Part shown: in pieces, positions 1 through 64,000 of the stretch
Layout of the letters: each line of letters opens with the position of its first letter
Position numbering within the stretch: position 1 is the first letter of the stretch
Assembly (NCBI RefSeq): GCF_002056795.1
Contig: NZ_CP020104.1
Location: 4,041,001-4,105,000, forward strand
Source: Spirosoma aerolatum
GTDB taxonomy: Bacteria; Bacteroidota; Bacteroidia; Cytophagales; Spirosomataceae
DNA: 64,000 nucleotides
Direction: 5' to 3'
Notes under the pieces: model-generated
Seen by the model: only the letters and a program-made list of their open reading frames with translations
Databases searched by the model: none
Told to the model about the DNA's origin: nothing
Position numbers and translations under genes: made by a program

Positions 1-738
1 TGCCTTGGTTGCTATAGGGGTATTGAGAAATAATTGTTCAATCAGTGTATGCTTGCTAATATCTGTAACACTTGCCAGATAAACGAGTGTTGTCCGCAAA
101 AAATTCTCGCCGTCCCGCGTGTCGACATACTCTGTCAGCCAGTAAAATAGCCGGTCTCCACTGGCTAGTAAAAATCGCTCGTTTTGACGATGCTTCAACA
201 ATAAAAGCACAGTTTCCAAAAAGCGACTTTTAAAACTAGCAATCTGGCTATCGGACAACACGGACAAGTCTACCAAATGGTACTGGAACTCTGGAATATA
301 TTGCGGCAGGGGCGGTTGAACTTCAGCAAAGTAATCAATCATTGGTTGGTATTGCCAGCGAGCAGTTCCGTGATAGATTACAATCGGTATTCGTATCTTA
401 GGCGGCCGCTTTTGCTTCCGGTCACCTTCCCAACCGTTCAGCAGGTAGCGCAATAACTGCCAATGCGGGTATTTTTCGCGGTAGCTCTTATGCTCCAGAA
501 GCAGCGCAATTTGAACCGTTGTCTGCCCCTGCCCCTGATATGGACAGTCAAACAATAAATCAGCAAAATGCTCCTGTAAAACCTCGTCCACATACGACCC
601 GTTAGCCAATTCAAGAGCAGCCAGGTCCAGCCGTTCAACCAGTTCCGAAGGCAAGACCTGCTCTAGTAAGGCGGCTGTAATGTCTTTGCGGGAAAAACTT
701 TCCTTAAAAAATTTATCGTGGATATTATCAATTGGCAT
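1..738 (-). CDS. Rpn-family recombination-promoting nuclease / PD-(D/E)XK transposase-like protein (partial)
   Basis: The frame is open from an ATG at 738 to the window edge (246 codons, no stop), so the C-terminus is missing. The N-terminus has the HDKFFK motif at about residues 7-12 typical of Rpn (transposase_31) proteins, and LLEHKS near residue 82 supplies the E-x-K of a PD-(D/E)XK nuclease core. Family members are DNA endonucleases that stimulate RecA-independent recombination; despite the family name they are usually single genes, not transposons. No inverted repeats or other mobile genes are visible beside it. Family call is firm; activity is inferred. Confidence 0.8.
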   Translation of the reverse strand, partial: MPIDNIHDKFFKESFSRKDITAALLEQVLPSELVERLDLAALELANGSYVDEVLQEHFADLLFDCPYQGQGQTTVQIALLLEHKSYREKYPHWQLLRYLLNGWEGDRKQKRPPKIRIPIVIYHGTARWQYQPMIDYFAEVQPPLPQYIPEFQYHLVDLSVLSDSQIASFKSRFLETVLLLLKHRQNERFLLASGDRLFYWLTEYVDTRDGENFLRTTLVYLASVTDISKHTLIEQLFLNTPIATKA

Positions 739-791
739 AGGCTAGGTTACAAACAGAATCGTCGGTAAGATACGTGATTCTGTCAACCTTT

Positions 792-2828
792 TCACCGTAA
801 AAGTTGCCATACGGCAGCTACGCTGGTAACGGGCAATTGACAAGCTCGGTTATAGCAGACATACACAGCTGTGTTTCCGTTGATAGAGCCCCGCTGCTCC
901 AGCAAAGGCAAGGTACTTTTATCGACGGTACCACAAATCACTTTGTTGGGATAAAATTCAGCATCTAGCGCTTCCCGATAGACTTCGGCATCTGGGCCAA
1001 CCACGGCAATTTCAGCCGTAGGTCGGGTACGCATGGCAAATTGAGAAGCCCAATTAGTAAGGTAATCGGCGTTTTGCTGTACTAAAGGCTGCACTCTTCC
1101 CAGCATCTGGTCGGCCCGCTCGACATAAGCTGGTCGTTCCAGCAATAGGCTCAAGGTATAAAGATTTTCGACCATCATCGAATTCGAGGAAGGAATCACA
1201 TTATCGAACAGCTCCTTACGCCGGGCAATGAGTTCTTCGCCATTTTTATCGGTAAAGAAAAACATAGGATCGGGCTCCGTTTCGGCAGTACCGGCATCCG
1301 AAAAATTCGCCAGTACATACTGCATCAATTGATCCGCTTCCATTAGCCAGCTTTCGGTGAATGTGGCCTGATAAAGTGCCAGTAATCCATCGATAACGGC
1401 AGCATAGTCTTCCAGAAAACCTGCCTGCCGGGCACGGCCTAGTTTATAGGTATGCCATAGTCGACCGTTTCGAGTGTCCCGCATTTTTTTGAGCAGAAAA
1501 AACGCCAGCCGGATCGCCAGGGTCAAGAACTCCGGTTCGGCAAAAACCCGGTAAGCAGTCGCCAGCCCCTTCAGCATCAGGCCATTCCACGATGCCAGAA
1601 TTTTATCGTCCAGGCCGGGCCGTATCCGTTCTTCACGTATCCGCCATAAGCGGGTGTGGGTGGCCGCCAGTCGTAATTCCAGATCGGGCAGCGACCAATC
1701 CATTCGCTCCGCAAACGATTCGTCGGTTTCGGTCCGGTGAAGTATGTTACGACCGTGCTCCCAGTTTCCGGCATCGGTCAGGTTATACAATTCTGCAAAC
1801 CAGTCATACTCGTCGCCCAGTAACTCTTTTAATTCGGGTGTCGTAAAGGTGTAAAATTTACCTTCCATCCCTTCGCTATCGGCATCCAGAGCCGAATAGA
1901 AGCCACCTTCTGGGCTCAGAAGTTCACGCTGCGCAAAACTGATAGTCTGATAGACAACATGTCTATAGAGCGGGCTTTTGGTCAGGCTATAGGCTTCAGC
2001 ATACAACGCCAGCAGTTGCCCATTGTCGTACAACATTTTTTCAAAGTGCGGAGCAAACCAATCGCCATCCGTCGAATACCGGGCAAATCCACCGCCAAGC
2101 TGGTCGTATATGCCACCCAGCGCCATTCGATCGAGGGTTAACCGTACCTGATGCAAAGCGGCCTCGTTGCCAGTAGCATCGTAATAGCGCAGCAAAAATC
2201 GCCAGACACTGGGCATTGGAAACTTGGGGGCCCGACGCATCCCGCCTTTCTCATCATCGGCCTTGACAGCGACTTTCCGGTATAGGATTTCCAGCAGCTC
2301 AGGAGAAAAAAGCGGATCGGCCTGTTTCAATCCATACCGCTCGGCATCGGTTAAATTCAGTTCGGTAGCAAAGCCTTCGGCCGATTTGGACAGATCCTCC
2401 CGATGGTCCTGAAACGCCTGTCGAATGCTATCCAGCAGATTGACCCAGTTTCGGGTTGGCAGATATGTAACTCCGTAGAAGGGTTTGGCACCGGGCATCA
2501 GAAAAACATTGAGTGGCCAGCCTCCCTGTACGCCCATTGCCTGCACGGCATCCATATAAATGGCATCGACATCCGGACGCTCTTCCCGATCCACTTTAAT
2601 GCAGACAAAATGCTCGTTCATCACTTGCGCCACCGACTCTTTTTCAAACGACTCGCGCTCCATCACATGGCACCAATGGCAGGCCGAATACCCAATACTG
2701 ACCAGAATTGGTTTATCTTCTTCCAGGGCTTTGGTAAGCGCTTCATCACCCCATGGATACCAATCGACCGGATTGTTGGCATGTTGAAGCAAATAAGGGC
2801 TAGTTTCGTATTGCAGTTGGTTAGGCAT
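792..2828 (-). CDS. DUF255 thioredoxin-domain protein (YyaL/SSP411 family)
   Basis: 678 residues, full length for the family. The N-terminal ~170 residues are a thioredoxin-like domain with CHWCHVM (Cys50, Cys53), and the rest is the (alpha/alpha)6-barrel part resembling N-acylglucosamine 2-epimerase. Members are widespread and cytosolic; their biochemical role is not settled. No signal peptide is present. It starts with ATG at 2828, 38 nt beyond the end of the secreted-protein gene transcribed the same way, so the two may share a transcript. Long antisense frames over it are shadows. Confidence 0.88.
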
Positions 2829-2866
2829 AGTATTGGTAGGTCATTTGCTGCGTAGCAAACGACTAG

Positions 2867-4507
2867 TTAATGTCCATGAATGACAATTTTTTTCGTCTGA
2901 CTTGTACTGGTGTTCTGAATCCGAAGGAAATACAATCCACTAGGCAAATTGGCTACCTTGAGCACTTCCTTAACACTGTTAACCGCCTGTTTAACGATGG
3001 TTTGGCCGTTAGTGTTTACCAGCGTCAGTTCTGTTGACGCAGTAGGCAAGCGCTCAAACGAGACGGTCAGATCGGCCTGTGCCGGATTTGGCGATACTGA
3101 AAAAGAAGGCAACGTAGGTTCGACGCCCGTGATTGCCCCCAGATCGAAACGACACAAATACACCTCACGTCCGGTCAATTCAATGGTTTGGCGCCAGGAT
3201 TTGTAGTTAACCGTCAGACTCGTTTTAGCCCCATCGGCAGCGTATGGATTCTGAGCCGCTATCAGGATTTGATTCCCTTTAACGACTCCCCGCCAAACGG
3301 GCAGTTGTTTATCCATCAGATCGCGGGCGGGTGTCTCGATCACCAATTCATACGTGCCCTGAAACATGTCGGCAAAACGCGACAGCCGGTAAAGTCCATG
3401 AACAAAATGCTCATAGGCCGCGTAGGTATCGGTACGGGTCGATGCAAAAGTTGGATTTTCCCAAAGCCATAAACCAGCCGCCCCGGAAAAGAACGGGAAG
3501 ATGGCAGTCGCTTCGGCCATAAAAGGCTGGATAAACTGAAAGGGCGTATTGGAGCTATCATGATACCGCATCCATACCCAGGGTACTACGGGTTTCGTGC
3601 TCCAGGCCCGGTTTACTTCTACCTGAAACAGTAGATACGCCAAATAATCCTGCGCAAACGGATTGGGGTAATCGTAATAATAATAGGCTGAAGGGGCAAG
3701 AGCGTCCAGTTGGTCATAATACGGCCCGCCAATGCGGCTAAGCGTTGAATCCTGTACCATGTAGTTGGTCAGACTCAGATTCGTTTTCCAGTCCGTCCAA
3801 CTAAACGTGGGCACATTCACATAGGTGTTCAGAACGGGCGTATCGGCATAACTGGTTACACTGATACCCGTCAGGTCGGCATGCTGGCGAACATACCGAG
3901 CACTCTCGGCATACAGGTTTCGCATTGCCTTTTTATACGCTGCAATAAAATCAGCATCCGAAAGGGTACGGTATGTAGCAGGAACGCGGGTATCGGTTTT
4001 AAGCCGTAGTATCCGGGCGTCGGTTTCCTGAAATCGCTCAATGTCCAATGCTAACCGGCTAACCGGAAGGATGTACAAACCGGCCGCGTTTTTCCGCCCA
4101 CCCGACAACCCCGACAGATAGGCATCCCACTTGGCCCGGTAGGCCGTCAGATCATTCCCCCAGGGGCTTTCAATCGTTTCCCAGGGTTGGTTCAGTCCCG
4201 TTGCCACACCATAATAAACCGTAGCCCGTTGGGGAGGCTTCACCAATGAGCCATATTCCGAATCCTTCACATCGACCAGATGACTAAATCCGTGCCGCAA
4301 AGGACTGGCCTGAGTATCGGCAAATCGGGGGCCACCGTAAATAATCGGAAACGGGAGACTGAAGTCTGGAAATTTACTCCATTCGATCAGATTTGACTGG
4401 CTTACGGGGGTAAACGTCAGCCGATCGGCACACAGTTGCTGGGCCATTAGCCGGGCTTGTGCTGTTAGCCAGAATACGATCAGAAAAAAACCAAATGGAA
4501 GCCGCAT
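2867..4507 (-). CDS. secreted protein of unknown function with T9SS C-terminal sorting domain
   Basis: 546 residues from an ATG at 4507; a TTG 18 nt upstream is less likely because a promoter-like box covers it. Residues 1-23 form a signal peptide ending near LMAQ. The last ~80 residues carry the SVSPNPAQ...LPSGLYFLRI pattern of the type IX secretion (Por) type A sorting domain, so the protein should cross the outer membrane through PorSS. The central ~440 residues are rich in Trp and Tyr and look like an enzyme fold, perhaps a TIM barrel glycan hydrolase, but I recognise no catalytic signature and assign no reaction. Confidence 0.8.
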   Translation of the reverse strand: MRLPFGFFLIVFWLTAQARLMAQQLCADRLTFTPVSQSNLIEWSKFPDFSLPFPIIYGGPRFADTQASPLRHGFSHLVDVKDSEYGSLVKPPQRATVYYGVATGLNQPWETIESPWGNDLTAYRAKWDAYLSGLSGGRKNAAGLYILPVSRLALDIERFQETDARILRLKTDTRVPATYRTLSDADFIAAYKKAMRNLYAESARYVRQHADLTGISVTSYADTPVLNTYVNVPTFSWTDWKTNLSLTNYMVQDSTLSRIGGPYYDQLDALAPSAYYYYDYPNPFAQDYLAYLLFQVEVNRAWSTKPVVPWVWMRYHDSSNTPFQFIQPFMAEATAIFPFFSGAAGLWLWENPTFASTRTDTYAAYEHFVHGLYRLSRFADMFQGTYELVIETPARDLMDKQLPVWRGVVKGNQILIAAQNPYAADGAKTSLTVNYKSWRQTIELTGREVYLCRFDLGAITGVEPTLPSFSVSPNPAQADLTVSFERLPTASTELTLVNTNGQTIVKQAVNSVKEVLKVANLPSGLYFLRIQNTSTSQTKKIVIHGH

Positions 4508-4522
4508 CGCTTGAAATTTGGG

Positions 4523-4549
4523 CAAAACTACAGAATTTTAAGGGCGCAA
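4523..4549 (-). promoter_or_regulatory. possible promoter of the T9SS protein gene
   Basis: On the minus strand there is TAGTTTTG (4530-4523), a match to the Bacteroidota -7 box TAnnTTTG, with TTG at 4549-4547, 16 nt upstream. The implied start of transcription lies just ahead of the ATG at 4507. Spacing is a little short, so this is tentative. Confidence 0.35.
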
Positions 4550-4626
4550 CGTGTCCCGGTTCATAAACGATACGTCAGCAATTCCCGTTATTAGTCCGAA
4601 ACAATCCGACAAATCAATCCGATCGA

Positions 4627-5088
4627 ATGAAGCATACAACCCGATTTCTCCTCGTGTTTACAGTTCTTTTAGGCGCTGTAGCAGGTTGCAAAAAAGACGA
4701 TGGTACCACGCCCGTTGTCACAACAGCTTCACAAACCGATCTGTTGATTGCCAACAACTGGCGAACAGTACGGGTAACCGACACAAATAGTCAGGAAATC
4801 AACAAAAGTCGTCTGAATCTGGCGACTCAAATATTGTATGACCTGAACATGCAATTTCGGAACAACGGTACCGTACGGGCCCTCGATCCCAAGCAATCGA
4901 ATCTGGTCATCAACAACGGCACCTGGAAACTGGCCACCGATAACAAGTCGATCGATGTAGTAGTAACGGGTTTTAGTGGAAACTTCCCCATCGTCCAGCT
5001 TACAAAAAATAAACTCATCCTTCGCCAGCGGGCTCCCGTCGATGGGAAAGACGCCGACATCAACCTGGAGTTTGACCCTTCCATTTAA
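4627..5088 (+). CDS. small lipoprotein, lipocalin-like, unknown function
   Basis: 153 residues. A hydrophobic signal ends in the lipobox GAVAGC, so Cys21 is the lipidated residue. The mature part alternates short strands (NNWRTVRV, NNGTWKLA, LTKNKLILRQ), as in lipocalin-like domains common in Bacteroidota lipoproteins. It is divergent from the T9SS gene. The stop codon lies 2 nt before a 31-bp hairpin repeat. No ligand can be named. Confidence 0.72.
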   Translation: MKHTTRFLLVFTVLLGAVAGCKKDDGTTPVVTTASQTDLLIANNWRTVRVTDTNSQEINKSRLNLATQILYDLNMQFRNNGTVRALDPKQSNLVINNGTWKLATDNKSIDVVVTGFSGNFPIVQLTKNKLILRQRAPVDGKDADINLEFDPSI

Positions 5089-5090
5089 TG

Positions 5091-5167
5091 GAGCGAAAGC
5101 GTGAATGAGTGAAAGAGCGAAGCCGTCCGGCAGGTTTTCGCTCTTTCACTCATTCACGCTTTCGCTC
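5091..5167. repeat. family A hairpin repeat (copy 1), perfect 31-bp arms
   Basis: Arms 5091-5121 and 5137-5167 are exact reverse complements around a 15-nt loop. The arm is built from words such as GAGCGAAAG and GAGTGAAAG. The left arm starts 2 nt after the lipoprotein stop and the right arm ends 9 nt before the hydrolase ATG (5177). The 31-bp core is identical to the arms at 6024-6109. Confidence 0.93.
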
Positions 5168-5176
5168 TTTCATACT

Positions 5177-6049
5177 ATGAAATTCGAAACCGAACCTGGC
5201 TTTTACATCGCGGCTGATGTATATGGAGACCCAGCGAATCCACCCGTTTTGCTCCTTCATGGCGGTGGACAGACCCGGCACTCCTGGGGCGACACGGCTC
5301 AATGGCTGGCCGATGCAGGTTTCTATGCCCTTGCACTCGACGCACGGGGTCACGGTGACAGCGACTGGTCGGCAGAGGGACACTATGGTATTGAGTATCT
5401 GGCGGCTGACCTGCGGGCTGTCATTGCTCAGCTCGATCAAAAACCGGCTATCGTTGGAGCCTCTATGGGTGGCATGACTGCCCTGATTGCCGAAGGCGAA
5501 CGTCCGCCCGGTAGTGCATCCATCTGCAAAGCGGTTGTCCTTGTCGATATTGCCCCACGCACGGAGCAGAAGGGTATTGAGCGAATCTTTGCGTTTATGA
5601 GTAGTAACCTTGACGGCTTTGCCAGCCTGGATGAAGCTGCCGAAGCCGTAGCGGCTTACCTCCCCCATCGGCCCCGCCCTGCCGATCATAGCCGTTTGGA
5701 GAAAAACCTGCGTTTACGCAAAAGCCCGACTGGCGAATGGCGTTACTACTGGCACTGGGACCCAAACATGCTGGCCCTCTGGAAGCAAAACTCAAGCCCT
5801 GATCAAAAAACGCAGAACGAAGAACGCCTATACCAGGCTGCTCATAAGCTCACTGTTCCCACACTCATCGTCCGAGGTGGTATGAGCGATGTAGTGAGCG
5901 AAAAAATAATGGCCGAATTTCTGGATTCTGTACCGCACGTTCAGAGTGTCAACGTTGCCGAAGCGGGTCATATGGTCGCTGGCGACTCAAATCATGCCTT
6001 CACGAAGGCAGTTGTAAATTTTTTAAAGAGCGAAAGCGTGAATGAGTGA
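5177..6049 (+). CDS. alpha/beta hydrolase
   Basis: 290 residues from ATG 5177. An in-frame ATG at 5105 would add 24 residues, but these are a translation of the hairpin repeat and are rejected. It has the alpha/beta hydrolase fold: HGGG oxyanion region near residue 28, nucleophile elbow GASMGG with Ser96, a DARGHG motif, an acid in the RGGMSD segment and His in EAGHMV. No signal peptide, so cytosolic. Substrate is not predictable; epoxide hydrolases, dehalogenases and esterases all share the fold. The last residues (SESVNE) and the stop are encoded by the arm of the next hairpin. Confidence 0.86.
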   Translation: MKFETEPGFYIAADVYGDPANPPVLLLHGGGQTRHSWGDTAQWLADAGFYALALDARGHGDSDWSAEGHYGIEYLAADLRAVIAQLDQKPAIVGASMGGMTALIAEGERPPGSASICKAVVLVDIAPRTEQKGIERIFAFMSSNLDGFASLDEAAEAVAAYLPHRPRPADHSRLEKNLRLRKSPTGEWRYYWHWDPNMLALWKQNSSPDQKTQNEERLYQAAHKLTVPTLIVRGGMSDVVSEKIMAEFLDSVPHVQSVNVAEAGHMVAGDSNHAFTKAVVNFLKSESVNE

Positions 6050-6109
6050 AAGAGCGAATTACCTTCGATAAACTTTCGCTCTTTCACTCATTCACGCTTT
6101 CGCTCTTTA
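6024..6109. repeat. family A hairpin repeat (copy 2), perfect 35-bp arms
   Basis: Arms 6024-6058 and 6075-6109 are exact reverse complements around a 16-nt loop; the inner 31 bp match copy 1 exactly. The left arm encodes the end and stop codon of the hydrolase gene. The last base of the right arm is the A of the transporter start codon. Confidence 0.93.
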
Positions 6110-7425
6110 TGTCTAAAAATATCCCCCGTATCCTCACTGCCTGGACGTTTTACGACTGGGCCAATTCAGTGCATTCGCTGGTCATCGTATCCAGTATTTT
6201 TCCAGTTTATTTCTCAGCAACGGCGCTCAACGAAACAGGTGGCCCGGTGATTAATTTTCTGGGTATCTCTATCAAAAACTCGGTCCTTTTTTCCTACACC
6301 ATCTCGGCCGCTTTTCTGTTTACGGCACTCCTTTCACCTATCTGCACCGCCGTTGCCGATTATAGCGGGCGAAAAAAAGCATTCATGAAAGTGTTTTGCT
6401 ATACAGGAGCCATCAGCTGCAGCCTTTTGTATTTTTTTGTTCGGGAAACCACTACGTTTGCCGTTATCTGCTTCTGGCTCAGCCTGATTGGCTGGAGTGG
6501 CAGTATTGTGTTCTATAATTCCTACCTGCCCGATATTGCCAGTGAAGACCAATATGACCGGGTCAGCGCCCGTGGTTTTTCGATGGGGTATCTGGGCAGC
6601 GTACTGCTGATGATTTTAAACCTGCTGGTCATCCTGAAACGCGAGTGGTTTGGTAATATTTCCGAAGCGATGGCTTCCCGGATCGCCTTCCTGACGGTTG
6701 GCTTGTGGTGGATCGGCTTTGCTCAGATCCCGTTCAGCCGATTGCCCGATGGAACCCGAAAAGCCGTTGGAAAAACTGGAAATTACCTGCTAAATGGCTT
6801 TAAAGAACTACGCCATGTATGGGCCGAACTCCAGGGATTACCGTTAGCTAAACGCTTCCTCGTATCGTTTTTTGTGTATAACATGGCTGTTCAGACCGTC
6901 ATGTACGTAGCGACGATTTTCGGGAGCGACGAGCTGAAATTACCCGGTCAAAGCCTGATTATTACCATTCTGCTCATTCAGTTGGTTGCCATTCCGGGCG
7001 CTTACGGCTTTTCGCGGCTTTCCGAACGAATCGGAAACACCTACTCCCTCATGACCGCCGTTGTCATCTGGATTGGGATTTGCGCGGCCGCCTATTTCGT
7101 TCAGACTGAATCGCAGTTTTTTATTCTGGCGGGTGTTGTTGGACTAGTGATGGGTGGAATTCAGTCACTATCACGGTCAACCTATTCCAAACTCATCCCG
7201 GCCACTACCGATACCGCTTCGTATTTCAGTTTCTACGACGTGACAGAGAAAACCTCTATCGTATTTGGTACGCTGGTGTATGGACTGATCGAGCAGCTAA
7301 CGGGTAGTATGCGAAACAGCGTATTGGCGCTGCTGGTGCTGTTTGTGGTTGGGTTTATGCTTTTGTGGCGGATTCCATCACAAAAAATTTACCATGCCCA
7401 TTTGGAAACAGAAGAAGTTTTGTAA
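6109..7425 (+). CDS. MFS transporter, UMF1 (Atg22-like) family
   Basis: 438 residues from ATG 6109; the 21-residue extension from 6046 is translated hairpin and is rejected. The N-terminus WTFYDWANS is typical of the UMF1/Atg22-like major facilitator branch. About 12 hydrophobic segments follow, with the loop DYSGRKKAFMK after TM2-3 and GIQSLSRSTYSKLIP in the second half, both hallmarks of this group. Yeast Atg22 exports amino acids from the vacuole; the bacterial substrates are unknown. The TAA stop forms part of the tRNA-Val promoter. Confidence 0.88.
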   Translation: MSKNIPRILTAWTFYDWANSVHSLVIVSSIFPVYFSATALNETGGPVINFLGISIKNSVLFSYTISAAFLFTALLSPICTAVADYSGRKKAFMKVFCYTGAISCSLLYFFVRETTTFAVICFWLSLIGWSGSIVFYNSYLPDIASEDQYDRVSARGFSMGYLGSVLLMILNLLVILKREWFGNISEAMASRIAFLTVGLWWIGFAQIPFSRLPDGTRKAVGKTGNYLLNGFKELRHVWAELQGLPLAKRFLVSFFVYNMAVQTVMYVATIFGSDELKLPGQSLIITILLIQLVAIPGAYGFSRLSERIGNTYSLMTAVVIWIGICAAAYFVQTESQFFILAGVVGLVMGGIQSLSRSTYSKLIPATTDTASYFSFYDVTEKTSIVFGTLVYGLIEQLTGSMRNSVLALLVLFVVGFMLLWRIPSQKIYHAHLETEEVL

Positions 7426-7430
7426 GTTTG
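7402..7430 (+). promoter_or_regulatory. promoter of tRNA-Val
   Basis: TTG at 7402-7404 and TAAGTTTG at 7423-7430 are separated by 18 nt and match the Bacteroidota -33/-7 consensus (TTG, TAnnTTTG). The first three bases of the -7 box are the TAA stop of the transporter. The tRNA starts 20 nt downstream of the box. Confidence 0.7.
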
Positions 7431-7449
7431 CAACCCCGAAAGGGAGCAA

Positions 7450-7524
7450 AGGAGGTTAGCTCAGTTGGTTCAGAGCGCTGCTTTGACAGAGCAGAGGTCA
7501 GCGGTTCGAGCCCGCTACTTCCTA
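7450..7524 (+). tRNA. tRNA-Val (anticodon GAC)
   Basis: Folds as a full cloverleaf: acceptor AGGAGGT with ACTTCCT (one G-T pair), D stem GCTC/GAGC, anticodon stem CTGCT/AGCAG with loop TTGACAG giving anticodon GAC, T arm AGCGG/CCGCT with loop TTCGAGC. The discriminator is A and CCA is not encoded. Confidence 0.95.
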
Positions 7525-7529
7525 CCGAT

Positions 7530-7575
7530 AAAAAGAGGCATCAATCAGTCTAAACGCTGGAATGCCTCTTTTTTT
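7530..7575 (+). terminator. terminator after tRNA-Val
   Basis: Perfect 11-bp stem (7530-7540 with 7563-7573, GAGGCA/TGCCTC core flanked by A and T runs) followed by U residues: a rho-independent terminator 5 nt after the tRNA. Confidence 0.8.
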
Positions 7576-7613
7576 ATTGCCCATAGATTATCGAAAATCC
7601 ATTACCTTTCTGC

Positions 7614-8432
7614 ATGCAACACCTGGAATTTGAACCACCCGAAGCGCTACGGGATACCATAAAGTGCTTTTGGTACAATCAACGAGACTTTGGCGAGCAA
7701 CTGTCGGGGTTCAAGGTCGTACCAGATGGCTATGCTGAAATCATCTTTCACTTCGGAAGCGGCTGTAGTATTTCGAGCAATGGGCACTTGCAGCCCTTGG
7801 CGTCACCGTTTATGGTGGGGCTGCTCAATCAGCCTGCTGTTTTCTACGCAAAAAATCGGTTGGAAATCCTGGCAATCCGGTGCTTTCCCTGGACTGTGTT
7901 TGATTTACTTGGCCTGCCTGCTGGTAAAGATGGCGTACGAATGTTTGAGCACCCTATTGCTCAGCTTCACCCATCGCTGGCAGCGTTGATTCACGCTGGC
8001 AAGGTCATGAATGCGTTGGATCAGCTAACGCAGTTTTTTCTGAATACCCGAATGGCAATTGCTACTGATCGTATGGTTGCCAAAGCGGGATCAGCGATGC
8101 GAGCGGCCAACGGCACGCTACCAGTGAGTCAGGTGGCCGAAGCAGCACATGCAACCGTTCGGACGTTGGAACGGAAGTTCAAACAATCATCGGGCTATGC
8201 AGTCAAAGACGTGTCGGGGCTTATTCGTTTCGAGCAGGTCCGCAATCAGTTATGGCTCGATCCAGAAGTTAACCTGGCTGGTCTAGCCTATGAGCTGGGG
8301 TATACGGACCAATCTCATTTAAGCCGTGAATTCAAACGCTATAGTGGAACGACCCCAGCAGCTTTCGCCCGAAAAGCCCGGCAAGACAAACAAGCTGTAA
8401 ACGGTGATTTTGTCGCGTTTATACAAGCCTGA
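7614..8432 (+). CDS. AraC-family transcriptional regulator (DUF6597-type N-terminus)
   Basis: 272 residues. The N-terminal ~150 residues match the DUF6597 sensor half (KCFWYN, VPDGYAEIIFHFG). The C-terminal ~100 residues carry the two AraC helix-turn-helix units, with VRTLERKFKQSSG and LAYELGYTDQSHLSREFKRY followed by the family ending GTTPAAF. It lies 41 nt ahead of the FAD monooxygenase gene on the same strand, so it may control that gene or be co-transcribed. The inducer is not predictable. Confidence 0.88.
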   Translation: MQHLEFEPPEALRDTIKCFWYNQRDFGEQLSGFKVVPDGYAEIIFHFGSGCSISSNGHLQPLASPFMVGLLNQPAVFYAKNRLEILAIRCFPWTVFDLLGLPAGKDGVRMFEHPIAQLHPSLAALIHAGKVMNALDQLTQFFLNTRMAIATDRMVAKAGSAMRAANGTLPVSQVAEAAHATVRTLERKFKQSSGYAVKDVSGLIRFEQVRNQLWLDPEVNLAGLAYELGYTDQSHLSREFKRYSGTTPAAFARKARQDKQAVNGDFVAFIQA

Positions 8433-8473
8433 CATACGAGCAGACCTGAATTTTGTGCTGTCAAACACGCTCG

Positions 8474-10015
8474 ATGATCGAGGCAACTGAACGCATGAAA
8501 TACCCACGAAAAGAGTCCACATACGATGTCCTTATTTCCGGTGCAGGCCCGGTAGGTCTATTCCTTGCCTGCGAACTAGCCCTGGCCAACTGCTCTGTCC
8601 TGATACTGGAAAAGGCAGCGACTCCACATTTACCCCTAAAGCAACTTCCTTTTGGCATACGGGGGCTATCGGCACCCACTATTGATGCCCTTTACCGCCG
8701 TGGGTTACTGCAGGAGCTCGCTATCCACAAACGGCTTAAAAATCCCCACCAACACGCTGGGCAGGGTGCTCGTCGGCAGGTAGGGCACTTCGCTGGCATT
8801 CCATTTTATGACGGGGATATTGATGCGTCACAATGGTCTTATCGCCTGCCTGGTTCGACGGCAACCAGTTTAATTTCTGAAATTGATGAACTTGAAACGG
8901 TACTGACCCGCCGGGCACTCGCCCTGGGCGTAGCGATTAAGCGTGGGCTTGCGGTTACTGGATTTGAACAAACCGAAGATGAGGTAATTGTCCAATCCGG
9001 TGAGCAATCGTTCCGAAGTACATGGCTGGTGGGCTGCGATGGTAGCCGTAGTGTTGTCCGCAAGTTAGGTGGCTTTGTATTCGCTGGTACCGAGCCGGAA
9101 TTTACGGGTTACACGACCCAAATCGACATTACCGATCCCGAGAAACTAAAACCAGGCCGAAACCTGACCCCAACGGGTATGTATCTGCAATCGCAGCCTG
9201 GTTACGTGATGATACAAGAGTTTGATGGTGGCGCATTTCATGATTCAGGAATGCCTATCACACGGGAGCACGTACAGGACGTACTGCGTCGGGTCTCGAA
9301 TACCGATGTTACAATTACCACCCTGCATGTTGCAACCACCTGGACTGATCGGGCGCGGCAGGCCACAACCTATCGAAACGGTCGGGTTTTATTAGCTGGC
9401 GATGCCGCGCACATTCACTCGCCCCTGGGAGGTCAGGGGCTTAATCTTGGGCTGGGCGATGCCATGAACCTGGGCTGGAAACTGGCGGCTACCATCCAGA
9501 ACAGAGCACCACAAGGCTTGCTGGATAGTTACAATACCGAACGACACCCTATTGGGACGCAGGTTCTGGACTGGTCGCGCGCGCAGGTTGCGATCATGAA
9601 ACCGACCCCAGGTGCCCGTGCGCTCAATGCTATTTTCCGCGATCTGATGAAAACGTCCGATGTGGCCACCTATATGGCGGGACGCGTGTGGGGAGTTCAT
9701 ACCCAGTATGATCTTGGCGGCAATCACCCCCTGATCGGCCACAGTATCCCCAACTTTACCTTCGAAAATGGTACGACGATTGGCGACATGATGCACAGTG
9801 GTCGGGGTATACTGCTCGATTTCGAGGGCAATGTATCTCTCAAAACGTTGGCAAGTACATATAGCCACTCATTGACCTACATTTCGGAACAGACGACTAA
9901 CCAACTGGGCGTACAGGCCGTACTGATTCGACCCGACGGGATTGTTGCCTGGGCTTCTGACAATACTCCGGATTACAGCGAACTCTCCGAAGCTATCAAC
10001 GCCTGGTTTGTTTGA
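8474..10015 (+). CDS. FAD-dependent aromatic-ring monooxygenase (FAD_binding_3)
   Basis: About 513 residues. Dinucleotide-binding motif GAGPVG lies near residue 20, and GDAAHIHSPLGGQGLNLG is the second FAD motif of class A flavoprotein hydroxylases (PheA/MhpA type), followed by a C-terminal thioredoxin-like region. These enzymes hydroxylate phenolic or polyketide rings using NAD(P)H and O2. Three in-frame ATGs exist (8453, 8474, 8495); a -7-like box (GAATTTTG, 8447-8454) argues against the first. It follows the AraC regulator directly. Substrate unknown. Confidence 0.85.
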   Translation: MIEATERMKYPRKESTYDVLISGAGPVGLFLACELALANCSVLILEKAATPHLPLKQLPFGIRGLSAPTIDALYRRGLLQELAIHKRLKNPHQHAGQGARRQVGHFAGIPFYDGDIDASQWSYRLPGSTATSLISEIDELETVLTRRALALGVAIKRGLAVTGFEQTEDEVIVQSGEQSFRSTWLVGCDGSRSVVRKLGGFVFAGTEPEFTGYTTQIDITDPEKLKPGRNLTPTGMYLQSQPGYVMIQEFDGGAFHDSGMPITREHVQDVLRRVSNTDVTITTLHVATTWTDRARQATTYRNGRVLLAGDAAHIHSPLGGQGLNLGLGDAMNLGWKLAATIQNRAPQGLLDSYNTERHPIGTQVLDWSRAQVAIMKPTPGARALNAIFRDLMKTSDVATYMAGRVWGVHTQYDLGGNHPLIGHSIPNFTFENGTTIGDMMHSGRGILLDFEGNVSLKTLASTYSHSLTYISEQTTNQLGVQAVLIRPDGIVAWASDNTPDYSELSEAINAWFV

Positions 10016-10187
10016 CATTCGGGTCTAGACTAGCCTCCACATTACCCCTAATCAATCAAAAAATAGGGCTTTAACCATAAATCGGTACGGTTGCTAACAA
10101 ATCCATCGGCAAGATGTGATTAGGGAAACGATTACCGTTGCTTTTGACAATAGATCAGTCAGTACATCCCTAAACTCTTGTCAATAG

Positions 10188-11531
10188 ATGAACACAACAC
10201 GCCGTAATTTTTTACGAAACTCAGCCGCTGCCACGGGAGCCGGGCTGATTAGTCTCCCCTCCGTTGAAGCCATTGCCAGTCAGCGTCGCCAGGTTGCCGC
10301 AAACGAAAAACTCCAGATTGGTGTAATCGGTTGCAACGGCATGGGCTGGTCAGATCTTCGTTCCCACTTACTCCAGAGCGATGTCGAATGTATAGCCCTG
10401 GCCGATGTGGACCAGAGTGTGCTCGACAAGCGGGCGGCCGATGTCGAAACCATGCAGCATAAACGTCCGCAGTTGTTCAAAGACTATCGGAAAATGCTGG
10501 AGAACAAAGACCTCGATGCCGTGATTATCGGTACGCCCGATCACTGGCATTGTATGGCCATGATCGACTCTTTATCGGCAGGCAAACATGTGTACTGCGA
10601 AAAGCCACTGGCCAACAGCATTGAAGAGTGTAATCTGATGCTCGCAGCCGCCAAAAAATCCAGTAAGCTTGTGCAGATCGGGCAATGGCAGCGGAGCGGC
10701 TCACACTATGCCAAAGCCATTGAATACATTCGCTCGGGCAAACTGGGCAACATCCGACTGGTAAAAGTATGGGCGTATCAGGGCTGGATGAACCCGGTTC
10801 CGGTTCGGCCCGATAGTGCTGCTCCGGCGGGTGTCGATTACGATATGTGGCTCGGACCAGCCCCCAAACGGCCGTTCAATCCGAACCGATTTCACTTCAA
10901 CTTCCGCTGGTTCTGGGATTATGCCGGTGGCCTGATGACCGACTGGGGCGTTCACGAAATCGATATTGCCCTCTTCGCCATGAATGCCAAAGCGCCTAAA
11001 TCCGTCATGGCCTCGGGTGGAAAACTCGCCTATCCCGACGATGCATCTGAAACGCCCGACACCTTGCAGACGGTGTATGAGTATGATGGCTTCAACATGC
11101 TCTGGGAACATGCTACGGGCATCGACGGTGGAAACTACGGCCGAACGGAAGGCATTGCGTTCATCGGCAACAATGCCACGCTGGTACTCAACCGTGATGG
11201 CTGGGAGTTATTGCCCGAAACCGAAACGAAGAACGGCATCAAAGTGTACAAGGTTGAAGACATTCCCAAACAGGCACGTAATGGCGATTACCTCAATGAG
11301 CACACCAAAAACTTTGTACAGGCTATAAAAGCCAATGATCCGGCCATGCTGAAATGCGGCATCGAAACAGGTAGCATTGCAGCTATCAACGCGCACATGG
11401 GCAACATTGCCTACAAAACCGGTCGTAAAGTGTACTGGGACGCTGCCACAAAAGGGTTTAAAAACGATCCTCAGGCCAACGCCCTGATTGCTGCCCATTA
11501 CCACAACGGCTGGAAATTACCAGTTGTGTAA
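10188..11531 (+). CDS. Gfo/Idh/MocA-family oxidoreductase, Tat-exported
   Basis: 447 residues. The N-terminus MNTTRRNFLRNSAAATGAG is a twin-arginine signal, so the folded protein is exported with its cofactor. The Rossmann motif GVIGCNGMG follows near residue 45, then GTPDHWH and EKPLANS, the substrate-side Lys-containing motif of the family. Such proteins in Bacteroidota act on sugars or cyclitols with tightly bound NAD(P). It stands between divergent or convergent single genes, so context does not name a substrate. Confidence 0.9.
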   Translation: MNTTRRNFLRNSAAATGAGLISLPSVEAIASQRRQVAANEKLQIGVIGCNGMGWSDLRSHLLQSDVECIALADVDQSVLDKRAADVETMQHKRPQLFKDYRKMLENKDLDAVIIGTPDHWHCMAMIDSLSAGKHVYCEKPLANSIEECNLMLAAAKKSSKLVQIGQWQRSGSHYAKAIEYIRSGKLGNIRLVKVWAYQGWMNPVPVRPDSAAPAGVDYDMWLGPAPKRPFNPNRFHFNFRWFWDYAGGLMTDWGVHEIDIALFAMNAKAPKSVMASGGKLAYPDDASETPDTLQTVYEYDGFNMLWEHATGIDGGNYGRTEGIAFIGNNATLVLNRDGWELLPETETKNGIKVYKVEDIPKQARNGDYLNEHTKNFVQAIKANDPAMLKCGIETGSIAAINAHMGNIAYKTGRKVYWDAATKGFKNDPQANALIAAHYHNGWKLPVV

Positions 11532-11553
11532 TGCCTCTGGACGGACGTGTTAT

Positions 11554-12690
11554 CTAATAATATCGGCCAATTTTTTCGACAATCTTTCTCTTCATTTCGG
11601 CGGGGTCGATGCTGCCCTGATGCCGATAGACTACTTTTCCGCCAGGCTCAATCAGCAGTGTGTAGGGCAAAGCGCCCTGCCACTGCGGATCGAGGGTTTC
11701 GATGAGCTTGTATTTGTCAGTGGAGTTGAATAAATAGTTTTTACTGGATGCCTGTAGACGTTTTAGTGTCGCCAGCGCTTTGTCCTTTTTATCGGGTACA
11801 TCGGCACTCAGGGTGATAAACTCAAACTCCCGGTTACGGTACATCCGGTTCATGTTCACAAACTCAGGCAGTTCGGTGATGCAGGGGCCACACCAGGTTG
11901 CCCATACATTAATGAGCCGCACTTTGTCTGTTTTGTTGGCTAGCAGTGCTTTTAGGCTATCTTCACCAATCAGGCTCAGGTCGACGGGTTCTTTGGCCCA
12001 TATCGATGGGGCTTTTTTAGCCCAGTCGCTCTTTTCCATCCATTTTATGGAACAGCCAAAGGTCTTGGTTTTGGCAACGGCTACTGGTTTGCCTGCCAAT
12101 ACAGCATCCAGAGCCGCCCGAATATCCTCAGCATTGGCCGAACCCGGCTTTTCGGAGCCATCTAAGCGACCAGTATACCGGAGTTTTCGCTGCGCATCAA
12201 ACACAAAGGCATGGGGTGTGGCAACGGGCCCGTACTGCCGCGATATTTTTTCGGTCTCTCCATCGAACAAATACGGGAAATTATATTTTTTGTCCTTACT
12301 CCGAAGTTTCATCTCGGCAAAACTATCGCCCATGTCGGTATACCCCATTTCGTCCAATGAAACAGCCGCTGGATAATTCGGAGAAATAGCCACCACCGCT
12401 ACGCCTTTCCCTTTGTAATCTGCGGTAAGGGCTTTCAGTCGATCTTCGTAAGCTTGTGCGGTTGGGCAATGATTACAGGTAAATACAATGACCAGCACCT
12501 TCGCAGTGGCAAAACTTTTTAGTGTGTATAGTTTACCATCGACACCGGGCAAATTAAAATCAGGAGCCGAAGCGCCAATTTCCAGTGTGGGCGGTCCATC
12601 ACCATCTGCAAAACTGTGGTCTGTCACAGCCACCAGCAGCCAGACCAGGAGAGCTATCTTTAGAGGAACAAATCGAATTAGGGATTGCAT
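11554..12690 (-). CDS. redoxin / TlpA double thioredoxin-fold protein
   Basis: 378 residues with a signal peptide (cut near SFADG). It has two thioredoxin-like domains. The first (about 35-190) is a redoxin/AhpC-TSA domain with FTCNHC (Cys72, Cys75). The second (about 220-378) is TlpA-like with WATWCGPC (Cys267, Cys270). A periplasmic thiol-disulfide role is inferred. The tandem order is common in Bacteroidota and Planctomycetes. It is convergent with the Gfo/Idh gene, whose stop is 22 nt away. Confidence 0.85.
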   Translation of the reverse strand: MQSLIRFVPLKIALLVWLLVAVTDHSFADGDGPPTLEIGASAPDFNLPGVDGKLYTLKSFATAKVLVIVFTCNHCPTAQAYEDRLKALTADYKGKGVAVVAISPNYPAAVSLDEMGYTDMGDSFAEMKLRSKDKKYNFPYLFDGETEKISRQYGPVATPHAFVFDAQRKLRYTGRLDGSEKPGSANAEDIRAALDAVLAGKPVAVAKTKTFGCSIKWMEKSDWAKKAPSIWAKEPVDLSLIGEDSLKALLANKTDKVRLINVWATWCGPCITELPEFVNMNRMYRNREFEFITLSADVPDKKDKALATLKRLQASSKNYLFNSTDKYKLIETLDPQWQGALPYTLLIEPGGKVVYRHQGSIDPAEMKRKIVEKIGRYY

Positions 12691-12853
12691 AGGGTTTTAC
12701 GAGAAGAGGTTGGTATTTATTCATCTGTAACTTGCCAAAGACCTGTTTTTTACGTAATTACTTACGAACCAACTTTTTATAGTTTTTTTTTAATCAGTTA
12801 ATTTTCCGCTTCTACGTACCTTTCAGGAAGCCCTGCTTTGATATTGAGTTTTT

Positions 12854-13759
12854 ATGCCTGCGATCTATAAAAAACGACTTGGCCTGTTCCGCAATCCGGC
12901 GGTTCAGCGGGAGTTGGTAACACTCGATCCCGTCCGCGATCACCAGCGAATCGTTCACCTGCTAACCGCTTACGAATTTCCATTCGATATAGCCCGTGCG
13001 CTCGAACTGGCTTTGTTTCATACCTACACCAGCCCCAGGGTATCGGGCTTACTGGCTCGGACAGGCGAGTTTGAGCATCATGGACAAAAACGGTACGACG
13101 ATACCAGTCGGCCGATTTCGGAGTTCTTAGAATCGGGGTACGACAGCGAAAAGGGGTTACGGGCCATTGCCCACATGAATAAAATTCACGGCCATTACCG
13201 CATCGATAACGCAGATTTTCTGTTTGTGCTGGCCACATTCGTTTTCTACCCTATCGACTGGCTCAGAAACTATGGCTGGCGGAAGCTTACTTCTGCGGAA
13301 GAACAAGCCCTGTTTTATTTTTTCCGCGAAGTGGGGCGACGCATGCAATTAACTGACTTACCTGATAATCTGGCCGACTTCCAGACGTTTGTAGCCGAGT
13401 ACGAAGCCCGCTATTTCCGGTACACAGAGAGCAACCGAAAAATTACCAATGCCACTGTCCGAATTGTTCAGGGCTGGTTTCCGGGCTTTTTGCATGGGCT
13501 GGTACAACCCACTTTTGCCGCGCTTATCTCCGATAAACTACGAACAGCATTTGGCTACGAGCGCCCAGCAGGCTGGTTCACAGCCTTAGTGAACAGCGCT
13601 TTATGCCTGCGAAAATGGCCCCTGCGCTGGATAACCTTTAAGCCCTATCCTGCCCTGATTCCCAATACGTCGTTCCGATATTACCCCGCCGGACCCCCAA
13701 CAATTGAAGCCGTAGGCCCAACGAATCTGATCGACAAACCGCACTCTCCATCCGCTTAA
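12854..13759 (+). CDS. DUF2236 / MpaB-like oxygenase-domain protein
   Basis: 301 residues. The sequence matches DUF2236, the catalytic domain shared with rubber oxygenase and fungal MpaB: ARALELALFHTY, then FLESGYDSEKG...HMNKIHGHYRI with the conserved His pair, then FVFYPIDW. Members bind heme b in the latex-clearing oxygenases. No signal peptide is present. The natural substrate in this organism is unknown. It is followed 29 nt later by a cupin gene on the same strand. Confidence 0.82.
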   Translation: MPAIYKKRLGLFRNPAVQRELVTLDPVRDHQRIVHLLTAYEFPFDIARALELALFHTYTSPRVSGLLARTGEFEHHGQKRYDDTSRPISEFLESGYDSEKGLRAIAHMNKIHGHYRIDNADFLFVLATFVFYPIDWLRNYGWRKLTSAEEQALFYFFREVGRRMQLTDLPDNLADFQTFVAEYEARYFRYTESNRKITNATVRIVQGWFPGFLHGLVQPTFAALISDKLRTAFGYERPAGWFTALVNSALCLRKWPLRWITFKPYPALIPNTSFRYYPAGPPTIEAVGPTNLIDKPHSPSA

Positions 13760-13788
13760 CCCTTTGTGCCGATAATGGCAATTAGTCG

Positions 13789-14370
13789 ATGAACCGTCAA
13801 ACATTTTTATCTGTACTGGGATTAGCCTCTTTACGATCGTCCCTGACTCAACCCGACGACCAGAAACCTATGCTACCCGAAACGTTTGTATTTGCCGACG
13901 ACGGCAAAATTCCTAACAGCAAATTCCCCCTGCTGGTGTACCGAAATATCTTTACGGAGCGCGGCAATGCAGGCGCAGAGTGGCTCGAAAAGCGATTCGC
14001 CGGTAACAACTGGACCAATTCGTGGCGAAACGGGGTGTATTCGTTTCATCACTTCCATAGTACCTCGCATGAAGTTTTGGGCGTTTATTCGGGTAGTGCG
14101 CTCCTGCATCTGGGTGGTGAACAAGGCCAGAAAGTAAAGGTCCAGGCGGGCGATATACTGGTAATACCGGCAGGTGTTGGCCATAAAAATCTGGAGAGTA
14201 CCCAACTCGGCATCGTTGGCGCGTACCCGGAGGGACGAAGCTGGGATCTTAATAAAGGACTTCCCGGAGAGCGACCCCAGGTCGATAAAGCCATTGCAAC
14301 CGTTCCATTGCCCCAAACCGACCCACTGCTGGGGAAAGAGGCTGGTCTAACGAAAATCTGGACTGTATAA
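13789..14370 (+). CDS. cupin-domain protein (YjlB-like)
   Basis: 193 residues. A short hydrophobic N-terminus (TFLSVLGLASL) may be a weak export signal. The cupin barrel has HHFHSTSHEVLGVYSG, the metal-binding motif 1, and AGDILVIPAGVGHKNL, motif 2. The overall pattern, including the C-terminal PLPQTDPLLG, resembles Bacillus YjlB. The function of that family is not established. Probably co-transcribed with the DUF2236 gene. Confidence 0.82.
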   Translation: MNRQTFLSVLGLASLRSSLTQPDDQKPMLPETFVFADDGKIPNSKFPLLVYRNIFTERGNAGAEWLEKRFAGNNWTNSWRNGVYSFHHFHSTSHEVLGVYSGSALLHLGGEQGQKVKVQAGDILVIPAGVGHKNLESTQLGIVGAYPEGRSWDLNKGLPGERPQVDKAIATVPLPQTDPLLGKEAGLTKIWTV

Positions 14371-14374
14371 TTTT

Positions 14375-14452
14375 TTTCAAACCGCAAGGGCGCAATAGCC
14401 GCAAAGAGCCTACTTAGATTCTTTGCGGCTATTGCGCCCTTGCGGTTTGAAA
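14375..14452. repeat. family C hairpin repeat, perfect 33-bp arms
   Basis: Arms 14375-14407 and 14420-14452 are exact reverse complements with a 12-nt loop. The words are of the type CCGCAAGGGCGCAATAGCCG. It starts 4 nt after the cupin stop, between convergent genes, and could also terminate transcription both ways. Confidence 0.92.
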
Positions 14453-14522
14453 GAATGAAAATAATAGTTAAAACTATTTTCAAACGAACTCTCCGATCTG
14501 TTATCTGACTTTCTTTTTAGCT

Positions 14523-15941
14523 TTACCAGACGTATGTGCCAACGGCCCCAGCCGACAAACTTGATTTAAACTGGCTATTACCTGAGTCAACCGTAAACTG
14601 CTGAGTAGCGGAACTGTCGTTCAACACAATTAATACAGTATGCCCATCAGGGGTTTTGAAGGCTACATTGGGTAGTGACTTCACTTCATCAGAAGCGATT
14701 CGAACAGAACCCGGCCGGACAAATTTCGCAGCCACAGCCACATTATAATAGGCCGGATTTCGCGTTACCTTATTACCGTCGATGGTTAGGGCGCCCAGGC
14801 ATTCCGTACAACCACCCGGTGTATGCGGATTCTGTTTGGGATCGGCCGCGAGGTTCCATTGTAACACCGTCCGGCACCAGTTCCGGGTGCCTCCAATAAC
14901 CAATTCACGCACATGCCAGACCAGATCACCTTTCAGGTTACCGGGCGCCCCAATCCATTGTTCGGTAAAATAGAGATTCTTGTCAGGATAGGCTTTGTGA
15001 ACCTCCGACAGCGCACTGATAGGCCCAGCATACAGGTGAAAGGCCGACCCATCCACGTATTTTCGGGCGTCCGCATCATTCAATATCGTTATTGGATAAT
15101 CGGGCCGGTCGGCGTTGTGGTCGTACAGAATGATTTTTGTTTTGATTTTAGCTGCTTTAAAGGCAGGTCCGAGGCTTTTTTTGATGAAGATGGCCTGCTC
15201 GGCAGGTAGCATCAGCATACTGGGGTTGTTTCCCGGATGCAGGGGCTCATTCTGAATGGTTATGGCATCAATCCGAATACCCTCCTTTGCCATACCCTGA
15301 ATGTATTTAACAAAATAGCGGGCATAAGCATCATAGTAGTCCGTTTTCAGGCTCCCCCCTTTCGAATTACCGTTGGTTTTCATCCAGGCAGGGGGCGACC
15401 AAGGGGAGCCAAGAATTTTTATACTGGGGTTGATCGCCAGAATTTGTTTGAGTATGGGGATTAAATAGTCACGGTCAGGTGCCAGACTGAACTTAGCCAG
15501 CGTAGGATCGGTTTGACCCTCCGGTAAATCATCGTACGAAAACACATGATCGTCGAGGTCCGATGCACCAATACTCACCCGCAAATAACTCGTACCGATA
15601 CTTTTTCCGGTAGTTCCAAACAACTCGTTCAATAGATTTGCCCGAATTCTGGCGTCCATCCGATGAATGAGCATAGCACTCCCTCCAGTAAGCGTGTAGC
15701 CGAAGCCGTCAATCGTCTGGTACGTCTGAGCCGGGTTTACATGAATCGTAGCCGCCGTTTTTTTACTACCGCCAAGGCTTACGGAGGACTGTTTTACAAA
15801 AAGAATCGACTTTGCAGGATCGGTTAACCAGAATTCAACCCCTCCAGCTTTCGTGGATTTCTGCGATGCGGTTTGTCCATAGCTGCTCATTGACAGCAGC
15901 AACATAAAAAAAATAACCCTGGTATTTATGTGCGAATGCAT
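14523..15941 (-). CDS. glycoside hydrolase family 30
   Basis: 472 residues from ATG 15941, chosen because a signal peptide (INTRVIFFMLLLSMSSYGQ) begins there; the ATG at 16010 would bury it. GH30 features: TIDGFGYTLTGGSA, GSPWSPPAWMKTNG, TIQNEPLH with acid/base Glu232, and LYFTEQW with nucleophile Glu327, ending in the beta-sandwich side domain. GH30 enzymes are retaining beta-glucosidases, glucosylceramidases or beta-1,6-glucanases. Exported, so it acts on an external glycan. A lone gene without a SusCD pair nearby. Confidence 0.9.
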   Translation of the reverse strand: MHSHINTRVIFFMLLLSMSSYGQTASQKSTKAGGVEFWLTDPAKSILFVKQSSVSLGGSKKTAATIHVNPAQTYQTIDGFGYTLTGGSAMLIHRMDARIRANLLNELFGTTGKSIGTSYLRVSIGASDLDDHVFSYDDLPEGQTDPTLAKFSLAPDRDYLIPILKQILAINPSIKILGSPWSPPAWMKTNGNSKGGSLKTDYYDAYARYFVKYIQGMAKEGIRIDAITIQNEPLHPGNNPSMLMLPAEQAIFIKKSLGPAFKAAKIKTKIILYDHNADRPDYPITILNDADARKYVDGSAFHLYAGPISALSEVHKAYPDKNLYFTEQWIGAPGNLKGDLVWHVRELVIGGTRNWCRTVLQWNLAADPKQNPHTPGGCTECLGALTIDGNKVTRNPAYYNVAVAAKFVRPGSVRIASDEVKSLPNVAFKTPDGHTVLIVLNDSSATQQFTVDSGNSQFKSSLSAGAVGTYVW

Positions 15942-16081
15942 GAAACTACATGCAGCCGGGTTTCGGTGATTCGTCCGGCTGCTAATAGTAAATAAACCTG
16001 TTTTGGCCATAACTTACTCATGCCGCTTCCGTATGAGCGATAAAACGGTCCGTGCTACGCCGTTCAAGTTGCTTTTACTCA

Positions 16082-17689
16082 CTATTGGGCGATAAGGCGG
16101 CTCGTCCGTCGGCGCTTCCGACGATTAAGCACAACGTTTCGAAGCTCGTACCCAATGCCCTGTACTTTAGCAATTTCGCTGTAATCCTGAAGCATGTTGA
16201 AAATGTCGTGATCAATAAATGGGGCATTGGTGCCATCGATGACCACCTCATCACCCGATTGCAATGTTCCCAGCACTTCCTTCAACTGCGGCTTGCTGAG
16301 GAAATACAAGTCTTTCTCAAACTCAATCGTCACTTTCCGTCCATCGCGATCGACCCGGAAACTGGTATGCACATTCGTATAAAGCACAAACAGAATCCCC
16401 ACCACCGAACCCAACGCAATCCCAATAAGTAGGTCAGTAAAAATAATTCCTACGACTGTCACAATGAACGGGACAAACTGGCTCCATCCATCCCGGTACA
16501 CTTTCTGAAAAATAGCTGGTTTCGCCAATTTGTAGCCGACCATGATCAACACAGCCGCCAGGCATGAGAGAGGAATCAGGTTAAGCAAGGCTCCGCCTAG
16601 AAATACAGCAATCAACAAAAACGAACCATGCAAAATCGCTGATATTCGGGTTTTGGCTCCGCCATACACATTGGCCGAAGTTCGCACCACCACCGACGTA
16701 ACGGGCAGGCCCCCAATCATTCCCGACAGCATATTCCCAACCCCTTGTGCAATCAACTCCTGATCGGGCGAGGAAATACGTTTGGCGGGGTCGAGCCGGT
16801 CAGAGGCTTCGAGGTTCAACAACGTTTCCAGACTTGCCACCAGCGCAATCGTTGCCGCAATACCATACACTTGTGGATTGGTCAAAATAGAAAAATCAGG
16901 AAAATCAAAAATAGAGAACAGGCTTTGCCCCGGTTTAATCGTAGGAATTTGTACCATGTGCTGATGAGCTGTATCGCCCAGGTACCACGCCGGAACCGCA
17001 ACCCGATAAAATTCATTAAGGGCTACTCCGCCACAAACGACAATCAACGGCGAAGGGAAGTTCTTCAGGAATGCCCGGTTACTTTTCCCTACGATCTTGT
17101 CCCAGCCAATCAGAAAGACTAACGAAATCAAACTGATGACTACTGCACCAGGACTTGCCGTTTCGATAGCCCGGTAAATTTCCGAAAGTGTGTTTTCACC
17201 ATCAGCCAACTGCTGAAACTCGAACTCCCCTTCATAGTCGTTATCTCTGCCCAGTGCATGGGGAATTTGCTTCAGAATAATAACAATGCCGATAGCCACC
17301 AGCATCCCCTTGATCACACTGTCGGGAAAGAAACTACTGAATCGACCCGCTTTAATCAGGCCAAGAACAAATTGTATGGCTCCAGCCAGTACAACAGCCA
17401 CCAAAAAAGCCTCGTAAGAGCCTATTTTTGCAATGGCATCGGCCACAATCACCGCCAGGCCAGCCGCCGGACCACTTACACTGACTTCTGATCCAGACAG
17501 AAACCCAATGACGATTCCGCCAACCATACCCGCCACCAACCCCGAAAACAGCGGGGCACCCGATGCCAATGCAATCCCTAAACATAAGGGCAAGGCGACC
17601 AGAAAAACAGATAAGCCTGAAGGCAAATCGTAACGTAAATAAGCTGACTTATACTGAGTTAATGTTCGAAGCGGGCTTATGCGTTGCAT
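16082..17689 (-). CDS. SulP-family inorganic anion transporter with STAS domain
   Basis: 535 residues. The N-terminal ~420 residues contain the repeated hydrophobic segments of SulP (LPSGLSVFLVALPLCLGIALASG; PDQELIAQGVGNMLSGMIGGLPV is the signature loop). The C-terminal ~90 residues (EFEKDLYFLSKPQLKEVL...VVIDGTNAPFID) form a STAS domain. The subgroup carries sulfate or bicarbonate; which one here cannot be decided and no carbonic anhydrase gene is adjacent. Confidence 0.9.
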   Translation of the reverse strand: MQRISPLRTLTQYKSAYLRYDLPSGLSVFLVALPLCLGIALASGAPLFSGLVAGMVGGIVIGFLSGSEVSVSGPAAGLAVIVADAIAKIGSYEAFLVAVVLAGAIQFVLGLIKAGRFSSFFPDSVIKGMLVAIGIVIILKQIPHALGRDNDYEGEFEFQQLADGENTLSEIYRAIETASPGAVVISLISLVFLIGWDKIVGKSNRAFLKNFPSPLIVVCGGVALNEFYRVAVPAWYLGDTAHQHMVQIPTIKPGQSLFSIFDFPDFSILTNPQVYGIAATIALVASLETLLNLEASDRLDPAKRISSPDQELIAQGVGNMLSGMIGGLPVTSVVVRTSANVYGGAKTRISAILHGSFLLIAVFLGGALLNLIPLSCLAAVLIMVGYKLAKPAIFQKVYRDGWSQFVPFIVTVVGIIFTDLLIGIALGSVVGILFVLYTNVHTSFRVDRDGRKVTIEFEKDLYFLSKPQLKEVLGTLQSGDEVVIDGTNAPFIDHDIFNMLQDYSEIAKVQGIGYELRNVVLNRRKRRRTSRLIAQ

Positions 17690-17792
17690 AAAAGGTTGGA
17701 ATAATCAGTGTATCAATATACCTGACTAAATGAGCAGGCTTGTAAAATTAAAAATAAATTAAAGAAAGATTAAAAAACGATTAAAACATTCC

Positions 17793-19007
17793 TTGATCCA
17801 GCTTACTCCTCCCGAACAAGCCTTTATTCAGGCCCATCTTACCGCCGATGTACGGTCGTTACTCTTGCGGGCCCACCCTACCGACTTAGACATCAAAAAA
17901 CTGGCCGCACAACTAAGTGCCCGCCAGAAAGCCCGCGATAAACTGCCTACGTGGTATGCCCATGACGCGTTGATTTTCCCACCACCTTTATCGGTCGAAC
18001 AGGCTTCGTCGGAACGAACAGCGTACTACAAAGCGTCTCTGGTGCAGGGCAAACGACTGGTCGACCTAACGGGAGGCATGGGCGTTGATACCTGGGCCTT
18101 TGCCAAACGTGTGGATCAGGTTACGTACGTCGAACAACAACCTGAACTGACTGAACTGGCGGCATATAACCTACCTTTGCTGGGCACAACGAACGTACAG
18201 GTTGAACAGGGTAACGGCCTGACGCTACTGGAAAAAACTGGATTCCTGAATGGTTCTGTCGACTGGCTTTATATTGATCCCCATCGGCGAAATGAGCAGG
18301 GTGGTAAAGTCGTTCGGCTGGAAGACTGCGAGCCCGATCTGTCGAATCCCCCGACCCTATTGAAGCTGTTACAACACGCCAACAAAATTTTAGTGAAAGT
18401 ATCACCGTTACTTGACATCAATCTGGCCGTCCGACAGATGGCGGGTCTGGTCAATGACGTACACATTGTGGCGGTCCAGGGCGAGGTGAAGGAAATCCTG
18501 TTTGTTCTTAGCCAGTCATCCGCTACCTCAAATCCTAGTTCAATTAATGCGATTAACTTAACCAGCCATAAATCCATCGTATTTACATTTAATGAGCAGG
18601 AGGAACGAGATACCAACGTATCGCTAGGCGATCCCCAATCGTACCTGTATGAACCCAATGCCGCCATATTGAAAGCGGGGGCTTTCCGACTGGCTGGACA
18701 CCGCTACGGTCTGCTGAAACTGGCTCCACACAGCCATTTGTATACCAGCCACTCATTGATTCAGGATTTTCCGGGCCGAATTTTCAAACTTCAATCAATT
18801 ATAAAACCAGATGCTAAAGCCCTAAAACAAGATGTACCCGACGGGAAAGCGAACCTCACCGTTCGAAACTTCCCTCAAACCGTAGCAGAGTTGCGGAAAA
18901 AATTATCTTTACGCGAAGGCGGCTCAGTCTATATTCTGGCAACAACGCTGCAAAACGGCGATAAACGCCTATTGATTACCCACAAAGTCGATCAATCTGA
19001 TTCATAA
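17793..19007 (+). CDS. class I SAM-dependent methyltransferase with THUMP-like C-terminus
   Basis: 404 residues from a TTG at 17793; no good ATG lies upstream. The Rossmann motif LVDLTGGMGVDTWAFA sits near residue 92, then YVEQQPEL and YIDPHRRN (motif IV). The C-terminus resembles the THUMP-like domain of this Bacteroidota family. An RNA or protein target is unknown. The region upstream is very AT-rich (17700-17790). It is followed 20 nt later by a small secreted-protein gene. Confidence 0.78.
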   Translation: MIQLTPPEQAFIQAHLTADVRSLLLRAHPTDLDIKKLAAQLSARQKARDKLPTWYAHDALIFPPPLSVEQASSERTAYYKASLVQGKRLVDLTGGMGVDTWAFAKRVDQVTYVEQQPELTELAAYNLPLLGTTNVQVEQGNGLTLLEKTGFLNGSVDWLYIDPHRRNEQGGKVVRLEDCEPDLSNPPTLLKLLQHANKILVKVSPLLDINLAVRQMAGLVNDVHIVAVQGEVKEILFVLSQSSATSNPSSINAINLTSHKSIVFTFNEQEERDTNVSLGDPQSYLYEPNAAILKAGAFRLAGHRYGLLKLAPHSHLYTSHSLIQDFPGRIFKLQSIIKPDAKALKQDVPDGKANLTVRNFPQTVAELRKKLSLREGGSVYILATTLQNGDKRLLITHKVDQSDS

Positions 19008-19027
19008 CACATTAACCACCAAAACCA

Positions 19028-19711
19028 ATGAACACCATTTTGCGATCCACCGTACTGGCTTTCCTGCTCATTTATTCAGGATCAACCTATGCGCAAACCG
19101 TTTACGCGGGCGAAACCACCGTCGATAAAGCCACGATAGCGGGTCTTTACTTAACCCTCCAGGGCGACGGTAAGCAAATAGAAAAAGACTGGGAAACTGA
19201 ACTCCAGAAATACGGCCGGGTAAGTTCGTCACGGGGCACGTATCGGGTTCCCAACGCCAGCATTTCGGCCATTTCGTCGGAACCCATCAACCTGATCAGT
19301 ACAGTCAAATCGTCCCGCACATCGGCTACGATCTTTGCCTCTTTCGACCGGGGCAACGGTAATTTTGTCAAAGCTGGAGATTCCGGTTATTCGGCCGCCG
19401 AAAGTTTATTGAAGGCATTTGCCGATAACAGCTTGTATGGGCAGGAAGTACGAACCGCCGAAGGCAGCTTCGACGAAGCTCAAAAGAATCACCAGCGGAT
19501 GGTTCGTAAAGGCGAACAGCTACAGCGTTCCATTGAACAGAATGGAAAAGAAAAAGAGCGTCTCCAAAAACGCCTTGAAGAAAACGCGAAAGAGCTGGAG
19601 CAACTACAGAAAGACATTGAAACCAACAAAGTAGATCAGCAAACCGCCCTGACCGAACTCGAAAATCGGAAGAAAAATGTTGAAGCTGTAAAAGCCAAGA
19701 AAAGCAACTAA
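19028..19711 (+). CDS. exported coiled-coil protein of unknown function
   Basis: 227 residues with a clear signal peptide cut after STYAQ. Residues ~25-130 form a compact domain with strands and a GNFVKAGDSGYSAAE segment. The last ~90 residues are a charged heptad coiled coil (EKERLQKRLEENAKELEQLQ). Likely periplasmic. I do not recognise the family. It probably shares a transcript with the methyltransferase and ends next to a hairpin repeat. Confidence 0.75.
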   Translation: MNTILRSTVLAFLLIYSGSTYAQTVYAGETTVDKATIAGLYLTLQGDGKQIEKDWETELQKYGRVSSSRGTYRVPNASISAISSEPINLISTVKSSRTSATIFASFDRGNGNFVKAGDSGYSAAESLLKAFADNSLYGQEVRTAEGSFDEAQKNHQRMVRKGEQLQRSIEQNGKEKERLQKRLEENAKELEQLQKDIETNKVDQQTALTELENRKKNVEAVKAKKSN

Positions 19712-19714
19712 TGG

Positions 19715-19768
19715 ATGTATGATATATGGTGTATGAGGTAGTAAGCCCATACACCATATATCATATAT
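19715..19768. repeat. family B hairpin repeat (copy 1)
   Basis: Arms 19715-19735 and 19748-19768 pair at 20 of 21 positions around a 12-nt loop; words of the type TATGATATATGG. It fills the gap between the stop codons of two convergent genes (19711 and 19772). Confidence 0.88.
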
Positions 19769-19771
19769 AAA

Positions 19772-20464
19772 TTAAAGTAGATTCAGACGGCTCATCAGTT
19801 CGGGTTTGTTGGCCCGGCTGATGGGGATAACTTTAGAGGCCACCACCAGATTGGTTTCCTCAATATCAACAATTTTATCGAGGTTGATGATGTAAGACCT
19901 ATGTACACGCAGGAACTGAGTACCCAGCTTTTCCTCCAGCGATTTCATGGTTGTGTACACAACAAACGCCTGTTGCCCGGTCAGGATTTTGACGTAATCA
20001 CCTGTATTTTCAATGTACAGAATTGAATCGTAAGGAACCCGCACATAACGACCATCATTCTTTACAAAGATCGCCTTATTGTTGACCGTTCTCACCTGTT
20101 CATTCTTCCGCATCACCGTCATCACTTTTTCGACGGCTACCTTAAATCGAGTTTGTGTAATGGGCTTTTTCAGATAATCGGTTACCTGATATTGAAACGC
20201 ATCGAAAGCATATTCCGTTTTAATCGTTGTTAAAATCACCTGTGGCAAAACCGGAAGGCGATCCAGTAAGTCAAAACCCGAAAGGCCAGGCATTTCAACA
20301 TCGAGCCAGATCAGATCAATTGGTTGTTCGGCCAACAAGGTAAGGGCCTGCGTTGCATTCTCGCAAACCGCGACTACTTCTAATGACTCATGCTGTTCGC
20401 AAAGATGCTGAAGCGACCGACGAGCCATTAGTTCATCATCAACAATTATACATTTCAGGATCAT
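19772..20464 (-). CDS. LytTR-family response regulator
   Basis: 230 residues. An N-terminal receiver (about 1-120) has IIVDDE and LIWLDVEMPGLSGF with the phosphoacceptor Asp, and a C-terminal LytTR DNA-binding domain (about 135-230) has YVRVPYDSILYIENTGDYV and LRVHRSYIINLDKI. Its start overlaps the stop of the Hpt gene by 4 nt (ATGA), so the two are translationally coupled. The Hpt protein is the obvious phosphodonor. Likely target genes are not visible. Confidence 0.9.
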   Translation of the reverse strand: MILKCIIVDDELMARRSLQHLCEQHESLEVVAVCENATQALTLLAEQPIDLIWLDVEMPGLSGFDLLDRLPVLPQVILTTIKTEYAFDAFQYQVTDYLKKPITQTRFKVAVEKVMTVMRKNEQVRTVNNKAIFVKNDGRYVRVPYDSILYIENTGDYVKILTGQQAFVVYTTMKSLEEKLGTQFLRVHRSYIINLDKIVDIEETNLVVASKVIPISRANKPELMSRLNLL

Positions 20465-20886
20465 AGGTTAGGAGTGGTCAAGTAACGTTGCCATTCGGTC
20501 TGCAGAAGCGGTTGCTGGCTTTGCAAGGTGGTATAAAAATCCTGCCAGACGGCATGAATACGACCTACCTGTTCTTGCTCAATGATCAGATTCTCAAGCA
20601 GAATCAAGGTAGCTTCCATTGGGGTCAACCCAACCATAGACAAAGTGGGTCGTAATTTATGGATCAGTGGATGGACCTCTTCCCAACACTGAGCTTGAAT
20701 CTGTTGATCAATAACCGCAAACTCAGGCAATACCGAATCGACAAACGTCTCAAACATACAGGCCGCATATTCCCTGTCGCCACCATACAATTCGGCAAGT
20801 AATTGCATATCCAGCAATTGATAGCGCTTTGAGGGATCAACCGAGCCCATTTCTGCTACCCGCAGATCTCTGGTTACATTGGTCAT
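20461..20886 (-). CDS. Hpt-domain phosphotransfer protein
   Basis: 141 residues, all-helical. HPLIHKLRPTLSMVGL matches the histidine phosphotransfer helix (His-x-Leu-Arg/Lys pattern), and the preceding FVDSVLPEFAVIDQQIQ is typical of Hpt helix B. It has no kinase domain, so it should relay phosphate between the hybrid kinases at 23.6-28.9 kb and receivers. ATGA overlap with the LytTR gene. Confidence 0.78.
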   Translation of the reverse strand: MTNVTRDLRVAEMGSVDPSKRYQLLDMQLLAELYGGDREYAACMFETFVDSVLPEFAVIDQQIQAQCWEEVHPLIHKLRPTLSMVGLTPMEATLILLENLIIEQEQVGRIHAVWQDFYTTLQSQQPLLQTEWQRYLTTPNL

Positions 20887-21240
20887 TTTTATTGTATCAG
20901 GTTGGCGAACAGGTAGTTTATAAAACTGGATTTAAGTATGCAAGTTAAGTATTTTTCTAAATCATAAGTTTTATTTATTACCCGAAAAGTAAAATAAAAG
21001 TCAGGCACAGTGCATACACTTATAGTCAATCTACTAGGGTCTTTATTTTCAAAATACAGCTACAGCACTCCCCCAATGGTCTATTCCAACCAGCCGAACG
21101 GCTTACTATTAAAAATAAACCAATAGTTACTTAAAAACCCGAAATTCTTACCATTTATCGAATAGATGTAACTACACGATTCTTTATCCAACAATTTTGA
21201 AGCACCAAACTACTGAAACCAACTTCTACCCAAATCAACC
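20887..21240. other. AT-rich divergent intergenic region
   Basis: 354 nt between divergent Hpt and sigma-factor genes. It should hold promoters for both, but I find no convincing TTG/TAnnTTTG pair; CAATTTTG (21192-21199) is the nearest -7-like box for the sigma gene. No gene or repeat is seen. Confidence 0.4.
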
Positions 21241-21792
21241 ATGGCCAGTTTTCTAACCGATGAAGCGCTCATTAAACAGTACTTACCTGAGCAGCCTAAT
21301 CAATGCTTCGAAACTTTATATAATCGATATGTCAATAAAGTGTATAGACACTGTCTGTCGATGACTAAAGACGAAGAAAGTGCTCATGACTACACCCATG
21401 ACATATTTATTAAGATGTTTAAAAAGCTGGATACGTTCCACGAGCGTTCTAGTTTTTCAACCTGGCTCTATTCAATTGCCTATAACTACTGCTCGGATCA
21501 ATTGCGATTAGCCAAGCGATTAAACTTCTCTCCACTCGACGACGAGTACGATACGCCTTCCAGCGAATCGTATGAAGCGCAGGCTAAGGAACAATCGTTG
21601 CAGTTGCTTAATCAGGTAATGGAGCAATTGCCCGAAAAAGAGCAGAAAATCCTGAAGCTAAAATATGAGCAGGGGTTACGGATCGACGAGATAGCTCAGC
21701 TATACAATATCAGCGAAAGTTCCGTTAAAATGCGACTCAAGCGTAGTCGGGAAAAAGTCCATCAACTTTGTGCTTACTACCACTCCTTATAA
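21241..21792 (+). CDS. ECF-type RNA polymerase sigma factor
   Basis: 183 residues. Region 2 (about 25-95: YNRYVNKVYRHCLSMTKD, HDIFIKMFKKLDTF, STWLYSIAYNYCSD) and region 4 (about 125-180: EKEQKILKLKYEQGLRIDEIAQ...SSVKMRLKRSREKV) are both complete. No anti-sigma gene is next to it, so control is not evident; the phosphorelay genes around it are candidates. It converges on cheB, overlapping it by 6 bp. Confidence 0.9.
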   Translation: MASFLTDEALIKQYLPEQPNQCFETLYNRYVNKVYRHCLSMTKDEESAHDYTHDIFIKMFKKLDTFHERSSFSTWLYSIAYNYCSDQLRLAKRLNFSPLDDEYDTPSSESYEAQAKEQSLQLLNQVMEQLPEKEQKILKLKYEQGLRIDEIAQLYNISESSVKMRLKRSREKVHQLCAYYHSL

Positions 21793-22371
21793 GTTCAGGT
21801 TATTCAGCAACGAACTGATTCCCTCTATATCCAGAATATAATCGACCTGCGTGTTAAGAATGGCCTGTTGGGGCATCATGGCCGCCTGGGCGGTTTCGGG
21901 CAGTTGGGTCACCAGCAAACCGCCCTTTCGTTTGATTGCTTTCAGGCCAGCAGTCCCATCTGCATTCGCTCCCGACAACAGAACGCCTATCAGCGAAGGC
22001 CCAAATACATCGGCGGCTGACTCAAACGTGACATCGATCGATGGCCGACTGTAATTTACTTTTTCGGAATCATCGAGAGCAAACGTTCGATCACGTTCAA
22101 TCAGTACGTGGTAATCGGCGGGAGCCAGATAGATGATTCCAGGCTTGATTGGCTCTTTATCCTCTACTTCCCGAACGGGAATAATCGTTTTTAGTGAGAG
22201 CAGGTGCGCCAGTGTTGAATCGGCAGTATTACGGCGATGCAAGACAATAATAAATACATACGTCAACGGGGTCGATAAGGCCGGCAGCACCTGCAATAAC
22301 ACATCAATACTGCCCGTCGATCCACCAATGACAACCGCTTTTTTAGCTGTGGTTATGCTATTTTCCGCCAT
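21787..22371 (-). CDS. cheB: CheB-type protein-glutamate methylesterase domain, no receiver
   Basis: 194 residues, only the catalytic domain. GGSTGSID carries the catalytic Ser, VLHRRN the His, and SGANADGTAGL the Asp-containing loop. Classical CheB has an N-terminal receiver that is absent here. Its start lies 19 nt inside the cheR end, so the two are co-translated. With no chemoreceptors nearby, the methylation target may be the sensor kinase module upstream rather than a chemoreceptor. Confidence 0.88.
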   Translation of the reverse strand: MAENSITTAKKAVVIGGSTGSIDVLLQVLPALSTPLTYVFIIVLHRRNTADSTLAHLLSLKTIIPVREVEDKEPIKPGIIYLAPADYHVLIERDRTFALDDSEKVNYSRPSIDVTFESAADVFGPSLIGVLLSGANADGTAGLKAIKRKGGLLVTQLPETAQAAMMPQQAILNTQVDYILDIEGISSLLNNLNL

Positions 22372-23168
22372 ATTTTTTCCCCATTCAACGGTCTGTATTT
22401 AGCCTCCAGCGTGGAGAAACGGAGCGTTTCCTTTGCGCCTAGTGCCAAGTAACTGAGCAGCCCCAAACTTTCATCGAACAAGGAAAGCACACGCTGCTGG
22501 AGGGCCTTGTCGAAGTAGATCAACACATTTCGGCAAAGAATCAGATCGAATTCATTGAACGACCGATCCGAAACCAGATTATGCGTCGAAAAAACCATAC
22601 GCTCGGCCAGTTCATCCAGAAACTTAGCGTAGCCATACTGTGCGGTATAATACATCGAAAAATCAGCGACTCCACCCGATAACACATAATTTTCGGAATA
22701 CTGCTTCATCTGCGATAAAGCAACAATTCCCTTCCGCGCCGACGCCAGTACATCTGGATTAAGGTCTGTAGCGTATAGTAGGGATTTATGCAGCAGTCCG
22801 GCCTCTTTGAGCAGAATGGCCATCGAAAAAACCTCTTCGCCCGTTGAACAGCCTGCATGCCAGATACGAATAAACGGTTTTGCAGCCAGCGTCGGTAGTA
22901 CGTCGGTTCGGAGTGCTTTATAGAAAAACGGGTCCCGAAACATTTCGGTCACGTTTACGGTCAGTTCTTCCACAAACCGTTTTATATACTCGGTATCAGT
23001 CCGTATGCGATACCGCAGTTCAGCAAAACTGGGAAACTTATCAAGCGACCAAACCCGATTGATCCGTCGTTTCAGCGAAGCTCTGGCGTAATGGGTAAAA
23101 TCATACCCGTAGCGTTCGAACAGATCCGTCAGCAGCAGGTCCATTTGCTCATCCTCAATCATAACCAT
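22353..23168 (-). CDS. cheR: CheR-type glutamate O-methyltransferase
   Basis: 271 residues. The N-terminal CheR helical part (FTHYARASLKRRINR, the Arg-rich receptor-binding helix) precedes the SAM domain with IWHAGCSTGEEVFSMAILL, LLYATDLNPDVL and FDLILCRNVLIYF. It lacks the pentapeptide-tether or TPR extensions seen in other CheR classes. In one operon with cheB, a receiver and the CHASE3 hybrid kinase. Confidence 0.92.
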   Translation of the reverse strand: MVMIEDEQMDLLLTDLFERYGYDFTHYARASLKRRINRVWSLDKFPSFAELRYRIRTDTEYIKRFVEELTVNVTEMFRDPFFYKALRTDVLPTLAAKPFIRIWHAGCSTGEEVFSMAILLKEAGLLHKSLLYATDLNPDVLASARKGIVALSQMKQYSENYVLSGGVADFSMYYTAQYGYAKFLDELAERMVFSTHNLVSDRSFNEFDLILCRNVLIYFDKALQQRVLSLFDESLGLLSYLALGAKETLRFSTLEAKYRPLNGEKIWRKIA

Positions 23169-23202
23169 TCCCTGGTTCTATTTTCCTGAGCCCCGGCGGC
23201 AT

Positions 23203-23562
23203 CTAGTTTAATATTCTTAACAATCGATCAACATCGATGGGTTTGGCAATGTAATCCGAAGCGCCTGCCCGAAGGCATTTTTCCCGGTCACCGATCATTG
23301 CCTGGGCTGTCACCGCTATAATGGGCGTATTTTTCCGCTGATCGATGGCTTTTATGCGGGGAATGGCCTCATAACCGTCCATTTCGGGCATCATCATATC
23401 GATCAGAACGGCATCGATTACCTCATCCGTTTGCAGAATAACTAATGCGTCCAGCGCACTGGAACAGGAAAGACAGTCGAACGATTTGGCCCGAAGCGTA
23501 GCAGTCAGCGCAAAAATATTCCGCGAATCATCGTCTATAATCAGGACTCGTTTTTTAGCCAT
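23203..23562 (-). CDS. single-domain response regulator
   Basis: 119 residues, a receiver and nothing else: LIIDDDSRN (acidic pocket), VLIDMMMPEMDGYE (phosphoacceptor Asp), VTAQA (Thr/Ser switch), YIAKPID (Lys). It is very similar to the last receiver of the 1200-residue kinase upstream (shared DREKCLRAGASDYI-type end), which suggests duplication. A CheY-like relay or phosphate sink is inferred. Confidence 0.9.
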   Translation of the reverse strand: MAKKRVLIIDDDSRNIFALTATLRAKSFDCLSCSSALDALVILQTDEVIDAVLIDMMMPEMDGYEAIPRIKAIDQRKNTPIIAVTAQAMIGDREKCLRAGASDYIAKPIDVDRLLRILN

Positions 23563-23645
23563 GGGACAAACTGGTTGAGGGTTTACTACTCTCTGATTTC
23601 GGTTCCGCTGCCTGCAAAGCCGAAGAGAGCATAGGCAGAATACAG

Positions 23646-26600
23646 TTATGAACGCTCATAAAGCCACACCCGTAATAAGGACACTAGTTGATCAACATCT
23701 ACTGGTTTTGTAATATAGTCGGAGGCTCCAGCCCGAATGCATTTTTCCCGATCACCGATCATAGCCTTAGCCGTTACAGCAATCACAGGCAGGTTGCGCC
23801 ACTGGTAATGTTCCCGAATTTTTTGGGCCGTCTCGTAGCCGTCCATGTGGGGCATCATCATATCCAGCAATACCACATCAATAGCCGGATTCTCCTCCAG
23901 TTTCTGCAAGGCTTCTTTCCCATCCAACGCTGCCACTACCGACATATTGAACTGCTCAAGGGCTTTCGACAGCGAGAAGATATTGCGTACGTCATCGTCC
24001 ACGACCAGCACCGTTTTTTCGTTCAATACCTGGCCCAACGCGCCCAATTTCTTCGTTTTACCTTTGTTATTACTCTGCTTGGCTTCTTCCATCAGGTGCA
24101 GAAACAAGGATACTTCATCGAGCATACGCTGGTACGAATGGGCTGTTTTGACCACGATCGAGTCGGCATACTTCTTAATCTTCAGTTCTTCGGCCATCGA
24201 CAGGCTCTTGCCGGTGAAAATGATGATCGGCAGTTTTTCCAGTCCTGGGGTTTTCTTGGCTTCTTCCAGCGTTTCGTAGGCTTTATGATCCGGAATTCCC
24301 ATGTCCAGAATGACACAGTCGATCTCATTCTGTTTTAAGGCATCGATACCGTCTTTTACAGTGCTTTTCAACTCCGAATTGATATTGAACGTTTCCAGAA
24401 AGTACGCCAGCGCTTTGGCATGTTTCGGGTTATCTTCAATGATCAGTACTTTTTTCGAGTCGCGACTGAGCACATATTCGATCTTTTTAAACACCTCCTG
24501 CATCTGCTCGAAGGCCATAGGCTTATCGACAAAATCGACGGCTCCTTTCATCAGGCTTTCGTTCTTGAGCCGATGCGACGACATAATATGCACGGGTATA
24601 GGTCGGGTTTTCGGGTCGGCTTTCAGGGCATCCATCACCTGCCAGCCACTCATGATGGGTAGCTCAATATCGAGCAGAATGCCCACAGGTTTATAGATGC
24701 CTGCCAGCTTAAGTCCTTCATCGCCCCGAACAGCCACGACCCCTTTGTACCCTTTCTTTCGAGAATATTCCAGCAGCGACTTGGCAAAATTCGCATCGTC
24801 TTCTACGATCAGGATAATTTTATCCTGATCGGTAATGTTGTCCCGATCATCAGGAATCGCTTCCGGGATTACCGAACTAATGTATTTTACTTCAGGGGTT
24901 GGGGGCGTCGCCGGAGCCAAAGGCGCTGGTTCGACCGGCGCAGGAACAGGTTCGGGAATCGATGTCTGTTCATCCTTATGGATCGGTAAACTAACCGTAA
25001 ACTCACTGCCCTCGTTCACCTGACTTACCAAGGTAATTTCACCCCCTAGCAGTTTGACCAGTTCGCGACTGATCGACAGCCCCAGACCCGTTCCACCATA
25101 CTTGCGCTTTGTTGAGCCGTCGGCCTGCTGGAATGCTTCAAAAATGAGCGGTTGCTTTTCGGCCGGAATACCGATACCCGTATCGTTTACGACAAACAGG
25201 AGCCGGTTTGCATTGCCTGGTTGCCGATTGATCGTTAGGCTCACACGACCCGAAGCCGTAAATTTGAGGGCGTTCGATAGCAGGTTTTTCAGAATCTGAC
25301 CCAATCTCATCCGGTCGGTCGTGATCTGAGCCGGACAATCGGGGGCCAAACGAATCGAAAAATCCAGCCCTTTTTCTTTCGCCAACAAGGCAAACAGCGA
25401 CTGGAGTTCATCGGTAAGCTCGTTAATGGGCACTTCCTGATAATCGAGCTTCATCTGCCCAGCTTCAATCTTCGATAAGTCCAGAATTTCGTCGATCAGC
25501 CCCAGCAGTCCATTCCCCGACGATTGGATGACTTTAGCATATTCGATCTGCTCAGCGGTAAGCGTCTCTTCATGATTTTCGGCCAGCAATCGGCTCAATA
25601 GTAATATGGAATTGAGCGGAGTCCGCAATTCGTGCGACATATTCGCCAGGAATTCCGACTTGTAGCGGGTCGTCAGTTCCAGTTCGTCGGCCTTCCGTTG
25701 AATCTCGTCATTTTTTTCTTCCAGCAATAAGCCACGCTCTTCCAGCTCGGTGTTGGTCTGCTGCAATTCTTCCTGCTGAACCCGAAGCTCCTCTTCCGAA
25801 GCCTGTAACCGTTGCGCCTGAGCCTCCAGCTCGGCATTCAGATTTTCAAGTTCCGAATGTTGAGACTGTAATTCTTCGGACTGCGCCTGTGTTTCTTCAA
25901 GGAAAGCCTGAAGTTTCATATAATCAAGTGCGGCATTGACACCAATCGCGATCGACTCCTGATTCATTTCCAGAAATTCGATATCCAGCGGTCTGGGAGC
26001 CCGAAAAAAGCCCAACTCAATAGCCCCGACACAGGTGTCGGCAAACAGGAGCGGAACAATAACCAGCGACGTGGGCCTGCTTTCGCCTACCGACGAGCTT
26101 ACTCGGCTGTAATCTGCGGGTAAATCGTGTACAACAAGGGTTTTCTTCGCCTGAATAGCCTGCCCTACTAGTCCATTTCCCGACCTGACGGTTCTGGGTG
26201 CCCCCTGCGCGGCATAGCTCCCCGACAACGTATATTGGCGATCATTTTCGGTCAGATAAACGGTTCCAACTGGTGCATTCAGGTATTCGGCAAGGGTGTT
26301 AATCAGGTTCGAACTTAACTTTGACAGATCACGCTGACCACGAATAGCGTCACTTATTCGTACGGAACCCGTCTGTAGCCAGGTACGATTCTGCAAATCC
26401 GTAAATGTTCGTTCCAATGCACTGGCCATCAGGTTGAGTGCGCTACCGATACGGCCCAGGTCATCATCTTTCGTATCGTCGCTCCGTACGGCATAATCCC
26501 CTTCAGCAATATCGTGGGTGATGTCTTCCAGAACAGCTATTCGCTGGTTGGTTTCGATGTACTTTTCCTCGGCTTTTTTCTGGTGGGCAATCCGATCGTC

Positions 26601-27248
26601 GAGATCCTGTTTAATGCGCACGTAGGTGAAACTGGTGATCAGCATCGAAATAATGGCAGCAATCACCAGCAGAAATGGCGTATAAGTAATGTATATGTCC
26701 TGCTGCTCAATTCGGCGCTTCAGTATACTCTGCTCCTGACTTTTTATGGTGTTGATGGTGGCCCGGAGGGTGTCCATAATCTGTTTCCCCCGAATCATTT
26801 CCCGATGGCGGTTGATGGTATCCGTGGCAAACGCCTTGTGCTGACGAACCAGATTGATCACCCGCTGCATCTGAACAAACTTAGCCTCGTACAACCGTTT
26901 AACTTCCGCCAGATTTTTCTGCTGTGGCGAATTATCACCGGTTAGCTCCTCGACCCGGCCTAAGCTCCTCGACACTTTTTCATAACTACCATTGTATGGT
27001 TGGAGAAAGAGCGGATCAAGCGTAATGAGGTAACCACGTTGTGCCGTTTCAGCATCTTTCATGAACGAAATGATGTTCTCCGATTCAATGAGCACCTCAT
27101 TGGTATGATTCACCAGTTTTGAATTTTCGATCAGTTGCTGAATGCTGTAAAACGATGCGATCAGGCTGATCAGAAGCAACAGCGTCGAAAACGAAAAGAC
27201 AATCTGCAACTGTCGAACGACCGAATTTGAAGTTGAGTAACGCGGCAT
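23646..27248 (-). CDS. hybrid sensor histidine kinase, CHASE3-HAMP-GAF-HisKA-HATPase-REC-REC-REC
   Basis: 1200 residues. TM1 near 15-35, CHASE3 periplasmic domain (~40-185, with DAETAQRGYLIT), TM2 near 190-212, HAMP to ~275, GAF (~300-450), a long coiled coil, then HisKA with MSHELRTPLN (His539) and HATPase_c (NDTGIGIP, GTGLGLSI). A Pro/Glu-rich linker leads to three receivers with Asp860, Asp982 and Asp1129. It detects a periplasmic signal and can pass phosphate to Hpt and downstream regulators. Shared operon with cheR and cheB suggests methylation-based adaptation of this sensor. Confidence 0.93.
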   Translation of the reverse strand: MPRYSTSNSVVRQLQIVFSFSTLLLLISLIASFYSIQQLIENSKLVNHTNEVLIESENIISFMKDAETAQRGYLITLDPLFLQPYNGSYEKVSRSLGRVEELTGDNSPQQKNLAEVKRLYEAKFVQMQRVINLVRQHKAFATDTINRHREMIRGKQIMDTLRATINTIKSQEQSILKRRIEQQDIYITYTPFLLVIAAIISMLITSFTYVRIKQDLDDRIAHQKKAEEKYIETNQRIAVLEDITHDIAEGDYAVRSDDTKDDDLGRIGSALNLMASALERTFTDLQNRTWLQTGSVRISDAIRGQRDLSKLSSNLINTLAEYLNAPVGTVYLTENDRQYTLSGSYAAQGAPRTVRSGNGLVGQAIQAKKTLVVHDLPADYSRVSSSVGESRPTSLVIVPLLFADTCVGAIELGFFRAPRPLDIEFLEMNQESIAIGVNAALDYMKLQAFLEETQAQSEELQSQHSELENLNAELEAQAQRLQASEEELRVQQEELQQTNTELEERGLLLEEKNDEIQRKADELELTTRYKSEFLANMSHELRTPLNSILLLSRLLAENHEETLTAEQIEYAKVIQSSGNGLLGLIDEILDLSKIEAGQMKLDYQEVPINELTDELQSLFALLAKEKGLDFSIRLAPDCPAQITTDRMRLGQILKNLLSNALKFTASGRVSLTINRQPGNANRLLFVVNDTGIGIPAEKQPLIFEAFQQADGSTKRKYGGTGLGLSISRELVKLLGGEITLVSQVNEGSEFTVSLPIHKDEQTSIPEPVPAPVEPAPLAPATPPTPEVKYISSVIPEAIPDDRDNITDQDKIILIVEDDANFAKSLLEYSRKKGYKGVVAVRGDEGLKLAGIYKPVGILLDIELPIMSGWQVMDALKADPKTRPIPVHIMSSHRLKNESLMKGAVDFVDKPMAFEQMQEVFKKIEYVLSRDSKKVLIIEDNPKHAKALAYFLETFNINSELKSTVKDGIDALKQNEIDCVILDMGIPDHKAYETLEEAKKTPGLEKLPIIIFTGKSLSMAEELKIKKYADSIVVKTAHSYQRMLDEVSLFLHLMEEAKQSNNKGKTKKLGALGQVLNEKTVLVVDDDVRNIFSLSKALEQFNMSVVAALDGKEALQKLEENPAIDVVLLDMMMPHMDGYETAQKIREHYQWRNLPVIAVTAKAMIGDREKCIRAGASDYITKPVDVDQLVSLLRVWLYERS

Positions 27249-27263
27249 AAGAGAGGAAAGCTA

Positions 27264-27380
27264 TTTAGGATATGTAGGATGTAGGATATAGGATATATGA
27301 TGTAGGATGTATGCTTGTAGAAACCTTAACTTTAACTACCATACATCATATATCCTACATCATATATCATACATCATACT
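27264..27380. repeat. family B hairpin repeat (copy 2), long and degenerate
   Basis: Left half (about 27264-27312) and right half (about 27340-27380) are made of the same words (GTAGGATATATGATG and complements) and pair imperfectly. The right half contains the TGA stop of the REC-PAS kinase gene; the left half ends 16 nt from the start of the CHASE3 kinase. Confidence 0.8.
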
Positions 27381-28942
27381 TGCTTTATGGGTAGGATCAG
27401 GATAAAACTGGCACCCTCATCGACTCGGCTACGGGCTGAAATCAGACCATGATGTTTATCTATATTCTTTTTTGCGATGGCCAGTCCAATGCCGGTTCCT
27501 TCAAAGGCGGTTCGATTGTGTAGTCGCTGAAAAATAATGAAGATGCGTTTCAGGAATCTCTCATCAAACCCAATGCCATTATCGGTAAACGTAATTCGGC
27601 AAAAGGGTCCCTCGGGCGATGGGTCTGCGTCGATATCTTTTGTTGCCACCCGCTCTGACCGAATATGAATGATGGGTGGCTGGTCGGGTTTTGTAAACTT
27701 GAGCGCATTACTCAGTAAATTTTGAAAAACCTGCCGGAGCCGCATCGGAATCGCATCCAGCACAGGCAGGGGATCAATGAAAATTGTGGCACCTTTCCGA
27801 TTGATCTGGTCATCAAAGTCAAGCAAAAGCTCCTGAATCAACCCATTCAGATCGGTCGACTGAAACGGTTCCGGTTCCGAAAGCTGGGAATACGTAAGCA
27901 GGTCTTTAATCAATTCAGCCATCCGGGCCGACGATCGAATCGACCGATCCAGGTACAGCACGGCTTCGGGGTTATCTTTCAGGAACCGCTCCCGGATAGT
28001 GTCGTTCAGTAACTGAATTTTTCGTAATGGCTCTTTCAGGTCATGCGAAACTACCCAGGTAAACTGTTGTAGTTCATGATTGGTCTGCTCCAGTTCGGTA
28101 TTTTTCAGTAGCAGTTCACTCGTTCGCAGATTGACCTGTTGTTCCAGCAATTCGGCGGTCTGTTTCTGTGGATGAATATCGGTAAACGTGCCAATCCAAC
28201 GAACCCGGCCGCCATCACGCACAATGGGAATAATACGTAAAAGATGGTAGCGATAGGATTCCATTCCTAGTTCCTGCAACCGGACTTCACGTGTAAATTC
28301 TTCCCCCTGCTCCAATGCCTGATGCCAGTCATTACAAACGCTTGCGTCGTCGGGATGCATCGTTGGGAAGGTATTTGCATCAGCCGAATAGCGAAACCAG
28401 TGCTCGTTTACATATTCTATAATGCCATCGGGTTTAATCGTAAACGCCATCTGGGGCAAGGAAGCCAGTACAGCCTGTAACTCCTGCATACGCTTGGCAA
28501 GCTCTTCCTGCGCCTGCTTACGTACATTAACTTCTTTGCGAAGCGAATCCTGAGCAGCCCGTAATTCGTGCTGTTGCTGATAGAGTTTATCCAGCGTTTT
28601 CACTTTCAGAACCAGAATATCTGGATCTACGGGCTTAGTGAGGTAGTCTATTCCCCCCGATGTATAGCCTTTGGTGATAAATCGCTTTTCGGTATTGACT
28701 GCCGAAAGAAAGATAATAGACGAATCGCGTGCTTTACTAAAGCCAGAGATAGCATTAGCCACCTCAAAGCCATCCATACCGGGCATCTGCACATCCAGAA
28801 TGATGACGGAGTAGTCGGTTTTCAGTATCTTTTTAAGGGCTTCTTCACCCGATTCGGCGGTGTCGACCGAAAAACGATGCAGTTCCAGAATTTTTTTCAG
28901 GGGAATTATATTCTCTGGCCTGTCATCAACGATAAGAATCAT
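27374..28942 (-). CDS. hybrid histidine kinase, REC-PAS-HisKA-HATPase
   Basis: 522 residues, no membrane segment. The receiver is N-terminal (1-120, ILIVDDRPEN, VIILDVQMPGMDGFE). A coiled coil leads to a PAS domain (~160-275, MAFTIKPDGIIEYVNEHWF). HisKA has WVVSHDLKEPLRKI, the phytochrome-type H box, and HATPase_c ends with GTGIGLAIAKK. This order lets the receiver control its own kinase, so it probably takes phosphate from another kinase in the block. Its stop codon lies in a hairpin repeat. Confidence 0.92.
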   Translation of the reverse strand: MILIVDDRPENIIPLKKILELHRFSVDTAESGEEALKKILKTDYSVIILDVQMPGMDGFEVANAISGFSKARDSSIIFLSAVNTEKRFITKGYTSGGIDYLTKPVDPDILVLKVKTLDKLYQQQHELRAAQDSLRKEVNVRKQAQEELAKRMQELQAVLASLPQMAFTIKPDGIIEYVNEHWFRYSADANTFPTMHPDDASVCNDWHQALEQGEEFTREVRLQELGMESYRYHLLRIIPIVRDGGRVRWIGTFTDIHPQKQTAELLEQQVNLRTSELLLKNTELEQTNHELQQFTWVVSHDLKEPLRKIQLLNDTIRERFLKDNPEAVLYLDRSIRSSARMAELIKDLLTYSQLSEPEPFQSTDLNGLIQELLLDFDDQINRKGATIFIDPLPVLDAIPMRLRQVFQNLLSNALKFTKPDQPPIIHIRSERVATKDIDADPSPEGPFCRITFTDNGIGFDERFLKRIFIIFQRLHNRTAFEGTGIGLAIAKKNIDKHHGLISARSRVDEGASFILILPIKQV

Positions 28943-29290
28943 GAAAGTTTACTGGTTAAAACGCTGAGGCTAAGCAACATTCAAAACAAGTATATACACT
29001 AGATTTAAAATATTACAAACCCACCCTACCCAATGATTGTTTCGAAAATTGTCGGTGAAGATAGAACAGGGAAGGCCGTGCTTCCAAATTCATTTAGCGT
29101 ATGCCCCCAAAGTGAACGATCATCCGTAAACGAGCACCCTATTAGTAGTCAGACCCTTACAAATCGGTTAATTACAACTTCTCTTCAGCAACCACTCCCT
29201 CACTAGTAAGAGCTGAGGCTAACCTTGCTCTGACAAACTGGTTTTACCACAGAATTCATCCCTCCCATCATCACAGGTAGTCTCTAGTAC
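28943..29290. other. divergent intergenic region
   Basis: 348 nt between the REC-PAS kinase (minus) and the GH2 gene (plus). Apart from the kinase promoter candidate at 28987-29018 nothing definite is seen; TAACCTTG (29219-29226) is a weak -7-like box for GH2. Confidence 0.4.
28987..29018 (-). promoter_or_regulatory. possible promoter of the kinase-che operon
   Basis: Minus-strand TATACTTG (28994-28987, 7 of 8 to TAnnTTTG) with TTG at 29018-29016, 21 nt upstream. Transcription would begin about 40 nt before the kinase ATG at 28942. Confidence 0.35.
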
Positions 29291-31129
29291 ATGGAAACCA
29301 AACATCCGAACACGAGTTTTTCGGCCAGCCGTCCCGAAACGGCAGTTGGCTCCGAAGAAGAAAATCTACTTCCCCGTGCGGTTCTTCGGCCTAATAATTA
29401 CGTACTGCTCGATGGAGACTGGCAGTTTGCGCTGGACCCCGAGGATCGTGGCCTAGTCGACCAATGGTATGTGGGGCATCATTTCGACGGAATAGCGCAC
29501 TGGCCCGGTTCAATTGAAGATCATTTGGCGCAGGCCAAAGGCTTAAGTCTTCCGGCCTCCTGGAATGATAAGGTCATAGCCTGGTATGAACGTGAATTCA
29601 CGTTGCCTACCCGAACCGAGCCCCATTCCCGCTCCATGATTCAATTGACGTTTGGTGCCTGTGGGTATGAAACCCGAGTGTGGCTTAACGGCTTTTTATT
29701 ACGCACCATCGAAAATGAAGACATACACTTTGGCGAGTATACGTCTTTTTCTTACGAATTGCCGGAAGAACACCTTCGCACAAACAACCGCCTGACGGTT
29801 CGGATTGCCGATACGCTGGATGCCGAAATTCCACGGGGTAAACAGGAGTCGCATGTGTATAAGCGCGGGGGAATCTGGTATCAAACCTACACGGGTGCCG
29901 TACGTAGTATCTGGCTGGAAACCGTCGAACGGAATCGCTTGCGCTCACGAGTTGGTGTAGTGAGTGAAGTAGAAGATCGGCTGGTCCGATTCAGTATTAC
30001 CACCCGCATTCATGATCCGGGCGATTATCGGGTACGCCTGGCCGTTTACGACCTGCAAGCCACCGAGCCAATGGCCAGCGCCGAATTTCCTTTGCGGCTC
30101 GAAGCTGGTCAGAAACAACAACGGCTGGTACTGGATATAGAAGGTGCCGAGTTATGGTCACCCGCTTCTCCCCGACGTTATAAATTGATTGCCCAACTGA
30201 TTGACTCCGACGGCTATGTTGCTCAGATTGAAAGCCTGTTTGGTCTCCGCAAGATTGAGGCCCGAGGCCGAAAGATTTACTTAAACAACGAATCGATTTA
30301 CCTGGATGGAATTCTGTACCAACCCGGCACAGCCACCTACGAGGAGATGAAGCAGCATATGCTGGCCATGAAAGAACTGGGTTGTAATCTGGTCCGGGTG
30401 CACATTGCCGGAGTTGACCCGCGCATTTATAACCTGGCCGACAAACTGGGGCTTTTACTGTGGGTGGAAGTCCCCAGTCCACATAGTTCAACGGCTCGAA
30501 GCCGCCAGAACCACCGGGCCGAACTGCTCCGCATGGTGTCACTTATCAGTTCACATCCGTCGGTGGTGATCTGGAGTCTTTACAATGAGGATTGGGGGGC
30601 TCAGGATATAGCCAGCAATGCCGAAACCCGGCAATACATCATGGACATGTACCATTACATGAAGCTGGCTTATCCACAATACCTTATCGTCGATAATGAT
30701 GGCTGGCATCATATTTCGTTTGAAGGCCGACTAAAGTCGGACCTGTTGACGGCGCACCTGTATACACCCGACCTGACGGACTGGCGGACTCTGCTTGATC
30801 GGCTCAGTGCCGGTGAACTTACCGGGGTGGCCGCCTTTCCACTGGTGGTTGGCGACCCGTTTTTTTACCGTCGACAGGTGCCCTTACTGGTGAGTGAATG
30901 GGGTGGCTTCGGCTTTGTGAACTACGGTGGCCCGGCTACCTCCAGCGATCGGGCAGAGACCATCCGGCTCTTTAAGCAGGCCTTACAACAGTATCCGATC
31001 GCAGGCGATATTTATACCCAGGCCACCAATATCGAGGAGGAACAGAATGGATTGATGGATGTAAAAACAGGCGATTTATGGGTACCCCCTGGCCTGCTCC
31101 GGTCAGCCCCTAAGCCGGAGTCGGAGTAA
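29291..31129 (+). CDS. glycoside hydrolase family 2 enzyme
   Basis: 612 residues, no signal peptide. A jelly-roll sugar-binding domain (~20-205, WYEREFTLP, RTNNRLTVRIADT), an immunoglobulin-like domain (~210-310) and the TIM barrel (~320-605). SLYNEDW carries acid/base Glu433 and VSEWGGFG the nucleophile Glu536. The family includes beta-galactosidases, beta-glucuronidases and beta-mannosidases; the fine specificity cannot be read. It is a single-gene unit. Confidence 0.9.
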   Translation: METKHPNTSFSASRPETAVGSEEENLLPRAVLRPNNYVLLDGDWQFALDPEDRGLVDQWYVGHHFDGIAHWPGSIEDHLAQAKGLSLPASWNDKVIAWYEREFTLPTRTEPHSRSMIQLTFGACGYETRVWLNGFLLRTIENEDIHFGEYTSFSYELPEEHLRTNNRLTVRIADTLDAEIPRGKQESHVYKRGGIWYQTYTGAVRSIWLETVERNRLRSRVGVVSEVEDRLVRFSITTRIHDPGDYRVRLAVYDLQATEPMASAEFPLRLEAGQKQQRLVLDIEGAELWSPASPRRYKLIAQLIDSDGYVAQIESLFGLRKIEARGRKIYLNNESIYLDGILYQPGTATYEEMKQHMLAMKELGCNLVRVHIAGVDPRIYNLADKLGLLLWVEVPSPHSSTARSRQNHRAELLRMVSLISSHPSVVIWSLYNEDWGAQDIASNAETRQYIMDMYHYMKLAYPQYLIVDNDGWHHISFEGRLKSDLLTAHLYTPDLTDWRTLLDRLSAGELTGVAAFPLVVGDPFFYRRQVPLLVSEWGGFGFVNYGGPATSSDRAETIRLFKQALQQYPIAGDIYTQATNIEEEQNGLMDVKTGDLWVPPGLLRSAPKPESE

Positions 31130-31504
31130 GCTCCCGCGGGTTAAATGGGCATAGTAAATCGCTGACAAACACTCGTAGCAGCAGCTTACCGAACGCTTGT
31201 ATAAATCCTCCCTTTGCTCCCTACCCAAATGGCGTGATTTGGGTTGACCGTTAGCTGTTCTAGCCACCGAAACAGCTTTCCCGTCCCCAGGCATCACCAT
31301 AATTTGGATCAGATCGGTTGATACGAAATTTGACGACTAGCTCCACGCTATATGAATCAACTCAGTTCAGCCGTTTCCAGTTCTTCCTGTTTAATCGTCG
31401 AATAGGGAACGGCGCTCAACCGATGACGTACGAGCAATAAACGCCGTCGGGATATGGGGAGTCGGGTCTGATTGCTCATGATCAGATACGAGGGTAACCG
31501 CTGG
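31130..31504. other. intergenic region between convergent GH2 and murF-alr
   Basis: 375 nt. The only coding candidate is the 40-codon minus-strand frame at 31357-31479. A 65-codon minus frame over 31103-31300 has no convincing composition and is not called. No hairpin repeat is visible. Confidence 0.4.
31357..31479 (-). CDS. possible 40-residue basic protein
   Basis: ATG 31479 to TGA 31357. It has a basic first half (SRRRLLLVRHR) and an acidic end (KQEELETAEL). It starts 26 nt past the murF-alr stop on the same strand, so it could be the tail of that transcript. There is no recognised family; it may be chance. Confidence 0.25.
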   Translation of the reverse strand: MSNQTRLPISRRRLLLVRHRLSAVPYSTIKQEELETAELS

Positions 31505-34030
31505 TTAGTTTCCTTCTTTAAAGAACACCCGCTTGACCCGCTCGCTAATCCCTGTCAGGATTTCGTAGGGAATCGTTTCGATAGACCGGGCAAGGTCGGT
31601 AATAGGGAGTTCAACACCAAAGATCGTGACCTCATCGCCTTCGTTTGCCTGCGCCTTCGTTACGTCGATCATGGTCATATCCATACACACATTGCCAACC
31701 GTTGGGCAGCGGGTGCCGTTCACCCACACTTCTCCCCTTCCATTGCCCAGCCGTCGGTCAAATCCGTCGGCATAACCAATGGCAATAGTGGCAATCCGGG
31801 CATCGTGATCCAGTACGCCACGTCGGCTATACCCGATTGACTCGCCCGCCCGCACGGTTTTGATCTGACTAATTACCGACCGCAACGTTCCCACGGTCTG
31901 CAAGGCCGATTGATCGATACCACTTGCTTCAACCCCGTACAGGCCAATGCCCAGCCGTATCATATCCAGCCGATAATCGGGGAAGCGAACAATGCCTGCT
32001 GAATTGAGCAGATGGCGGGTCGGTCGATAGCCCAATTCGGCTTCCAGGGCGTTGGTACAGCGCAAAAAGGTTTCGTATTGCTGCTTTGAAAACGAATTGA
32101 ACTGGGCATCGTCCGACCCTACTAAATGACTGAATACGGTGGCCACCCGCATGGCCGGATGTTGCCGAATATACTGGGCAACGATGGGTATCTCCTCCTC
32201 CAGAAACCCAAGTCGGTGCATTCCTGTGTCGATTTTCAGGTGCAGGGAGCCGGGAGCCAGGCGCCGGGCGGGGACAGTTTTAGACAGTATTTCATGTTCT
32301 TGGCTCCTGGTTTCCGGTTCCACGCTCCTGCCTACAAAAGCGCCCCACTCCCGCAACAGACGCATACTGTAGATTTCGGGTTCAAGCTGGTATTCGAGCA
32401 AAGTTGAAAAGGTTTCGGGAGCCGGATTCATGACCATTATGGGTAGATGTACGCCATGTTGCCGGAGTGTTACGCCTTCATCGGCATAGGCTACGCCGAG
32501 GTAATCGACCCGGTGAAACTGAAGCAGTTGGGCCACTTCTGCACTACCGCTACCATACGCAAACGCCTTTACCATAACCATAATTTTCGTATCGGCCCCT
32601 ACCTTTTCCCGATAATAATTCAGGTTATGCGTTAAGGCATCCAGATTTATTTGAAGCACAGTTCCATGTACTTTCCGCTCCAGCCGGGCTACGATTCGTT
32701 CGAACGAGAACGGTCTGGCTCCTTTTACCAATACAGTGCTGTCGCGCAGGTTATAAAAGGGAAACTGATTCAGAAATGCTTCCGTATCTGGGTAAAACAG
32801 GCTATTATCGGAAAAAAAGTGTGCGTTTCGGCTCACCACAGGACCAATACCAACAAATTGAGCGATATCGTGAATCTGCATCAGATTCCCAACCAGTGCA
32901 TAGAGTTCATCCTCTGGTTGGCCCGACTGCAATACATCCGACAAAATAACCACCCGGCGATCACGTGGATTTTGCTGATTCAGAAAACGAAGGGCCAGTT
33001 TTAGCCCGGCTACGTCATTGTTGTATGAGTCGTCGATCAGGATGCTGTTGTTGATGCCCTCTTTCTGCTCCAGACGCATCGACACGGGCCGGAGTCGATT
33101 TAGACGGCTTTGTAGTTCATCGGTCGACCAGGGCCGCAACACTAGCATCGTAACCAGACAATGAATCAGGTTTTCGACCGAAGCCGGATCAGTAAACGGT
33201 AATTTCAGCGGATAGGTCTGTCCATCTTTTGTCAACCGTAACTGATCCCCCTGAACAGCTACCTGGCAGATCGCTTTACGCCCCGTCAACGACCAGGTAA
33301 TCAGCCGCATATCTGGATTAACAGCCTTGAGAAGCAGGTTTATCTCCTCGTCAATTTCCGTATAATCAGTCGAATAGATCAGGGTATCGGCATGGATAAA
33401 CAGCCGAAGTTTCTCGGCTATTTTCTGTTTCCGGGTTCGGAACCCTTCATCATGTGCCGTTCCGACATTGGTAAAGATGCCAATCGTTGGGTGGATAATG
33501 GCTTCCAGCGCCTTCATTTCGTGCGCTTTGGAAATCCCCGCTTCAAAAATACCGATGGTATGATTGTCGGCCAATTCATGCACCGACAGGGGTACACCCA
33601 GCTGGGAGTTATAACTCTTGGGACTTTTGGCAACGACAAACCCCCGATTCGATGCACTACCTTCCAGCAATTGAGCCAGCCACTCTTTCACGATGGTTTT
33701 GCCGTTGCTGCCCGTTATGCCGATAATGGGTATATGAAACTGCCGTCGATGTTCGGCTGCCAGCGTTTGTATTGTTTGCAGACTGCTATCCACCTCCACA
33801 AACGTTGCATCAGTGTACGCGAGCCATTCGGCCCGGCGCTCCGGTGTCAATGCCGACCGCTCGACGACAAACTGACGAATACCCTTCCGGTACAACTCAC
33901 CGATGTAATCATGCCCGTTGTGATGTTCGCCCTGGATCGCAAAAAACACAGCATCTTCAGTGTTGCCCGTCACCTGCCGCGAATCGGTCAGCCACTGTTT
34001 ATTGGTTAATTGAAATAACTTCGTTTTCAT
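31505..34030 (-). CDS. bifunctional MurF (UDP-MurNAc-tripeptide:D-Ala-D-Ala ligase) / alanine racemase
   Basis: 841 residues from ATG 34030; the upstream TTG at 34066 is rejected. Residues ~1-455 are MurF with the ATP loop GITGSNGKT near 110. Residues ~460-841 are a fold-III alanine racemase: VKAFAYGSG with PLP-binding Lys488, a GIGLYG stretch and GYADGFDR. Racemase makes D-Ala and MurF adds D-Ala-D-Ala to the peptidoglycan precursor, so both ends of one branch are joined. This fusion is characteristic of Bacteroidota. Both active sites look intact. Confidence 0.93.
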   Translation of the reverse strand: MKTKLFQLTNKQWLTDSRQVTGNTEDAVFFAIQGEHHNGHDYIGELYRKGIRQFVVERSALTPERRAEWLAYTDATFVEVDSSLQTIQTLAAEHRRQFHIPIIGITGSNGKTIVKEWLAQLLEGSASNRGFVVAKSPKSYNSQLGVPLSVHELADNHTIGIFEAGISKAHEMKALEAIIHPTIGIFTNVGTAHDEGFRTRKQKIAEKLRLFIHADTLIYSTDYTEIDEEINLLLKAVNPDMRLITWSLTGRKAICQVAVQGDQLRLTKDGQTYPLKLPFTDPASVENLIHCLVTMLVLRPWSTDELQSRLNRLRPVSMRLEQKEGINNSILIDDSYNNDVAGLKLALRFLNQQNPRDRRVVILSDVLQSGQPEDELYALVGNLMQIHDIAQFVGIGPVVSRNAHFFSDNSLFYPDTEAFLNQFPFYNLRDSTVLVKGARPFSFERIVARLERKVHGTVLQINLDALTHNLNYYREKVGADTKIMVMVKAFAYGSGSAEVAQLLQFHRVDYLGVAYADEGVTLRQHGVHLPIMVMNPAPETFSTLLEYQLEPEIYSMRLLREWGAFVGRSVEPETRSQEHEILSKTVPARRLAPGSLHLKIDTGMHRLGFLEEEIPIVAQYIRQHPAMRVATVFSHLVGSDDAQFNSFSKQQYETFLRCTNALEAELGYRPTRHLLNSAGIVRFPDYRLDMIRLGIGLYGVEASGIDQSALQTVGTLRSVISQIKTVRAGESIGYSRRGVLDHDARIATIAIGYADGFDRRLGNGRGEVWVNGTRCPTVGNVCMDMTMIDVTKAQANEGDEVTIFGVELPITDLARSIETIPYEILTGISERVKRVFFKEGN

Positions 34031-34131
34031 ACTTTTTACTACTTCTCCATCATCCGGCCGAGCCAAATCAGCCTATGCATTTCAACAAAAGACGACCGAA
34101 TGACGATCAATGAACTCAAAATAACTAGTAC

Positions 34132-35286
34132 CTACATCCAGCCTCGGCGTCGGAAATAGACGATCATACCTACTGTTACAGCTCCCATTACCCCCCACAC
34201 CACAAAATAGCCATTCTTCGTGTGTAGCTCAGGTATGTTGTCAAAATTCATCCCATACACGCCTACAATGAACGTCAGGGGCATAAAAATCGCTGAAAAA
34301 ATAGTCAGTGTTTTCATGACTGAGTTCATGCGATTACTGACGATGGAGTAATACACATCCATCATGCCCGAAATCAGTTCGCGGTACGAATCCAGGGTTT
34401 CAATGACCTGGTTCATGTGGTCGGCCAGGTCGCGCAGATAGGGTAATGTATTATGCTGAATCAGGTCTGACTCTTCCCGCAGCAAGGTATTGACAATATC
34501 CCGTACGGGGTAGATGGTCCGCCGAATAACCGAAAGTTCGCGTTTGAGCGTGTACAGAAAAGCCAATGTTTGCTGCGTAACCCGCTCCTGCACAAGCTGT
34601 TCCTCCAGTTCGTCCATTTTTTCCCCAATCCGTTCGGTAATCAGAAAATAATGGTCAACGATTACGTCCATCAGTGCATAGAGCAGGTAATCGGCCCCGT
34701 TACGACGGGTTTTGCCAGACGAGGCTTTGATCCGGTTGATGACCGGTTCAAAAATGTCTTTGGTTCGTTCTTCCTGAAACGAAATCAGGTAATTTTTGCC
34801 CAGCACCAGACTCACATGTTCGACATCGATTTCCTGCTTTTGCCGACTATGGTGCAGCATCTTAATCGTCACAAATACAACCGGGCTGACTGGACTATTC
34901 AGTTTTACTCCATCGCTGGTTTGCTTGTCACCATTGCCATCGCCGTTCGCAGACTGTGCATCGTAGGTATCGATTTTAGGTTTCTGATCGGTGTTCAGTA
35001 CATCTTCAAGCAACAAGGGATGCAAATGATACTGATGCCCCAACGCGGCCACGACCTTAGGCTCATGAATGCCGTCAACATCGATCCAGTTTACATAAGG
35101 CGTTGACAAACCCGGCAGTCGACAGGCGCTTAGCTTGCTGCGTTCATCGATCTGATAGTCAGTAGCATTGTATTCGATCCGCTTAATTTTGGTCGCGTGT
35201 TCAATGTCAACGCCCACATAGGTAAGCGTTCCCGGTGATGTGCCCAGCAGTTTCTCCGCTGAGCGGTTGCGTCGACGTTTCGACAT
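34132..35286 (-). CDS. corA: CorA-type magnesium/cobalt transporter
   Basis: 384 residues. A long soluble N-terminal funnel domain, then two C-terminal helices with the filter VYGMNFDNIPE between them (GMN motif), ending in basic YFRRRGWM. Forms a pentameric inner-membrane channel for Mg2+. A non-conserved acidic/Asn-rich insertion (DAQSANGDGNGDKQTS, about residue 107-122) sits in the funnel domain. It has its own promoter candidate at 35332-35364. Confidence 0.93.
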   Translation of the reverse strand: MSKRRRNRSAEKLLGTSPGTLTYVGVDIEHATKIKRIEYNATDYQIDERSKLSACRLPGLSTPYVNWIDVDGIHEPKVVAALGHQYHLHPLLLEDVLNTDQKPKIDTYDAQSANGDGNGDKQTSDGVKLNSPVSPVVFVTIKMLHHSRQKQEIDVEHVSLVLGKNYLISFQEERTKDIFEPVINRIKASSGKTRRNGADYLLYALMDVIVDHYFLITERIGEKMDELEEQLVQERVTQQTLAFLYTLKRELSVIRRTIYPVRDIVNTLLREESDLIQHNTLPYLRDLADHMNQVIETLDSYRELISGMMDVYYSIVSNRMNSVMKTLTIFSAIFMPLTFIVGVYGMNFDNIPELHTKNGYFVVWGVMGAVTVGMIVYFRRRGWM

Positions 35287-35331
35287 AGATTATTCAGACA
35301 GCCACCCCAACGGTCAGCTTTATTTTGGTGT

Positions 35332-35364
35332 CAAAGATAAACCAACTACTCGCTGCGTTGTCAA
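35332..35364 (-). promoter_or_regulatory. promoter of corA
   Basis: Minus-strand TATCTTTG (35339-35332), a full match to TAnnTTTG, with TTG at 35364-35362, 22 nt upstream. It gives a leader of about 40 nt before the corA ATG. Confidence 0.55.
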
Positions 35365-35391
35365 CTGTTCAAAAAATCGTATCTTACCTGT

Positions 35392-36588
35392 ATGTTCCGC
35401 CTGGTTCTACTCCTCTTTTTAGGCCCTTTGCTCTTCTTCGCTTGTAGCAGCGGGCAAACGGCCTTACGCCACGGTCATTACGATCTGGCCGTGAAACGAG
35501 CCTCGTATCGGCTTCAACAAGGCTCCGGCCTGACGAAACGAGGTCATCGACTGGCCGCTGATGTGATCAAACAGGCGTTTGTTCGGGCGTATGAAGCGCA
35601 TCAGTCTGCCATCAGGAAGCTGTCGACGACGGGCGATACCGATTCGTTCCGCTGGGAAAAGGTCTTCCGGGAATATGAGCAACTTCAGTCCCTGACCGAC
35701 AATGCCCGTCGTGCCTATGATTCATCCTGTACGACCTGTGCCGACTGGCTGGCCTCCTATCCCGCTTCGTATCAGGACCGCCAGCAGGATACGCGCCAAC
35801 TAGCAGCCGCCGACCGCTATGACGTAGCCGAACAGGCGTTTGCTTACCGGGAAGAGAATCGATTAGCCGCTAAAGATGCGTACCAGAATTACCTGAAAGC
35901 CATCGACTGGGTGCCTGACTATCGCCAGGCAAAGGCCAAAGCAGCCGAAGCCTTCGAGTTTGCAATTCTTCGGGTTGTTGTTGAACCACTAGGCCCCACG
36001 CGCGAACTGGATCGATCGGACAATCAGGAATTACAGTCCTTAATCTTGCGAAAGATTCGCCAGAACACGAGGCCGTCGACCTTCGTGCGACTGTATCCAA
36101 TAGAAGGAACGAGCGGAGAACCCATTTTGGGCGATGGTTTCCCAATCCATCAGGCGGTGCAGATGCAGGTAACCGATTATATGCCGTATCGCGAAGCCGT
36201 CACCTCATCGTCGGCCACCGTGTATAGCAACCAGTTGTATAAAGTGGGCGAGAAAAAAATCAACGACTCGACCAAAGTTGACATCATGCAGAAAGTCAGC
36301 GGAACGTTAACAACCTACCTACGAACGATTACCGCTGGCCTTACACTACAGATGCGTGTCATCGATACGCAGACGGGAAAGGTGATCTGGGATGACCCCA
36401 TAAGTGAAAGCCAGAGCTGGCAAACGGAATGGCAGACGTTTACGGGCGACAATCGGGCACTGAATGGAGAGTCGTTGAAATCGGCGAGCCTCTTATCCCC
36501 TTCCCGATGGCAACTCTACAGCAACATGCGCGACGAGTTGGTCGACGATGTTGTCCGCCGATTACGCACTCATTACCAGCGAGACTGA
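35392..36588 (+). CDS. lipoprotein of unknown function
   Basis: 398 residues. The signal ends in LLFFAC, making Cys18 the lipidated residue. The first ~170 residues are helical and TPR-like (RHGHYDLAVKRASYRLQQG; AAKDAYQNYLKAIDWVPDYRQA). The second half is beta-rich with MRVIDTQTGKVIWDDPI, a pattern also seen in CsgG-like or OmpA-associated lipoproteins, but I cannot place it in a named family. Divergent from corA, 105 nt apart. Confidence 0.78.
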   Translation: MFRLVLLLFLGPLLFFACSSGQTALRHGHYDLAVKRASYRLQQGSGLTKRGHRLAADVIKQAFVRAYEAHQSAIRKLSTTGDTDSFRWEKVFREYEQLQSLTDNARRAYDSSCTTCADWLASYPASYQDRQQDTRQLAAADRYDVAEQAFAYREENRLAAKDAYQNYLKAIDWVPDYRQAKAKAAEAFEFAILRVVVEPLGPTRELDRSDNQELQSLILRKIRQNTRPSTFVRLYPIEGTSGEPILGDGFPIHQAVQMQVTDYMPYREAVTSSSATVYSNQLYKVGEKKINDSTKVDIMQKVSGTLTTYLRTITAGLTLQMRVIDTQTGKVIWDDPISESQSWQTEWQTFTGDNRALNGESLKSASLLSPSRWQLYSNMRDELVDDVVRRLRTHYQRD

Positions 36589-36606
36589 TTGCGCTACCCG
36601 GTCTCA

Positions 36607-38043
36607 TCATTCTTCTTTTGTCAGCGTAGCGGTCTGGTTACGAATGTGGTTCAGCGTATAATCCAGAATCCGGTCTCTCTGCTGTAGTATATCCTCGATC
36701 GTAGGTTCTACCAGGTGATCGGGAATTATCCCGCGATCGGTGTATGGATAGCCCGAAACGTTAGCCATATTGAAGCCAAACATACCGATGCCCAGATCAA
36801 TTTTTGAATTCGGCAACTGCGTAATGGCGAATATCCCACTGCTGTTTACTTTATACCCTCCCCCGCTCTCCTGCCCAATAAATACAGCCCGTTTGTCGGC
36901 ATGGATTCGGGCCGACAGTTCAGTGGTGACGGAAAAACTGTTTCCATTGAGCAGAACATACAGTTTTCCAGCGTAGGCATCCGCTTTGGGTTTGGTTGTT
37001 CGTAATCCCCGATGGTGGGTAAATACGTAGCCATCACTTCGTTTCTTAACCACAATGAATCTGGCCATCCGGTAGAGTTTCGAGGACCAGGCCGGAAATG
37101 AGAATCGTTTCTTCTGGCGGACACGGATATGATCGTAGTACCGAAACGGCTGACTGGCCAGATAACTATACAGTTCGACACCCCACGACTCCTCTCCGCC
37201 TTCGTTGTTGCGCAGGTCGAGCACCAGATGCTGCACACCCTGCCGCTTGATTTCGTGAAACGACTCGCTCAAAAACTGCCGGAAGTTCTGCTCGTTTTTT
37301 TCACTCCAGAATCGTTCGATGGTCATTACGGCCGTCCGTTCGCCAGAAAATGTCAGGCGAAAGGGTTTCTGAGTCTTGTCTTTGTGTTGCTCGGCATACG
37401 TCTTTATGGTTTGTTCAGTAACAGGAGCCAGGGTGACGGTTTTCGTTTGTGTGCCTGACTGATAAGCGACCTCAAACCTGTCGGGCGCACCAATAAACGT
37501 GGCATAATAGCCTGAGAAATAATGATTCAGATCTTCCAGCTTACCGCCTATCCGGTCGCCGTCGGCAAACGTCATGTTTGGTAAAAGCGCTTGAATAATA
37601 GTCGCCATTGACTTTCCATTGATCGAAATTACTTCCGCTCCGCCCGGAACCGACTCTGTGCTGTAATTTCCCACGACCCAGGCTTTATCCCCCAGAAAAT
37701 AGAGTCTGAGGGGAAACAACTTATCCGTTGCAAACGGATAATGTTCATCCCGGCCCGACACAATCCATTTGATGTGTCCATCGCGCAGCGCGACCAGCAA
37801 CGGAACCATCGTCACATAAAAAGCCTGCTGCGTCATGGGCCTGTTCAGTTGAGCAGCAGTGACTGCAAATAGGGAGTCGAAACGAGGCTTTGGCGTATAG
37901 CGATACATTTCGGGATGCGCTTCGGCCAGGGCTGTACGAAAACGGGCAAAATCCGTCTGGAGCTGTTCGGGGCTAAGTAATTGCGCCAGCACAGGTAGAC
38001 GGAACAGGACGATGAATAGGCTGACAGGCAGGATTCGGTTCAT
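36607..38043 (-). CDS. S41-family C-terminal processing peptidase-like protein
   Basis: 478 residues with a signal peptide (SLFIVLFRLPVLAQ). An N-terminal helical cap (~25-110), a PDZ-like segment with VPGGAEVISINGKSM, then the S41 core: LVLDLRNNEGG and LLNGNSFSVTTEL with catalytic Ser369. This is the tricorn/Ctp-like periplasmic type found in Bacteroidota. The target is unknown. It is convergent with the lipoprotein gene. Confidence 0.87.
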   Translation of the reverse strand: MNRILPVSLFIVLFRLPVLAQLLSPEQLQTDFARFRTALAEAHPEMYRYTPKPRFDSLFAVTAAQLNRPMTQQAFYVTMVPLLVALRDGHIKWIVSGRDEHYPFATDKLFPLRLYFLGDKAWVVGNYSTESVPGGAEVISINGKSMATIIQALLPNMTFADGDRIGGKLEDLNHYFSGYYATFIGAPDRFEVAYQSGTQTKTVTLAPVTEQTIKTYAEQHKDKTQKPFRLTFSGERTAVMTIERFWSEKNEQNFRQFLSESFHEIKRQGVQHLVLDLRNNEGGEESWGVELYSYLASQPFRYYDHIRVRQKKRFSFPAWSSKLYRMARFIVVKKRSDGYVFTHHRGLRTTKPKADAYAGKLYVLLNGNSFSVTTELSARIHADKRAVFIGQESGGGYKVNSSGIFAITQLPNSKIDLGIGMFGFNMANVSGYPYTDRGIIPDHLVEPTIEDILQQRDRILDYTLNHIRNQTATLTKEE

Positions 38044-38144
38044 GAGTAGTTGTGTTTAATAATGGCACAAAACTGGCCGAAAACCGTCTCTCCAAAAAGG
38101 GGGCCACTACCGAAAAGCTTATTTTGCAGACCGAATCGTCGGTT

Positions 38145-38978
38145 TCATTCCCCCAACCACCGCTTCAATTCTCCGGCCTTATCCCGACTAACCACAACCT
38201 CGTCTTCGTAGGCTGGCACCAGGCTAACCTTAAGCTTTCCATTGAAATACAGATGTACTTTATCAACCGCGTCAAGGGCGGCTATTACTTGCCGATTGAG
38301 CCTGAAAAAATGCTGCGGATCGAGCATTTGGGCTAGTTCGTCGATAGTATAATCAACGAGCCATTCATGGTTGTCGCGGGTTTTCAGAAACGATAGTTTA
38401 TTCCGGCTGAAAACGTAGGCGATCTCATTGACACGGACAGAAAACAGCCGCTGCCCCTGCTTAATCAGGAAGCGATCCCGGAAGGATACAGGCTGTGAAC
38501 GGGGGACTGCATAGCCCTCTATGGCTGGCGTTTCAACTGCCTGCCTGAACTGGTGAAGCAGATTAACCAGGGACGTTTCCAACGCAGAATCACGACCCGG
38601 CTGAGCAGGTAAGCGCAACGTCTGCCGCAATCCCTGTAGCTTGGTCAGCGCCTGCCGCACATCCTCCTCTTTAATCGGTTTGAGCAGATAATCGATACTA
38701 TTGAGTTTGAAGGCTTTAATGGCATATTCGTCATAAGCCGTCGTAAAAATGACCGGGCTGGTTATAGCTACCTGATTGAGTATCTCGAAACTCTGCCCGT
38801 CGGCTAGTTCAATATCCATAAAAATCAGGTCTGGCTGTGGGTTGGCACGTAACCACGCTACCGATTCATCCACACTTCCGGTTATGCCCACCACGCTCAA
38901 GGCAGCGTCAATTTCGAGCAGTAATCGCTGAAGTTTTCGGGCCGTTGGCTCTTCGTCTTCAATGATGAGTATAGTCAT
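38145..38978 (-). CDS. LytTR-family response regulator
   Basis: 277 residues. The receiver (1-120) has LIIEDEEPTA and LIFMDIELADGQSFE with the phosphoacceptor Asp; a linker with a short helix follows; LytTR (~170-277) has RLFSVRVNEIAYVFSRNKLSF and FFRLNRQVIAALDAV. It starts 20 nt inside the end of the kinase gene, so the pair is translated together and forms a LytS/LytR-type two-component system. Confidence 0.92.
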   Translation of the reverse strand: MTILIIEDEEPTARKLQRLLLEIDAALSVVGITGSVDESVAWLRANPQPDLIFMDIELADGQSFEILNQVAITSPVIFTTAYDEYAIKAFKLNSIDYLLKPIKEEDVRQALTKLQGLRQTLRLPAQPGRDSALETSLVNLLHQFRQAVETPAIEGYAVPRSQPVSFRDRFLIKQGQRLFSVRVNEIAYVFSRNKLSFLKTRDNHEWLVDYTIDELAQMLDPQHFFRLNRQVIAALDAVDKVHLYFNGKLKVSLVPAYEDEVVVSRDKAGELKRWLGE

Positions 38979-40005
38979 GGCGTGCTTCCTGAATAAGTGG
39001 AATGGTGACCTGAAAACAATCGTCGGACTGGCTGATCACCACCTCCGGTTGCCCCAACAGCCGGTATTTCGTGATTATATTGGAAAGACCTGTCCGGTTC
39101 GACGGAACCATATTCTGTTTTCTACGAACGCTGTTTCTGACAATGAGCAGGCCCTGTTCGTCGGTAAAGATCTGAATCAACAACGGTTTGGTCGGCAACG
39201 CGACGTTGTGCTTCACTGCATTTTCGACCAATAACTGCAACGTCAGAGGTGGGATCAGCAAGGTGTTGAATCGGTCTTCGATGCGCACAGTCAGTTCAAC
39301 ACTACGACCGAAACGCATTTGCAGCAGGTGAAAATAAGCCCGGATAAACTGAAGTTCGGTAGCCAGTGTTGTGAGTAGATGGTCGTTCGTTTGCAACACA
39401 TACCGATACACCGAAGCCAGCTCTTCGATGAACCGCTCGGCCTGCTTCGGGTTTTCAACCACCAGCGATGAGAGCGTGCTGAGGCTATTAAACAGAAAAT
39501 GCGGATTGATCTGGGCTTTCAACGAATCGAGCTGGCTCTGGAGGGCCTCTTTCTTCAGTTGCTCGGCTTCGTAATAGGTCACCCACCATTGCCGATACAG
39601 ATAACGGGCTTCATAAATTGTTGCCAGCGGCACTACAAATAGTAACGGAATCAGGGTGTTGACCCAATAAGCCCGCTCCGACATCGGATAGCCCCAGAAC
39701 TGGGTTCGGTCGTAAACATACACAAGGGCGAGTCGCTGAATGATCATGGTAACCACAAACCAGCTCACCTGTACTGCAATGCGAGGTGTTGTCTGATTCA
39801 GCCGGGGGTATCGGTCACGAGCCAGTAGAATCCCCAGTCGGGCTACTTCCCACACCAGCACACATTCGCCCAGGCTCACCCCCAACGCTAGTCCACGACT
39901 AATATGCCGGGCATCGTTGTCGGGCTGAAAAAAGATAAAGTTCGAGACGATTGAAATGAGCGGTACGCCGACCAGACGCAACCACCGATCGTTCAGTTTT
40001 TCCAT
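38959..40005 (-). CDS. LytS-like sensor histidine kinase (His_kinase family)
   Basis: 348 residues from ATG 40005 (a GTG just ahead at 40008 is ignored). Four hydrophobic segments in the first ~150 residues, then a coil and the His_kinase domain with INPHFLFNSLSTLSS, where the His is the phosphorylated residue, and LLVENAVKHN (N box). No periplasmic sensor domain is evident, so the signal is probably sensed in the membrane. Partner of the adjoining LytTR regulator. Confidence 0.92.
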   Translation of the reverse strand: MEKLNDRWLRLVGVPLISIVSNFIFFQPDNDARHISRGLALGVSLGECVLVWEVARLGILLARDRYPRLNQTTPRIAVQVSWFVVTMIIQRLALVYVYDRTQFWGYPMSERAYWVNTLIPLLFVVPLATIYEARYLYRQWWVTYYEAEQLKKEALQSQLDSLKAQINPHFLFNSLSTLSSLVVENPKQAERFIEELASVYRYVLQTNDHLLTTLATELQFIRAYFHLLQMRFGRSVELTVRIEDRFNTLLIPPLTLQLLVENAVKHNVALPTKPLLIQIFTDEQGLLIVRNSVRRKQNMVPSNRTGLSNIITKYRLLGQPEVVISQSDDCFQVTIPLIQEARHDYTHH

Positions 40006-40114
40006 CACCTGTAAATATCTTTCAACTGACTTTACGGTGAAAGAAAACGCTGCTGAACGGTTGAGAAATGCACCCAGACCGTCGTTTTTTTACGCTTCAA
40101 CCAGCCCCAGGCCT

Positions 40115-40122
40115 TATCTTTG
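40115..40122 (+). promoter_or_regulatory. -7 box for the AlkA-type glycosylase gene
   Basis: TATCTTTG, a full TAnnTTTG match, 41 nt before the ATG at 40163. The -33 element is weak (TTC at 40096-40098). Its position supports 40163 as the start and not the in-frame ATG at 39956. Confidence 0.5.
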
Positions 40123-40162
40123 TCTACTGAAGTTCACGACGATTTATCCACTCCATCCGGCT

Positions 40163-40789
40163 ATGCAACCGATCGAATCCGCCATTCTTGCCCACCTTTC
40201 TCTGGACCCCACCATGGCCCGACTGATTGCAGAGACCCCAAATCCCAAGATTTTCAATGATTATGCCGACGATGTGTATCTGGCCCTGCTGGAAAGTATT
40301 GTGTCGCAACAGATTTCGGTGAAAGCGGCCGATGCTATTTTTGCGCGGTTCCGTGCCCTATTTCCAGACAATTACCCACGGGCCGATTGGCTGCTTCAGA
40401 AAACAACGGAGGAATTACGTAGTGCCGGGTTATCGGCCCAGAAAATCAAGTACCTGCAAAGTGTTGCCGAGTTTTCACGGGTTCATTCGCTGACCCGAAC
40501 CCATCTGGAGACCATGACCGACGAGGAGATTGTCCAGTATTTAGTACCGATCAACGGTGTCGGACGATGGACAGTAGAGATGCTGCTGATGTTTGTGCTG
40601 GATCGGCCCGATGTGTTTCCGATTGATGACCTGGTGATTCGGCAGCGGATGCTTCTGGCCTACCCCGAACAAACACAGGGTCTTACTGGCCGGGCTCTAT
40701 ACAAGGTACTGCACGAAATTGCAGACTCCTGGCGCCCCTACCGCACCACAGCGAGCCGGTATCTGTGGCGCTGGAAGCCCATTAAATAG
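40163..40789 (+). CDS. DNA-3-methyladenine glycosylase, AlkA / HhH-GPD family
   Basis: 208 residues from ATG 40163. HhH-GPD superfamily: LLESIVSQQISVKAADAI is the family entry helix, INGVGRWTVEMLLMF is the helix-hairpin-helix, and PIDDLVIRQ holds the catalytic Asp. Removes alkylated bases from DNA in base-excision repair. The 69 extra codons of the long frame read through a divergent promoter region and are rejected. The TAG stop lies inside the family D hairpin. Confidence 0.9.
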   Translation: MQPIESAILAHLSLDPTMARLIAETPNPKIFNDYADDVYLALLESIVSQQISVKAADAIFARFRALFPDNYPRADWLLQKTTEELRSAGLSAQKIKYLQSVAEFSRVHSLTRTHLETMTDEEIVQYLVPINGVGRWTVEMLLMFVLDRPDVFPIDDLVIRQRMLLAYPEQTQGLTGRALYKVLHEIADSWRPYRTTASRYLWRWKPIK

Positions 40790-40855
40790 AACACGGATTC
40801 GTAAGATGATTAAGATCTGTGCAAATCATAATCATCTTACGAATCCGTGTTCTAT
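40786..40855. repeat. family D hairpin repeat, 31-bp arms
   Basis: Arms 40786-40816 and 40825-40855 pair at 30 of 31 positions around an 8-nt loop; words of the type AACACGGATTCGTAAGATG. The glycosylase stop codon (40787-40789) is inside the left arm; the convergent gene ends 20 nt past the right arm. Confidence 0.92.
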
Positions 40856-40874
40856 AAAATCTAGCTTGATTTTA

Positions 40875-41255
40875 CTATTTCACTCGCAACGCGGTTGAAT
40901 CGAACATGCCCATGAGGGAGCCTTTCAGGTGATCATCGTCCACTTTATCGAGGTTCACGTTTATATCCATTCCCTGCGCTACGAAGTAGAGGGTCAGTTT
41001 ATTGGCTTCCTCTTCAATTTTGGTAATGGGGATCGCTTCGGGCCGTTTGCCGGTTGGGTCTTTTAGTTCGCCGGTCAATTTACCATCTTTTCTGATAAGT
41101 TCGGTTACCAGTTTAGCATCGCCATCGGGTGTACCGAACACCGTAATTTCCCATTTACCCGCAAAGAAATCGGTGGGTGGGGTTGCCTGCGAAAAGCCCT
41201 TCACGGAAATGAACAGAAAGAAAAGGAACAGGATTGTGCTTACTTTTTTCATCAT
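40875..41255 (-). CDS. small exported protein, lipocalin-like
   Basis: 126 residues with a signal peptide cut near VKGFSQA. The mature part has alternating strands and turns (GKWEITVFGTPDGDAKLVTEL, DGKLTGELKDPTGK, NKLTLYFVAQG), a small beta-barrel pattern. It lies 33 nt downstream of the ThuA/sugar dehydrogenase gene on the same strand, so it probably belongs to that operon. The family is not recognised with certainty. Confidence 0.72.
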   Translation of the reverse strand: MMKKVSTILFLFFLFISVKGFSQATPPTDFFAGKWEITVFGTPDGDAKLVTELIRKDGKLTGELKDPTGKRPEAIPITKIEEEANKLTLYFVAQGMDINVNLDKVDDDHLKGSLMGMFDSTALRVK

Positions 41256-41288
41256 TAAACTTGATTAGCTATGAAACGGATTTAGGAT

Positions 41289-44200
41289 TTATTGTGCACT
41301 CGAATTAAGAACAGCTTCAACACCCATCACAACCATAAGGCTGCCCGACGCTTTCGACGGATTGACAAACACCAGATACACATCATGGGGCTTATTGTCG
41401 GCGGGAGCGGGCAGCTTGACCGGAACGCTCAATTGGTTGGGTTTGAAATCCATCTTGTCAGAAGGCTCCATCATGACCGACTCGCCAATGAGTTTGCCCG
41501 TTGGGCTATCGAGGTGTGCTTCAACCTTACCGCCGAGTGCATTGAGTTGAGGTTTCGGTGCCATGGCCATAACCCGGAATTCCGATACACCCGCCAGATC
41601 GACCTGTTTGATACCCATATATGCACCCGATTTGGAAGGAATAGCGAGGTTATTGCCTCCATACGACATTTTATTAACGTTATCATAGGTATCGAACCCG
41701 TGGGCATCCATCATGGCATTGCGCAGCATAAATGTCTGTTCAGACCGCAGCGATGGCAGTCCTTTGGCTCCCTTATCTTCATAAGATGCCCGAACGATAT
41801 ACACACCTTTGCCCTTGTCGCCTGCCGGGATTTTCGCCGTGTAGTTTCCTTTGGCTGGCAATGCGTTGGTAGCAGGCCCGCTCGACAGACTCAGCACATA
41901 CTTGACCATTTCAGAAGCATCAGCGGCAGAGAGTTGTGGGTGCGCCGACATGGGCGTTTCACCCCACACGCCAGCCCCACCGGCAATCACTTTTTTCGTC
42001 AGTCGCTCCAGGGCCGAGTTATCGCCTTTGTACTTTTTCGCTACGTCAGCATAAGCCGGTCCAATCGACTTCTTGTTAATACTATGACAAGCCTTACAAT
42101 CGCTGCCTTCGATTAGTTTTTTACCCGTCGCCAGCAAGGCCCCTGCATCGGCCGAACGATGCCCCTGCGCAATGGCTACCTTGTCGAACCCTTCGGGCAG
42201 GTAATCGATATTGACAGCTACCTGCTCAGGGTCAATCCCTTTGCCTAACGTACCATCTTCTTTGTCGCTCACCTTCACGTCGTAAGCAAAGGGTTTATTA
42301 GGCACAAAGAACGACTTATTGGCCCCTGGCATATCCAGACTCAGTACGGGAGCTTCGTTCCCGACCGTAATATCCATCGACTGCGTAGCAACTCCGCCTT
42401 TGCCATCGTTAACCGTCAGAGTAGCTTTATAGACACCAGGTTTAGCCAGTGTCAGGTTCGCATCGGGCGTATTGACTACTTTGCTGAAGCCATTTTTCGA
42501 AGCCACTTTCCAGGTATAGGTCAGTGCATCGCCATCGGCATCTTCTGTCCCTTTTGCGTTCAGTTTTAAGGCCAGTGGAGCCGATCCGCCCATTTTGTTG
42601 GCTGCCATCTGTAACTGAGGTTTGCGGTTACCCCCGTTGTATTCAATCCGAATCAGTCGGGCGTCGTCGTTAGCGCTGAACCAGCCCGAACCATATTCAA
42701 GCATATAGAGGTCACCGTTATCGGCAAATTCCATATCCATCGGATTGCTGAATTTATAGCTGGGCATAAACCGTTCCATTGCAACGTAGTTGCCATCCTT
42801 ATCCATCGTGACGGCCATAATCCAGCCCCGCATCCAGTCGTAAGTAATTAGCTTCTTGTCATAATACGCTGGAAAGGCGTGGGGAGCGGCTTTGAAATCG
42901 TCACGGTAAAAAACAGGCCCGGCCATTGCATTCCGGCCACCAGCACCCACGAGCGGAAACTCAGGCGAGGCATCATACGGATACCAGATAAAGGCTTTCT
43001 GTGCGGGAGGCAACACCTTTAAGCCGGTATTATTGGGCGAGTTATTGGTTGGGGCATTCACATCCCATTTTTCACCCGACGTGTTCGTTGCGAAATCAAA
43101 TTTGTTGTAGGCTTTATTGTCGCCGACGAAATGTGGCCAGCCGAAGTTACCCGCTTTCCGAGCCTGACCCACCTCATCGTGCCCGGCAGGACCCCGGTTC
43201 GGATCGGGTTTGGCAGCATCGGGGCCCACTTCACCCCAGTACAGATACCCCGTTTTCTGGTCAACCGAAATTCGGAAAGGGTTGCGGTGGCCCATGGTGT
43301 AAATTTCAGGGCGAGTTTGGGCTGTGCCTTTCGGAAACAGGTTCCCATCGGGAATGGTGTAGGTACCATTGGCTTCGGGATGAATACGGATGATTTTACC
43401 CCGCAGGTCGTTCGTATTGGCCGATGACTTCTGAGCATCCCAGGGGCCACGTCCTTCGCGCTCATCGCTGGGGCTGTATCCGTTCGATGCGTGCGGATTC
43501 GTATTATCGCCCGTCGACAGGTATAGGTTTCCGGCTTTATCCCAGGCAATCGAGCCACCCGTATGGCAACACTCTTCACGCTGGGTAGGCACATCGAGCA
43601 ATACTTTCTTCGACGACATGTCCAGTTCATCCCCTTTTAGTTCAAAGCGAGCCAGTATGTTCTTTGCTTCTTCGGGAACAGAGTAATACAGGTAAATCCA
43701 GTGGTTCTGCGCGAAATTAGGGTCTTTGTTCAAGCCCAACAGACCATCTTCCCCCATCGACTCCTTCCCTTCCTTGCTGACGTATTTAATACTGACCGGA
43801 ATTTTGGCGATCGTTTTCAGCTCTTTGGTTTTGGTGTTGTACAAACGTACCTCGCCTTTGCGCTGGATGAACAGAATCCGTCCGTCGCCCAGTACGCTCA
43901 GTTCCATAGGCTCATCCAATTTTTCGGCCAGAATTACTTTGGCAAAACGGTTCTCTTCCGGGCGCGCTTTGGCAAAATTCAACGGTTTCGGAGTATCGCC
44001 ACCCGTTGTATACTGAATGCCCGACCAGAGGTGATTCAGGAAAAGCGGCTCCGAAAATGTTTCGTCGGTATGGCCCATCGCCGTATAGAAAGCGCGGCCA
44101 CCGTCGAACTCCTGGTACCAGCTCATGGGGTGATTATCACCATTTTTACCCCCCTGGTAGGTTTTTTCGTCGATTTTAAGCACGACGTTGATTTTGGGGG

Positions 44201-44741
44201 AGATGTTTTTGAAGCTATAGAATTCGTCTGTCCGCTCAAACTCATCCGGCATTCCTTTAGTGGCCCAGTGGTTTTTCAGTACGACAAGGAACTTCCCTTT
44301 CTGCACATTATTAGGCATGGGGTGATCCAGAAAATACGCCCCCGCCAGACTCCCGTACCAGGGCCATTCATACTCGGTGTCGGTAGCCGCGTGAATCCCT
44401 ACATAGCCGCCCCCCGCCTGAATATACCGTTCGAAAGCACTTTGCTGCTCGTTGTTGAGCACATCCCCAGTCGTATTCAGAAACACGACCGTATTGTATT
44501 TTTTCAGATTGGCTTCACTGAATTGCGACGCATCTTCTGTAAAACTGACACCGAAACCTTTTTCTCCGGCCATTTTTGCCAGGGCCTTTTTGCCCGCTTC
44601 GATAGACTGGTGCCGAAAAGCCGCCGTCTTGCTAAAGACGAGCAGGTTGAGTTTGGGCGTCTGTGCCCATAGATGGCTTGTACATACCAGCATAAACGCC
44701 TGTACAAAAACCAGCCTGGCCATGCTAACTAGCTGTTTCAT
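41289..44741 (-). CDS. multidomain exported protein: ThuA, PQQ-type sugar dehydrogenase, PKD, cytochrome c, C-terminal sandwich domain
   Basis: 1150 residues with a signal peptide. Domains in order: ThuA glutaminase-like (~30-245, GGGYVGIHAATDTEYEWPWY); a GSDH-type six-bladed propeller (~265-690, EECCHTGGSIAWD, YTMGHRNPFRI, GEVGPDA); PKD (~705-795); cytochrome c with CKACH (Cys882, Cys885, His886) and a Met ligand in TPMSAHP; and a CBM6-like C-terminus. An electron path from sugar oxidation to the attached heme is inferred. This layout is known in Bacteroidota; the substrate is not. Confidence 0.9.
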   Translation of the reverse strand: MKQLVSMARLVFVQAFMLVCTSHLWAQTPKLNLLVFSKTAAFRHQSIEAGKKALAKMAGEKGFGVSFTEDASQFSEANLKKYNTVVFLNTTGDVLNNEQQSAFERYIQAGGGYVGIHAATDTEYEWPWYGSLAGAYFLDHPMPNNVQKGKFLVVLKNHWATKGMPDEFERTDEFYSFKNISPKINVVLKIDEKTYQGGKNGDNHPMSWYQEFDGGRAFYTAMGHTDETFSEPLFLNHLWSGIQYTTGGDTPKPLNFAKARPEENRFAKVILAEKLDEPMELSVLGDGRILFIQRKGEVRLYNTKTKELKTIAKIPVSIKYVSKEGKESMGEDGLLGLNKDPNFAQNHWIYLYYSVPEEAKNILARFELKGDELDMSSKKVLLDVPTQREECCHTGGSIAWDKAGNLYLSTGDNTNPHASNGYSPSDEREGRGPWDAQKSSANTNDLRGKIIRIHPEANGTYTIPDGNLFPKGTAQTRPEIYTMGHRNPFRISVDQKTGYLYWGEVGPDAAKPDPNRGPAGHDEVGQARKAGNFGWPHFVGDNKAYNKFDFATNTSGEKWDVNAPTNNSPNNTGLKVLPPAQKAFIWYPYDASPEFPLVGAGGRNAMAGPVFYRDDFKAAPHAFPAYYDKKLITYDWMRGWIMAVTMDKDGNYVAMERFMPSYKFSNPMDMEFADNGDLYMLEYGSGWFSANDDARLIRIEYNGGNRKPQLQMAANKMGGSAPLALKLNAKGTEDADGDALTYTWKVASKNGFSKVVNTPDANLTLAKPGVYKATLTVNDGKGGVATQSMDITVGNEAPVLSLDMPGANKSFFVPNKPFAYDVKVSDKEDGTLGKGIDPEQVAVNIDYLPEGFDKVAIAQGHRSADAGALLATGKKLIEGSDCKACHSINKKSIGPAYADVAKKYKGDNSALERLTKKVIAGGAGVWGETPMSAHPQLSAADASEMVKYVLSLSSGPATNALPAKGNYTAKIPAGDKGKGVYIVRASYEDKGAKGLPSLRSEQTFMLRNAMMDAHGFDTYDNVNKMSYGGNNLAIPSKSGAYMGIKQVDLAGVSEFRVMAMAPKPQLNALGGKVEAHLDSPTGKLIGESVMMEPSDKMDFKPNQLSVPVKLPAPADNKPHDVYLVFVNPSKASGSLMVVMGVEAVLNSSAQ

Positions 44742-44779
44742 AAAGTATTGAAGTTAAAATCACTGAATAATCGAACGAG

Positions 44780-45649
44780 TCAAAAATGACCCTGGCGCTG
44801 CTGGTTGGCCCACTGCAAGGCCGTTTCCAGAAGCTTCACAAAATTTTCGTTTTGCCAGGCAATTTCGTTGTGCCCCATTGACGTATAGAACGTACGGCCT
44901 TTGCCCGTCGGCTTGTACCAGGCCACAGGGTGGTCTTTGCCCATGCCAAAGTTTTTCGAGGTCATAAACAGCATATTCCCACTTGGGTTGATGGTTTCCC
45001 CATTAATGGTATAAATGATGTTGAAACCTTTTTTGCGGGGGTTTTCAAAAAAGACATACCATTCGTCTGTATGCGCCCATTTTTGAGGCAACTGACTGAA
45101 CAGACTGTCTTTCTGCGGATCGAGGAGAACATCCGCCAGCTGAAACTGAGGGTTGAGTGGGTGATGCGAAAATTTAGCCCCCAGCAAATGCTGCTCGTAC
45201 CAATCCCAATGATGGGAGTCGTCGCCCGCGCCGTGAATTCCCATTAGGCTACCGCCATTTTCCACATATTGCTCCAGGGCTCGTTTCTGCTCATCGTTAA
45301 TCACTTCTCCGGTCGAGTTGTTGAAAATCACCGTACTGAACTTTGCCAGTTGCGCGGGATTAAACACGCCCCCCTCTTCCGTATCGTAGACGAACCAGTT
45401 GTTTTTTTCGGCCAATGCTTTTATGACAGGCCTGGATGCCTCTATAGACGCACCATGACGAAAGCCTGTGGTTTTTGAGAACAGTAAAATGGCGGGTTTA
45501 TCGGCCGGAAACGTAATTTGCGGGACTTCCGTCTCGTACGATACCGGGAAGCCATTTTTTACTTTGTAGATAAAAACACCGACGGCAATGCCTAACAGGA
45601 CAATGAGGCCCAAAACGACCCCCGCAATGATTTTAACCACCTTCTTCAT
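44780..45649 (-). CDS. ThuA-domain protein
   Basis: 289 residues with an N-terminal membrane anchor or signal (IIAGVVLGLIVLLGIAVGVFIY). The ThuA domain covers ~45-285: ILLFSKTTGFRHGASIEA, NGGSLMGIHGAGDDSHHWDWY, HPVAWYKPTGKGRTFYTSMGHN, closely matching the first domain of the larger protein downstream (39 nt away), so one arose from the other. ThuA is linked to trehalose and other disaccharide use. First gene of the operon and divergent from the NUDIX regulator. Confidence 0.88.
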   Translation of the reverse strand: MKKVVKIIAGVVLGLIVLLGIAVGVFIYKVKNGFPVSYETEVPQITFPADKPAILLFSKTTGFRHGASIEASRPVIKALAEKNNWFVYDTEEGGVFNPAQLAKFSTVIFNNSTGEVINDEQKRALEQYVENGGSLMGIHGAGDDSHHWDWYEQHLLGAKFSHHPLNPQFQLADVLLDPQKDSLFSQLPQKWAHTDEWYVFFENPRKKGFNIIYTINGETINPSGNMLFMTSKNFGMGKDHPVAWYKPTGKGRTFYTSMGHNEIAWQNENFVKLLETALQWANQQRQGHF

Positions 45650-45711
45650 AAATCCGGCTTTTGTCAGGGTTCTTTGCGCTTTGATATCAAGTGAGTTCGC
45701 GCTCGCCTTAG

Positions 45712-45719
45712 CAAAGATA
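45712..45719 (-). promoter_or_regulatory. -7 box of the ThuA operon
   Basis: Minus-strand TATCTTTG, an exact TAnnTTTG match, 63 nt upstream of the ThuA ATG. No TTG is found at the right distance; instead the palindrome begins 13 nt upstream, as expected for a promoter that needs an activator. Confidence 0.5.
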
Positions 45720-45732
45720 TGGAATAAGTTTT

Positions 45733-45759
45733 TTTATTGTCTAAAAAATAGACAATAAA
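45733..45759. promoter_or_regulatory. perfect palindromic operator candidate
   Basis: Arms TTTATTGTCTA (45733-45743) and TAGACAATAAA (45749-45759) are exact reverse complements with a 5-nt A spacer. It sits in the divergent gap between the ThuA gene and the NUDIX regulator; a further half-site-like TTGTCT occurs at 45772-45777. A binding site for the adjacent regulator is inferred. Confidence 0.65.
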
Positions 45760-45824
45760 TTTTTCATTATTTTGTCTTTACAGAATACCATTATTATGCA
45801 AAGTCCTCGCTAACACCACTACTC

Positions 45825-46550
45825 ATGAAATTATTTGACGAAGAATCCTTCATGCATCAACTCTCCATCGACTGTGTCATATTTGGCTATAAAGACGCCG
45901 AGTTAAAGGTGCTGATTTCCCGAATCAACATGAAACAATCGTTCTGGGCGTTGCCCGGCGGATTTATCAGGCATGAAGAAGGCATCGATCAGGCTGCCAA
46001 GCGGATTCTGGAAGAACGTACCGGACTAAAAGATATTTATCTGGAGCAATACCATGTGTTTGGAGAACCGAACCGCATAAATCACGAGGTTTTCAAAGGG
46101 CTCACTACCTTACGAGAAGAATGGGTTAACAAAGGGATTCTGGATGAATCGGGCATTCAGTGGCTGGCCAAACGATTTGTTTCGATTGGCTACTACGCTC
46201 TGGTTGACATCAACACGACGCATCCTCAGAAATCGGAGCTGGACGATTCGGTAGACTGGTACAACGTCAAGGAGTTGCCAACCATGATTATGGACCACAA
46301 CGACATGGTGGCGCAGGCTCTGGAAACACTACGCCTAAACCTTGATCGAAAATTAATCGCGTTTAATCTGCTTCCCGAAACCTTCACGATGAGAGAGGTT
46401 CAGGAACTGTATGAAGCCATTTTCGACCAGCCGTTTGCCCGTAATAATTTCCAGAAAAAGATCCTGGATATGAATGTACTGGAACGGCTGGAGAAGAAGT
46501 TTACGGGTGCCGCCAACAAAGCCCCCTATCTGTACCGATTCCAGAAGTAA
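45825..46550 (+). CDS. NUDIX-domain winged-helix transcriptional regulator (NrtR/AraR-like)
   Basis: 241 residues. The N-terminal NUDIX domain (~10-150) has ALPGGFIRHEEGIDQAAKRILEERTG, which resembles the NUDIX box but departs from the strict catalytic REUXEE ending, so it is probably a ligand sensor. The C-terminal ~80 residues form the winged helix (FTMREVQELYEAIFDQPFARNNFQKKIL). In Bacteroidota this architecture regulates sugar operons. An internal ATG at 45852 is an alternative start. The adjoining palindrome and ThuA operon are its likely targets. Confidence 0.85.
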   Translation: MKLFDEESFMHQLSIDCVIFGYKDAELKVLISRINMKQSFWALPGGFIRHEEGIDQAAKRILEERTGLKDIYLEQYHVFGEPNRINHEVFKGLTTLREEWVNKGILDESGIQWLAKRFVSIGYYALVDINTTHPQKSELDDSVDWYNVKELPTMIMDHNDMVAQALETLRLNLDRKLIAFNLLPETFTMREVQELYEAIFDQPFARNNFQKKILDMNVLERLEKKFTGAANKAPYLYRFQK

Positions 46551-46607
46551 TTTACCCAACGCCTGTGATGTCCCTGAATCGTAATCATTGGACTAAGTTA
46601 ATGCCCG

Positions 46608-48002
46608 TTACAGTTTCTTCACTTTTACAACCACTCGGGATTTGACTTTGATTAACACCTGAACGCCTTCGGGCCGAACTACGATTCGTTGGGGAACCAG
46701 CCGGAAGGTATCGATGTCCAGATCGGTTTTCTGGCCGACTTTAGCCTGTGCAAACGCCGTCTCAATTTTTTCGGGGATGGTCGATATAGGATGTCGCAGC
46801 GGAACAACCATAGCCGCCTGAATGGTATCCCGCAGGTTGTCGTGCAGGAGCCAGTCGGCCGTAGCAAATAGTTTTTCTTTCGTATCGACATCAAAATCAA
46901 CATCCCGCATACGCAGGGTGTTTGTCAGCGTGTCGTAGACTGGTGTGCCATGAAAATACAGCGTTCCGTGAACAGCCCCTCCCACGTCCGTTTTAAGAAT
47001 CAGCTTACGGCCGCTTCCATAAAGCATCGCATTTTTGATTTTCACGTTCCCACCCACCAGATTCAGTTTCTGACGGTCCAATGTCTTGGTTAACACCTGA
47101 TTGATATCGGTATAAGGAATTGTAGCCAATACCTCCAGACGCGCTGATTCGGGCAATGTCTTTCGGCGCAAAAGCCGGGGTAACTGTTCCAGCGAATCCA
47201 CGGTTGGTCGAGGTCCAAGTCGGGTATCGACCCGAAACGCAATTTGAATGGGTACGGTAATCTGCTGGTCGTTGCCCATCACCGGAGCAACGGCAATACT
47301 AAACGGTTTGGGAATGAGCCAGATATTTTCGGGCTTTTTAGCCACGCGTAGGGGTTTCTGCATATCGCGCCAGACCTTACTCACCTGCTTGTCGAGCCGA
47401 ATACTTCGGTGAACGGCCCGGTCGATAGCCTGCTCAATATCGGCCTTACGCTTGTCCAGGATCGTTTCCGCAATTTTCTGCACGCTCACCTTAATCCCCA
47501 ACAGTCGGACGGTTGGTTTCTGAGTCCAATGATACTCTTCAAATCGGGAATTGGTGAGCAGATGCCAGTTGGGACCTACCCCTACCGGACTGGTGAAATT
47601 GACGGCCAATGCACAAAGGCGTCGGCTTTTCCGATTTTCACTTTTACGAAGGCCTATTGGATTACTGTACCAGACTTGCAAAGGAGCCGAGAAATACACC
47701 CGCCGATTCTGGTACTTGATCTGAATAGGGCCTGTCCGCTCTACCCGCAATCGCCAGGCTTCGCCTTTCCGCCCCTGAAACGTCTCTTCCGTGACGAGAG
47801 TAGTTGAAAGCGCTTTATTTACCTTGGCTTCTAAATCACGGATATTAAAAGTAAGACTCCCTGCCATGTACGACACAGGGTCTTCGATAGCGGGTTCAAA
47901 ATCCTCAGCAGCAGGTGCATCCGGGCGGACACGTTTACAACCCTCCAGACCGGCTATTGCCATGAGGAATATAAAAAATCCGATGATTTGTTGAGCTTTC
48001 AT
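46608..48002 (-). CDS. DUF4403-family lipoprotein
   Basis: 464 residues. Lipobox GLEGC puts the lipid on Cys22. The body matches DUF4403: SLTFNIRDLEAKVNKAL near residue 50, a mid section with KADIEQAIDRAVHRSI, and beta-rich repeats to the end. DUF4403 proteins are related to lipid-binding BPI/TULIP-like folds, but no function is proven. TAGTTTTG on the minus strand at 48018-48011 is a -7-like box. It is convergent with the NUDIX regulator. Confidence 0.85.
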   Translation of the reverse strand: MKAQQIIGFFIFLMAIAGLEGCKRVRPDAPAAEDFEPAIEDPVSYMAGSLTFNIRDLEAKVNKALSTTLVTEETFQGRKGEAWRLRVERTGPIQIKYQNRRVYFSAPLQVWYSNPIGLRKSENRKSRRLCALAVNFTSPVGVGPNWHLLTNSRFEEYHWTQKPTVRLLGIKVSVQKIAETILDKRKADIEQAIDRAVHRSIRLDKQVSKVWRDMQKPLRVAKKPENIWLIPKPFSIAVAPVMGNDQQITVPIQIAFRVDTRLGPRPTVDSLEQLPRLLRRKTLPESARLEVLATIPYTDINQVLTKTLDRQKLNLVGGNVKIKNAMLYGSGRKLILKTDVGGAVHGTLYFHGTPVYDTLTNTLRMRDVDFDVDTKEKLFATADWLLHDNLRDTIQAAMVVPLRHPISTIPEKIETAFAQAKVGQKTDLDIDTFRLVPQRIVVRPEGVQVLIKVKSRVVVKVKKL

Positions 48003-48054
48003 AGCAAAAACAAAACTATCGGATGAACAAAATGTTAAGCCCTGCCGCCTATAT

Positions 48055-48213
48055 TCATTTTTCGGTTAACCGAACGCCCGGTTTTGTCTCAACGGCACAC
48101 CCACATCCTTTGCCGCAGCCTGCCTGCTTTGACACAAAAAAACTTCGATAAATCCGCCGACCCAGATAGGCCAACGCCCCGGCAAAAACCAGAACTATGA
48201 TGAGCTCCTGCAT
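48055..48213 (-). CDS. small Cys-rich membrane protein (FeoB-associated type)
   Basis: 52 residues from ATG 48213. The 27-residue extension from 48294 is translated hairpin repeat and is rejected. One N-terminal membrane helix (LIIVLVFAGALAYLG), a basic turn (RRIYRSFF) and then CGKGCGCA. The pattern matches FeoB-associated Cys-rich membrane proteins, though no feoA or feoB is seen near. Metal binding by the CGKGCGC cluster is inferred. Confidence 0.72.
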   Translation of the reverse strand: MQELIIVLVFAGALAYLGRRIYRSFFVSKQAGCGKGCGCAVETKPGVRLTEK

Positions 48214-48224
48214 AACTATGTATG

Positions 48225-48280
48225 ATGTATGATATAGAATGTATGGCTCAGTTGATTGGTATACATTATATATCATACAT
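48225..48280. repeat. family B hairpin repeat (copy 3)
   Basis: Arms 48225-48244 and 48261-48280 pair at 19 of 20 positions with a 16-nt loop; the words match copy 1. It fills the space between the stop of the DinB gene (48285) and the start of the Cys-rich gene (48213). Confidence 0.87.
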
Positions 48281-48284
48281 TTTT

Positions 48285-48821
48285 TCACGTCCATCCGTTC
48301 CGTAGGGCCAGCCGATAGGCATGCTGGTAGTGGTGTTCACCATGCCAGGCATAATTCGCGATAACCTCCCGAATGGTAAATTCACGTTTACTACCCGGAT
48401 GGAAATAGGTACGCTGCAAATCCGTGTCGGAGAGCGACGACAGAATCGTTACCCAACGCTGATGCAGATTCCGAAGAATAACCAGCGAAGGAGCAATATC
48501 CAGTTTTGAATCAGGAAGGTTGGCCCATTCACCTTCTTCATAGGGCGAAATAGTCGGGTTCGATTCCGTCAATCCCAGTTTGGTGCGCACGTAGGCATTG
48601 ATGTGGCTATCGGCAATGTGATGAACCAGTTGTCGAACCGTCCAGCCTCCGGGTCGGTAGGAGGTATCGAGTCGATCATCCCCCCACTTACCAACAAGTT
48701 CGGTTAATTTGATCGGTAGTTCGTCAATAGCAGCCAAGTGCTGCCGGGTTTCGTCGGCGGAGTACGTTTTTCCATACACGAAATCGCCAATGGGGTAACG
48801 GAGTACGTCGAGGTCTTGCAT
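48285..48821 (-). CDS. DinB-superfamily metal-dependent hydrolase (YfiT-like)
   Basis: 178 residues from ATG 48821 (MQDLDVLRYPIGDF); the longer frame from 48890 has an unlikely N-terminus. Four-helix DinB/YfiT fold with the metal His triad: LVHHIADSH near residue 57 and YAWHGEHHYQHA near 155. Related proteins are thiol transferases or putative metal hydrolases (YfiT of Bacillus). Whether this organism uses bacillithiol cannot be judged from the window. Confidence 0.87.
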   Translation of the reverse strand: MQDLDVLRYPIGDFVYGKTYSADETRQHLAAIDELPIKLTELVGKWGDDRLDTSYRPGGWTVRQLVHHIADSHINAYVRTKLGLTESNPTISPYEEGEWANLPDSKLDIAPSLVILRNLHQRWVTILSSLSDTDLQRTYFHPGSKREFTIREVIANYAWHGEHHYQHAYRLALRNGWT

Positions 48822-48920
48822 AGTCTTTGTCGTTAGGGTGTCAGTGCAAATAGCATAGGATTTGGATGGGTTAACCCATCCGGTCTTCAAAACCTGACTA
48901 GTCCGGTCAACGTTTGCTAC

Positions 48921-49721
48921 TCATTCCCAATGTTCCTGAATGGCCTGAATCAACTCCGGGTGGACACCACAGGCGGCTACCACATCGCCCTCGAACAGAA
49001 AATCGTCGCCCCCACTGAAGTTGGTAACCACACCACCTGCTTCCTGCACGAGCAACACCCCGGCGGCCATATCCCACGAATTGAGGTTGTATTCGTAAAA
49101 AGCTTCGAAGCGCCCGCAGGCCACATACGCCAGATCAATAGCGGCCGAACCCATCCGACGCAACCCGTGCGTGCGCTGCATAAGCGACTCCAGAATGTGC
49201 AGATATCGCTGCATCTGATCGAAGCGGTAGTACGGGAACCCGGTAGCGATCAGGCTTTCGCCCAGGGTTGTTGCCGGAGAAACCGAAATCGTTTTCCCGT
49301 TGCAATAGGCTCCTCCACCCTGCCAGGCCGAGAAACATTCATCCCGGTTTGGATCGTAGACGACACCGGCAATGGGCGTTTTACCCTGCGCCAGTCCAAT
49401 ACTAACCGAGAAAACCGGAAGGCCGTGAATGAAATTAGCCGTTCCATCGAGCGGATCGATGATCCAGTTCAAGGCACTCTGATCGGCCGCCTGACCCGTT
49501 GTTCCTTCTTCAGTAATAAAACCCGCTTCGGGGAGTAACCGGCTTAGTTTATCGACCAGTTGTTTTTCGGTTTCTTTATCGACATACGAAACCAGGTTGT
49601 TCAATCCTTTGTATTCAATCGACTCCCGCTGAAACTTCTGCCGTTCCTGAATCAGAAACGCGCCGGCTTCGGTGGCAATCAAACAAATTTCGCGAGTCAA
49701 TGCAGCTAAATCCTGAGGCAT
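48921..49721 (-). CDS. inositol monophosphatase family protein
   Basis: 266 residues. The Mg2+-binding motifs are complete: EEGT near residue 68, DPLDGTANF at about 88-96 and WDMAAGVLLVQEAGG at about 215. The enzyme removes phosphate from inositol-1-phosphate or, in related CysQ/SuhB types, from similar small molecules. No membrane segment. It precedes the DinB gene on the same strand by 99 nt. Confidence 0.92.
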   Translation of the reverse strand: MPQDLAALTREICLIATEAGAFLIQERQKFQRESIEYKGLNNLVSYVDKETEKQLVDKLSRLLPEAGFITEEGTTGQAADQSALNWIIDPLDGTANFIHGLPVFSVSIGLAQGKTPIAGVVYDPNRDECFSAWQGGGAYCNGKTISVSPATTLGESLIATGFPYYRFDQMQRYLHILESLMQRTHGLRRMGSAAIDLAYVACGRFEAFYEYNLNSWDMAAGVLLVQEAGGVVTNFSGGDDFLFEGDVVAACGVHPELIQAIQEHWE

Positions 49722-49787
49722 TATCGGTGGTGCGGGTGGTATCCCGCGTTTATACAGAAAAAAAGCGGGCTACCCACCCGCTCTACA

Positions 49788-50426
49788 TTATCGTTCGTCG
49801 GCAATCAGATCATCAGCTTCGGGTAGTAGCTCGATGCTGTCATAAATCGCCTGCATACTCAGTTCAACCCCTAATCGTGACAAGACAATCACGTCATCAA
49901 GGCTTTCGTAAATCGTATTGATCCAGTCGGCCGTTTCGTCGATCCGGCTAAACAATTCAACCGTTGTCGAATACTGGTCCACCAGCATGTAATACCAGAG
50001 AGAAGGCATTTTTCGGTATTTCTGCCACTTAAATCCACGATCATTACGTGCCGTTGATTTGGAAAGCACTTCAACCAGTAGTCGAGGTTGACGGATAATC
50101 TGGTTATCCCCACGAAGATCGAACGGATGACAGGTTAAAACGACGTCCGGGTAAGGCATATACATACCTGACAGAACATCTACTTTCTTATTTTCCGTAA
50201 ATACCCTACCCCCTTTGGCCTTCGTTTGCCCCTTTAACTGATCTTTTACATTATCAATCAACAGGTTATGATTAACCGTTCCGCCTGCCATGGCATACAG
50301 TTCACCATTGTAAAACTCATGGCGAACTTCGCTCTTCTCCTCCAGAGCCAGGTATTCGTCAATGGTGTATCTGGACGACGATCTGGGCTGATTAGCAAGC
50401 ATACCAACATTCATTTTGCGGGGCAT
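49788..50426 (-). CDS. Uma2-family PD-(D/E)XK endonuclease-like protein
   Basis: 212 residues. Uma2 features: YTIDEYLALEEKSEVRHEFYNGELYAMAG near the N-terminus and PYPDVVLTC...RQPRLLVEVLSKSTARNDRGFKWQKYR, with the Asp, Glu-x-x-x-Ser and Lys of the nuclease core. The family is abundant and of unknown role. A second ATG 24 nt downstream (50402) is a possible start. Confidence 0.88.
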   Translation of the reverse strand: MPRKMNVGMLANQPRSSSRYTIDEYLALEEKSEVRHEFYNGELYAMAGGTVNHNLLIDNVKDQLKGQTKAKGGRVFTENKKVDVLSGMYMPYPDVVLTCHPFDLRGDNQIIRQPRLLVEVLSKSTARNDRGFKWQKYRKMPSLWYYMLVDQYSTTVELFSRIDETADWINTIYESLDDVIVLSRLGVELSMQAIYDSIELLPEADDLIADER

Positions 50427-50495
50427 TTACTGAACAAAACCGCGATTCACATAGGTCGAATGAACCGCGCCCTGTTCGGCAAATACCCCGGTTTA

Positions 50496-52754
50496 TTACT
50501 TCATGATTTCGCCTAATGCGTTATCATACAGCCCTTTCGCATCCGACACCGACATAACCGTTGCAGTATCGATGCTGAAATCGCCATCGGTTACGGTACC
50601 CAGAAATTGGAACGGCAGAATGCTATCTTCCAGATACCCAACGACATGCTGCTGCTGATCAGGCGAAACCGAAATGACTACCCGGCTCTGGCTCTCACCA
50701 AACAGGAACGCATCGGTCCGGTAGCGCGTATCGGTTTCAATCGTGAATCCTTTATTACCGGTCATGGCCGACTCCGCCAGCGTAACAAACAACCCTCCAT
50801 CCGATACGTCGTGTGCCGACTGAAGCCAGCCGTTCCGAATCATCGTTTTGATACCTTCCTGCACACGCCATTCAGTTTCAAAGTCGAAATAGGGAGCGGG
50901 CGATGCTTTGATGCCCCGGTACGAATACAGGTATTCCGACGACGCGATATCGCTGGTCGATGGCCCAACCAGATAGATCAGATCCCCAGTCGCTTTGAAA
51001 TTCAGTGTTGTCTGGTGCACTGGATTTTCCATAAGCCCAAGCATACCGATTGTCGGTGTTGGGAACACCGGGCCATCATCGGAGCTTTGGTTGTAGAAGC
51101 TCACGTTTCCACCCGTTACCGGCGTACTGAACCGACGGCAGGCTTCACCCATTCCCTGTACCGCTTCCACAAACTGCCAGTACACTTCCGGCACGTAGGG
51201 ATTTCCGAAATTGAGGTTATTGGTTACAGCCAGGGGTTCTCCGCCCGAACAAACAATGTTCCGACAGGCTTCGGCCACAGCGATCATGGCGCCCTGACGC
51301 GGGTTCGCATTCACGTATCGGCTGTTGCAATCGACCGTAATCACAATGGATTTATCGGTTTCTGGCAGACCGGGGCCTTTTACCCGTACGACAGCGGCAT
51401 CCGATGGTGCATTGGTGCTCCGGTTGGCCGTTCCCACCATTGAGTCGTATTGCTCGTATACCCACTTTCGTGAGCAGATATTCGGGTGCGACAACAGGTG
51501 TTTGGCTACGTCGGCAATCTCCGACGTTTCGATGTCATCGACGTCCGACGGATCGAACTTGGCGTACTCTTTTATATAAGCCGGTTCTTTGTATTCACGC
51601 TGATACTGCGGAGCACCGCCACCCAGTACCAGATCGTAGGCGGGGACATCGGCCACCAGTTCGCCATAGCGGTAAAAATGCAATCTGCCCACTCCTTCAG
51701 CGTCTGGGGGGGTTACCTCGCCAATCTGGGCACAGTTCAGATCCCACTTGTCGAAAATAGCCTGAATGACCGACTCCTTGCCTTTCTCGATAACCACCAG
51801 CATGCGCTCCTGCGACTCCGACAGCAGAATCTCAAACGGGGCCATGTTGGGTTGCCGGGTCGGCACTTTGTCGAGATCGATAATCATACCGTGTTCGCCT
51901 TTGGCACTCATTTCCGAAGTCGAGCAGATGATCCCAGCCGCACCCATATCCTGAATCCCGATTACGTAGCCAGTAGCGATAATTTCGAGGGTGGCTTCGA
52001 GCAGGAGTTTTTCCATGAAGGGGTCCCCTACCTGCACCGCAGGCAGTTTGTCGGTCGAAGCGGCCGTGATATCTTCCGAGGCAAAGGTAGCGCCGTGGAT
52101 ACCGTCTTTACCCGTAGCCGACCCCACAATAAACACCGGGTTACCGACCCCATAGCTGGTTGCCTTGGCTACCTTTCCGACTTCGACAATCCCGGCCGAG
52201 AAGGCATTCACGAGTGGGTTGGTATTGTAGCACTCATCAAAATAAATCTCCCCGCCAACGGTTGGGATACCAAATGCATTGCCGTAATCGCCGATACCTT
52301 TCACAACACCGCGCAGCAGACGACGGGTTTTGGTCAGGCTCAGGTCGCCAAACCGGAGCGAATTGAGCTGGGCAATTGGGCGAGCCCCCATCGTAAAAAT
52401 ATCCCGGTTGATACCGCCCACCCCGGTAGCCGCCCCCTGGTAGGGTTCCAGCGCCGACGGGTGGTTGTGCGATTCGATCTTGAACGAACAGGCCAGCCCA
52501 TCGCCAATATCGACCAGACCGGCATTTTCTTCCCCAGCTTTGGCCAGCATCCGTTCCGAATCGCGCGGCAGGGTTTTAAGCCAGACGATCGAATTTTTAT
52601 AGGAGCAGTGTTCGGACCACATCACCGAGAAGATACTCAGTTCGGTAAAGTTGGGTTTCCGCCCCAGAATCTGGGCAATGCGGTCAAATTCATCCGGTAA
52701 CAGGCCCAATTTCCGGGCGGTTTCAACAGTAGGGAGCGTTTCGAGGGTATCCAT
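50496..52754 (-). CDS. purL: phosphoribosylformylglycinamidine synthase subunit PurL
   Basis: 752 residues, the small type that works with PurQ and PurS. LLPDEFDRIAQILGRKPNFTELSIFSVMWSEHCSYKNS is split over the start; SEHCSYK is the ATP/substrate motif, followed by KIESHNHPSALEPYQGAATGVGG (region also cut here) and two AIRS-like halves. It makes FGAM from FGAR with ATP and ammonia in purine synthesis. The ATG directly abuts a family A hairpin. Antisense frames of up to 404 codons lie across it and are shadows. Confidence 0.95.
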   Translation of the reverse strand: MDTLETLPTVETARKLGLLPDEFDRIAQILGRKPNFTELSIFSVMWSEHCSYKNSIVWLKTLPRDSERMLAKAGEENAGLVDIGDGLACSFKIESHNHPSALEPYQGAATGVGGINRDIFTMGARPIAQLNSLRFGDLSLTKTRRLLRGVVKGIGDYGNAFGIPTVGGEIYFDECYNTNPLVNAFSAGIVEVGKVAKATSYGVGNPVFIVGSATGKDGIHGATFASEDITAASTDKLPAVQVGDPFMEKLLLEATLEIIATGYVIGIQDMGAAGIICSTSEMSAKGEHGMIIDLDKVPTRQPNMAPFEILLSESQERMLVVIEKGKESVIQAIFDKWDLNCAQIGEVTPPDAEGVGRLHFYRYGELVADVPAYDLVLGGGAPQYQREYKEPAYIKEYAKFDPSDVDDIETSEIADVAKHLLSHPNICSRKWVYEQYDSMVGTANRSTNAPSDAAVVRVKGPGLPETDKSIVITVDCNSRYVNANPRQGAMIAVAEACRNIVCSGGEPLAVTNNLNFGNPYVPEVYWQFVEAVQGMGEACRRFSTPVTGGNVSFYNQSSDDGPVFPTPTIGMLGLMENPVHQTTLNFKATGDLIYLVGPSTSDIASSEYLYSYRGIKASPAPYFDFETEWRVQEGIKTMIRNGWLQSAHDVSDGGLFVTLAESAMTGNKGFTIETDTRYRTDAFLFGESQSRVVISVSPDQQQHVVGYLEDSILPFQFLGTVTDGDFSIDTATVMSVSDAKGLYDNALGEIMK

Positions 52755-52842
52755 AAAGAGCGAAAGAGTGAAAGAGCGAAAGAGCGGTTAAAAGAAGGCG
52801 GTTACATTACGCTCATTCACTCTTTCGCTCTTTCACTCTTTA
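52755..52842. repeat. family A hairpin repeat (copy 3), imperfect
   Basis: Left arm about 52755-52786, right arm about 52811-52842, built of GAGCGAAAGAGTGAAAG words. The few mismatches are mostly T/C differences that still allow G-U pairing. The left arm touches the purL start codon. Confidence 0.85.
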
Positions 52843-52890
52843 AATCTGGTCCAAAATTAGGCTTTTTGCCTAAAATTGCCCCGGTATGGG

Positions 52891-52920
52891 TTGACAAATC
52901 TTAAAAGGCTTGTATATTTG
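52891..52920 (+). promoter_or_regulatory. promoter of tRNA-Ser
   Basis: TTG (52891-52893), 19 nt, then TATATTTG (52913-52920): a textbook Bacteroidota promoter. The tRNA begins 10 nt after the -7 box. Confidence 0.8.
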
Positions 52921-52929
52921 CACCCAGAA

Positions 52930-53014
52930 AGAGAGATGGCAGAGTGGTCGATTGCGTCGGTCTTGAAAACCGAAGACTGTAACAGGTCCGGGGGTTCGAA
53001 TCCCTCTCTCTCTG
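52930..53014 (+). tRNA. tRNA-Ser (anticodon TGA)
   Basis: 85-nt class II tRNA: acceptor AGAGAGA/TCTCTCT, anticodon loop CTTGAAA giving TGA, a long variable arm, T arm GGGGG/CCCTC with loop TTCGAAT, discriminator G; CCA is not encoded. Its 3' end is the probable integration site of the element that follows. Confidence 0.95.
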
Positions 53015-53042
53015 CAAAACCCATCGCAGGGTTACGTAAGAA

Positions 53043-53074
53043 AGCCAATTTGCACTAGCGGATTGGTTTTTTTT
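53043..53074 (+). terminator. terminator after tRNA-Ser
   Basis: Stem CCAAT (53045-53049) with ATTGG (53062-53066) followed by eight T residues; weak stem but good U tract. Confidence 0.5.
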
Positions 53075-53128
53075 ATGCCCGTTCCGCTCCCAATTTCCCT
53101 GATTTTCACACACTTTCCAAACGGGTTC

Positions 53129-53163
53129 AAAATCGGATACACAATTTTAAAAATTGGGTACAC
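53129..53163. repeat. paired 14-bp direct repeats, 21 bp apart
   Basis: 53129-53142 and 53150-53163 share 12 of 14 bases (AAAATYGGRTACAC). A 21-bp period places them on the same helix face. They lie between the attachment site and the recombinase gene: candidate recombinase arm sites or operators. Confidence 0.55.
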
Positions 53164-53243
53164 CTTTCGGACCACTACGTTTAATAAAGTGAACTCCGCT
53201 TAATATACATCATTCTTCATTTGTCATAGTTTCTGTTTCCGCG

Positions 53244-53270
53244 ATAGCTCACCAAAATATTGTGAGCTAT
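53244..53270. promoter_or_regulatory. perfect palindrome over the recombinase start codon
   Basis: ATAGCTCAC (53244-53252) and GTGAGCTAT (53262-53270) are exact complements around a 9-nt spacer. The last two bases are the AT of the ATG at 53269. Either a repressor site or an mRNA hairpin that limits recombinase translation. Confidence 0.55.
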
Positions 53271-54546
53271 GTTTCACCTAAATCGAATGCAGATTCTTTT
53301 TAAACTTCGTCGGAATTATCGCGAATCAAAAAAAGGAAAACCTAAACCGGTTGAAGTTGCTATCTACGCCCGAATTACCGTCAATGGCCAGACGGCCGAC
53401 ACATCCACCAACATTAAGATCAACCCCAAGTACTGGAACCAGGCTAAACAGCGAGTCACCGACGCGGCACCGACCGCAGACCAGGACAATGAAACCCTAG
53501 ACCGAATTAAAGTCCGACTCAAAAAAGCCTTCAACCTACTGGACCAGGACGATGCAGAGTTAACACCTGGTCAAGTGCTGGAACTATACCGAGGGAAAAA
53601 GCGGGTAAGGTATTCGATCAGTCAGGTTATCCGCAAGTTTATGGAAGATCAGAAAGATCGAATCAGCGACGATCCTGATGAACTGGCTACGAAAGGCTTT
53701 ATTACCCAGGATACCTACGAAACCAATGATCGATACAACAACAATATCCTGGAATACCTGGGCGATAGTAAGCAGGAACGGGCTTTTATTGAAGAGATCG
53801 ACGAAGCCTGGTTAAATGACTTCAAAAAGTGGGGAAACAAACGATTTGCCACCAACTATCTGGCCAAGCACCTATACCACATCAAACGCCTGGTCGATTT
53901 TGCTGTTCTCAAAAAATACACCCGCACCAATCCGATTGCTCCCTATAAGATCGATACCGAAGAACCCGACCCCGATGAGCTGGTCTTTTTGTCACCGGAG
54001 GAATTAAGGAAACTGCAAACCTTCGACTTTTCCACCCTACCCATTAAACAGGCACGCATCGAGCGGCTGGACCGGGTTCGGGATGCCTTTCTATTTATGC
54101 AGGCTATTGGCACCCACTTAGGTGAATACAACCGTTTTGTGAGTAACCCGGATCAGTCGATCAAGATTACCGATGGCATCTGGTTTGTCAAGAAGAAGCG
54201 GCAAAAGACCAAAAAGTATATGATTGCTCCCTTGAAACCTATTTGCTTTGAACTGGCCACCAAATATGGTGGGTTTTCAAAACTGCCTACCTATTCCCGA
54301 ACCCAGTTTAACGATGGATTGACACTTATATCGGCCTATTTAGGGTTTGATAAGGAACTCACTAGCAAAGCCGCCCGAAAAACGTTTGCTGACCATAATC
54401 TCAATGAAGAAGCAACCGACGTGAACACGACGGCCAAGATGATGGGCTTAAGCTCTACCCAGTACTTAAAGCACTATGGCCATATCGATGAACGACGAAT
54501 GATTCGGGAACTAGGCTTAAAGCCGCAAATTGTCCAGGAGTCATAG
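53269..54546 (+). CDS. tyrosine recombinase / phage-type integrase
   Basis: 425 residues (ATG at 53287, residue 7, is an alternative start). An N-terminal arm-binding domain (VEVAIYARITVNGQTADTSTNIKINPKYWN) as in Bacteroidota integrases, a SAM-like core-binding domain (~120-225), then the catalytic domain. AARKTFADH gives Arg370 and QYLKHYGH gives nucleophile Tyr403. The first catalytic Arg is missing (IGTHLGEYN at ~280-288) and the last His/Trp is replaced (MMGLSS). It is next to tRNA-Ser and oriented away from it. Confidence 0.9.
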   Translation: MFHLNRMQILFKLRRNYRESKKGKPKPVEVAIYARITVNGQTADTSTNIKINPKYWNQAKQRVTDAAPTADQDNETLDRIKVRLKKAFNLLDQDDAELTPGQVLELYRGKKRVRYSISQVIRKFMEDQKDRISDDPDELATKGFITQDTYETNDRYNNNILEYLGDSKQERAFIEEIDEAWLNDFKKWGNKRFATNYLAKHLYHIKRLVDFAVLKKYTRTNPIAPYKIDTEEPDPDELVFLSPEELRKLQTFDFSTLPIKQARIERLDRVRDAFLFMQAIGTHLGEYNRFVSNPDQSIKITDGIWFVKKKRQKTKKYMIAPLKPICFELATKYGGFSKLPTYSRTQFNDGLTLISAYLGFDKELTSKAARKTFADHNLNEEATDVNTTAKMMGLSSTQYLKHYGHIDERRMIRELGLKPQIVQES

Positions 54547-54561
54547 TCCTATACCATAAAC

Positions 54562-54597
54562 AAAAACCGCGTTTCTGGCTTGAAAACGCGGTTTTTT
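54562..54597 (+). terminator. terminator after the recombinase gene
   Basis: AAACCGCGTTT (54564-54574) pairs with AAAACGCGGTTT (54583-54594), followed by T residues, 16 nt past the stop. Confidence 0.85.
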
Positions 54598-54635
54598 CAT
54601 TGTATATTAACCTATCAATCAAGCAGTTATCACTA

Positions 54636-54680
54636 ACAAAAAACCCCAACGCTTCAACTTGCCGGAAGAGCGAAGGGGTT
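54636..54680 (-). terminator. hairpin with U tract on the minus strand
   Basis: AACCCC...GCTTC (54643-54655) pairs with GAAG...GGGGTT (54665-54680) with a small internal mismatch; read on the minus strand it ends in TTTTTTG. No minus-strand gene ends here. It also overlaps the leader of the next plus-strand gene. Confidence 0.5.
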
Positions 54681-54705
54681 GTAAACACCTAAAACAGCAG
54701 TTCAA

Positions 54706-55026
54706 ATGTCTACCCCGCAAAAGTATGTGGGTAGGGGCACTTATGCAAGTGGCTCTCCCTTTCGTGGTCATCAGTACCGCACCCAGGTGTATTTACTGGT
54801 TCACAACATCGCCAAACTCAGTGGTGACGCTGAATCCGAAGTCTGGAAACGCATTTACAACCAGGTTCACGCCTACTATGGGATCTACTTACCTGGTCTA
54901 CCCAAGAACCGGCGTGAATCCCTTCTTCGTGTGGCCGAGCGTCACGACGTGCTGGATAAGGTGTACCTGGTAGCCCAGGCCGAACGAGCGCACTACTGGC
55001 CAACCGATGAAGGAGAAATCGATTAA
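54706..55026 (+). CDS. small protein with ORF6C-like phage domain
   Basis: 106 residues. Residues ~35-90 (HNIAKLSGDAESEVWKRIYN...YYGIYLPGLPKNRRESLL) resemble the ORF6C/KilA-C type domain at the end of phage antirepressors, where a helix-Trp-x-x-hydrophobic-Tyr pattern precedes a YxxLPxxR segment. The usual N-terminal BRO or AntA domain is absent, so it would be a stand-alone version. Followed by a strong terminator, hence its own unit. The domain match is by eye and moderate. Confidence 0.55.
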   Translation: MSTPQKYVGRGTYASGSPFRGHQYRTQVYLLVHNIAKLSGDAESEVWKRIYNQVHAYYGIYLPGLPKNRRESLLRVAERHDVLDKVYLVAQAERAHYWPTDEGEID

Positions 55027-55032
55027 AAATGC

Positions 55033-55058
55033 AGCCTGGTTAATGACCAGGCTTTTTT
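55033..55058 (+). terminator. terminator
   Basis: AGCCTGGT/ACCAGGCT, an 8-bp perfect stem with a short loop and six T residues, 6 nt past the stop of the preceding gene. Confidence 0.9.
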
Positions 55059-55164
55059 ATTGAAAATCTCCTTCTATGGCCATTTCCTAATTAATACATT
55101 CAAAACCTAATAAATAACATATGTTTACAGGTATTATTTAAAATGGTTTTACTGGTCAGATGAT

Positions 55165-55422
55165 ATGTACATGGTAGCTGCAACCACGATCAATCCAGAA
55201 GGGGAGCTTTACCCCTTCATGCTACTCAATTATGACGTAGAGGTTGCACTTGATTTACTGACACGAATGCTGAAAAACGACATTCAACTGCTGACCGTTG
55301 CTTTAATTGACTCGCTAGGCAACTATACCTACCTACCCGTCCAAGCCATTGACGGAACGCCCCTAAGCGACCCAATTAAAAAGCTCCAGCACGAGTGGGA
55401 AGAGATTCTATATTGCCATTGA
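55165..55422 (+). CDS. small hypothetical protein
   Basis: 85 residues (or 83 from ATG 55171). One compact alpha/beta unit: VALDLLTRMLKNDIQLLTVALIDSLGNYTYLPVQAI. No signal peptide, membrane helix or recognised motif. It lies between the ORF6C-like gene and an exported protein gene on the same strand. Composition looks coding, but the function is unknown. Confidence 0.55.
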   Translation: MYMVAATTINPEGELYPFMLLNYDVEVALDLLTRMLKNDIQLLTVALIDSLGNYTYLPVQAIDGTPLSDPIKKLQHEWEEILYCH

Positions 55423-55494
55423 TGCCGAAAAGTAAAGTACACATTAGTAAATGGATTGTATTATTATCTTTCCACCCAAAACCATCATATAAAT

Positions 55495-56388
55495 ATGAAA
55501 CAACTTGTCCTACCTATCGCTTTCCTTATTGCTTTATTAACCGTTTCCGCTACCCATGCTCAGGATATTCTGACACTCAAAAATGGCAATGAGATTAAAG
55601 TAAAAGTCCAAGAGATTACCCCTCAAGAAATCAAGTACAAACGATTCGACAACATTAATGGCCCACTGATTACCATTCTAAAAAATACGGCTAGCTCAAT
55701 CAAGTACGAGAATGGTACAACCGAAAATCTTAATGAAACAACCCAGCAGGTTCCCGCCAGCTCCTATGTAAATCCAGACGCCAATACATCGATCAACTAC
55801 GCCCAAACGGGTGGCTTTGGCATTGGCGATGTTGTAAAAACTGACTATTATGGCAGTACATACCAGGGACGAGTTACCGAGATAAACTCAAGAAGGGGTT
55901 CTGCCGTTGTTGATCTTGACAAAAATGGACGAAGTCAGAAAGTAATTCGTCAATTTAAGGAGTTGACATTAGTTGAAAAATCGAAAACCGTTACCGTCGT
56001 ACCATCATCTAATTTCGTTGCCAACACCCCGGACAATGCACCTGTACAGCCAGTCAATCAAAATTATGCTGACCTGTATAATCAAGGCCAAACGGATGCC
56101 AAACGCTACTACAATGGGTATCATGGAGCCGGAACGGGCACGTTTTTAACAACCTTTTTAGTTGGACCAATCTTAGGGCTTATTCCAGCAATCGCCTGTT
56201 CATCGACCGCGCCTAGCCAAGACCGATTAGGTTTTCCAAATAATCAACTTGCCCAAAATAATAACTACTATACCGGTTACACGCAAGAAGCAAAACGCAT
56301 TAAGTCGCGTAAAGTATGGGGGAATTTCGGTATAGCAACCGGCATTTTATTTGGAATTGTAATCGTAGCAAGCGCAACAGCACATTAA
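55495..56388 (+). CDS. exported protein with C-terminal membrane segments
   Basis: 297 residues from ATG 55495, where a signal peptide (LVLPIAFLIALLTVSATHAQ) begins; the 13-residue longer form would precede it. Residues 22-75 (DILTLKNGNEIKVKVQEITPQEIKYKRF) are a beta unit found repeatedly in Bacteroidota envelope proteins. A basic central part (VEKSKTVTVV) follows, then two hydrophobic segments (TFLTTFLVGPILGLIPAIA; FGIATGILFGIVIVASA). Likely cargo or a host-envelope protein, not a virion part. Ends at a bidirectional terminator. Confidence 0.75.
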   Translation: MKQLVLPIAFLIALLTVSATHAQDILTLKNGNEIKVKVQEITPQEIKYKRFDNINGPLITILKNTASSIKYENGTTENLNETTQQVPASSYVNPDANTSINYAQTGGFGIGDVVKTDYYGSTYQGRVTEINSRRGSAVVDLDKNGRSQKVIRQFKELTLVEKSKTVTVVPSSNFVANTPDNAPVQPVNQNYADLYNQGQTDAKRYYNGYHGAGTGTFLTTFLVGPILGLIPAIACSSTAPSQDRLGFPNNQLAQNNNYYTGYTQEAKRIKSRKVWGNFGIATGILFGIVIVASATAH

Positions 56389-56393
56389 TATCA

Positions 56394-56425
56394 AAAAAGC
56401 CCGTCCAGATTTAGACGGGCTTTTT
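56394..56425. terminator. bidirectional terminator
   Basis: AAAAAGCCCGTC (56394-56405) and GACGGGCTTTTT (56414-56425) are exact complements with an A tract on one side and a T tract on the other, between convergent genes; it ends the big minus-strand operon. Confidence 0.92.
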
Positions 56426-56442
56426 AACTACCAACCTATGAT

Positions 56443-56778
56443 CTAAATAAGTGATTTGTTCGATCCGAATAATCGGGAACCTTGTGCCGATGCTGACTGA
56501 ATCGCATTTAATCGCTCCTGAAGAAATGGAGAAATATTGGTCAGTGTATCGATAGATACAGATTGTTTTTGAGGGGATGCCGCAAACAGAGCCGCCAACG
56601 TATTCGTCTTTGATACATCAGTTTGTGTAGCTGGCTGTTGACTCGTGGTTAGGTTCTGCGTCGTTTGCGAAGTTGTCTGAACGGGTTGTTTATTCTTATT
56701 CAGCAACGAATAAATTGCATAGGCAAGGGCAGCAAAGCAAAGAACTAATAGAATCGTGTCTTTCTGGTTTGGTTTCAT
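56443..56778 (-). CDS. small single-span membrane protein with low-complexity linker
   Basis: 111 residues. One N-terminal membrane helix (TILLVLCFAALAYAIYSLL), a Gln/Thr-rich linker (TTSQTTQNLTTSQQPATQT) and a helical C-terminus. Last gene of the minus-strand operon, 18 nt before its terminator. No known family. The anchor-linker-domain layout fits a protein that holds something at a membrane. Confidence 0.7.
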   Translation of the reverse strand: MKPNQKDTILLVLCFAALAYAIYSLLNKNKQPVQTTSQTTQNLTTSQQPATQTDVSKTNTLAALFAASPQKQSVSIDTLTNISPFLQERLNAIQSASAQGSRLFGSNKSLI

Positions 56779-56791
56779 GGTCTTGGTGGTT

Positions 56792-57403
56792 TTAGCTCTT
56801 TTTATTCTTCACAAAAAGCACAATCAATAGGATAGCCAGTACTCCCCAAAGTGAGTACTGAACCAGGCTCAATCGGTCAATTTCCTGATTGGTTTGGTTT
56901 AATACATCTTCCAGTCCGGCAAAATCCGCTTTATATAGCGCGATTTCTTCATTTCGTTTTTCGGTATTGCTTTTCGTCGTATCGATCAGCCCACCAAACA
57001 ACTGACCAACCGTCGATACGGCCAGGCCGATGGCTGTTCCAATACCCGGTAAAGCCGCCGTAAAGGTTCCTACGAGTCCCGATACCGTACGTATATCCGT
57101 AGCCGTATGATCGACGGTATCCGTACTACCCAACTCCTTCAAGGCTTGAGCAATTATCTGTGAACGCTGAATTAAAAGTGTTCTACGACGTTTCAGCCAG
57201 GCCAACCGTTCAGCCGTCGAGTTTCCCGTATAGGGCTGGTTAATTGCTTCAATTAAGGCATTAACCTGTTGGCAACTTTCCGACAATCCAGAAAGCGGAA
57301 CATAGTCAGCCGCCAGGTCTGATTTCAATTTACAGTCCTCATTGATATAGGCAGAATAGAACGGTACTGCGTATTGTGGAAAACCCGTCGCATTCAGTTG
57401 CAT
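56792..57403 (-). CDS. membrane protein with amphipathic glycine-rich core
   Basis: 203 residues. The N-terminal ~100 residues are helical and soluble. A central hydrophobic Gly/Ala stretch (LVGTFTAALPGIGTAIGLAVSTVGQLFGGL) could insert in a membrane. A coiled-coil segment follows, and a C-terminal helix (YSLWGVLAILLIVLFV) ends in KNKKS. No known family. It overlaps no gene but is 3 nt from the next, as expected for one transcript. Confidence 0.7.
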   Translation of the reverse strand: MQLNATGFPQYAVPFYSAYINEDCKLKSDLAADYVPLSGLSESCQQVNALIEAINQPYTGNSTAERLAWLKRRRTLLIQRSQIIAQALKELGSTDTVDHTATDIRTVSGLVGTFTAALPGIGTAIGLAVSTVGQLFGGLIDTTKSNTEKRNEEIALYKADFAGLEDVLNQTNQEIDRLSLVQYSLWGVLAILLIVLFVKNKKS

Positions 57404-57406
57404 AGC

Positions 57407-57904
57407 TCATTTACGTTTAGCCATGATCATTGCAATGACAATGACGATGGCACCAATCAGAATATAGGTCGTATTAATCTGAAAACCAGCCCCACCACTA
57501 CCCCCATTACCTGTATTGGTAGTAGTCAGGTTATTGGTTCCGGTTCCAGGATCAGGCATTGGCGTGCTGTTATCGCTTGTATAGTTATCCCCCAATTGCT
57601 GTTCGTTACTCAAATTCATTTTGCTGAGTACGGAATTAGTCGCTAGTAGATTGACGTAGTTACTACTCAAGAAATTGGGATCAAGATGTTCTTTCCACTG
57701 GTTCAGATTCGTAGCCGATTGAACGATTTCATGTCCACCCCAACTACCCAGTGACGTTGAAGCGGTCAAGATCCACACATCATACTTAGCCACATAGCGA
57801 ACCCGCCAGGTATAGGTTTCCGCAACAAATTGAGGATTAAACGGCCCCCCTTCAAAATGACCAGTTACCCAGGTACCCACTATATCACCACTCTTATAGC
57901 CCAT
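57407..57904 (-). CDS. C-terminally anchored protein with Gly/Thr/Asn linker
   Basis: 165 residues. A compact Trp/Tyr-rich N-terminal domain (~1-75, GTWVTGHFEGG, YTWRVRYVAKYDVW), a Ser/Thr/Gly/Asn linker (TGTNNLTTTNTGNGGSGG), one membrane helix (YILIGAIVIVIAMIM) and a basic tail AKRK. No signal peptide is seen. The order domain, flexible linker, anchor, basic tail resembles phage adsorption or minor coat proteins, but I claim no homology. Confidence 0.7.
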   Translation of the reverse strand: MGYKSGDIVGTWVTGHFEGGPFNPQFVAETYTWRVRYVAKYDVWILTASTSLGSWGGHEIVQSATNLNQWKEHLDPNFLSSNYVNLLATNSVLSKMNLSNEQQLGDNYTSDNSTPMPDPGTGTNNLTTTNTGNGGSGGAGFQINTTYILIGAIVIVIAMIMAKRK

Positions 57905-57915
57905 AATCCAAATTG

Positions 57916-58374
57916 TTAAAGTATTCTAGGATAGTTTTGTCTAATCATGTCTCGTAGGCTCCCCGGCGTTACACCGGCCAACCCATGTGGTACTTGTACC
58001 GGTGTGTGCATAAGAGCCTGGTACACCAGCTCCGCGCACGTCCACGCATCCGGCCGCTCACTTCCAAACGGGAGGCCATAGGTCAGGTAGATACTTTTCC
58101 AGTCATAGCCCTTTCCCAGTTGTGACTTTAGGAAGGTTGCCACGTCTGATGTATCGAACTCACCCAGGTCGTATATCTCAAAGTACTGTGGGTACCGTAT
58201 CGTGTTTGTTGTTGGCCGGATCGCTACGCCACCGGTGACTACCCAGCTCGATACAGACATGGCCGCTTCTGGATCGATCAGTTCACAATGAATCCAGTTC
58301 GAGCCGGTAAAACCAGCGATGATCATACCGGGTATATCATTGTCGTGAAACCGATTCTTAAACGCAATCCACAT
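57916..58374 (-). CDS. permuted NlpC/P60 (YaeF/YiiX-like) papain-fold protein
   Basis: 152 residues. NWIHCELID puts a catalytic-type His29 ahead of the Cys, and DAWTCAELVYQA puts Cys113 on the later helix; this His-before-Cys order is that of the permuted YaeF/YiiX group. These act on amide or ester bonds in peptides, cell wall or lipids. Its ATG shares one base with the stop of the metallopeptidase gene upstream (TAATG), so they are coupled. Confidence 0.68.
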   Translation of the reverse strand: MWIAFKNRFHDNDIPGMIIAGFTGSNWIHCELIDPEAAMSVSSWVVTGGVAIRPTTNTIRYPQYFEIYDLGEFDTSDVATFLKSQLGKGYDWKSIYLTYGLPFGSERPDAWTCAELVYQALMHTPVQVPHGLAGVTPGSLRDMIRQNYPRIL

Positions 58375-59360
58375 TAGTTACTAGCCAGTTTTGCAATGTC
58401 CCGCATCAATTTATCCACTAGCGGCCGGATGCGTGAAAACTCCGTTTGCGTCTGATAACAGCCCATTGTTTTGGCGAGCCGTTTGTACTTCTCCTTATGC
58501 AAAAAGGTGTTGGTTATCCCTTTTTCGCGCATTTTGTAATTGACCCACACTTCAAACAGACGCGCCCAAAGCTCGTTGTGTCGAAGCCAGTACGAATCGG
58601 ATTCCCCTTTCTTCACTAGCCCGTCCCGCATTTTATTGTACGAGCCGGTTTGCTGAATGGCCTTGATGATTTCTGTCATTTGATACCGTAATGAGCCTTT
58701 TTTATAGACATTTTTGGTAATCAAACTCGTATCATGGCCATAGGTGAGTGAGCGGTAAAAGCGGTCCTGTTCGACGTAGGTACCAAAGAAATAATCGATG
58801 GCATGGCCGTACTCGTGCGCCAGGGCACCCACCCCACCGGTTTCAATGAACTTGGTTTTTTTATCGACATCGATCTTTTGGCCGGTCAGGGGATTGATGA
58901 TGTAGCGTTTGTAGCGCGTGAGGTTAATCATCATCGTATCCGGCTCAAAATGCCCGGCCGCGTGCTGGTAGCCACGGGCACCAAACGCAATGCCGATGGT
59001 CCCACTGAAGCCAATATTGGTGTAGCCTACGATTTTGCTTAGGTCCGACAACGCAATGACCAAAGCAGCCAGGTAATTGTAGGCATCATCGTTGGTGAGC
59101 CACCGGCCGAACTCAATGCCCTTTAAGCGGAACTTGAGCACCGCCCGGTTTATATCGACGGTTGAAACCGCCCGATTGGTTTTGGAAAAACCCCGGTACA
59201 CCTGGGTAAATCCGTTTTCATCCCAGTAGTCATTTAGCCGGCTACCAACACTAATCCGGGTGTTGGTATCGACGCTGTATTTTTTACTCCCAAAGGTCGG
59301 AACCAGACCAAGCCGGGTTTCAATTTTACTGAGTTTGGCGATGGGTTTCTTAAGGATCAT
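58374..59360 (-). CDS. HExxH metallopeptidase-like protein (LPD-type)
   Basis: 328 residues from ATG 59360; the TTG 6 nt earlier is less likely. GALAHEYGHAID gives His182-Glu183-x-x-His186, a zincin site, with WLRHNELWARLFEVWV (a possible third ligand Glu) 80-90 residues later. This spacing and sequence resemble the large polyvalent-protein associated metallopeptidase domains of phages and conjugative elements, here as a separate protein. No signal peptide. Could cut a capsid or host protein; target unknown. Confidence 0.75.
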   Translation of the reverse strand: MILKKPIAKLSKIETRLGLVPTFGSKKYSVDTNTRISVGSRLNDYWDENGFTQVYRGFSKTNRAVSTVDINRAVLKFRLKGIEFGRWLTNDDAYNYLAALVIALSDLSKIVGYTNIGFSGTIGIAFGARGYQHAAGHFEPDTMMINLTRYKRYIINPLTGQKIDVDKKTKFIETGGVGALAHEYGHAIDYFFGTYVEQDRFYRSLTYGHDTSLITKNVYKKGSLRYQMTEIIKAIQQTGSYNKMRDGLVKKGESDSYWLRHNELWARLFEVWVNYKMREKGITNTFLHKEKYKRLAKTMGCYQTQTEFSRIRPLVDKLMRDIAKLASN

Positions 59361-59421
59361 AACCAAATAATATTTTTTACCATGGGCGGTGCAGCAGCTG
59401 CGATCGATTTAGAAAATTTCG

Positions 59422-59952
59422 TCAAAAGCCGTTTTTGAACAGATTTATTGCGGGGGGCAAGAGAACCCCCACAACCACCCCAATGGACAAAGCCCCGATA
59501 CGAGCGGTCCAACCCAGCCGCTTGGCATCCCGGATGATCGATCCGAAATTTGATACCTTGCTTTGCGCCTGGTTCACGGACTGAGTAGTGGCTTGGGTAG
59601 TCGCAATGGTTTTCTGAATGGTCCCTTTAACTGTTTGCAAACTATCTCGAAGTCTATTAATCGTCGAATGACTTTTGGCTTCAAGCTGACTGATGGCTTG
59701 TTCACAGTCGATCAGTTGGGCTTGTTGTGCCGCAATCACCTGGTCAGCATCCGAAAACGAAAGCGCAAGCAGCGTCCTACGCGCCAGGTCTAATTTTTGG
59801 TATTCGCTCCGGGAAATGGTTGTATCGATAGAAAGCGGCCGAGCCGGTAGCGAAGAGAGATTGGGCAAGGGAATCCCCTGCCCAACTACCGACAGACTAA
59901 TTAACCCACTAAATACAATTCCCACGCAGAGTAATGAAAGAAAGCGTATCAT
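59422..59952 (-). CDS. exported coiled-coil protein with C-terminal membrane helix
   Basis: 176 residues. A signal peptide (LLCVGIVFSGLISLSVVGQG), a coiled coil (~55-140, DQVIAAQQAQLIDCEQAISQL, RLRDSLQTVKG), and a C-terminal membrane helix (IGALSIGVVVGVLLPPAI). Paired with the next coiled-coil membrane gene by a 4-nt overlap. The two together look like a periplasm-spanning pair, as in phage spanins, but no homology is visible. Confidence 0.72.
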   Translation of the reverse strand: MIRFLSLLCVGIVFSGLISLSVVGQGIPLPNLSSLPARPLSIDTTISRSEYQKLDLARRTLLALSFSDADQVIAAQQAQLIDCEQAISQLEAKSHSTINRLRDSLQTVKGTIQKTIATTQATTQSVNQAQSKVSNFGSIIRDAKRLGWTARIGALSIGVVVGVLLPPAINLFKNGF

Positions 59953-60335
59953 CTGACTTGATTTTGAATGGCCTGTAAGCGTTTCTTTTGCTGATTGTAT
60001 TGATCCAGCTTTACAGCCGTCTGTTTATCCATTTCGCGCTTAATCGCCTGGTAGCGGCCATTTATGAGGCTTACTGAGTCAGATAGATCGAGTAATCCAG
60101 CATCTAGCCTGTTAACGGTACCGATAGCGGCCTGTAAGTCCGTTTTCGTTGTTTTCAATTCAGCATCAACGATATGCAATTGGGCTTGCACCTGCCGGGT
60201 TTCGGCAAGTGCCTGGTTTAGTTTGGCAGACAATTGGTTCGGCCGGAACACTTCGGTGTAGACGATGTAAGCCAATATCAGCAGTACGCAGACCGGCGTG
60301 AGCTTGCTGGTTAGAAAGTCCAGTACAGCTCTCAT
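59949..60335 (-). CDS. N-anchored coiled-coil protein
   Basis: 128 residues. One membrane helix (LTPVCVLLILAYIVYTEVF) followed by ~95 residues of coiled coil with regular hydrophobic heptads (LSAKLNQALAETRQVQAQL, TKTDLQAAIGTVNRL) and a basic end. Overlaps both neighbours by 4 nt. Likely a partner of the coiled-coil protein at 59422-59952. Confidence 0.72.
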   Translation of the reverse strand: MRAVLDFLTSKLTPVCVLLILAYIVYTEVFRPNQLSAKLNQALAETRQVQAQLHIVDAELKTTKTDLQAAIGTVNRLDAGLLDLSDSVSLINGRYQAIKREMDKQTAVKLDQYNQQKKRLQAIQNQVR

Positions 60336-60523
60336 CTCTTTTTCTTGCTGTTTCTATCGACGTACTTAAAACTTTGCTTAAGGGCTGACTTCCAGCCCAG
60401 ATTATAGACCTTCACGGTTTTGGTCGTGTGCCCGGATTCCGAACGAATTTTCTTCGCATGTTCGACGGCCTTAACCAGTCGAGCGGTTTGTTTGCGAAAG
60501 GCAGGAGATAATTTACGTGCCAT
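60332..60523 (-). CDS. very basic 63-residue protein
   Basis: 63 residues with about 20 Lys/Arg/His and few acids (ARKLSPAFRKQTARLVKAVE, ending DRNSKKKR). No zinc motif, no membrane helix. Size and charge suit a nucleic-acid-binding or DNA-condensing protein. Tightly packed between an SGNH hydrolase gene and a coiled-coil gene. Function inferred from charge only. Confidence 0.65.
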   Translation of the reverse strand: MARKLSPAFRKQTARLVKAVEHAKKIRSESGHTTKTVKVYNLGWKSALKQSFKYVDRNSKKKR

Positions 60524-60536
60524 GATGTAGAAAAAT

Positions 60537-61937
60537 TTAAGTGGCTGATTGAGTCGTTGGTTGTTGATCGAGTAGGGTTTTGACCACCCCGATTCGTTTA
60601 CCCAGCCCGAACGCGACCAGTGCTAAGAGGATCAGAGCCGGTACAATTTTTCGGGCAACCAGCAGCGCAATAACGATCCCGACCAGAGCCGCCCAAATCG
60701 CCGTCCCTCCAGAGGGCACATAAGCCCCGACATTGGCCAGGCTAAACACCGTTCCATTCGCTACGTTGCTGGTATAGTCCGCACTCAGTGTGGATGGCTT
60801 GCCCGATGTTTTCCCCGCAATGGCCAGAAACGCATTCGCCCATAATTCCCCATAGGCCGTAAAATCCGACGGTTGCAAATGCACCTTATCGGTTCGATTG
60901 GCCCTAGCCGCCCGAAGTGCCAGTAGGTCAGCCCCGACGTAGTTAGCCGAATTGGAGCCGATCACATCCTGAGCACCAGCCCGGATGTGGCTCACGTCCA
61001 CGCTGTTCGCGCCTTCGCCAGCATCTTCGAGGGCAATTAAAATGGGTAGGGTGGGAAGGTTGAACGTGGTGCGGGTATGGTTCAGTACGTCGTTAAACTG
61101 ATCCTTGAATTGCTGACGCGTGCTCACGTCACGGTCATTGACCCCGTGGTGAATCAGGATCGCCCGGATACCCGTTACCGGAATATACTTCGACAGCGTT
61201 GCTTTCAACGTCTGATAGGGCATTCCCTTTTTGTAGTCGATAAAACCATGCTCAAAGGGCTGGTTGTTAATGACCTTCCAGTTCTGTTGAATATTCGAGC
61301 CACCAAAGGCCGTATTGAACAGCAGCACCGGCACGCCTAAACTCGCAGCGAGTTTATTGCCGAACGGCCCCCAGGCATAGGGACCAGAGCCGTAGGGTGC
61401 AATCTTTGAGGTAGCCGAAAGGGGCGAAAAGGTGAAGGGTAAGTTTTCCTCTTTGGCATCGGTATCGTTGTAGTTGACCGACCGAACGCGCGGATCTGGA
61501 TTGTCGTACAGGGCATCGGCCGTGCCTTGCGCAACCGAATGGCCAAACACGACAAACACATCACCGACCCCTACCCGCTCCATCGACGTGCTACTGATGA
61601 TCATGGAACCTTGCTTGATCTCCACTTTCATGGAATAGTCCCCACCGGTGAGCCGGATCGCTCCCTTACAGTGACCCGATTGTATCGTTCCTAATTCAAC
61701 TTGGTTAACCGCTTTTCCCCCTTGCACGGGACTAAACGAGATGAGCACGGTTGCCCCTTCGGTGTTGTCGGATTGAATGTCAATCGGTACCAGGGCTTTA
61801 TTATCCGAATCCCGTTGGTAGACGATGTTTTGATACGGGAGAACAATATGCGGAGTGATGTTTGCAGACATGACGTATTTCGTATGGGTGAGTAGCAGGG
61901 TAAACACAGCGACCAGGCCCAATCGGACGGTTGCCAA
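60537..61937 (-). CDS. SGNH/GDSL hydrolase (sialate O-acetylesterase-like) with C-terminal membrane helices
   Basis: 466 residues from a TTG at 61937, which keeps a signal-like N-terminus (LGLVAVFTLLLTH); ATG at 61871 is the alternative. SGNH blocks: VFGHSVAQG (Ser134 in the long form), GGSNIQ, HHGVNDRD (the GxND block) and DKVHLQPSDF (Asp and His). Blocks I, III and V are intact, so an esterase acting on acylated glycans is likely. The last ~80 residues hold two membrane helices, unusual for the family. Confidence 0.82.
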   Translation of the reverse strand: MATVRLGLVAVFTLLLTHTKYVMSANITPHIVLPYQNIVYQRDSDNKALVPIDIQSDNTEGATVLISFSPVQGGKAVNQVELGTIQSGHCKGAIRLTGGDYSMKVEIKQGSMIISSTSMERVGVGDVFVVFGHSVAQGTADALYDNPDPRVRSVNYNDTDAKEENLPFTFSPLSATSKIAPYGSGPYAWGPFGNKLAASLGVPVLLFNTAFGGSNIQQNWKVINNQPFEHGFIDYKKGMPYQTLKATLSKYIPVTGIRAILIHHGVNDRDVSTRQQFKDQFNDVLNHTRTTFNLPTLPILIALEDAGEGANSVDVSHIRAGAQDVIGSNSANYVGADLLALRAARANRTDKVHLQPSDFTAYGELWANAFLAIAGKTSGKPSTLSADYTSNVANGTVFSLANVGAYVPSGGTAIWAALVGIVIALLVARKIVPALILLALVAFGLGKRIGVVKTLLDQQPTTQSAT

Positions 61938-61949
61938 GCGTGAATTCGT

Positions 61950-62618
61950 TTACGATAGTGAATCCAGCAGCCCGTTTTTCCCTACCAGTTTGAGAATATA
62001 ATTACCTGTTTCCGTGGCTTTTGCCTTCGCTTCACTTAAGACACCGGCAAAGGTTTTCGCTTTAATTTTGTAGAAGTACCCAGCGTTATACCGAAACACC
62101 ACTTTATCCCACCGGATCAATCGTTCGGTCAAGGATAGAAAATCCGTGCTTTCGTCGATGAGCCGTCCCAGGAGCATAGCCCCGATTAACAGGTTGATTT
62201 CAGGGTTTATGACATCCGAAGCCACTAGCTTGGTATTCCCTGCCTTTTCATCGCCCAGGTATCGGAGCTTGCGAATATTGACCAATTTCGTGCCCAGGTA
62301 CCCACCAAGTACATCTAACTGCTCATCACTCACCCGGTTGTCTTTATTGTCCAGGTGAATGGTCGTTACGCAGGTATCGGGCGTGAGCTGCATCAGACCC
62401 ACCGCGCCGGCACTACTTTTGGCCGAAGGATTCCCGGCTGACTCGATAAAACAAAAAGCCTCAATGACGGCCGAAGGCACATTGGTAAGCTGGGAAGCCT
62501 GTTGGATGAAGGTGCCGTATTGATTACGGATCGTCCGTACAATATCCATGTTTCCAACAGCTTGCGAGGCTGTATAGTACATTTCGGCCGTCATAGGGGC
62601 GCGGCTAATCAGTGTCAT
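61950..62618 (-). CDS. lytic transglycosylase (SLT domain)
   Basis: 222 residues, no clear signal. AFCFIESAGNPSAKSSAGAVGLMQLTP is the SLT signature, with catalytic Glu59 and the GLMQL stretch (given in parts here: FCFIESAGNP and GAVGLMQLTP). The C-terminal part is helical with VVFRYNAGYFYKI, the typical AYNAG-like motif. It cleaves the peptidoglycan sugar backbone. In phages such enzymes open a local hole for entry or assembly. Confidence 0.88.
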   Translation of the reverse strand: MTLISRAPMTAEMYYTASQAVGNMDIVRTIRNQYGTFIQQASQLTNVPSAVIEAFCFIESAGNPSAKSSAGAVGLMQLTPDTCVTTIHLDNKDNRVSDEQLDVLGGYLGTKLVNIRKLRYLGDEKAGNTKLVASDVINPEINLLIGAMLLGRLIDESTDFLSLTERLIRWDKVVFRYNAGYFYKIKAKTFAGVLSEAKAKATETGNYILKLVGKNGLLDSLS

Positions 62619-62622
62619 ACCG

Positions 62623-62763
62623 TTATACCGTTACTTTTTGAAAATCAATCTCCCGATTCTCTTTCTGCCAGCGTGCCCGGTTTTTCAGATACCAGGCCGA
62701 TAGGCCACCCACCACGGCCGCACCGAGCAGAAGCGGGATGGATTTCTTTAGTTTCTTATTCAT
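62623..62763 (-). CDS. 46-residue single-span membrane protein
   Basis: ATG 62763 (MNKKLKKS), after which the hydrophobic stretch IPLLLGAAVVGGLSAWYL forms one helix; a basic and acidic tail follows. The longer frame from 62811 reads into the previous gene. The start overlaps the stop of the upstream gene by 8 nt, so they are coupled. Confidence 0.62.
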   Translation of the reverse strand: MNKKLKKSIPLLLGAAVVGGLSAWYLKNRARWQKENREIDFQKVTV

Positions 62764-63001
62764 GGGTAGTTTGTGGGGTTTCTTTTTGGGCATCTTTGGC
62801 AAACAGGCCATTTAAGAAGGTACCAATACCGGTAATCATCAGGTGCCAATCGTGCATGACATACGCCTTGTACAGAATCGGCACGGCCAGGCCCAGCGCG
62901 GTAATCGTCGTTCGGGGATTGTGCAGAGCCGCAAACACAAAATCCGACCAGACGCGTAGGAGCCGGTTTGCTTGCGAGGTTTTCGTTTTGCGCGGTGCCA
63001 T
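62756..63001 (-). CDS. holin-like small membrane protein
   Basis: 81 residues. A basic start (APRKTKTSQANRLLR), two moderately hydrophobic segments (~22-50 and ~52-70: TITALGLAVPILYKAYVM; HLMITGIGTFLNGLFA), and a polar tail. Size and layout fit class II holins, and a lytic transglycosylase is two genes downstream. By-eye assignment; it could be another virion membrane protein. Confidence 0.6.
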   Translation of the reverse strand: MAPRKTKTSQANRLLRVWSDFVFAALHNPRTTITALGLAVPILYKAYVMHDWHLMITGIGTFLNGLFAKDAQKETPQTTHE

Positions 63002-63002
63002 G

Positions 63003-63107
63003 TTACTTATTGATCTCCCGAATGTTTAGGTAGAGTTTGGTTAAATCAGCGACGATAGCGACCACGGCCGCTATGATCAGAATGTCCCGTAATCTAATCT
63101 TCTTCAT
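63003..63107 (-). CDS. 34-residue membrane peptide
   Basis: ATG 63107 (MKKIRLRD), one helix ILIIAAVVAIVADLTKLYL, then a short tail. Below the usual size cut, but it fills the gap precisely: it overlaps the upstream gene by 14 nt and ends 1 nt before the next start. Confidence 0.55.
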   Translation of the reverse strand: MKKIRLRDILIIAAVVAIVADLTKLYLNIREINK

Positions 63108-63369
63108 GGTTATCGTCCGGTTGAGTCCCCTGTGTCGCGATATACTTCTTGGTAATCCCCCACTCGCGGTACACCCGCATACACAGCCAGGCAATCGACA
63201 ACAGAGAAATGATAATCGTGAGTAGCCCGTTGATGGTGGCCATGCTGAACAGGGGGATAAGGTTGAGTGGAATAGCCAGGCCTGTGCAGATACCACCGGC
63301 GATGTCTACTTCGTCGGGCTGTTCGGCCAGCTCAAATAGGAGCCAGAATCGTTGGATCAGCAGTTTCAT
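63094..63369 (-). CDS. small two-span membrane protein
   Basis: 91 residues. Two hydrophobic helices (GGICTGLAIPLNLIPLF and GLLTIIISLLSIAWLCM), a basic bend (RVYREWGITKKY) and an acidic tail (DDNHEED). Its ATG is 1 nt past the TAA of the upstream gene. No family recognised. Confidence 0.65.
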   Translation of the reverse strand: MKLLIQRFWLLFELAEQPDEVDIAGGICTGLAIPLNLIPLFSMATINGLLTIIISLLSIAWLCMRVYREWGITKKYIATQGTQPDDNHEED

Positions 63370-63370
63370 A

Positions 63371-64000
63371 TTAGTAGGGCGTTACAACAAAGTCATCCAG
63401 GTAGATTGATTCGCCACCAGCACCCCAGCCAGATCCGTTAATTTCGATGTAGAGGTGAGTAGCCCAAAACGGTGCCCGGTAGGGATACGGCATCGTTATC
63501 AGTGTCCAGTCCAGAGCAGCAGCCGAAAGCGTTGTATCGGGCGCTGCGAAGTTTTCAATTCGCTTGAGCGACGGCAAACCGGCCGAATCCACATAAAAAC
63601 CGCCCCCCCAGTTGAACGTATGGTAGAGAATTCCTATTGATGATCCCGGCTTCTTAATCCAGTACTCAAGCCCCAGTAAGGCACCGGGTTTAATCGGCAC
63701 CATCACAGCGATACGTGATTCAGATCCGCCACCAAAAGGCTTGCTCCATTTCAGCGACTGTGTACCTGAATGGAAATAGGTAGGTGAAAGATCCAGGTTA
63801 CTGTTGGTTACGTGCAGGGCATCCGTTCGGCTACCAATCCCAACGCTATCCGCTCGCCAGTGATCAATCACCGAGGCACTCGTAAACCCACCATCCAGCA
63901 ATACATTGGCAGCATCGGATAGGATCAGCGCGTTATTCGTCACTGGGCTATAGCTACGTACGCCTTCGACTTTCACGTTCGCGGCTGCATTGCCCCCAAC
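63371..64000 (-). CDS. carbohydrate-binding-like C-terminal region of a larger protein (partial)
   Basis: The frame stays open from the window edge; a GTG at 63976 is not a convincing start, so the N-terminus lies beyond 64000. At least 209 codons. The pattern FLDGG-like start (VLLDGGFTSASVIDHW), YFHSGTQSLKW, LEYWIKKP, LDWTLITMP and YLDDFVVTPY fits a CBM4/9-type jelly roll. As the first visible gene of the operon it may be the end of a receptor-binding or spike protein. Confidence 0.65.
   Translation of the reverse strand, partial: VGGNAAANVKVEGVRSYSPVTNNALILSDAANVLLDGGFTSASVIDHWRADSVGIGSRTDALHVTNSNLDLSPTYFHSGTQSLKWSKPFGGGSESRIAVMVPIKPGALLGLEYWIKKPGSSIGILYHTFNWGGGFYVDSAGLPSLKRIENFAAPDTTLSAAALDWTLITMPYPYRAPFWATHLYIEINGSGWGAGGESIYLDDFVVTPY

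What the first reader, a model, noticed from the sequence alone, without database searches (positions are those of the whole stretch)
56443..64000. Membrane-rich operon without tail genes: candidate non-tailed prophage module
At least 15 minus-strand genes are packed with overlaps or gaps of a few nt and end at one terminator. About ten products carry predicted membrane helices, several are coiled coil, one is very basic, and the enzymes are a lytic transglycosylase, an HExxH metallopeptidase, a permuted NlpC-like protein and an SGNH hydrolase. No tail, portal, terminase or conjugation gene is visible. Membrane-containing non-tailed phages (tectivirus, corticovirus and FLiP-like types) have this kind of content. 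The capsid and packaging ATPase would have to be beyond 64000, so the class is an inference.
Basis: partly seen in the sequence, partly recalled or inferred. Interest (0 to 1): 0.8.

Follow-up and report, generated by a model that had tools for sequence, protein, structure and literature searches.

The report
Non-tailed membrane-virus-like provirus in Spirosoma
A bacterium carries, neatly inserted next to a tRNA gene, a 31-kilobase dormant virus that appears to build a tailless, membrane-lined particle, and similar elements sit in several related bacteria although its hallmark genes were not matched in the virus collections searched.

Summary
The operon is real and is part of a discrete integrated element. 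On the full chromosome it runs from tRNA-Ser(TGA) (attL 52999-53015) to a 17-bp repeat of the tRNA 3' end (attR 83665-83681): 30,666 bp, 51 genes called by me, tyrosine integrase at one end, HTH repressor at the other; related genomes show the empty site. A capsid candidate (g29) lies five genes further on; two models show ONE jelly-roll, not two, at modest confidence. No terminase, portal, tail tube, relaxase or T4SS gene was recognised (PHROGs 51 of 51 genes, Pfam 49 of 51), apart from stray domain hits told below. Related regions occur in Spirosoma, Fibrella and other families of the order; att sites were found for four of them. ATPase and capsid gave no match in INPHARED or IMG/VR. Best reading: a new group of temperate, non-tailed, internal-membrane viruses, resembling sphaerolipoviruses more than tectivirus, corticovirus or FLiP. 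No virion has been seen.

The parts
52930..53015 (+). tRNA-Ser (TGA), integration target; attL = its last 17 bases (52999-53015)
   Evidence: ARAGORN; repeat
53269..54546 (+). g01 tyrosine recombinase (integrase), 425 aa
   Evidence: Pfam Arm-DNA-bind_5 3.3e-13, Phage_int_SAM_5 1.9e-7, Phage_integrase 0.0052 below cut-off; PHROG integrase 2.8e-8
56443..56778 (-). g05, single-TM small protein (111 aa)
56792..57403 (-). g06, C-terminally anchored membrane protein (203 aa)
   Evidence: relatives in G202, G185, G113, G112
57407..57904 (-). g07, C-terminally anchored membrane protein (165 aa)
   Evidence: PHROG 1128 7.6e-14; no Pfam support
58374..59366 (-). g09, HExxH metallopeptidase-like with LPD1 domain (330 aa)
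   Evidence: LPD1 4.4e-14; matches in 10 of 16 related regions, short pieces in G112 and G102
59422..59952 (-). g10, two TM segments (176 aa)
59949..60335 (-). g11, N-terminal TM (128 aa)
60332..60523 (-). g12, very basic small protein (63 aa, net +16)
60537..61937 (-). g13, SASA/SGNH-type carbohydrate esterase with C-terminal TM (466 aa)
   Evidence: PF03629 1.7e-11; TM
61950..62618 (-). g14, SLT lytic transglycosylase (222 aa)
   Evidence: PF01464 3.6e-14
62623..63369 (-). g15-g18, four small proteins, three with predicted TM
63371..64000 (-). g19, pectate-lyase-type spike (586 aa); its gene runs on to 65131 in extended coordinates
   Evidence: PF12708 3.5e-13; residues 12-136 match the G202 homologue (36%), no other stretch significantly
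64000..64000 (.). Marker only: the element continues beyond the window to attR at 83665-83681 (extended coordinates). Parts there: g20 lysozyme 65238-65771, g23 66364-66819, g24-g26 66816-68373, g28 68564-68932, g29 capsid candidate 68934-69965 (start probably near 69791), g33 72545-72799, g34 packaging ATPase 72801-73370, g35 73354-74004, g37 74337-74798, g42 76254-76793 (all minus), conserved non-coding 77877-78942, g51 repressor 83174-83563 (+)
   Evidence: details in the full report

Best explanation
It is the structural half of a temperate, non-tailed virus integrated in the tRNA-Ser(TGA) gene of a Spirosoma chromosome. Shown by sequence: discrete element, integrase, att sites, empty site in relatives, packaging-ATPase homologue, no recognised tail/terminase/conjugation genes, relatives at other sites and in other genera. 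Inferred: the integrase inserts and excises a ~30.7-kb circle; g51 keeps it silent; after induction the long minus-strand operon makes a capsid, most likely of the jelly-roll protein g29, around a membrane loaded with the many small anchored proteins; g34 pumps DNA in; g19 (pectate-lyase spike), g13 (esterase) and g31 bind and cut host surface sugars; the two SLT enzymes, g42 and perhaps g08 open the wall for entry or lysis. In size, gene number, jelly-roll type and ATPase it works most like a sphaerolipovirus, but in a bacterium and as a provirus.
For: Boundaries and 17-bp att repeat. Empty site: of four other-genome tRNA loci compared, L064 (G195) has the left flank (518 bp, 94%) contiguous with 66 bp of our right flank (86%), and L067 (G196) with 72 bp (83%); L065 and L066 show the left flank only. 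Same tRNA-Ser site with 15-17-bp repeats in G202, G112, G113; tRNA-Thr in G165. ATPase. Capsid candidate: models from two family members give one jelly-roll at 138-306 / 73-235; the best-ranked solved matches are mostly viral coats. Gene order shared with relatives. No tail/terminase/conjugation genes recognised.
Confidence: 0.77

Rival explanations
1. A double-jelly-roll prophage (tectivirus, corticovirus or FLiP-like); the second barrel is hidden in the unmodelled N-terminus or elsewhere. (A variant inside the same broad class; odds overlap with the best explanation.)
For: The ATPase best matches that of STIV, a DJR virus (STIV's class recalled). A UniRef name of the Fibrella homologue is 'Viral coat protein P2 N-terminal domain-containing' (cut off in the listing). 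The smallest DJR capsid protein has only 239 residues (PMC9719478, section 11), so 270-285 residues is not too short.
Against: Both models place the strands in one barrel. P2_N gave no match at the capsid locus in 10 genomes searched to E 10. FLiP lacks a packaging ATPase (PMC8812541 passage); DJR elements are 10-15 kb, FLiP-group contigs up to 17 kb (PMC5894146).
Confidence: 0.15
2. A tailless virus as described, but g29 is a penton, spike or other minor protein and the true capsid protein is another one, for example a member of the anchored beta-protein tandem g22-g26. (Overlaps with the best explanation except for the capsid assignment.)
For: g26-like and g22-like proteins occur in 9 and 7 of 16 related regions, g29 in 5 (one of them weak) plus a fragment.
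Against: g29 is the only protein without a core membrane anchor that is shared by the four closest relatives and has a capsid-like fold; membrane-anchored SH3-like proteins seem unlikely shell proteins (judgement, not tested; other shared proteins were not modelled).
Confidence: 0.2
3. A filamentous-phage-like element using a Zot-type ATPase and small coat proteins such as g21.
For: Weak Zot match in 4 of 15 ATPases, best 0.0066; g21 is a 69-aa single-TM protein with relatives in 5 of 16 regions.
Against: g34 has no predicted TM segment, best solved match is a packaging NTPase; 30 kb; jelly-roll protein; several wall-degrading enzymes.
Confidence: 0.05
4. A degenerate tailed-phage or genomic-island remnant with no particle of its own.
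For: Tail-type PHROG hits of g19, g20, g31 and others.
Against: Long intact ORFs, similar order in separate insertions, no terminase, portal or tail-tube gene recognised in 51 genes (PHROGs).
Confidence: 0.06

Closest known systems
Sphaerolipoviridae (SH1, HCIV-1; Helvetiavirae)
   Same: 28-31 kb, about 50 genes, single-jelly-roll capsid proteins, packaging ATPase, membrane-protein-rich (PMC12643093, whole text)
   Different: Archaeal, lytic, linear genome with terminal repeats and proteins, two SJR capsid proteins; here bacterial, integrated with tyrosine integrase and att sites, only one SJR candidate found
Simuloviridae / Matsushitaviridae (SNJ1; P23-77, IN93)
   Same: SNJ1 is temperate, has two SJR proteins, a putative ATPase and a rolling-circle Rep, as has the distant G165 element here (PMC12642351, whole text; Rep of G165)
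   Different: 16-19 kb, episomal, archaeal (SNJ1); P23-77 and IN93 as Thermus viruses recalled
FLiP / PhiCjT23 (Flavobacterium)
   Same: Bacteroidota hosts, temperate (PhiCjT23), internal membrane
   Different: PhiCjT23: 7,642-nt ssDNA, DJR capsid protein of 239 aa, dif-type integration (PMC9719478, abstract and sections 6, 9, 11)
Corticovirus PM2-like prophages
   Same: Integrated elements with capsid gene and FtsK-like ATPase (PMC5894146, PM2 section)
   Different: DJR, mostly Proteobacteria; P2_N not matched here
STIV B204 packaging NTPase
   Same: Closest solved relative of g34 by sequence profile
   Different: From a DJR archaeal virus (recalled)

Membership tests
Integrated temperate virus / mobile element | integrase, direct-repeat att sites at a tRNA, empty site in relatives | tested here: met
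   (empty site in 2 of 4 loci compared)
A32/FtsK-type genome-packaging ATPases | near full-length homology to a solved packaging NTPase, Walker A and B | tested here: met
   STIV B204 2.6e-8 over positions 6-167 of 201; next row 1.2e-4 (replicative helicase, positions 5-79); most later rows cover little beyond Walker A, a few (KaiC 4-135, FlaH 7-119, FtsY 6-114) more
Bamfordvirae (DJR: tectivirus, corticovirus, FLiP) | double jelly-roll capsid protein | tested here: inconclusive
   two models show one barrel, N-terminus unmodelled
Corticoviridae-type capsid (Pfam P2_N) | P2_N domain in the capsid protein | tested here: not met
   no match at the capsid locus; 0 of 10 genomes over cut-off, 6 of 10 with sub-threshold matches elsewhere
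Helvetiavirae / Sphaerolipoviridae | two single-jelly-roll capsid proteins | tested here: inconclusive
   one SJR candidate; no paralogue by profile among 53 proteins (51 of the element), next E 0.18; the others were not modelled
Helvetiavirae / Sphaerolipoviridae | vertical barrel orientation, internal membrane, virion | not testable with these tools
   needs particles
Sphaerolipoviridae | linear genome with inverted terminal repeats, archaeal host, lytic | tested here: not met
   integrated provirus bounded by tRNA att repeats in a bacterium
Caudoviricetes | terminase, portal, HK97 capsid, tail tube | tested here: not met
   none recognised; PHROGs 51 of 51 genes, Pfam 49 of 51 (g32 and g51 not given to Pfam), thresholds 0.001-0.05; domain hits with tail or terminase labels in g14, g19, g20, g31, g34, g42
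Inoviridae | Zot-like membrane ATPase and filamentous coat | tested here: inconclusive
   Zot sub-threshold in 4 of 15 ATPases; no TM in g34

The most novel reading that the evidence does not exclude
A bacterial virus lineage built from ONE single-jelly-roll capsid protein together with an A32/FtsK packaging ATPase and an internal membrane. That is the intermediate state that PMC8812541 (passages) implies between a portoglobovirus-like ancestor (single SJR, no ATPase) and the helvetiaviruses (two SJR plus ATPase); it would be a new order- or higher-level lineage spread through several families of Cytophagales.
Probability: 0.3. Interest if true: 0.9.

Novelty: new variant of a known kind. Interest (0 to 1): 0.72.

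Why it matters
Non-tailed temperate viruses are easily missed because their genes match no tail or terminase profiles. Here elements of 27-32 kb with defined ends and a packaging ATPase were traced in three genera, and ATPase relatives in several families of one order, although searches of IMG/VR and INPHARED with the ATPase and capsid gave no match. If the capsid is one single jelly-roll, the group bears directly on how the two kingdoms of jelly-roll dsDNA viruses arose, and named host species exist (Fibrella aquatilis, F. forsythiae) in which it can be tested.

Tried and rejected
Double jelly-roll: not supported by the models; kept as a rival. P2_N family search in 10 genomes: no match at the capsid, so the UniRef name of P0012 is not used as evidence for the best reading. 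Viral-contig scans with the capsid alignment, the ATPase (single sequence and alignment A4), g23 and g09: 5 scans, none confirmed. INPHARED tblastn with ATPase and capsid, PLSDB with ATPase: no match; g09 does hit tailed phages (19 records, best-ranked 28% identity). Genome-contig scan with A3: only the two Fibrella loci. I suspected the 189-216-aa proteins of G165, G153 and G039 to be capsid homologues; profile comparison gave no support. The iterative g29 row drifted into esterases through a fused remnant ORF in G185; that row was discarded and the profile (first round) used. Rows dropped from the profile used: G185 (fusion), G041 (1,779-aa ORF, weak), G357 (weak, low-complexity ends). G041 was fetched but left out of the 16 printed regions. 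Sphaerolipovirus or P23-77 capsids were not in the listed fold rows; this excludes nothing. tRNA search at lowered thresholds in the conserved non-coding region gave only uncontrolled low-threshold calls; Rfam gave nothing at E <= 1 there. g23 and g44 alignments and g45 against solved structures: nothing usable. Paper searches with no paper holding all terms: Spirosoma + double jelly-roll, Singelaviria + Bacteroidota, tailless + prophage + jelly-roll + Bacteroidota, Varidnaviria + Cytophagales; the other six searches listed papers of which I opened five. I saw no description of this group in those listings and openings; the library lacks most subscription papers and preprints.
Full report
WHAT IS THERE. 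The window is G000:C1:4041001-4105000 of a 7.96-Mb single-contig genome. I fetched the 60 kb from 4093501 on and numbered them in extended window coordinates (window = L002 + 52500 = L003 + 72500). The minus-strand operon of the finding (g05-g19, 15 genes) goes on in the same style to 82969, with one gap of 1,066 nt and several of 55-145 nt; in all 45 of 51 called genes are on the minus strand and summed gene length is 27,528 of 30,683 bp. The gene calls are mine, made from ORFs by packing, not by a gene finder.

PARTS BEYOND THE WINDOW (extended coordinates, minus strand unless said). g20 65238-65771, lysozyme-like (PF01464 4e-8; PHROG 196 1e-35). g21-g23 65784-66819: 69-aa TM protein, SH3-like TM protein (PF08239 4.2e-7), and the signature TM protein g23. 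g24-g26 66816-68373: C-terminally anchored proteins. g28 68564-68932: HExxH protein, M48 0.009 below cut-off. g29 68934-69965: capsid candidate. g33 72545-72799: DUF4248-like 1.5e-5, below cut-off. g34 72801-73370: ATPase. g35 73354-74004: acidic TM protein with relatives in G202, G113, G112 and G259. g37 74337-74798: ribbon-helix-helix (4.9e-5). g42 76254-76793: M23 peptidase (1.1e-29). 77877-78942: non-coding. g51 83174-83563 (+): HTH repressor-like (8e-12). attR 83665-83681.

BOUNDARIES. A tRNA-Ser(TGA) lies at 52930-53015, a tyrosine integrase follows at 53269. The last 17 bases of the tRNA are repeated at 83665-83681, just after g51. Four tRNA loci from other genomes were compared: in L064 (G195) the left flank (518 bp, 94%) runs straight into 66 bp that are 86% identical to what lies right of attR in our genome, an empty site; L067 (G196) shows the same over 72 bp (83%); L065 and L066 match on the left only. 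The unit is 30,666 bp. GC content does not stand out (0.485 against 0.495 for the first 52.9 kb). Related elements sit at the same tRNA with 15-17-bp repeats in G202 (30.9 kb), G112 (27.2 kb) and G113 (29.6 kb), and at a tRNA-Thr in G165 (32.0 kb); att sites were not sought in the other regions. That genus g1 is Spirosoma is inferred from the name of P0009; Spirosoma is in the same order.

PACKAGING ATPASE. g34 (189 aa) alone hits Pfam only below cut-offs: nSTAND_NTPase5 6.8e-6, Pox_A32 0.0075, Zot 0.013. Over 15 relatives, AAA_14 and Zot match 4 each, Pox_A32, nSTAND and CbiA 3 each. They align with a Walker A lysine, a Walker-B-like acidic pair and a downstream His. The profile of that alignment finds the STIV B204 genome-packaging NTPase first among 177,635 distinct PDB sequences (two distinct sequences, E 2.6e-8 and 3.2e-8, positions 6-167 of 201). 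The next row is a replicative helicase at 1.2e-4 (positions 5-79); most later rows cover little beyond the P-loop, a few (KaiC, FlaH, FtsY) somewhat more.

THE WIDER FAMILY. The g34 sequence hits 20 of 222 family genomes at E <= 0.001, many weakly. Profile A4 hits 16 of 390 order genomes, in 12 of 130 genera and seven families, at E <= 1e-6 with 8 candidates scored per genome; the surroundings of most of the new ones were not looked at. Profile A5 hits only our genome of 395 drawn over the phylum at E <= 1e-6, again with 8 candidates scored. In 16 related regions compared, the ATPase is in 15, the signature TM protein g23 in 11, g09 in 10 (two of them short pieces), the anchored protein g26 in 9, an integrase in 8, g28 in 7. 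The regions were picked by ATPase or capsid match, so the ATPase count is partly by design; they are 9-55 kb long and not all are complete elements; G183, G119 and G173 share little beyond the ATPase. The G165 element carries a rolling-circle Rep (PF23343, 1.2e-9); none was recognised in ours, where g44 (relatives in G113 and G259, not found in G202) and the 1.07-kb non-coding stretch 77877-78942 are the best guesses for replication functions.

HOW IT PROBABLY WORKS. Shown: integration, hallmark ATPase, enzyme domains, no recognised tail or conjugation genes. Inferred: excision to a circle, relief of g51 repression, late expression of the minus operon, assembly of a jelly-roll shell over a membrane carrying the anchored proteins, ATP-driven packaging, surface-sugar recognition by g19 (residues 12-136 conserved, the rest not, between G000 and G202), g13 and g31, and wall opening by g14, g20, g42 and perhaps g08.

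COMPARISON. Sphaerolipoviruses have 28-31 kb, about 50 genes, two vertical SJR capsid proteins, a packaging ATPase and a protein-rich inner membrane (PMC12643093, read whole). Our element fits in size, gene number, ATPase and the one barrel seen, and departs in host, integration and the missing second SJR. DJR elements are 10-15 kb, FLiP-group contigs up to 17 kb (PMC5894146, abstract and two sections), PhiCjT23 is 7.6 kb with a 239-aa DJR protein (PMC9719478, abstract and three sections). [quoted passage not shown] an SJR-plus-ATPase virus without the duplication would be that intermediate. I cannot claim this: a second SJR may be hidden among unmodelled proteins.

VERDICT. Observation largely confirmed, prediction of a packaging ATPase borne out, class shifted from double to (probably) single jelly-roll. 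A new group of provirus, probably non-tailed and membrane-containing; no particle has been seen.

Noticed in passing
window (extended) 78094-78710, L003:5594-6210: Non-coding stretch more conserved between G000 and G202 than most neighbouring genes (a core of roughly 130 bp nearly identical, mismatches without codon phase 33/35/36), with tRNA T-arm-like sequences on the minus strand; fragments of it recur near a tRNA-Met in G201. Possible origin or decayed tRNA cluster.
   Followed up: partly
window 52752-52845: A ~90-bp interspersed repeat just upstream of the tRNA-Ser, matching on both strands, with tens of matches in many of the 36 same-genus genomes searched.
   Followed up: no
window (extended) 83719-87707: Very AT-rich pair of plus-strand genes (782 and 545 aa; GC about 0.30) directly right of attR, probably another foreign insertion; no PHROG match for the first, one weak (7.8e-4) for the second.
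   Followed up: partly
L003:15209-16217: Two overlapping minus-strand ORFs that look like an IS630-type transposase pair (label recalled, not searched).
   Followed up: no
L056:9785-13961 (G185): Remnant of a related element in which the N-terminus of the g29 homologue is fused to the esterase gene; g06, g07, g08 and g09 relatives remain.
   Followed up: partly
window 58374-59366: g09 matches, at about 28-29% identity, parts of proteins of tailed phages, some annotated as LPD5-domain proteins, including Stx-converting phages: a stand-alone form of a domain found in larger phage proteins.
   Followed up: partly
L055:7248-10888 (G357): A related region in another family whose predicted structural proteins carry very acidic and arginine-rich low-complexity stretches and a recurring Phe-x-Gly-like motif seen by eye, perhaps processing sites.
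   Followed up: no
L034:11538-15440 (G165), L028:15761-17446 (G113): Cargo differs between elements: two DNA methylases and a rolling-circle Rep in G165, a Fic-domain gene in G113.
   Followed up: no
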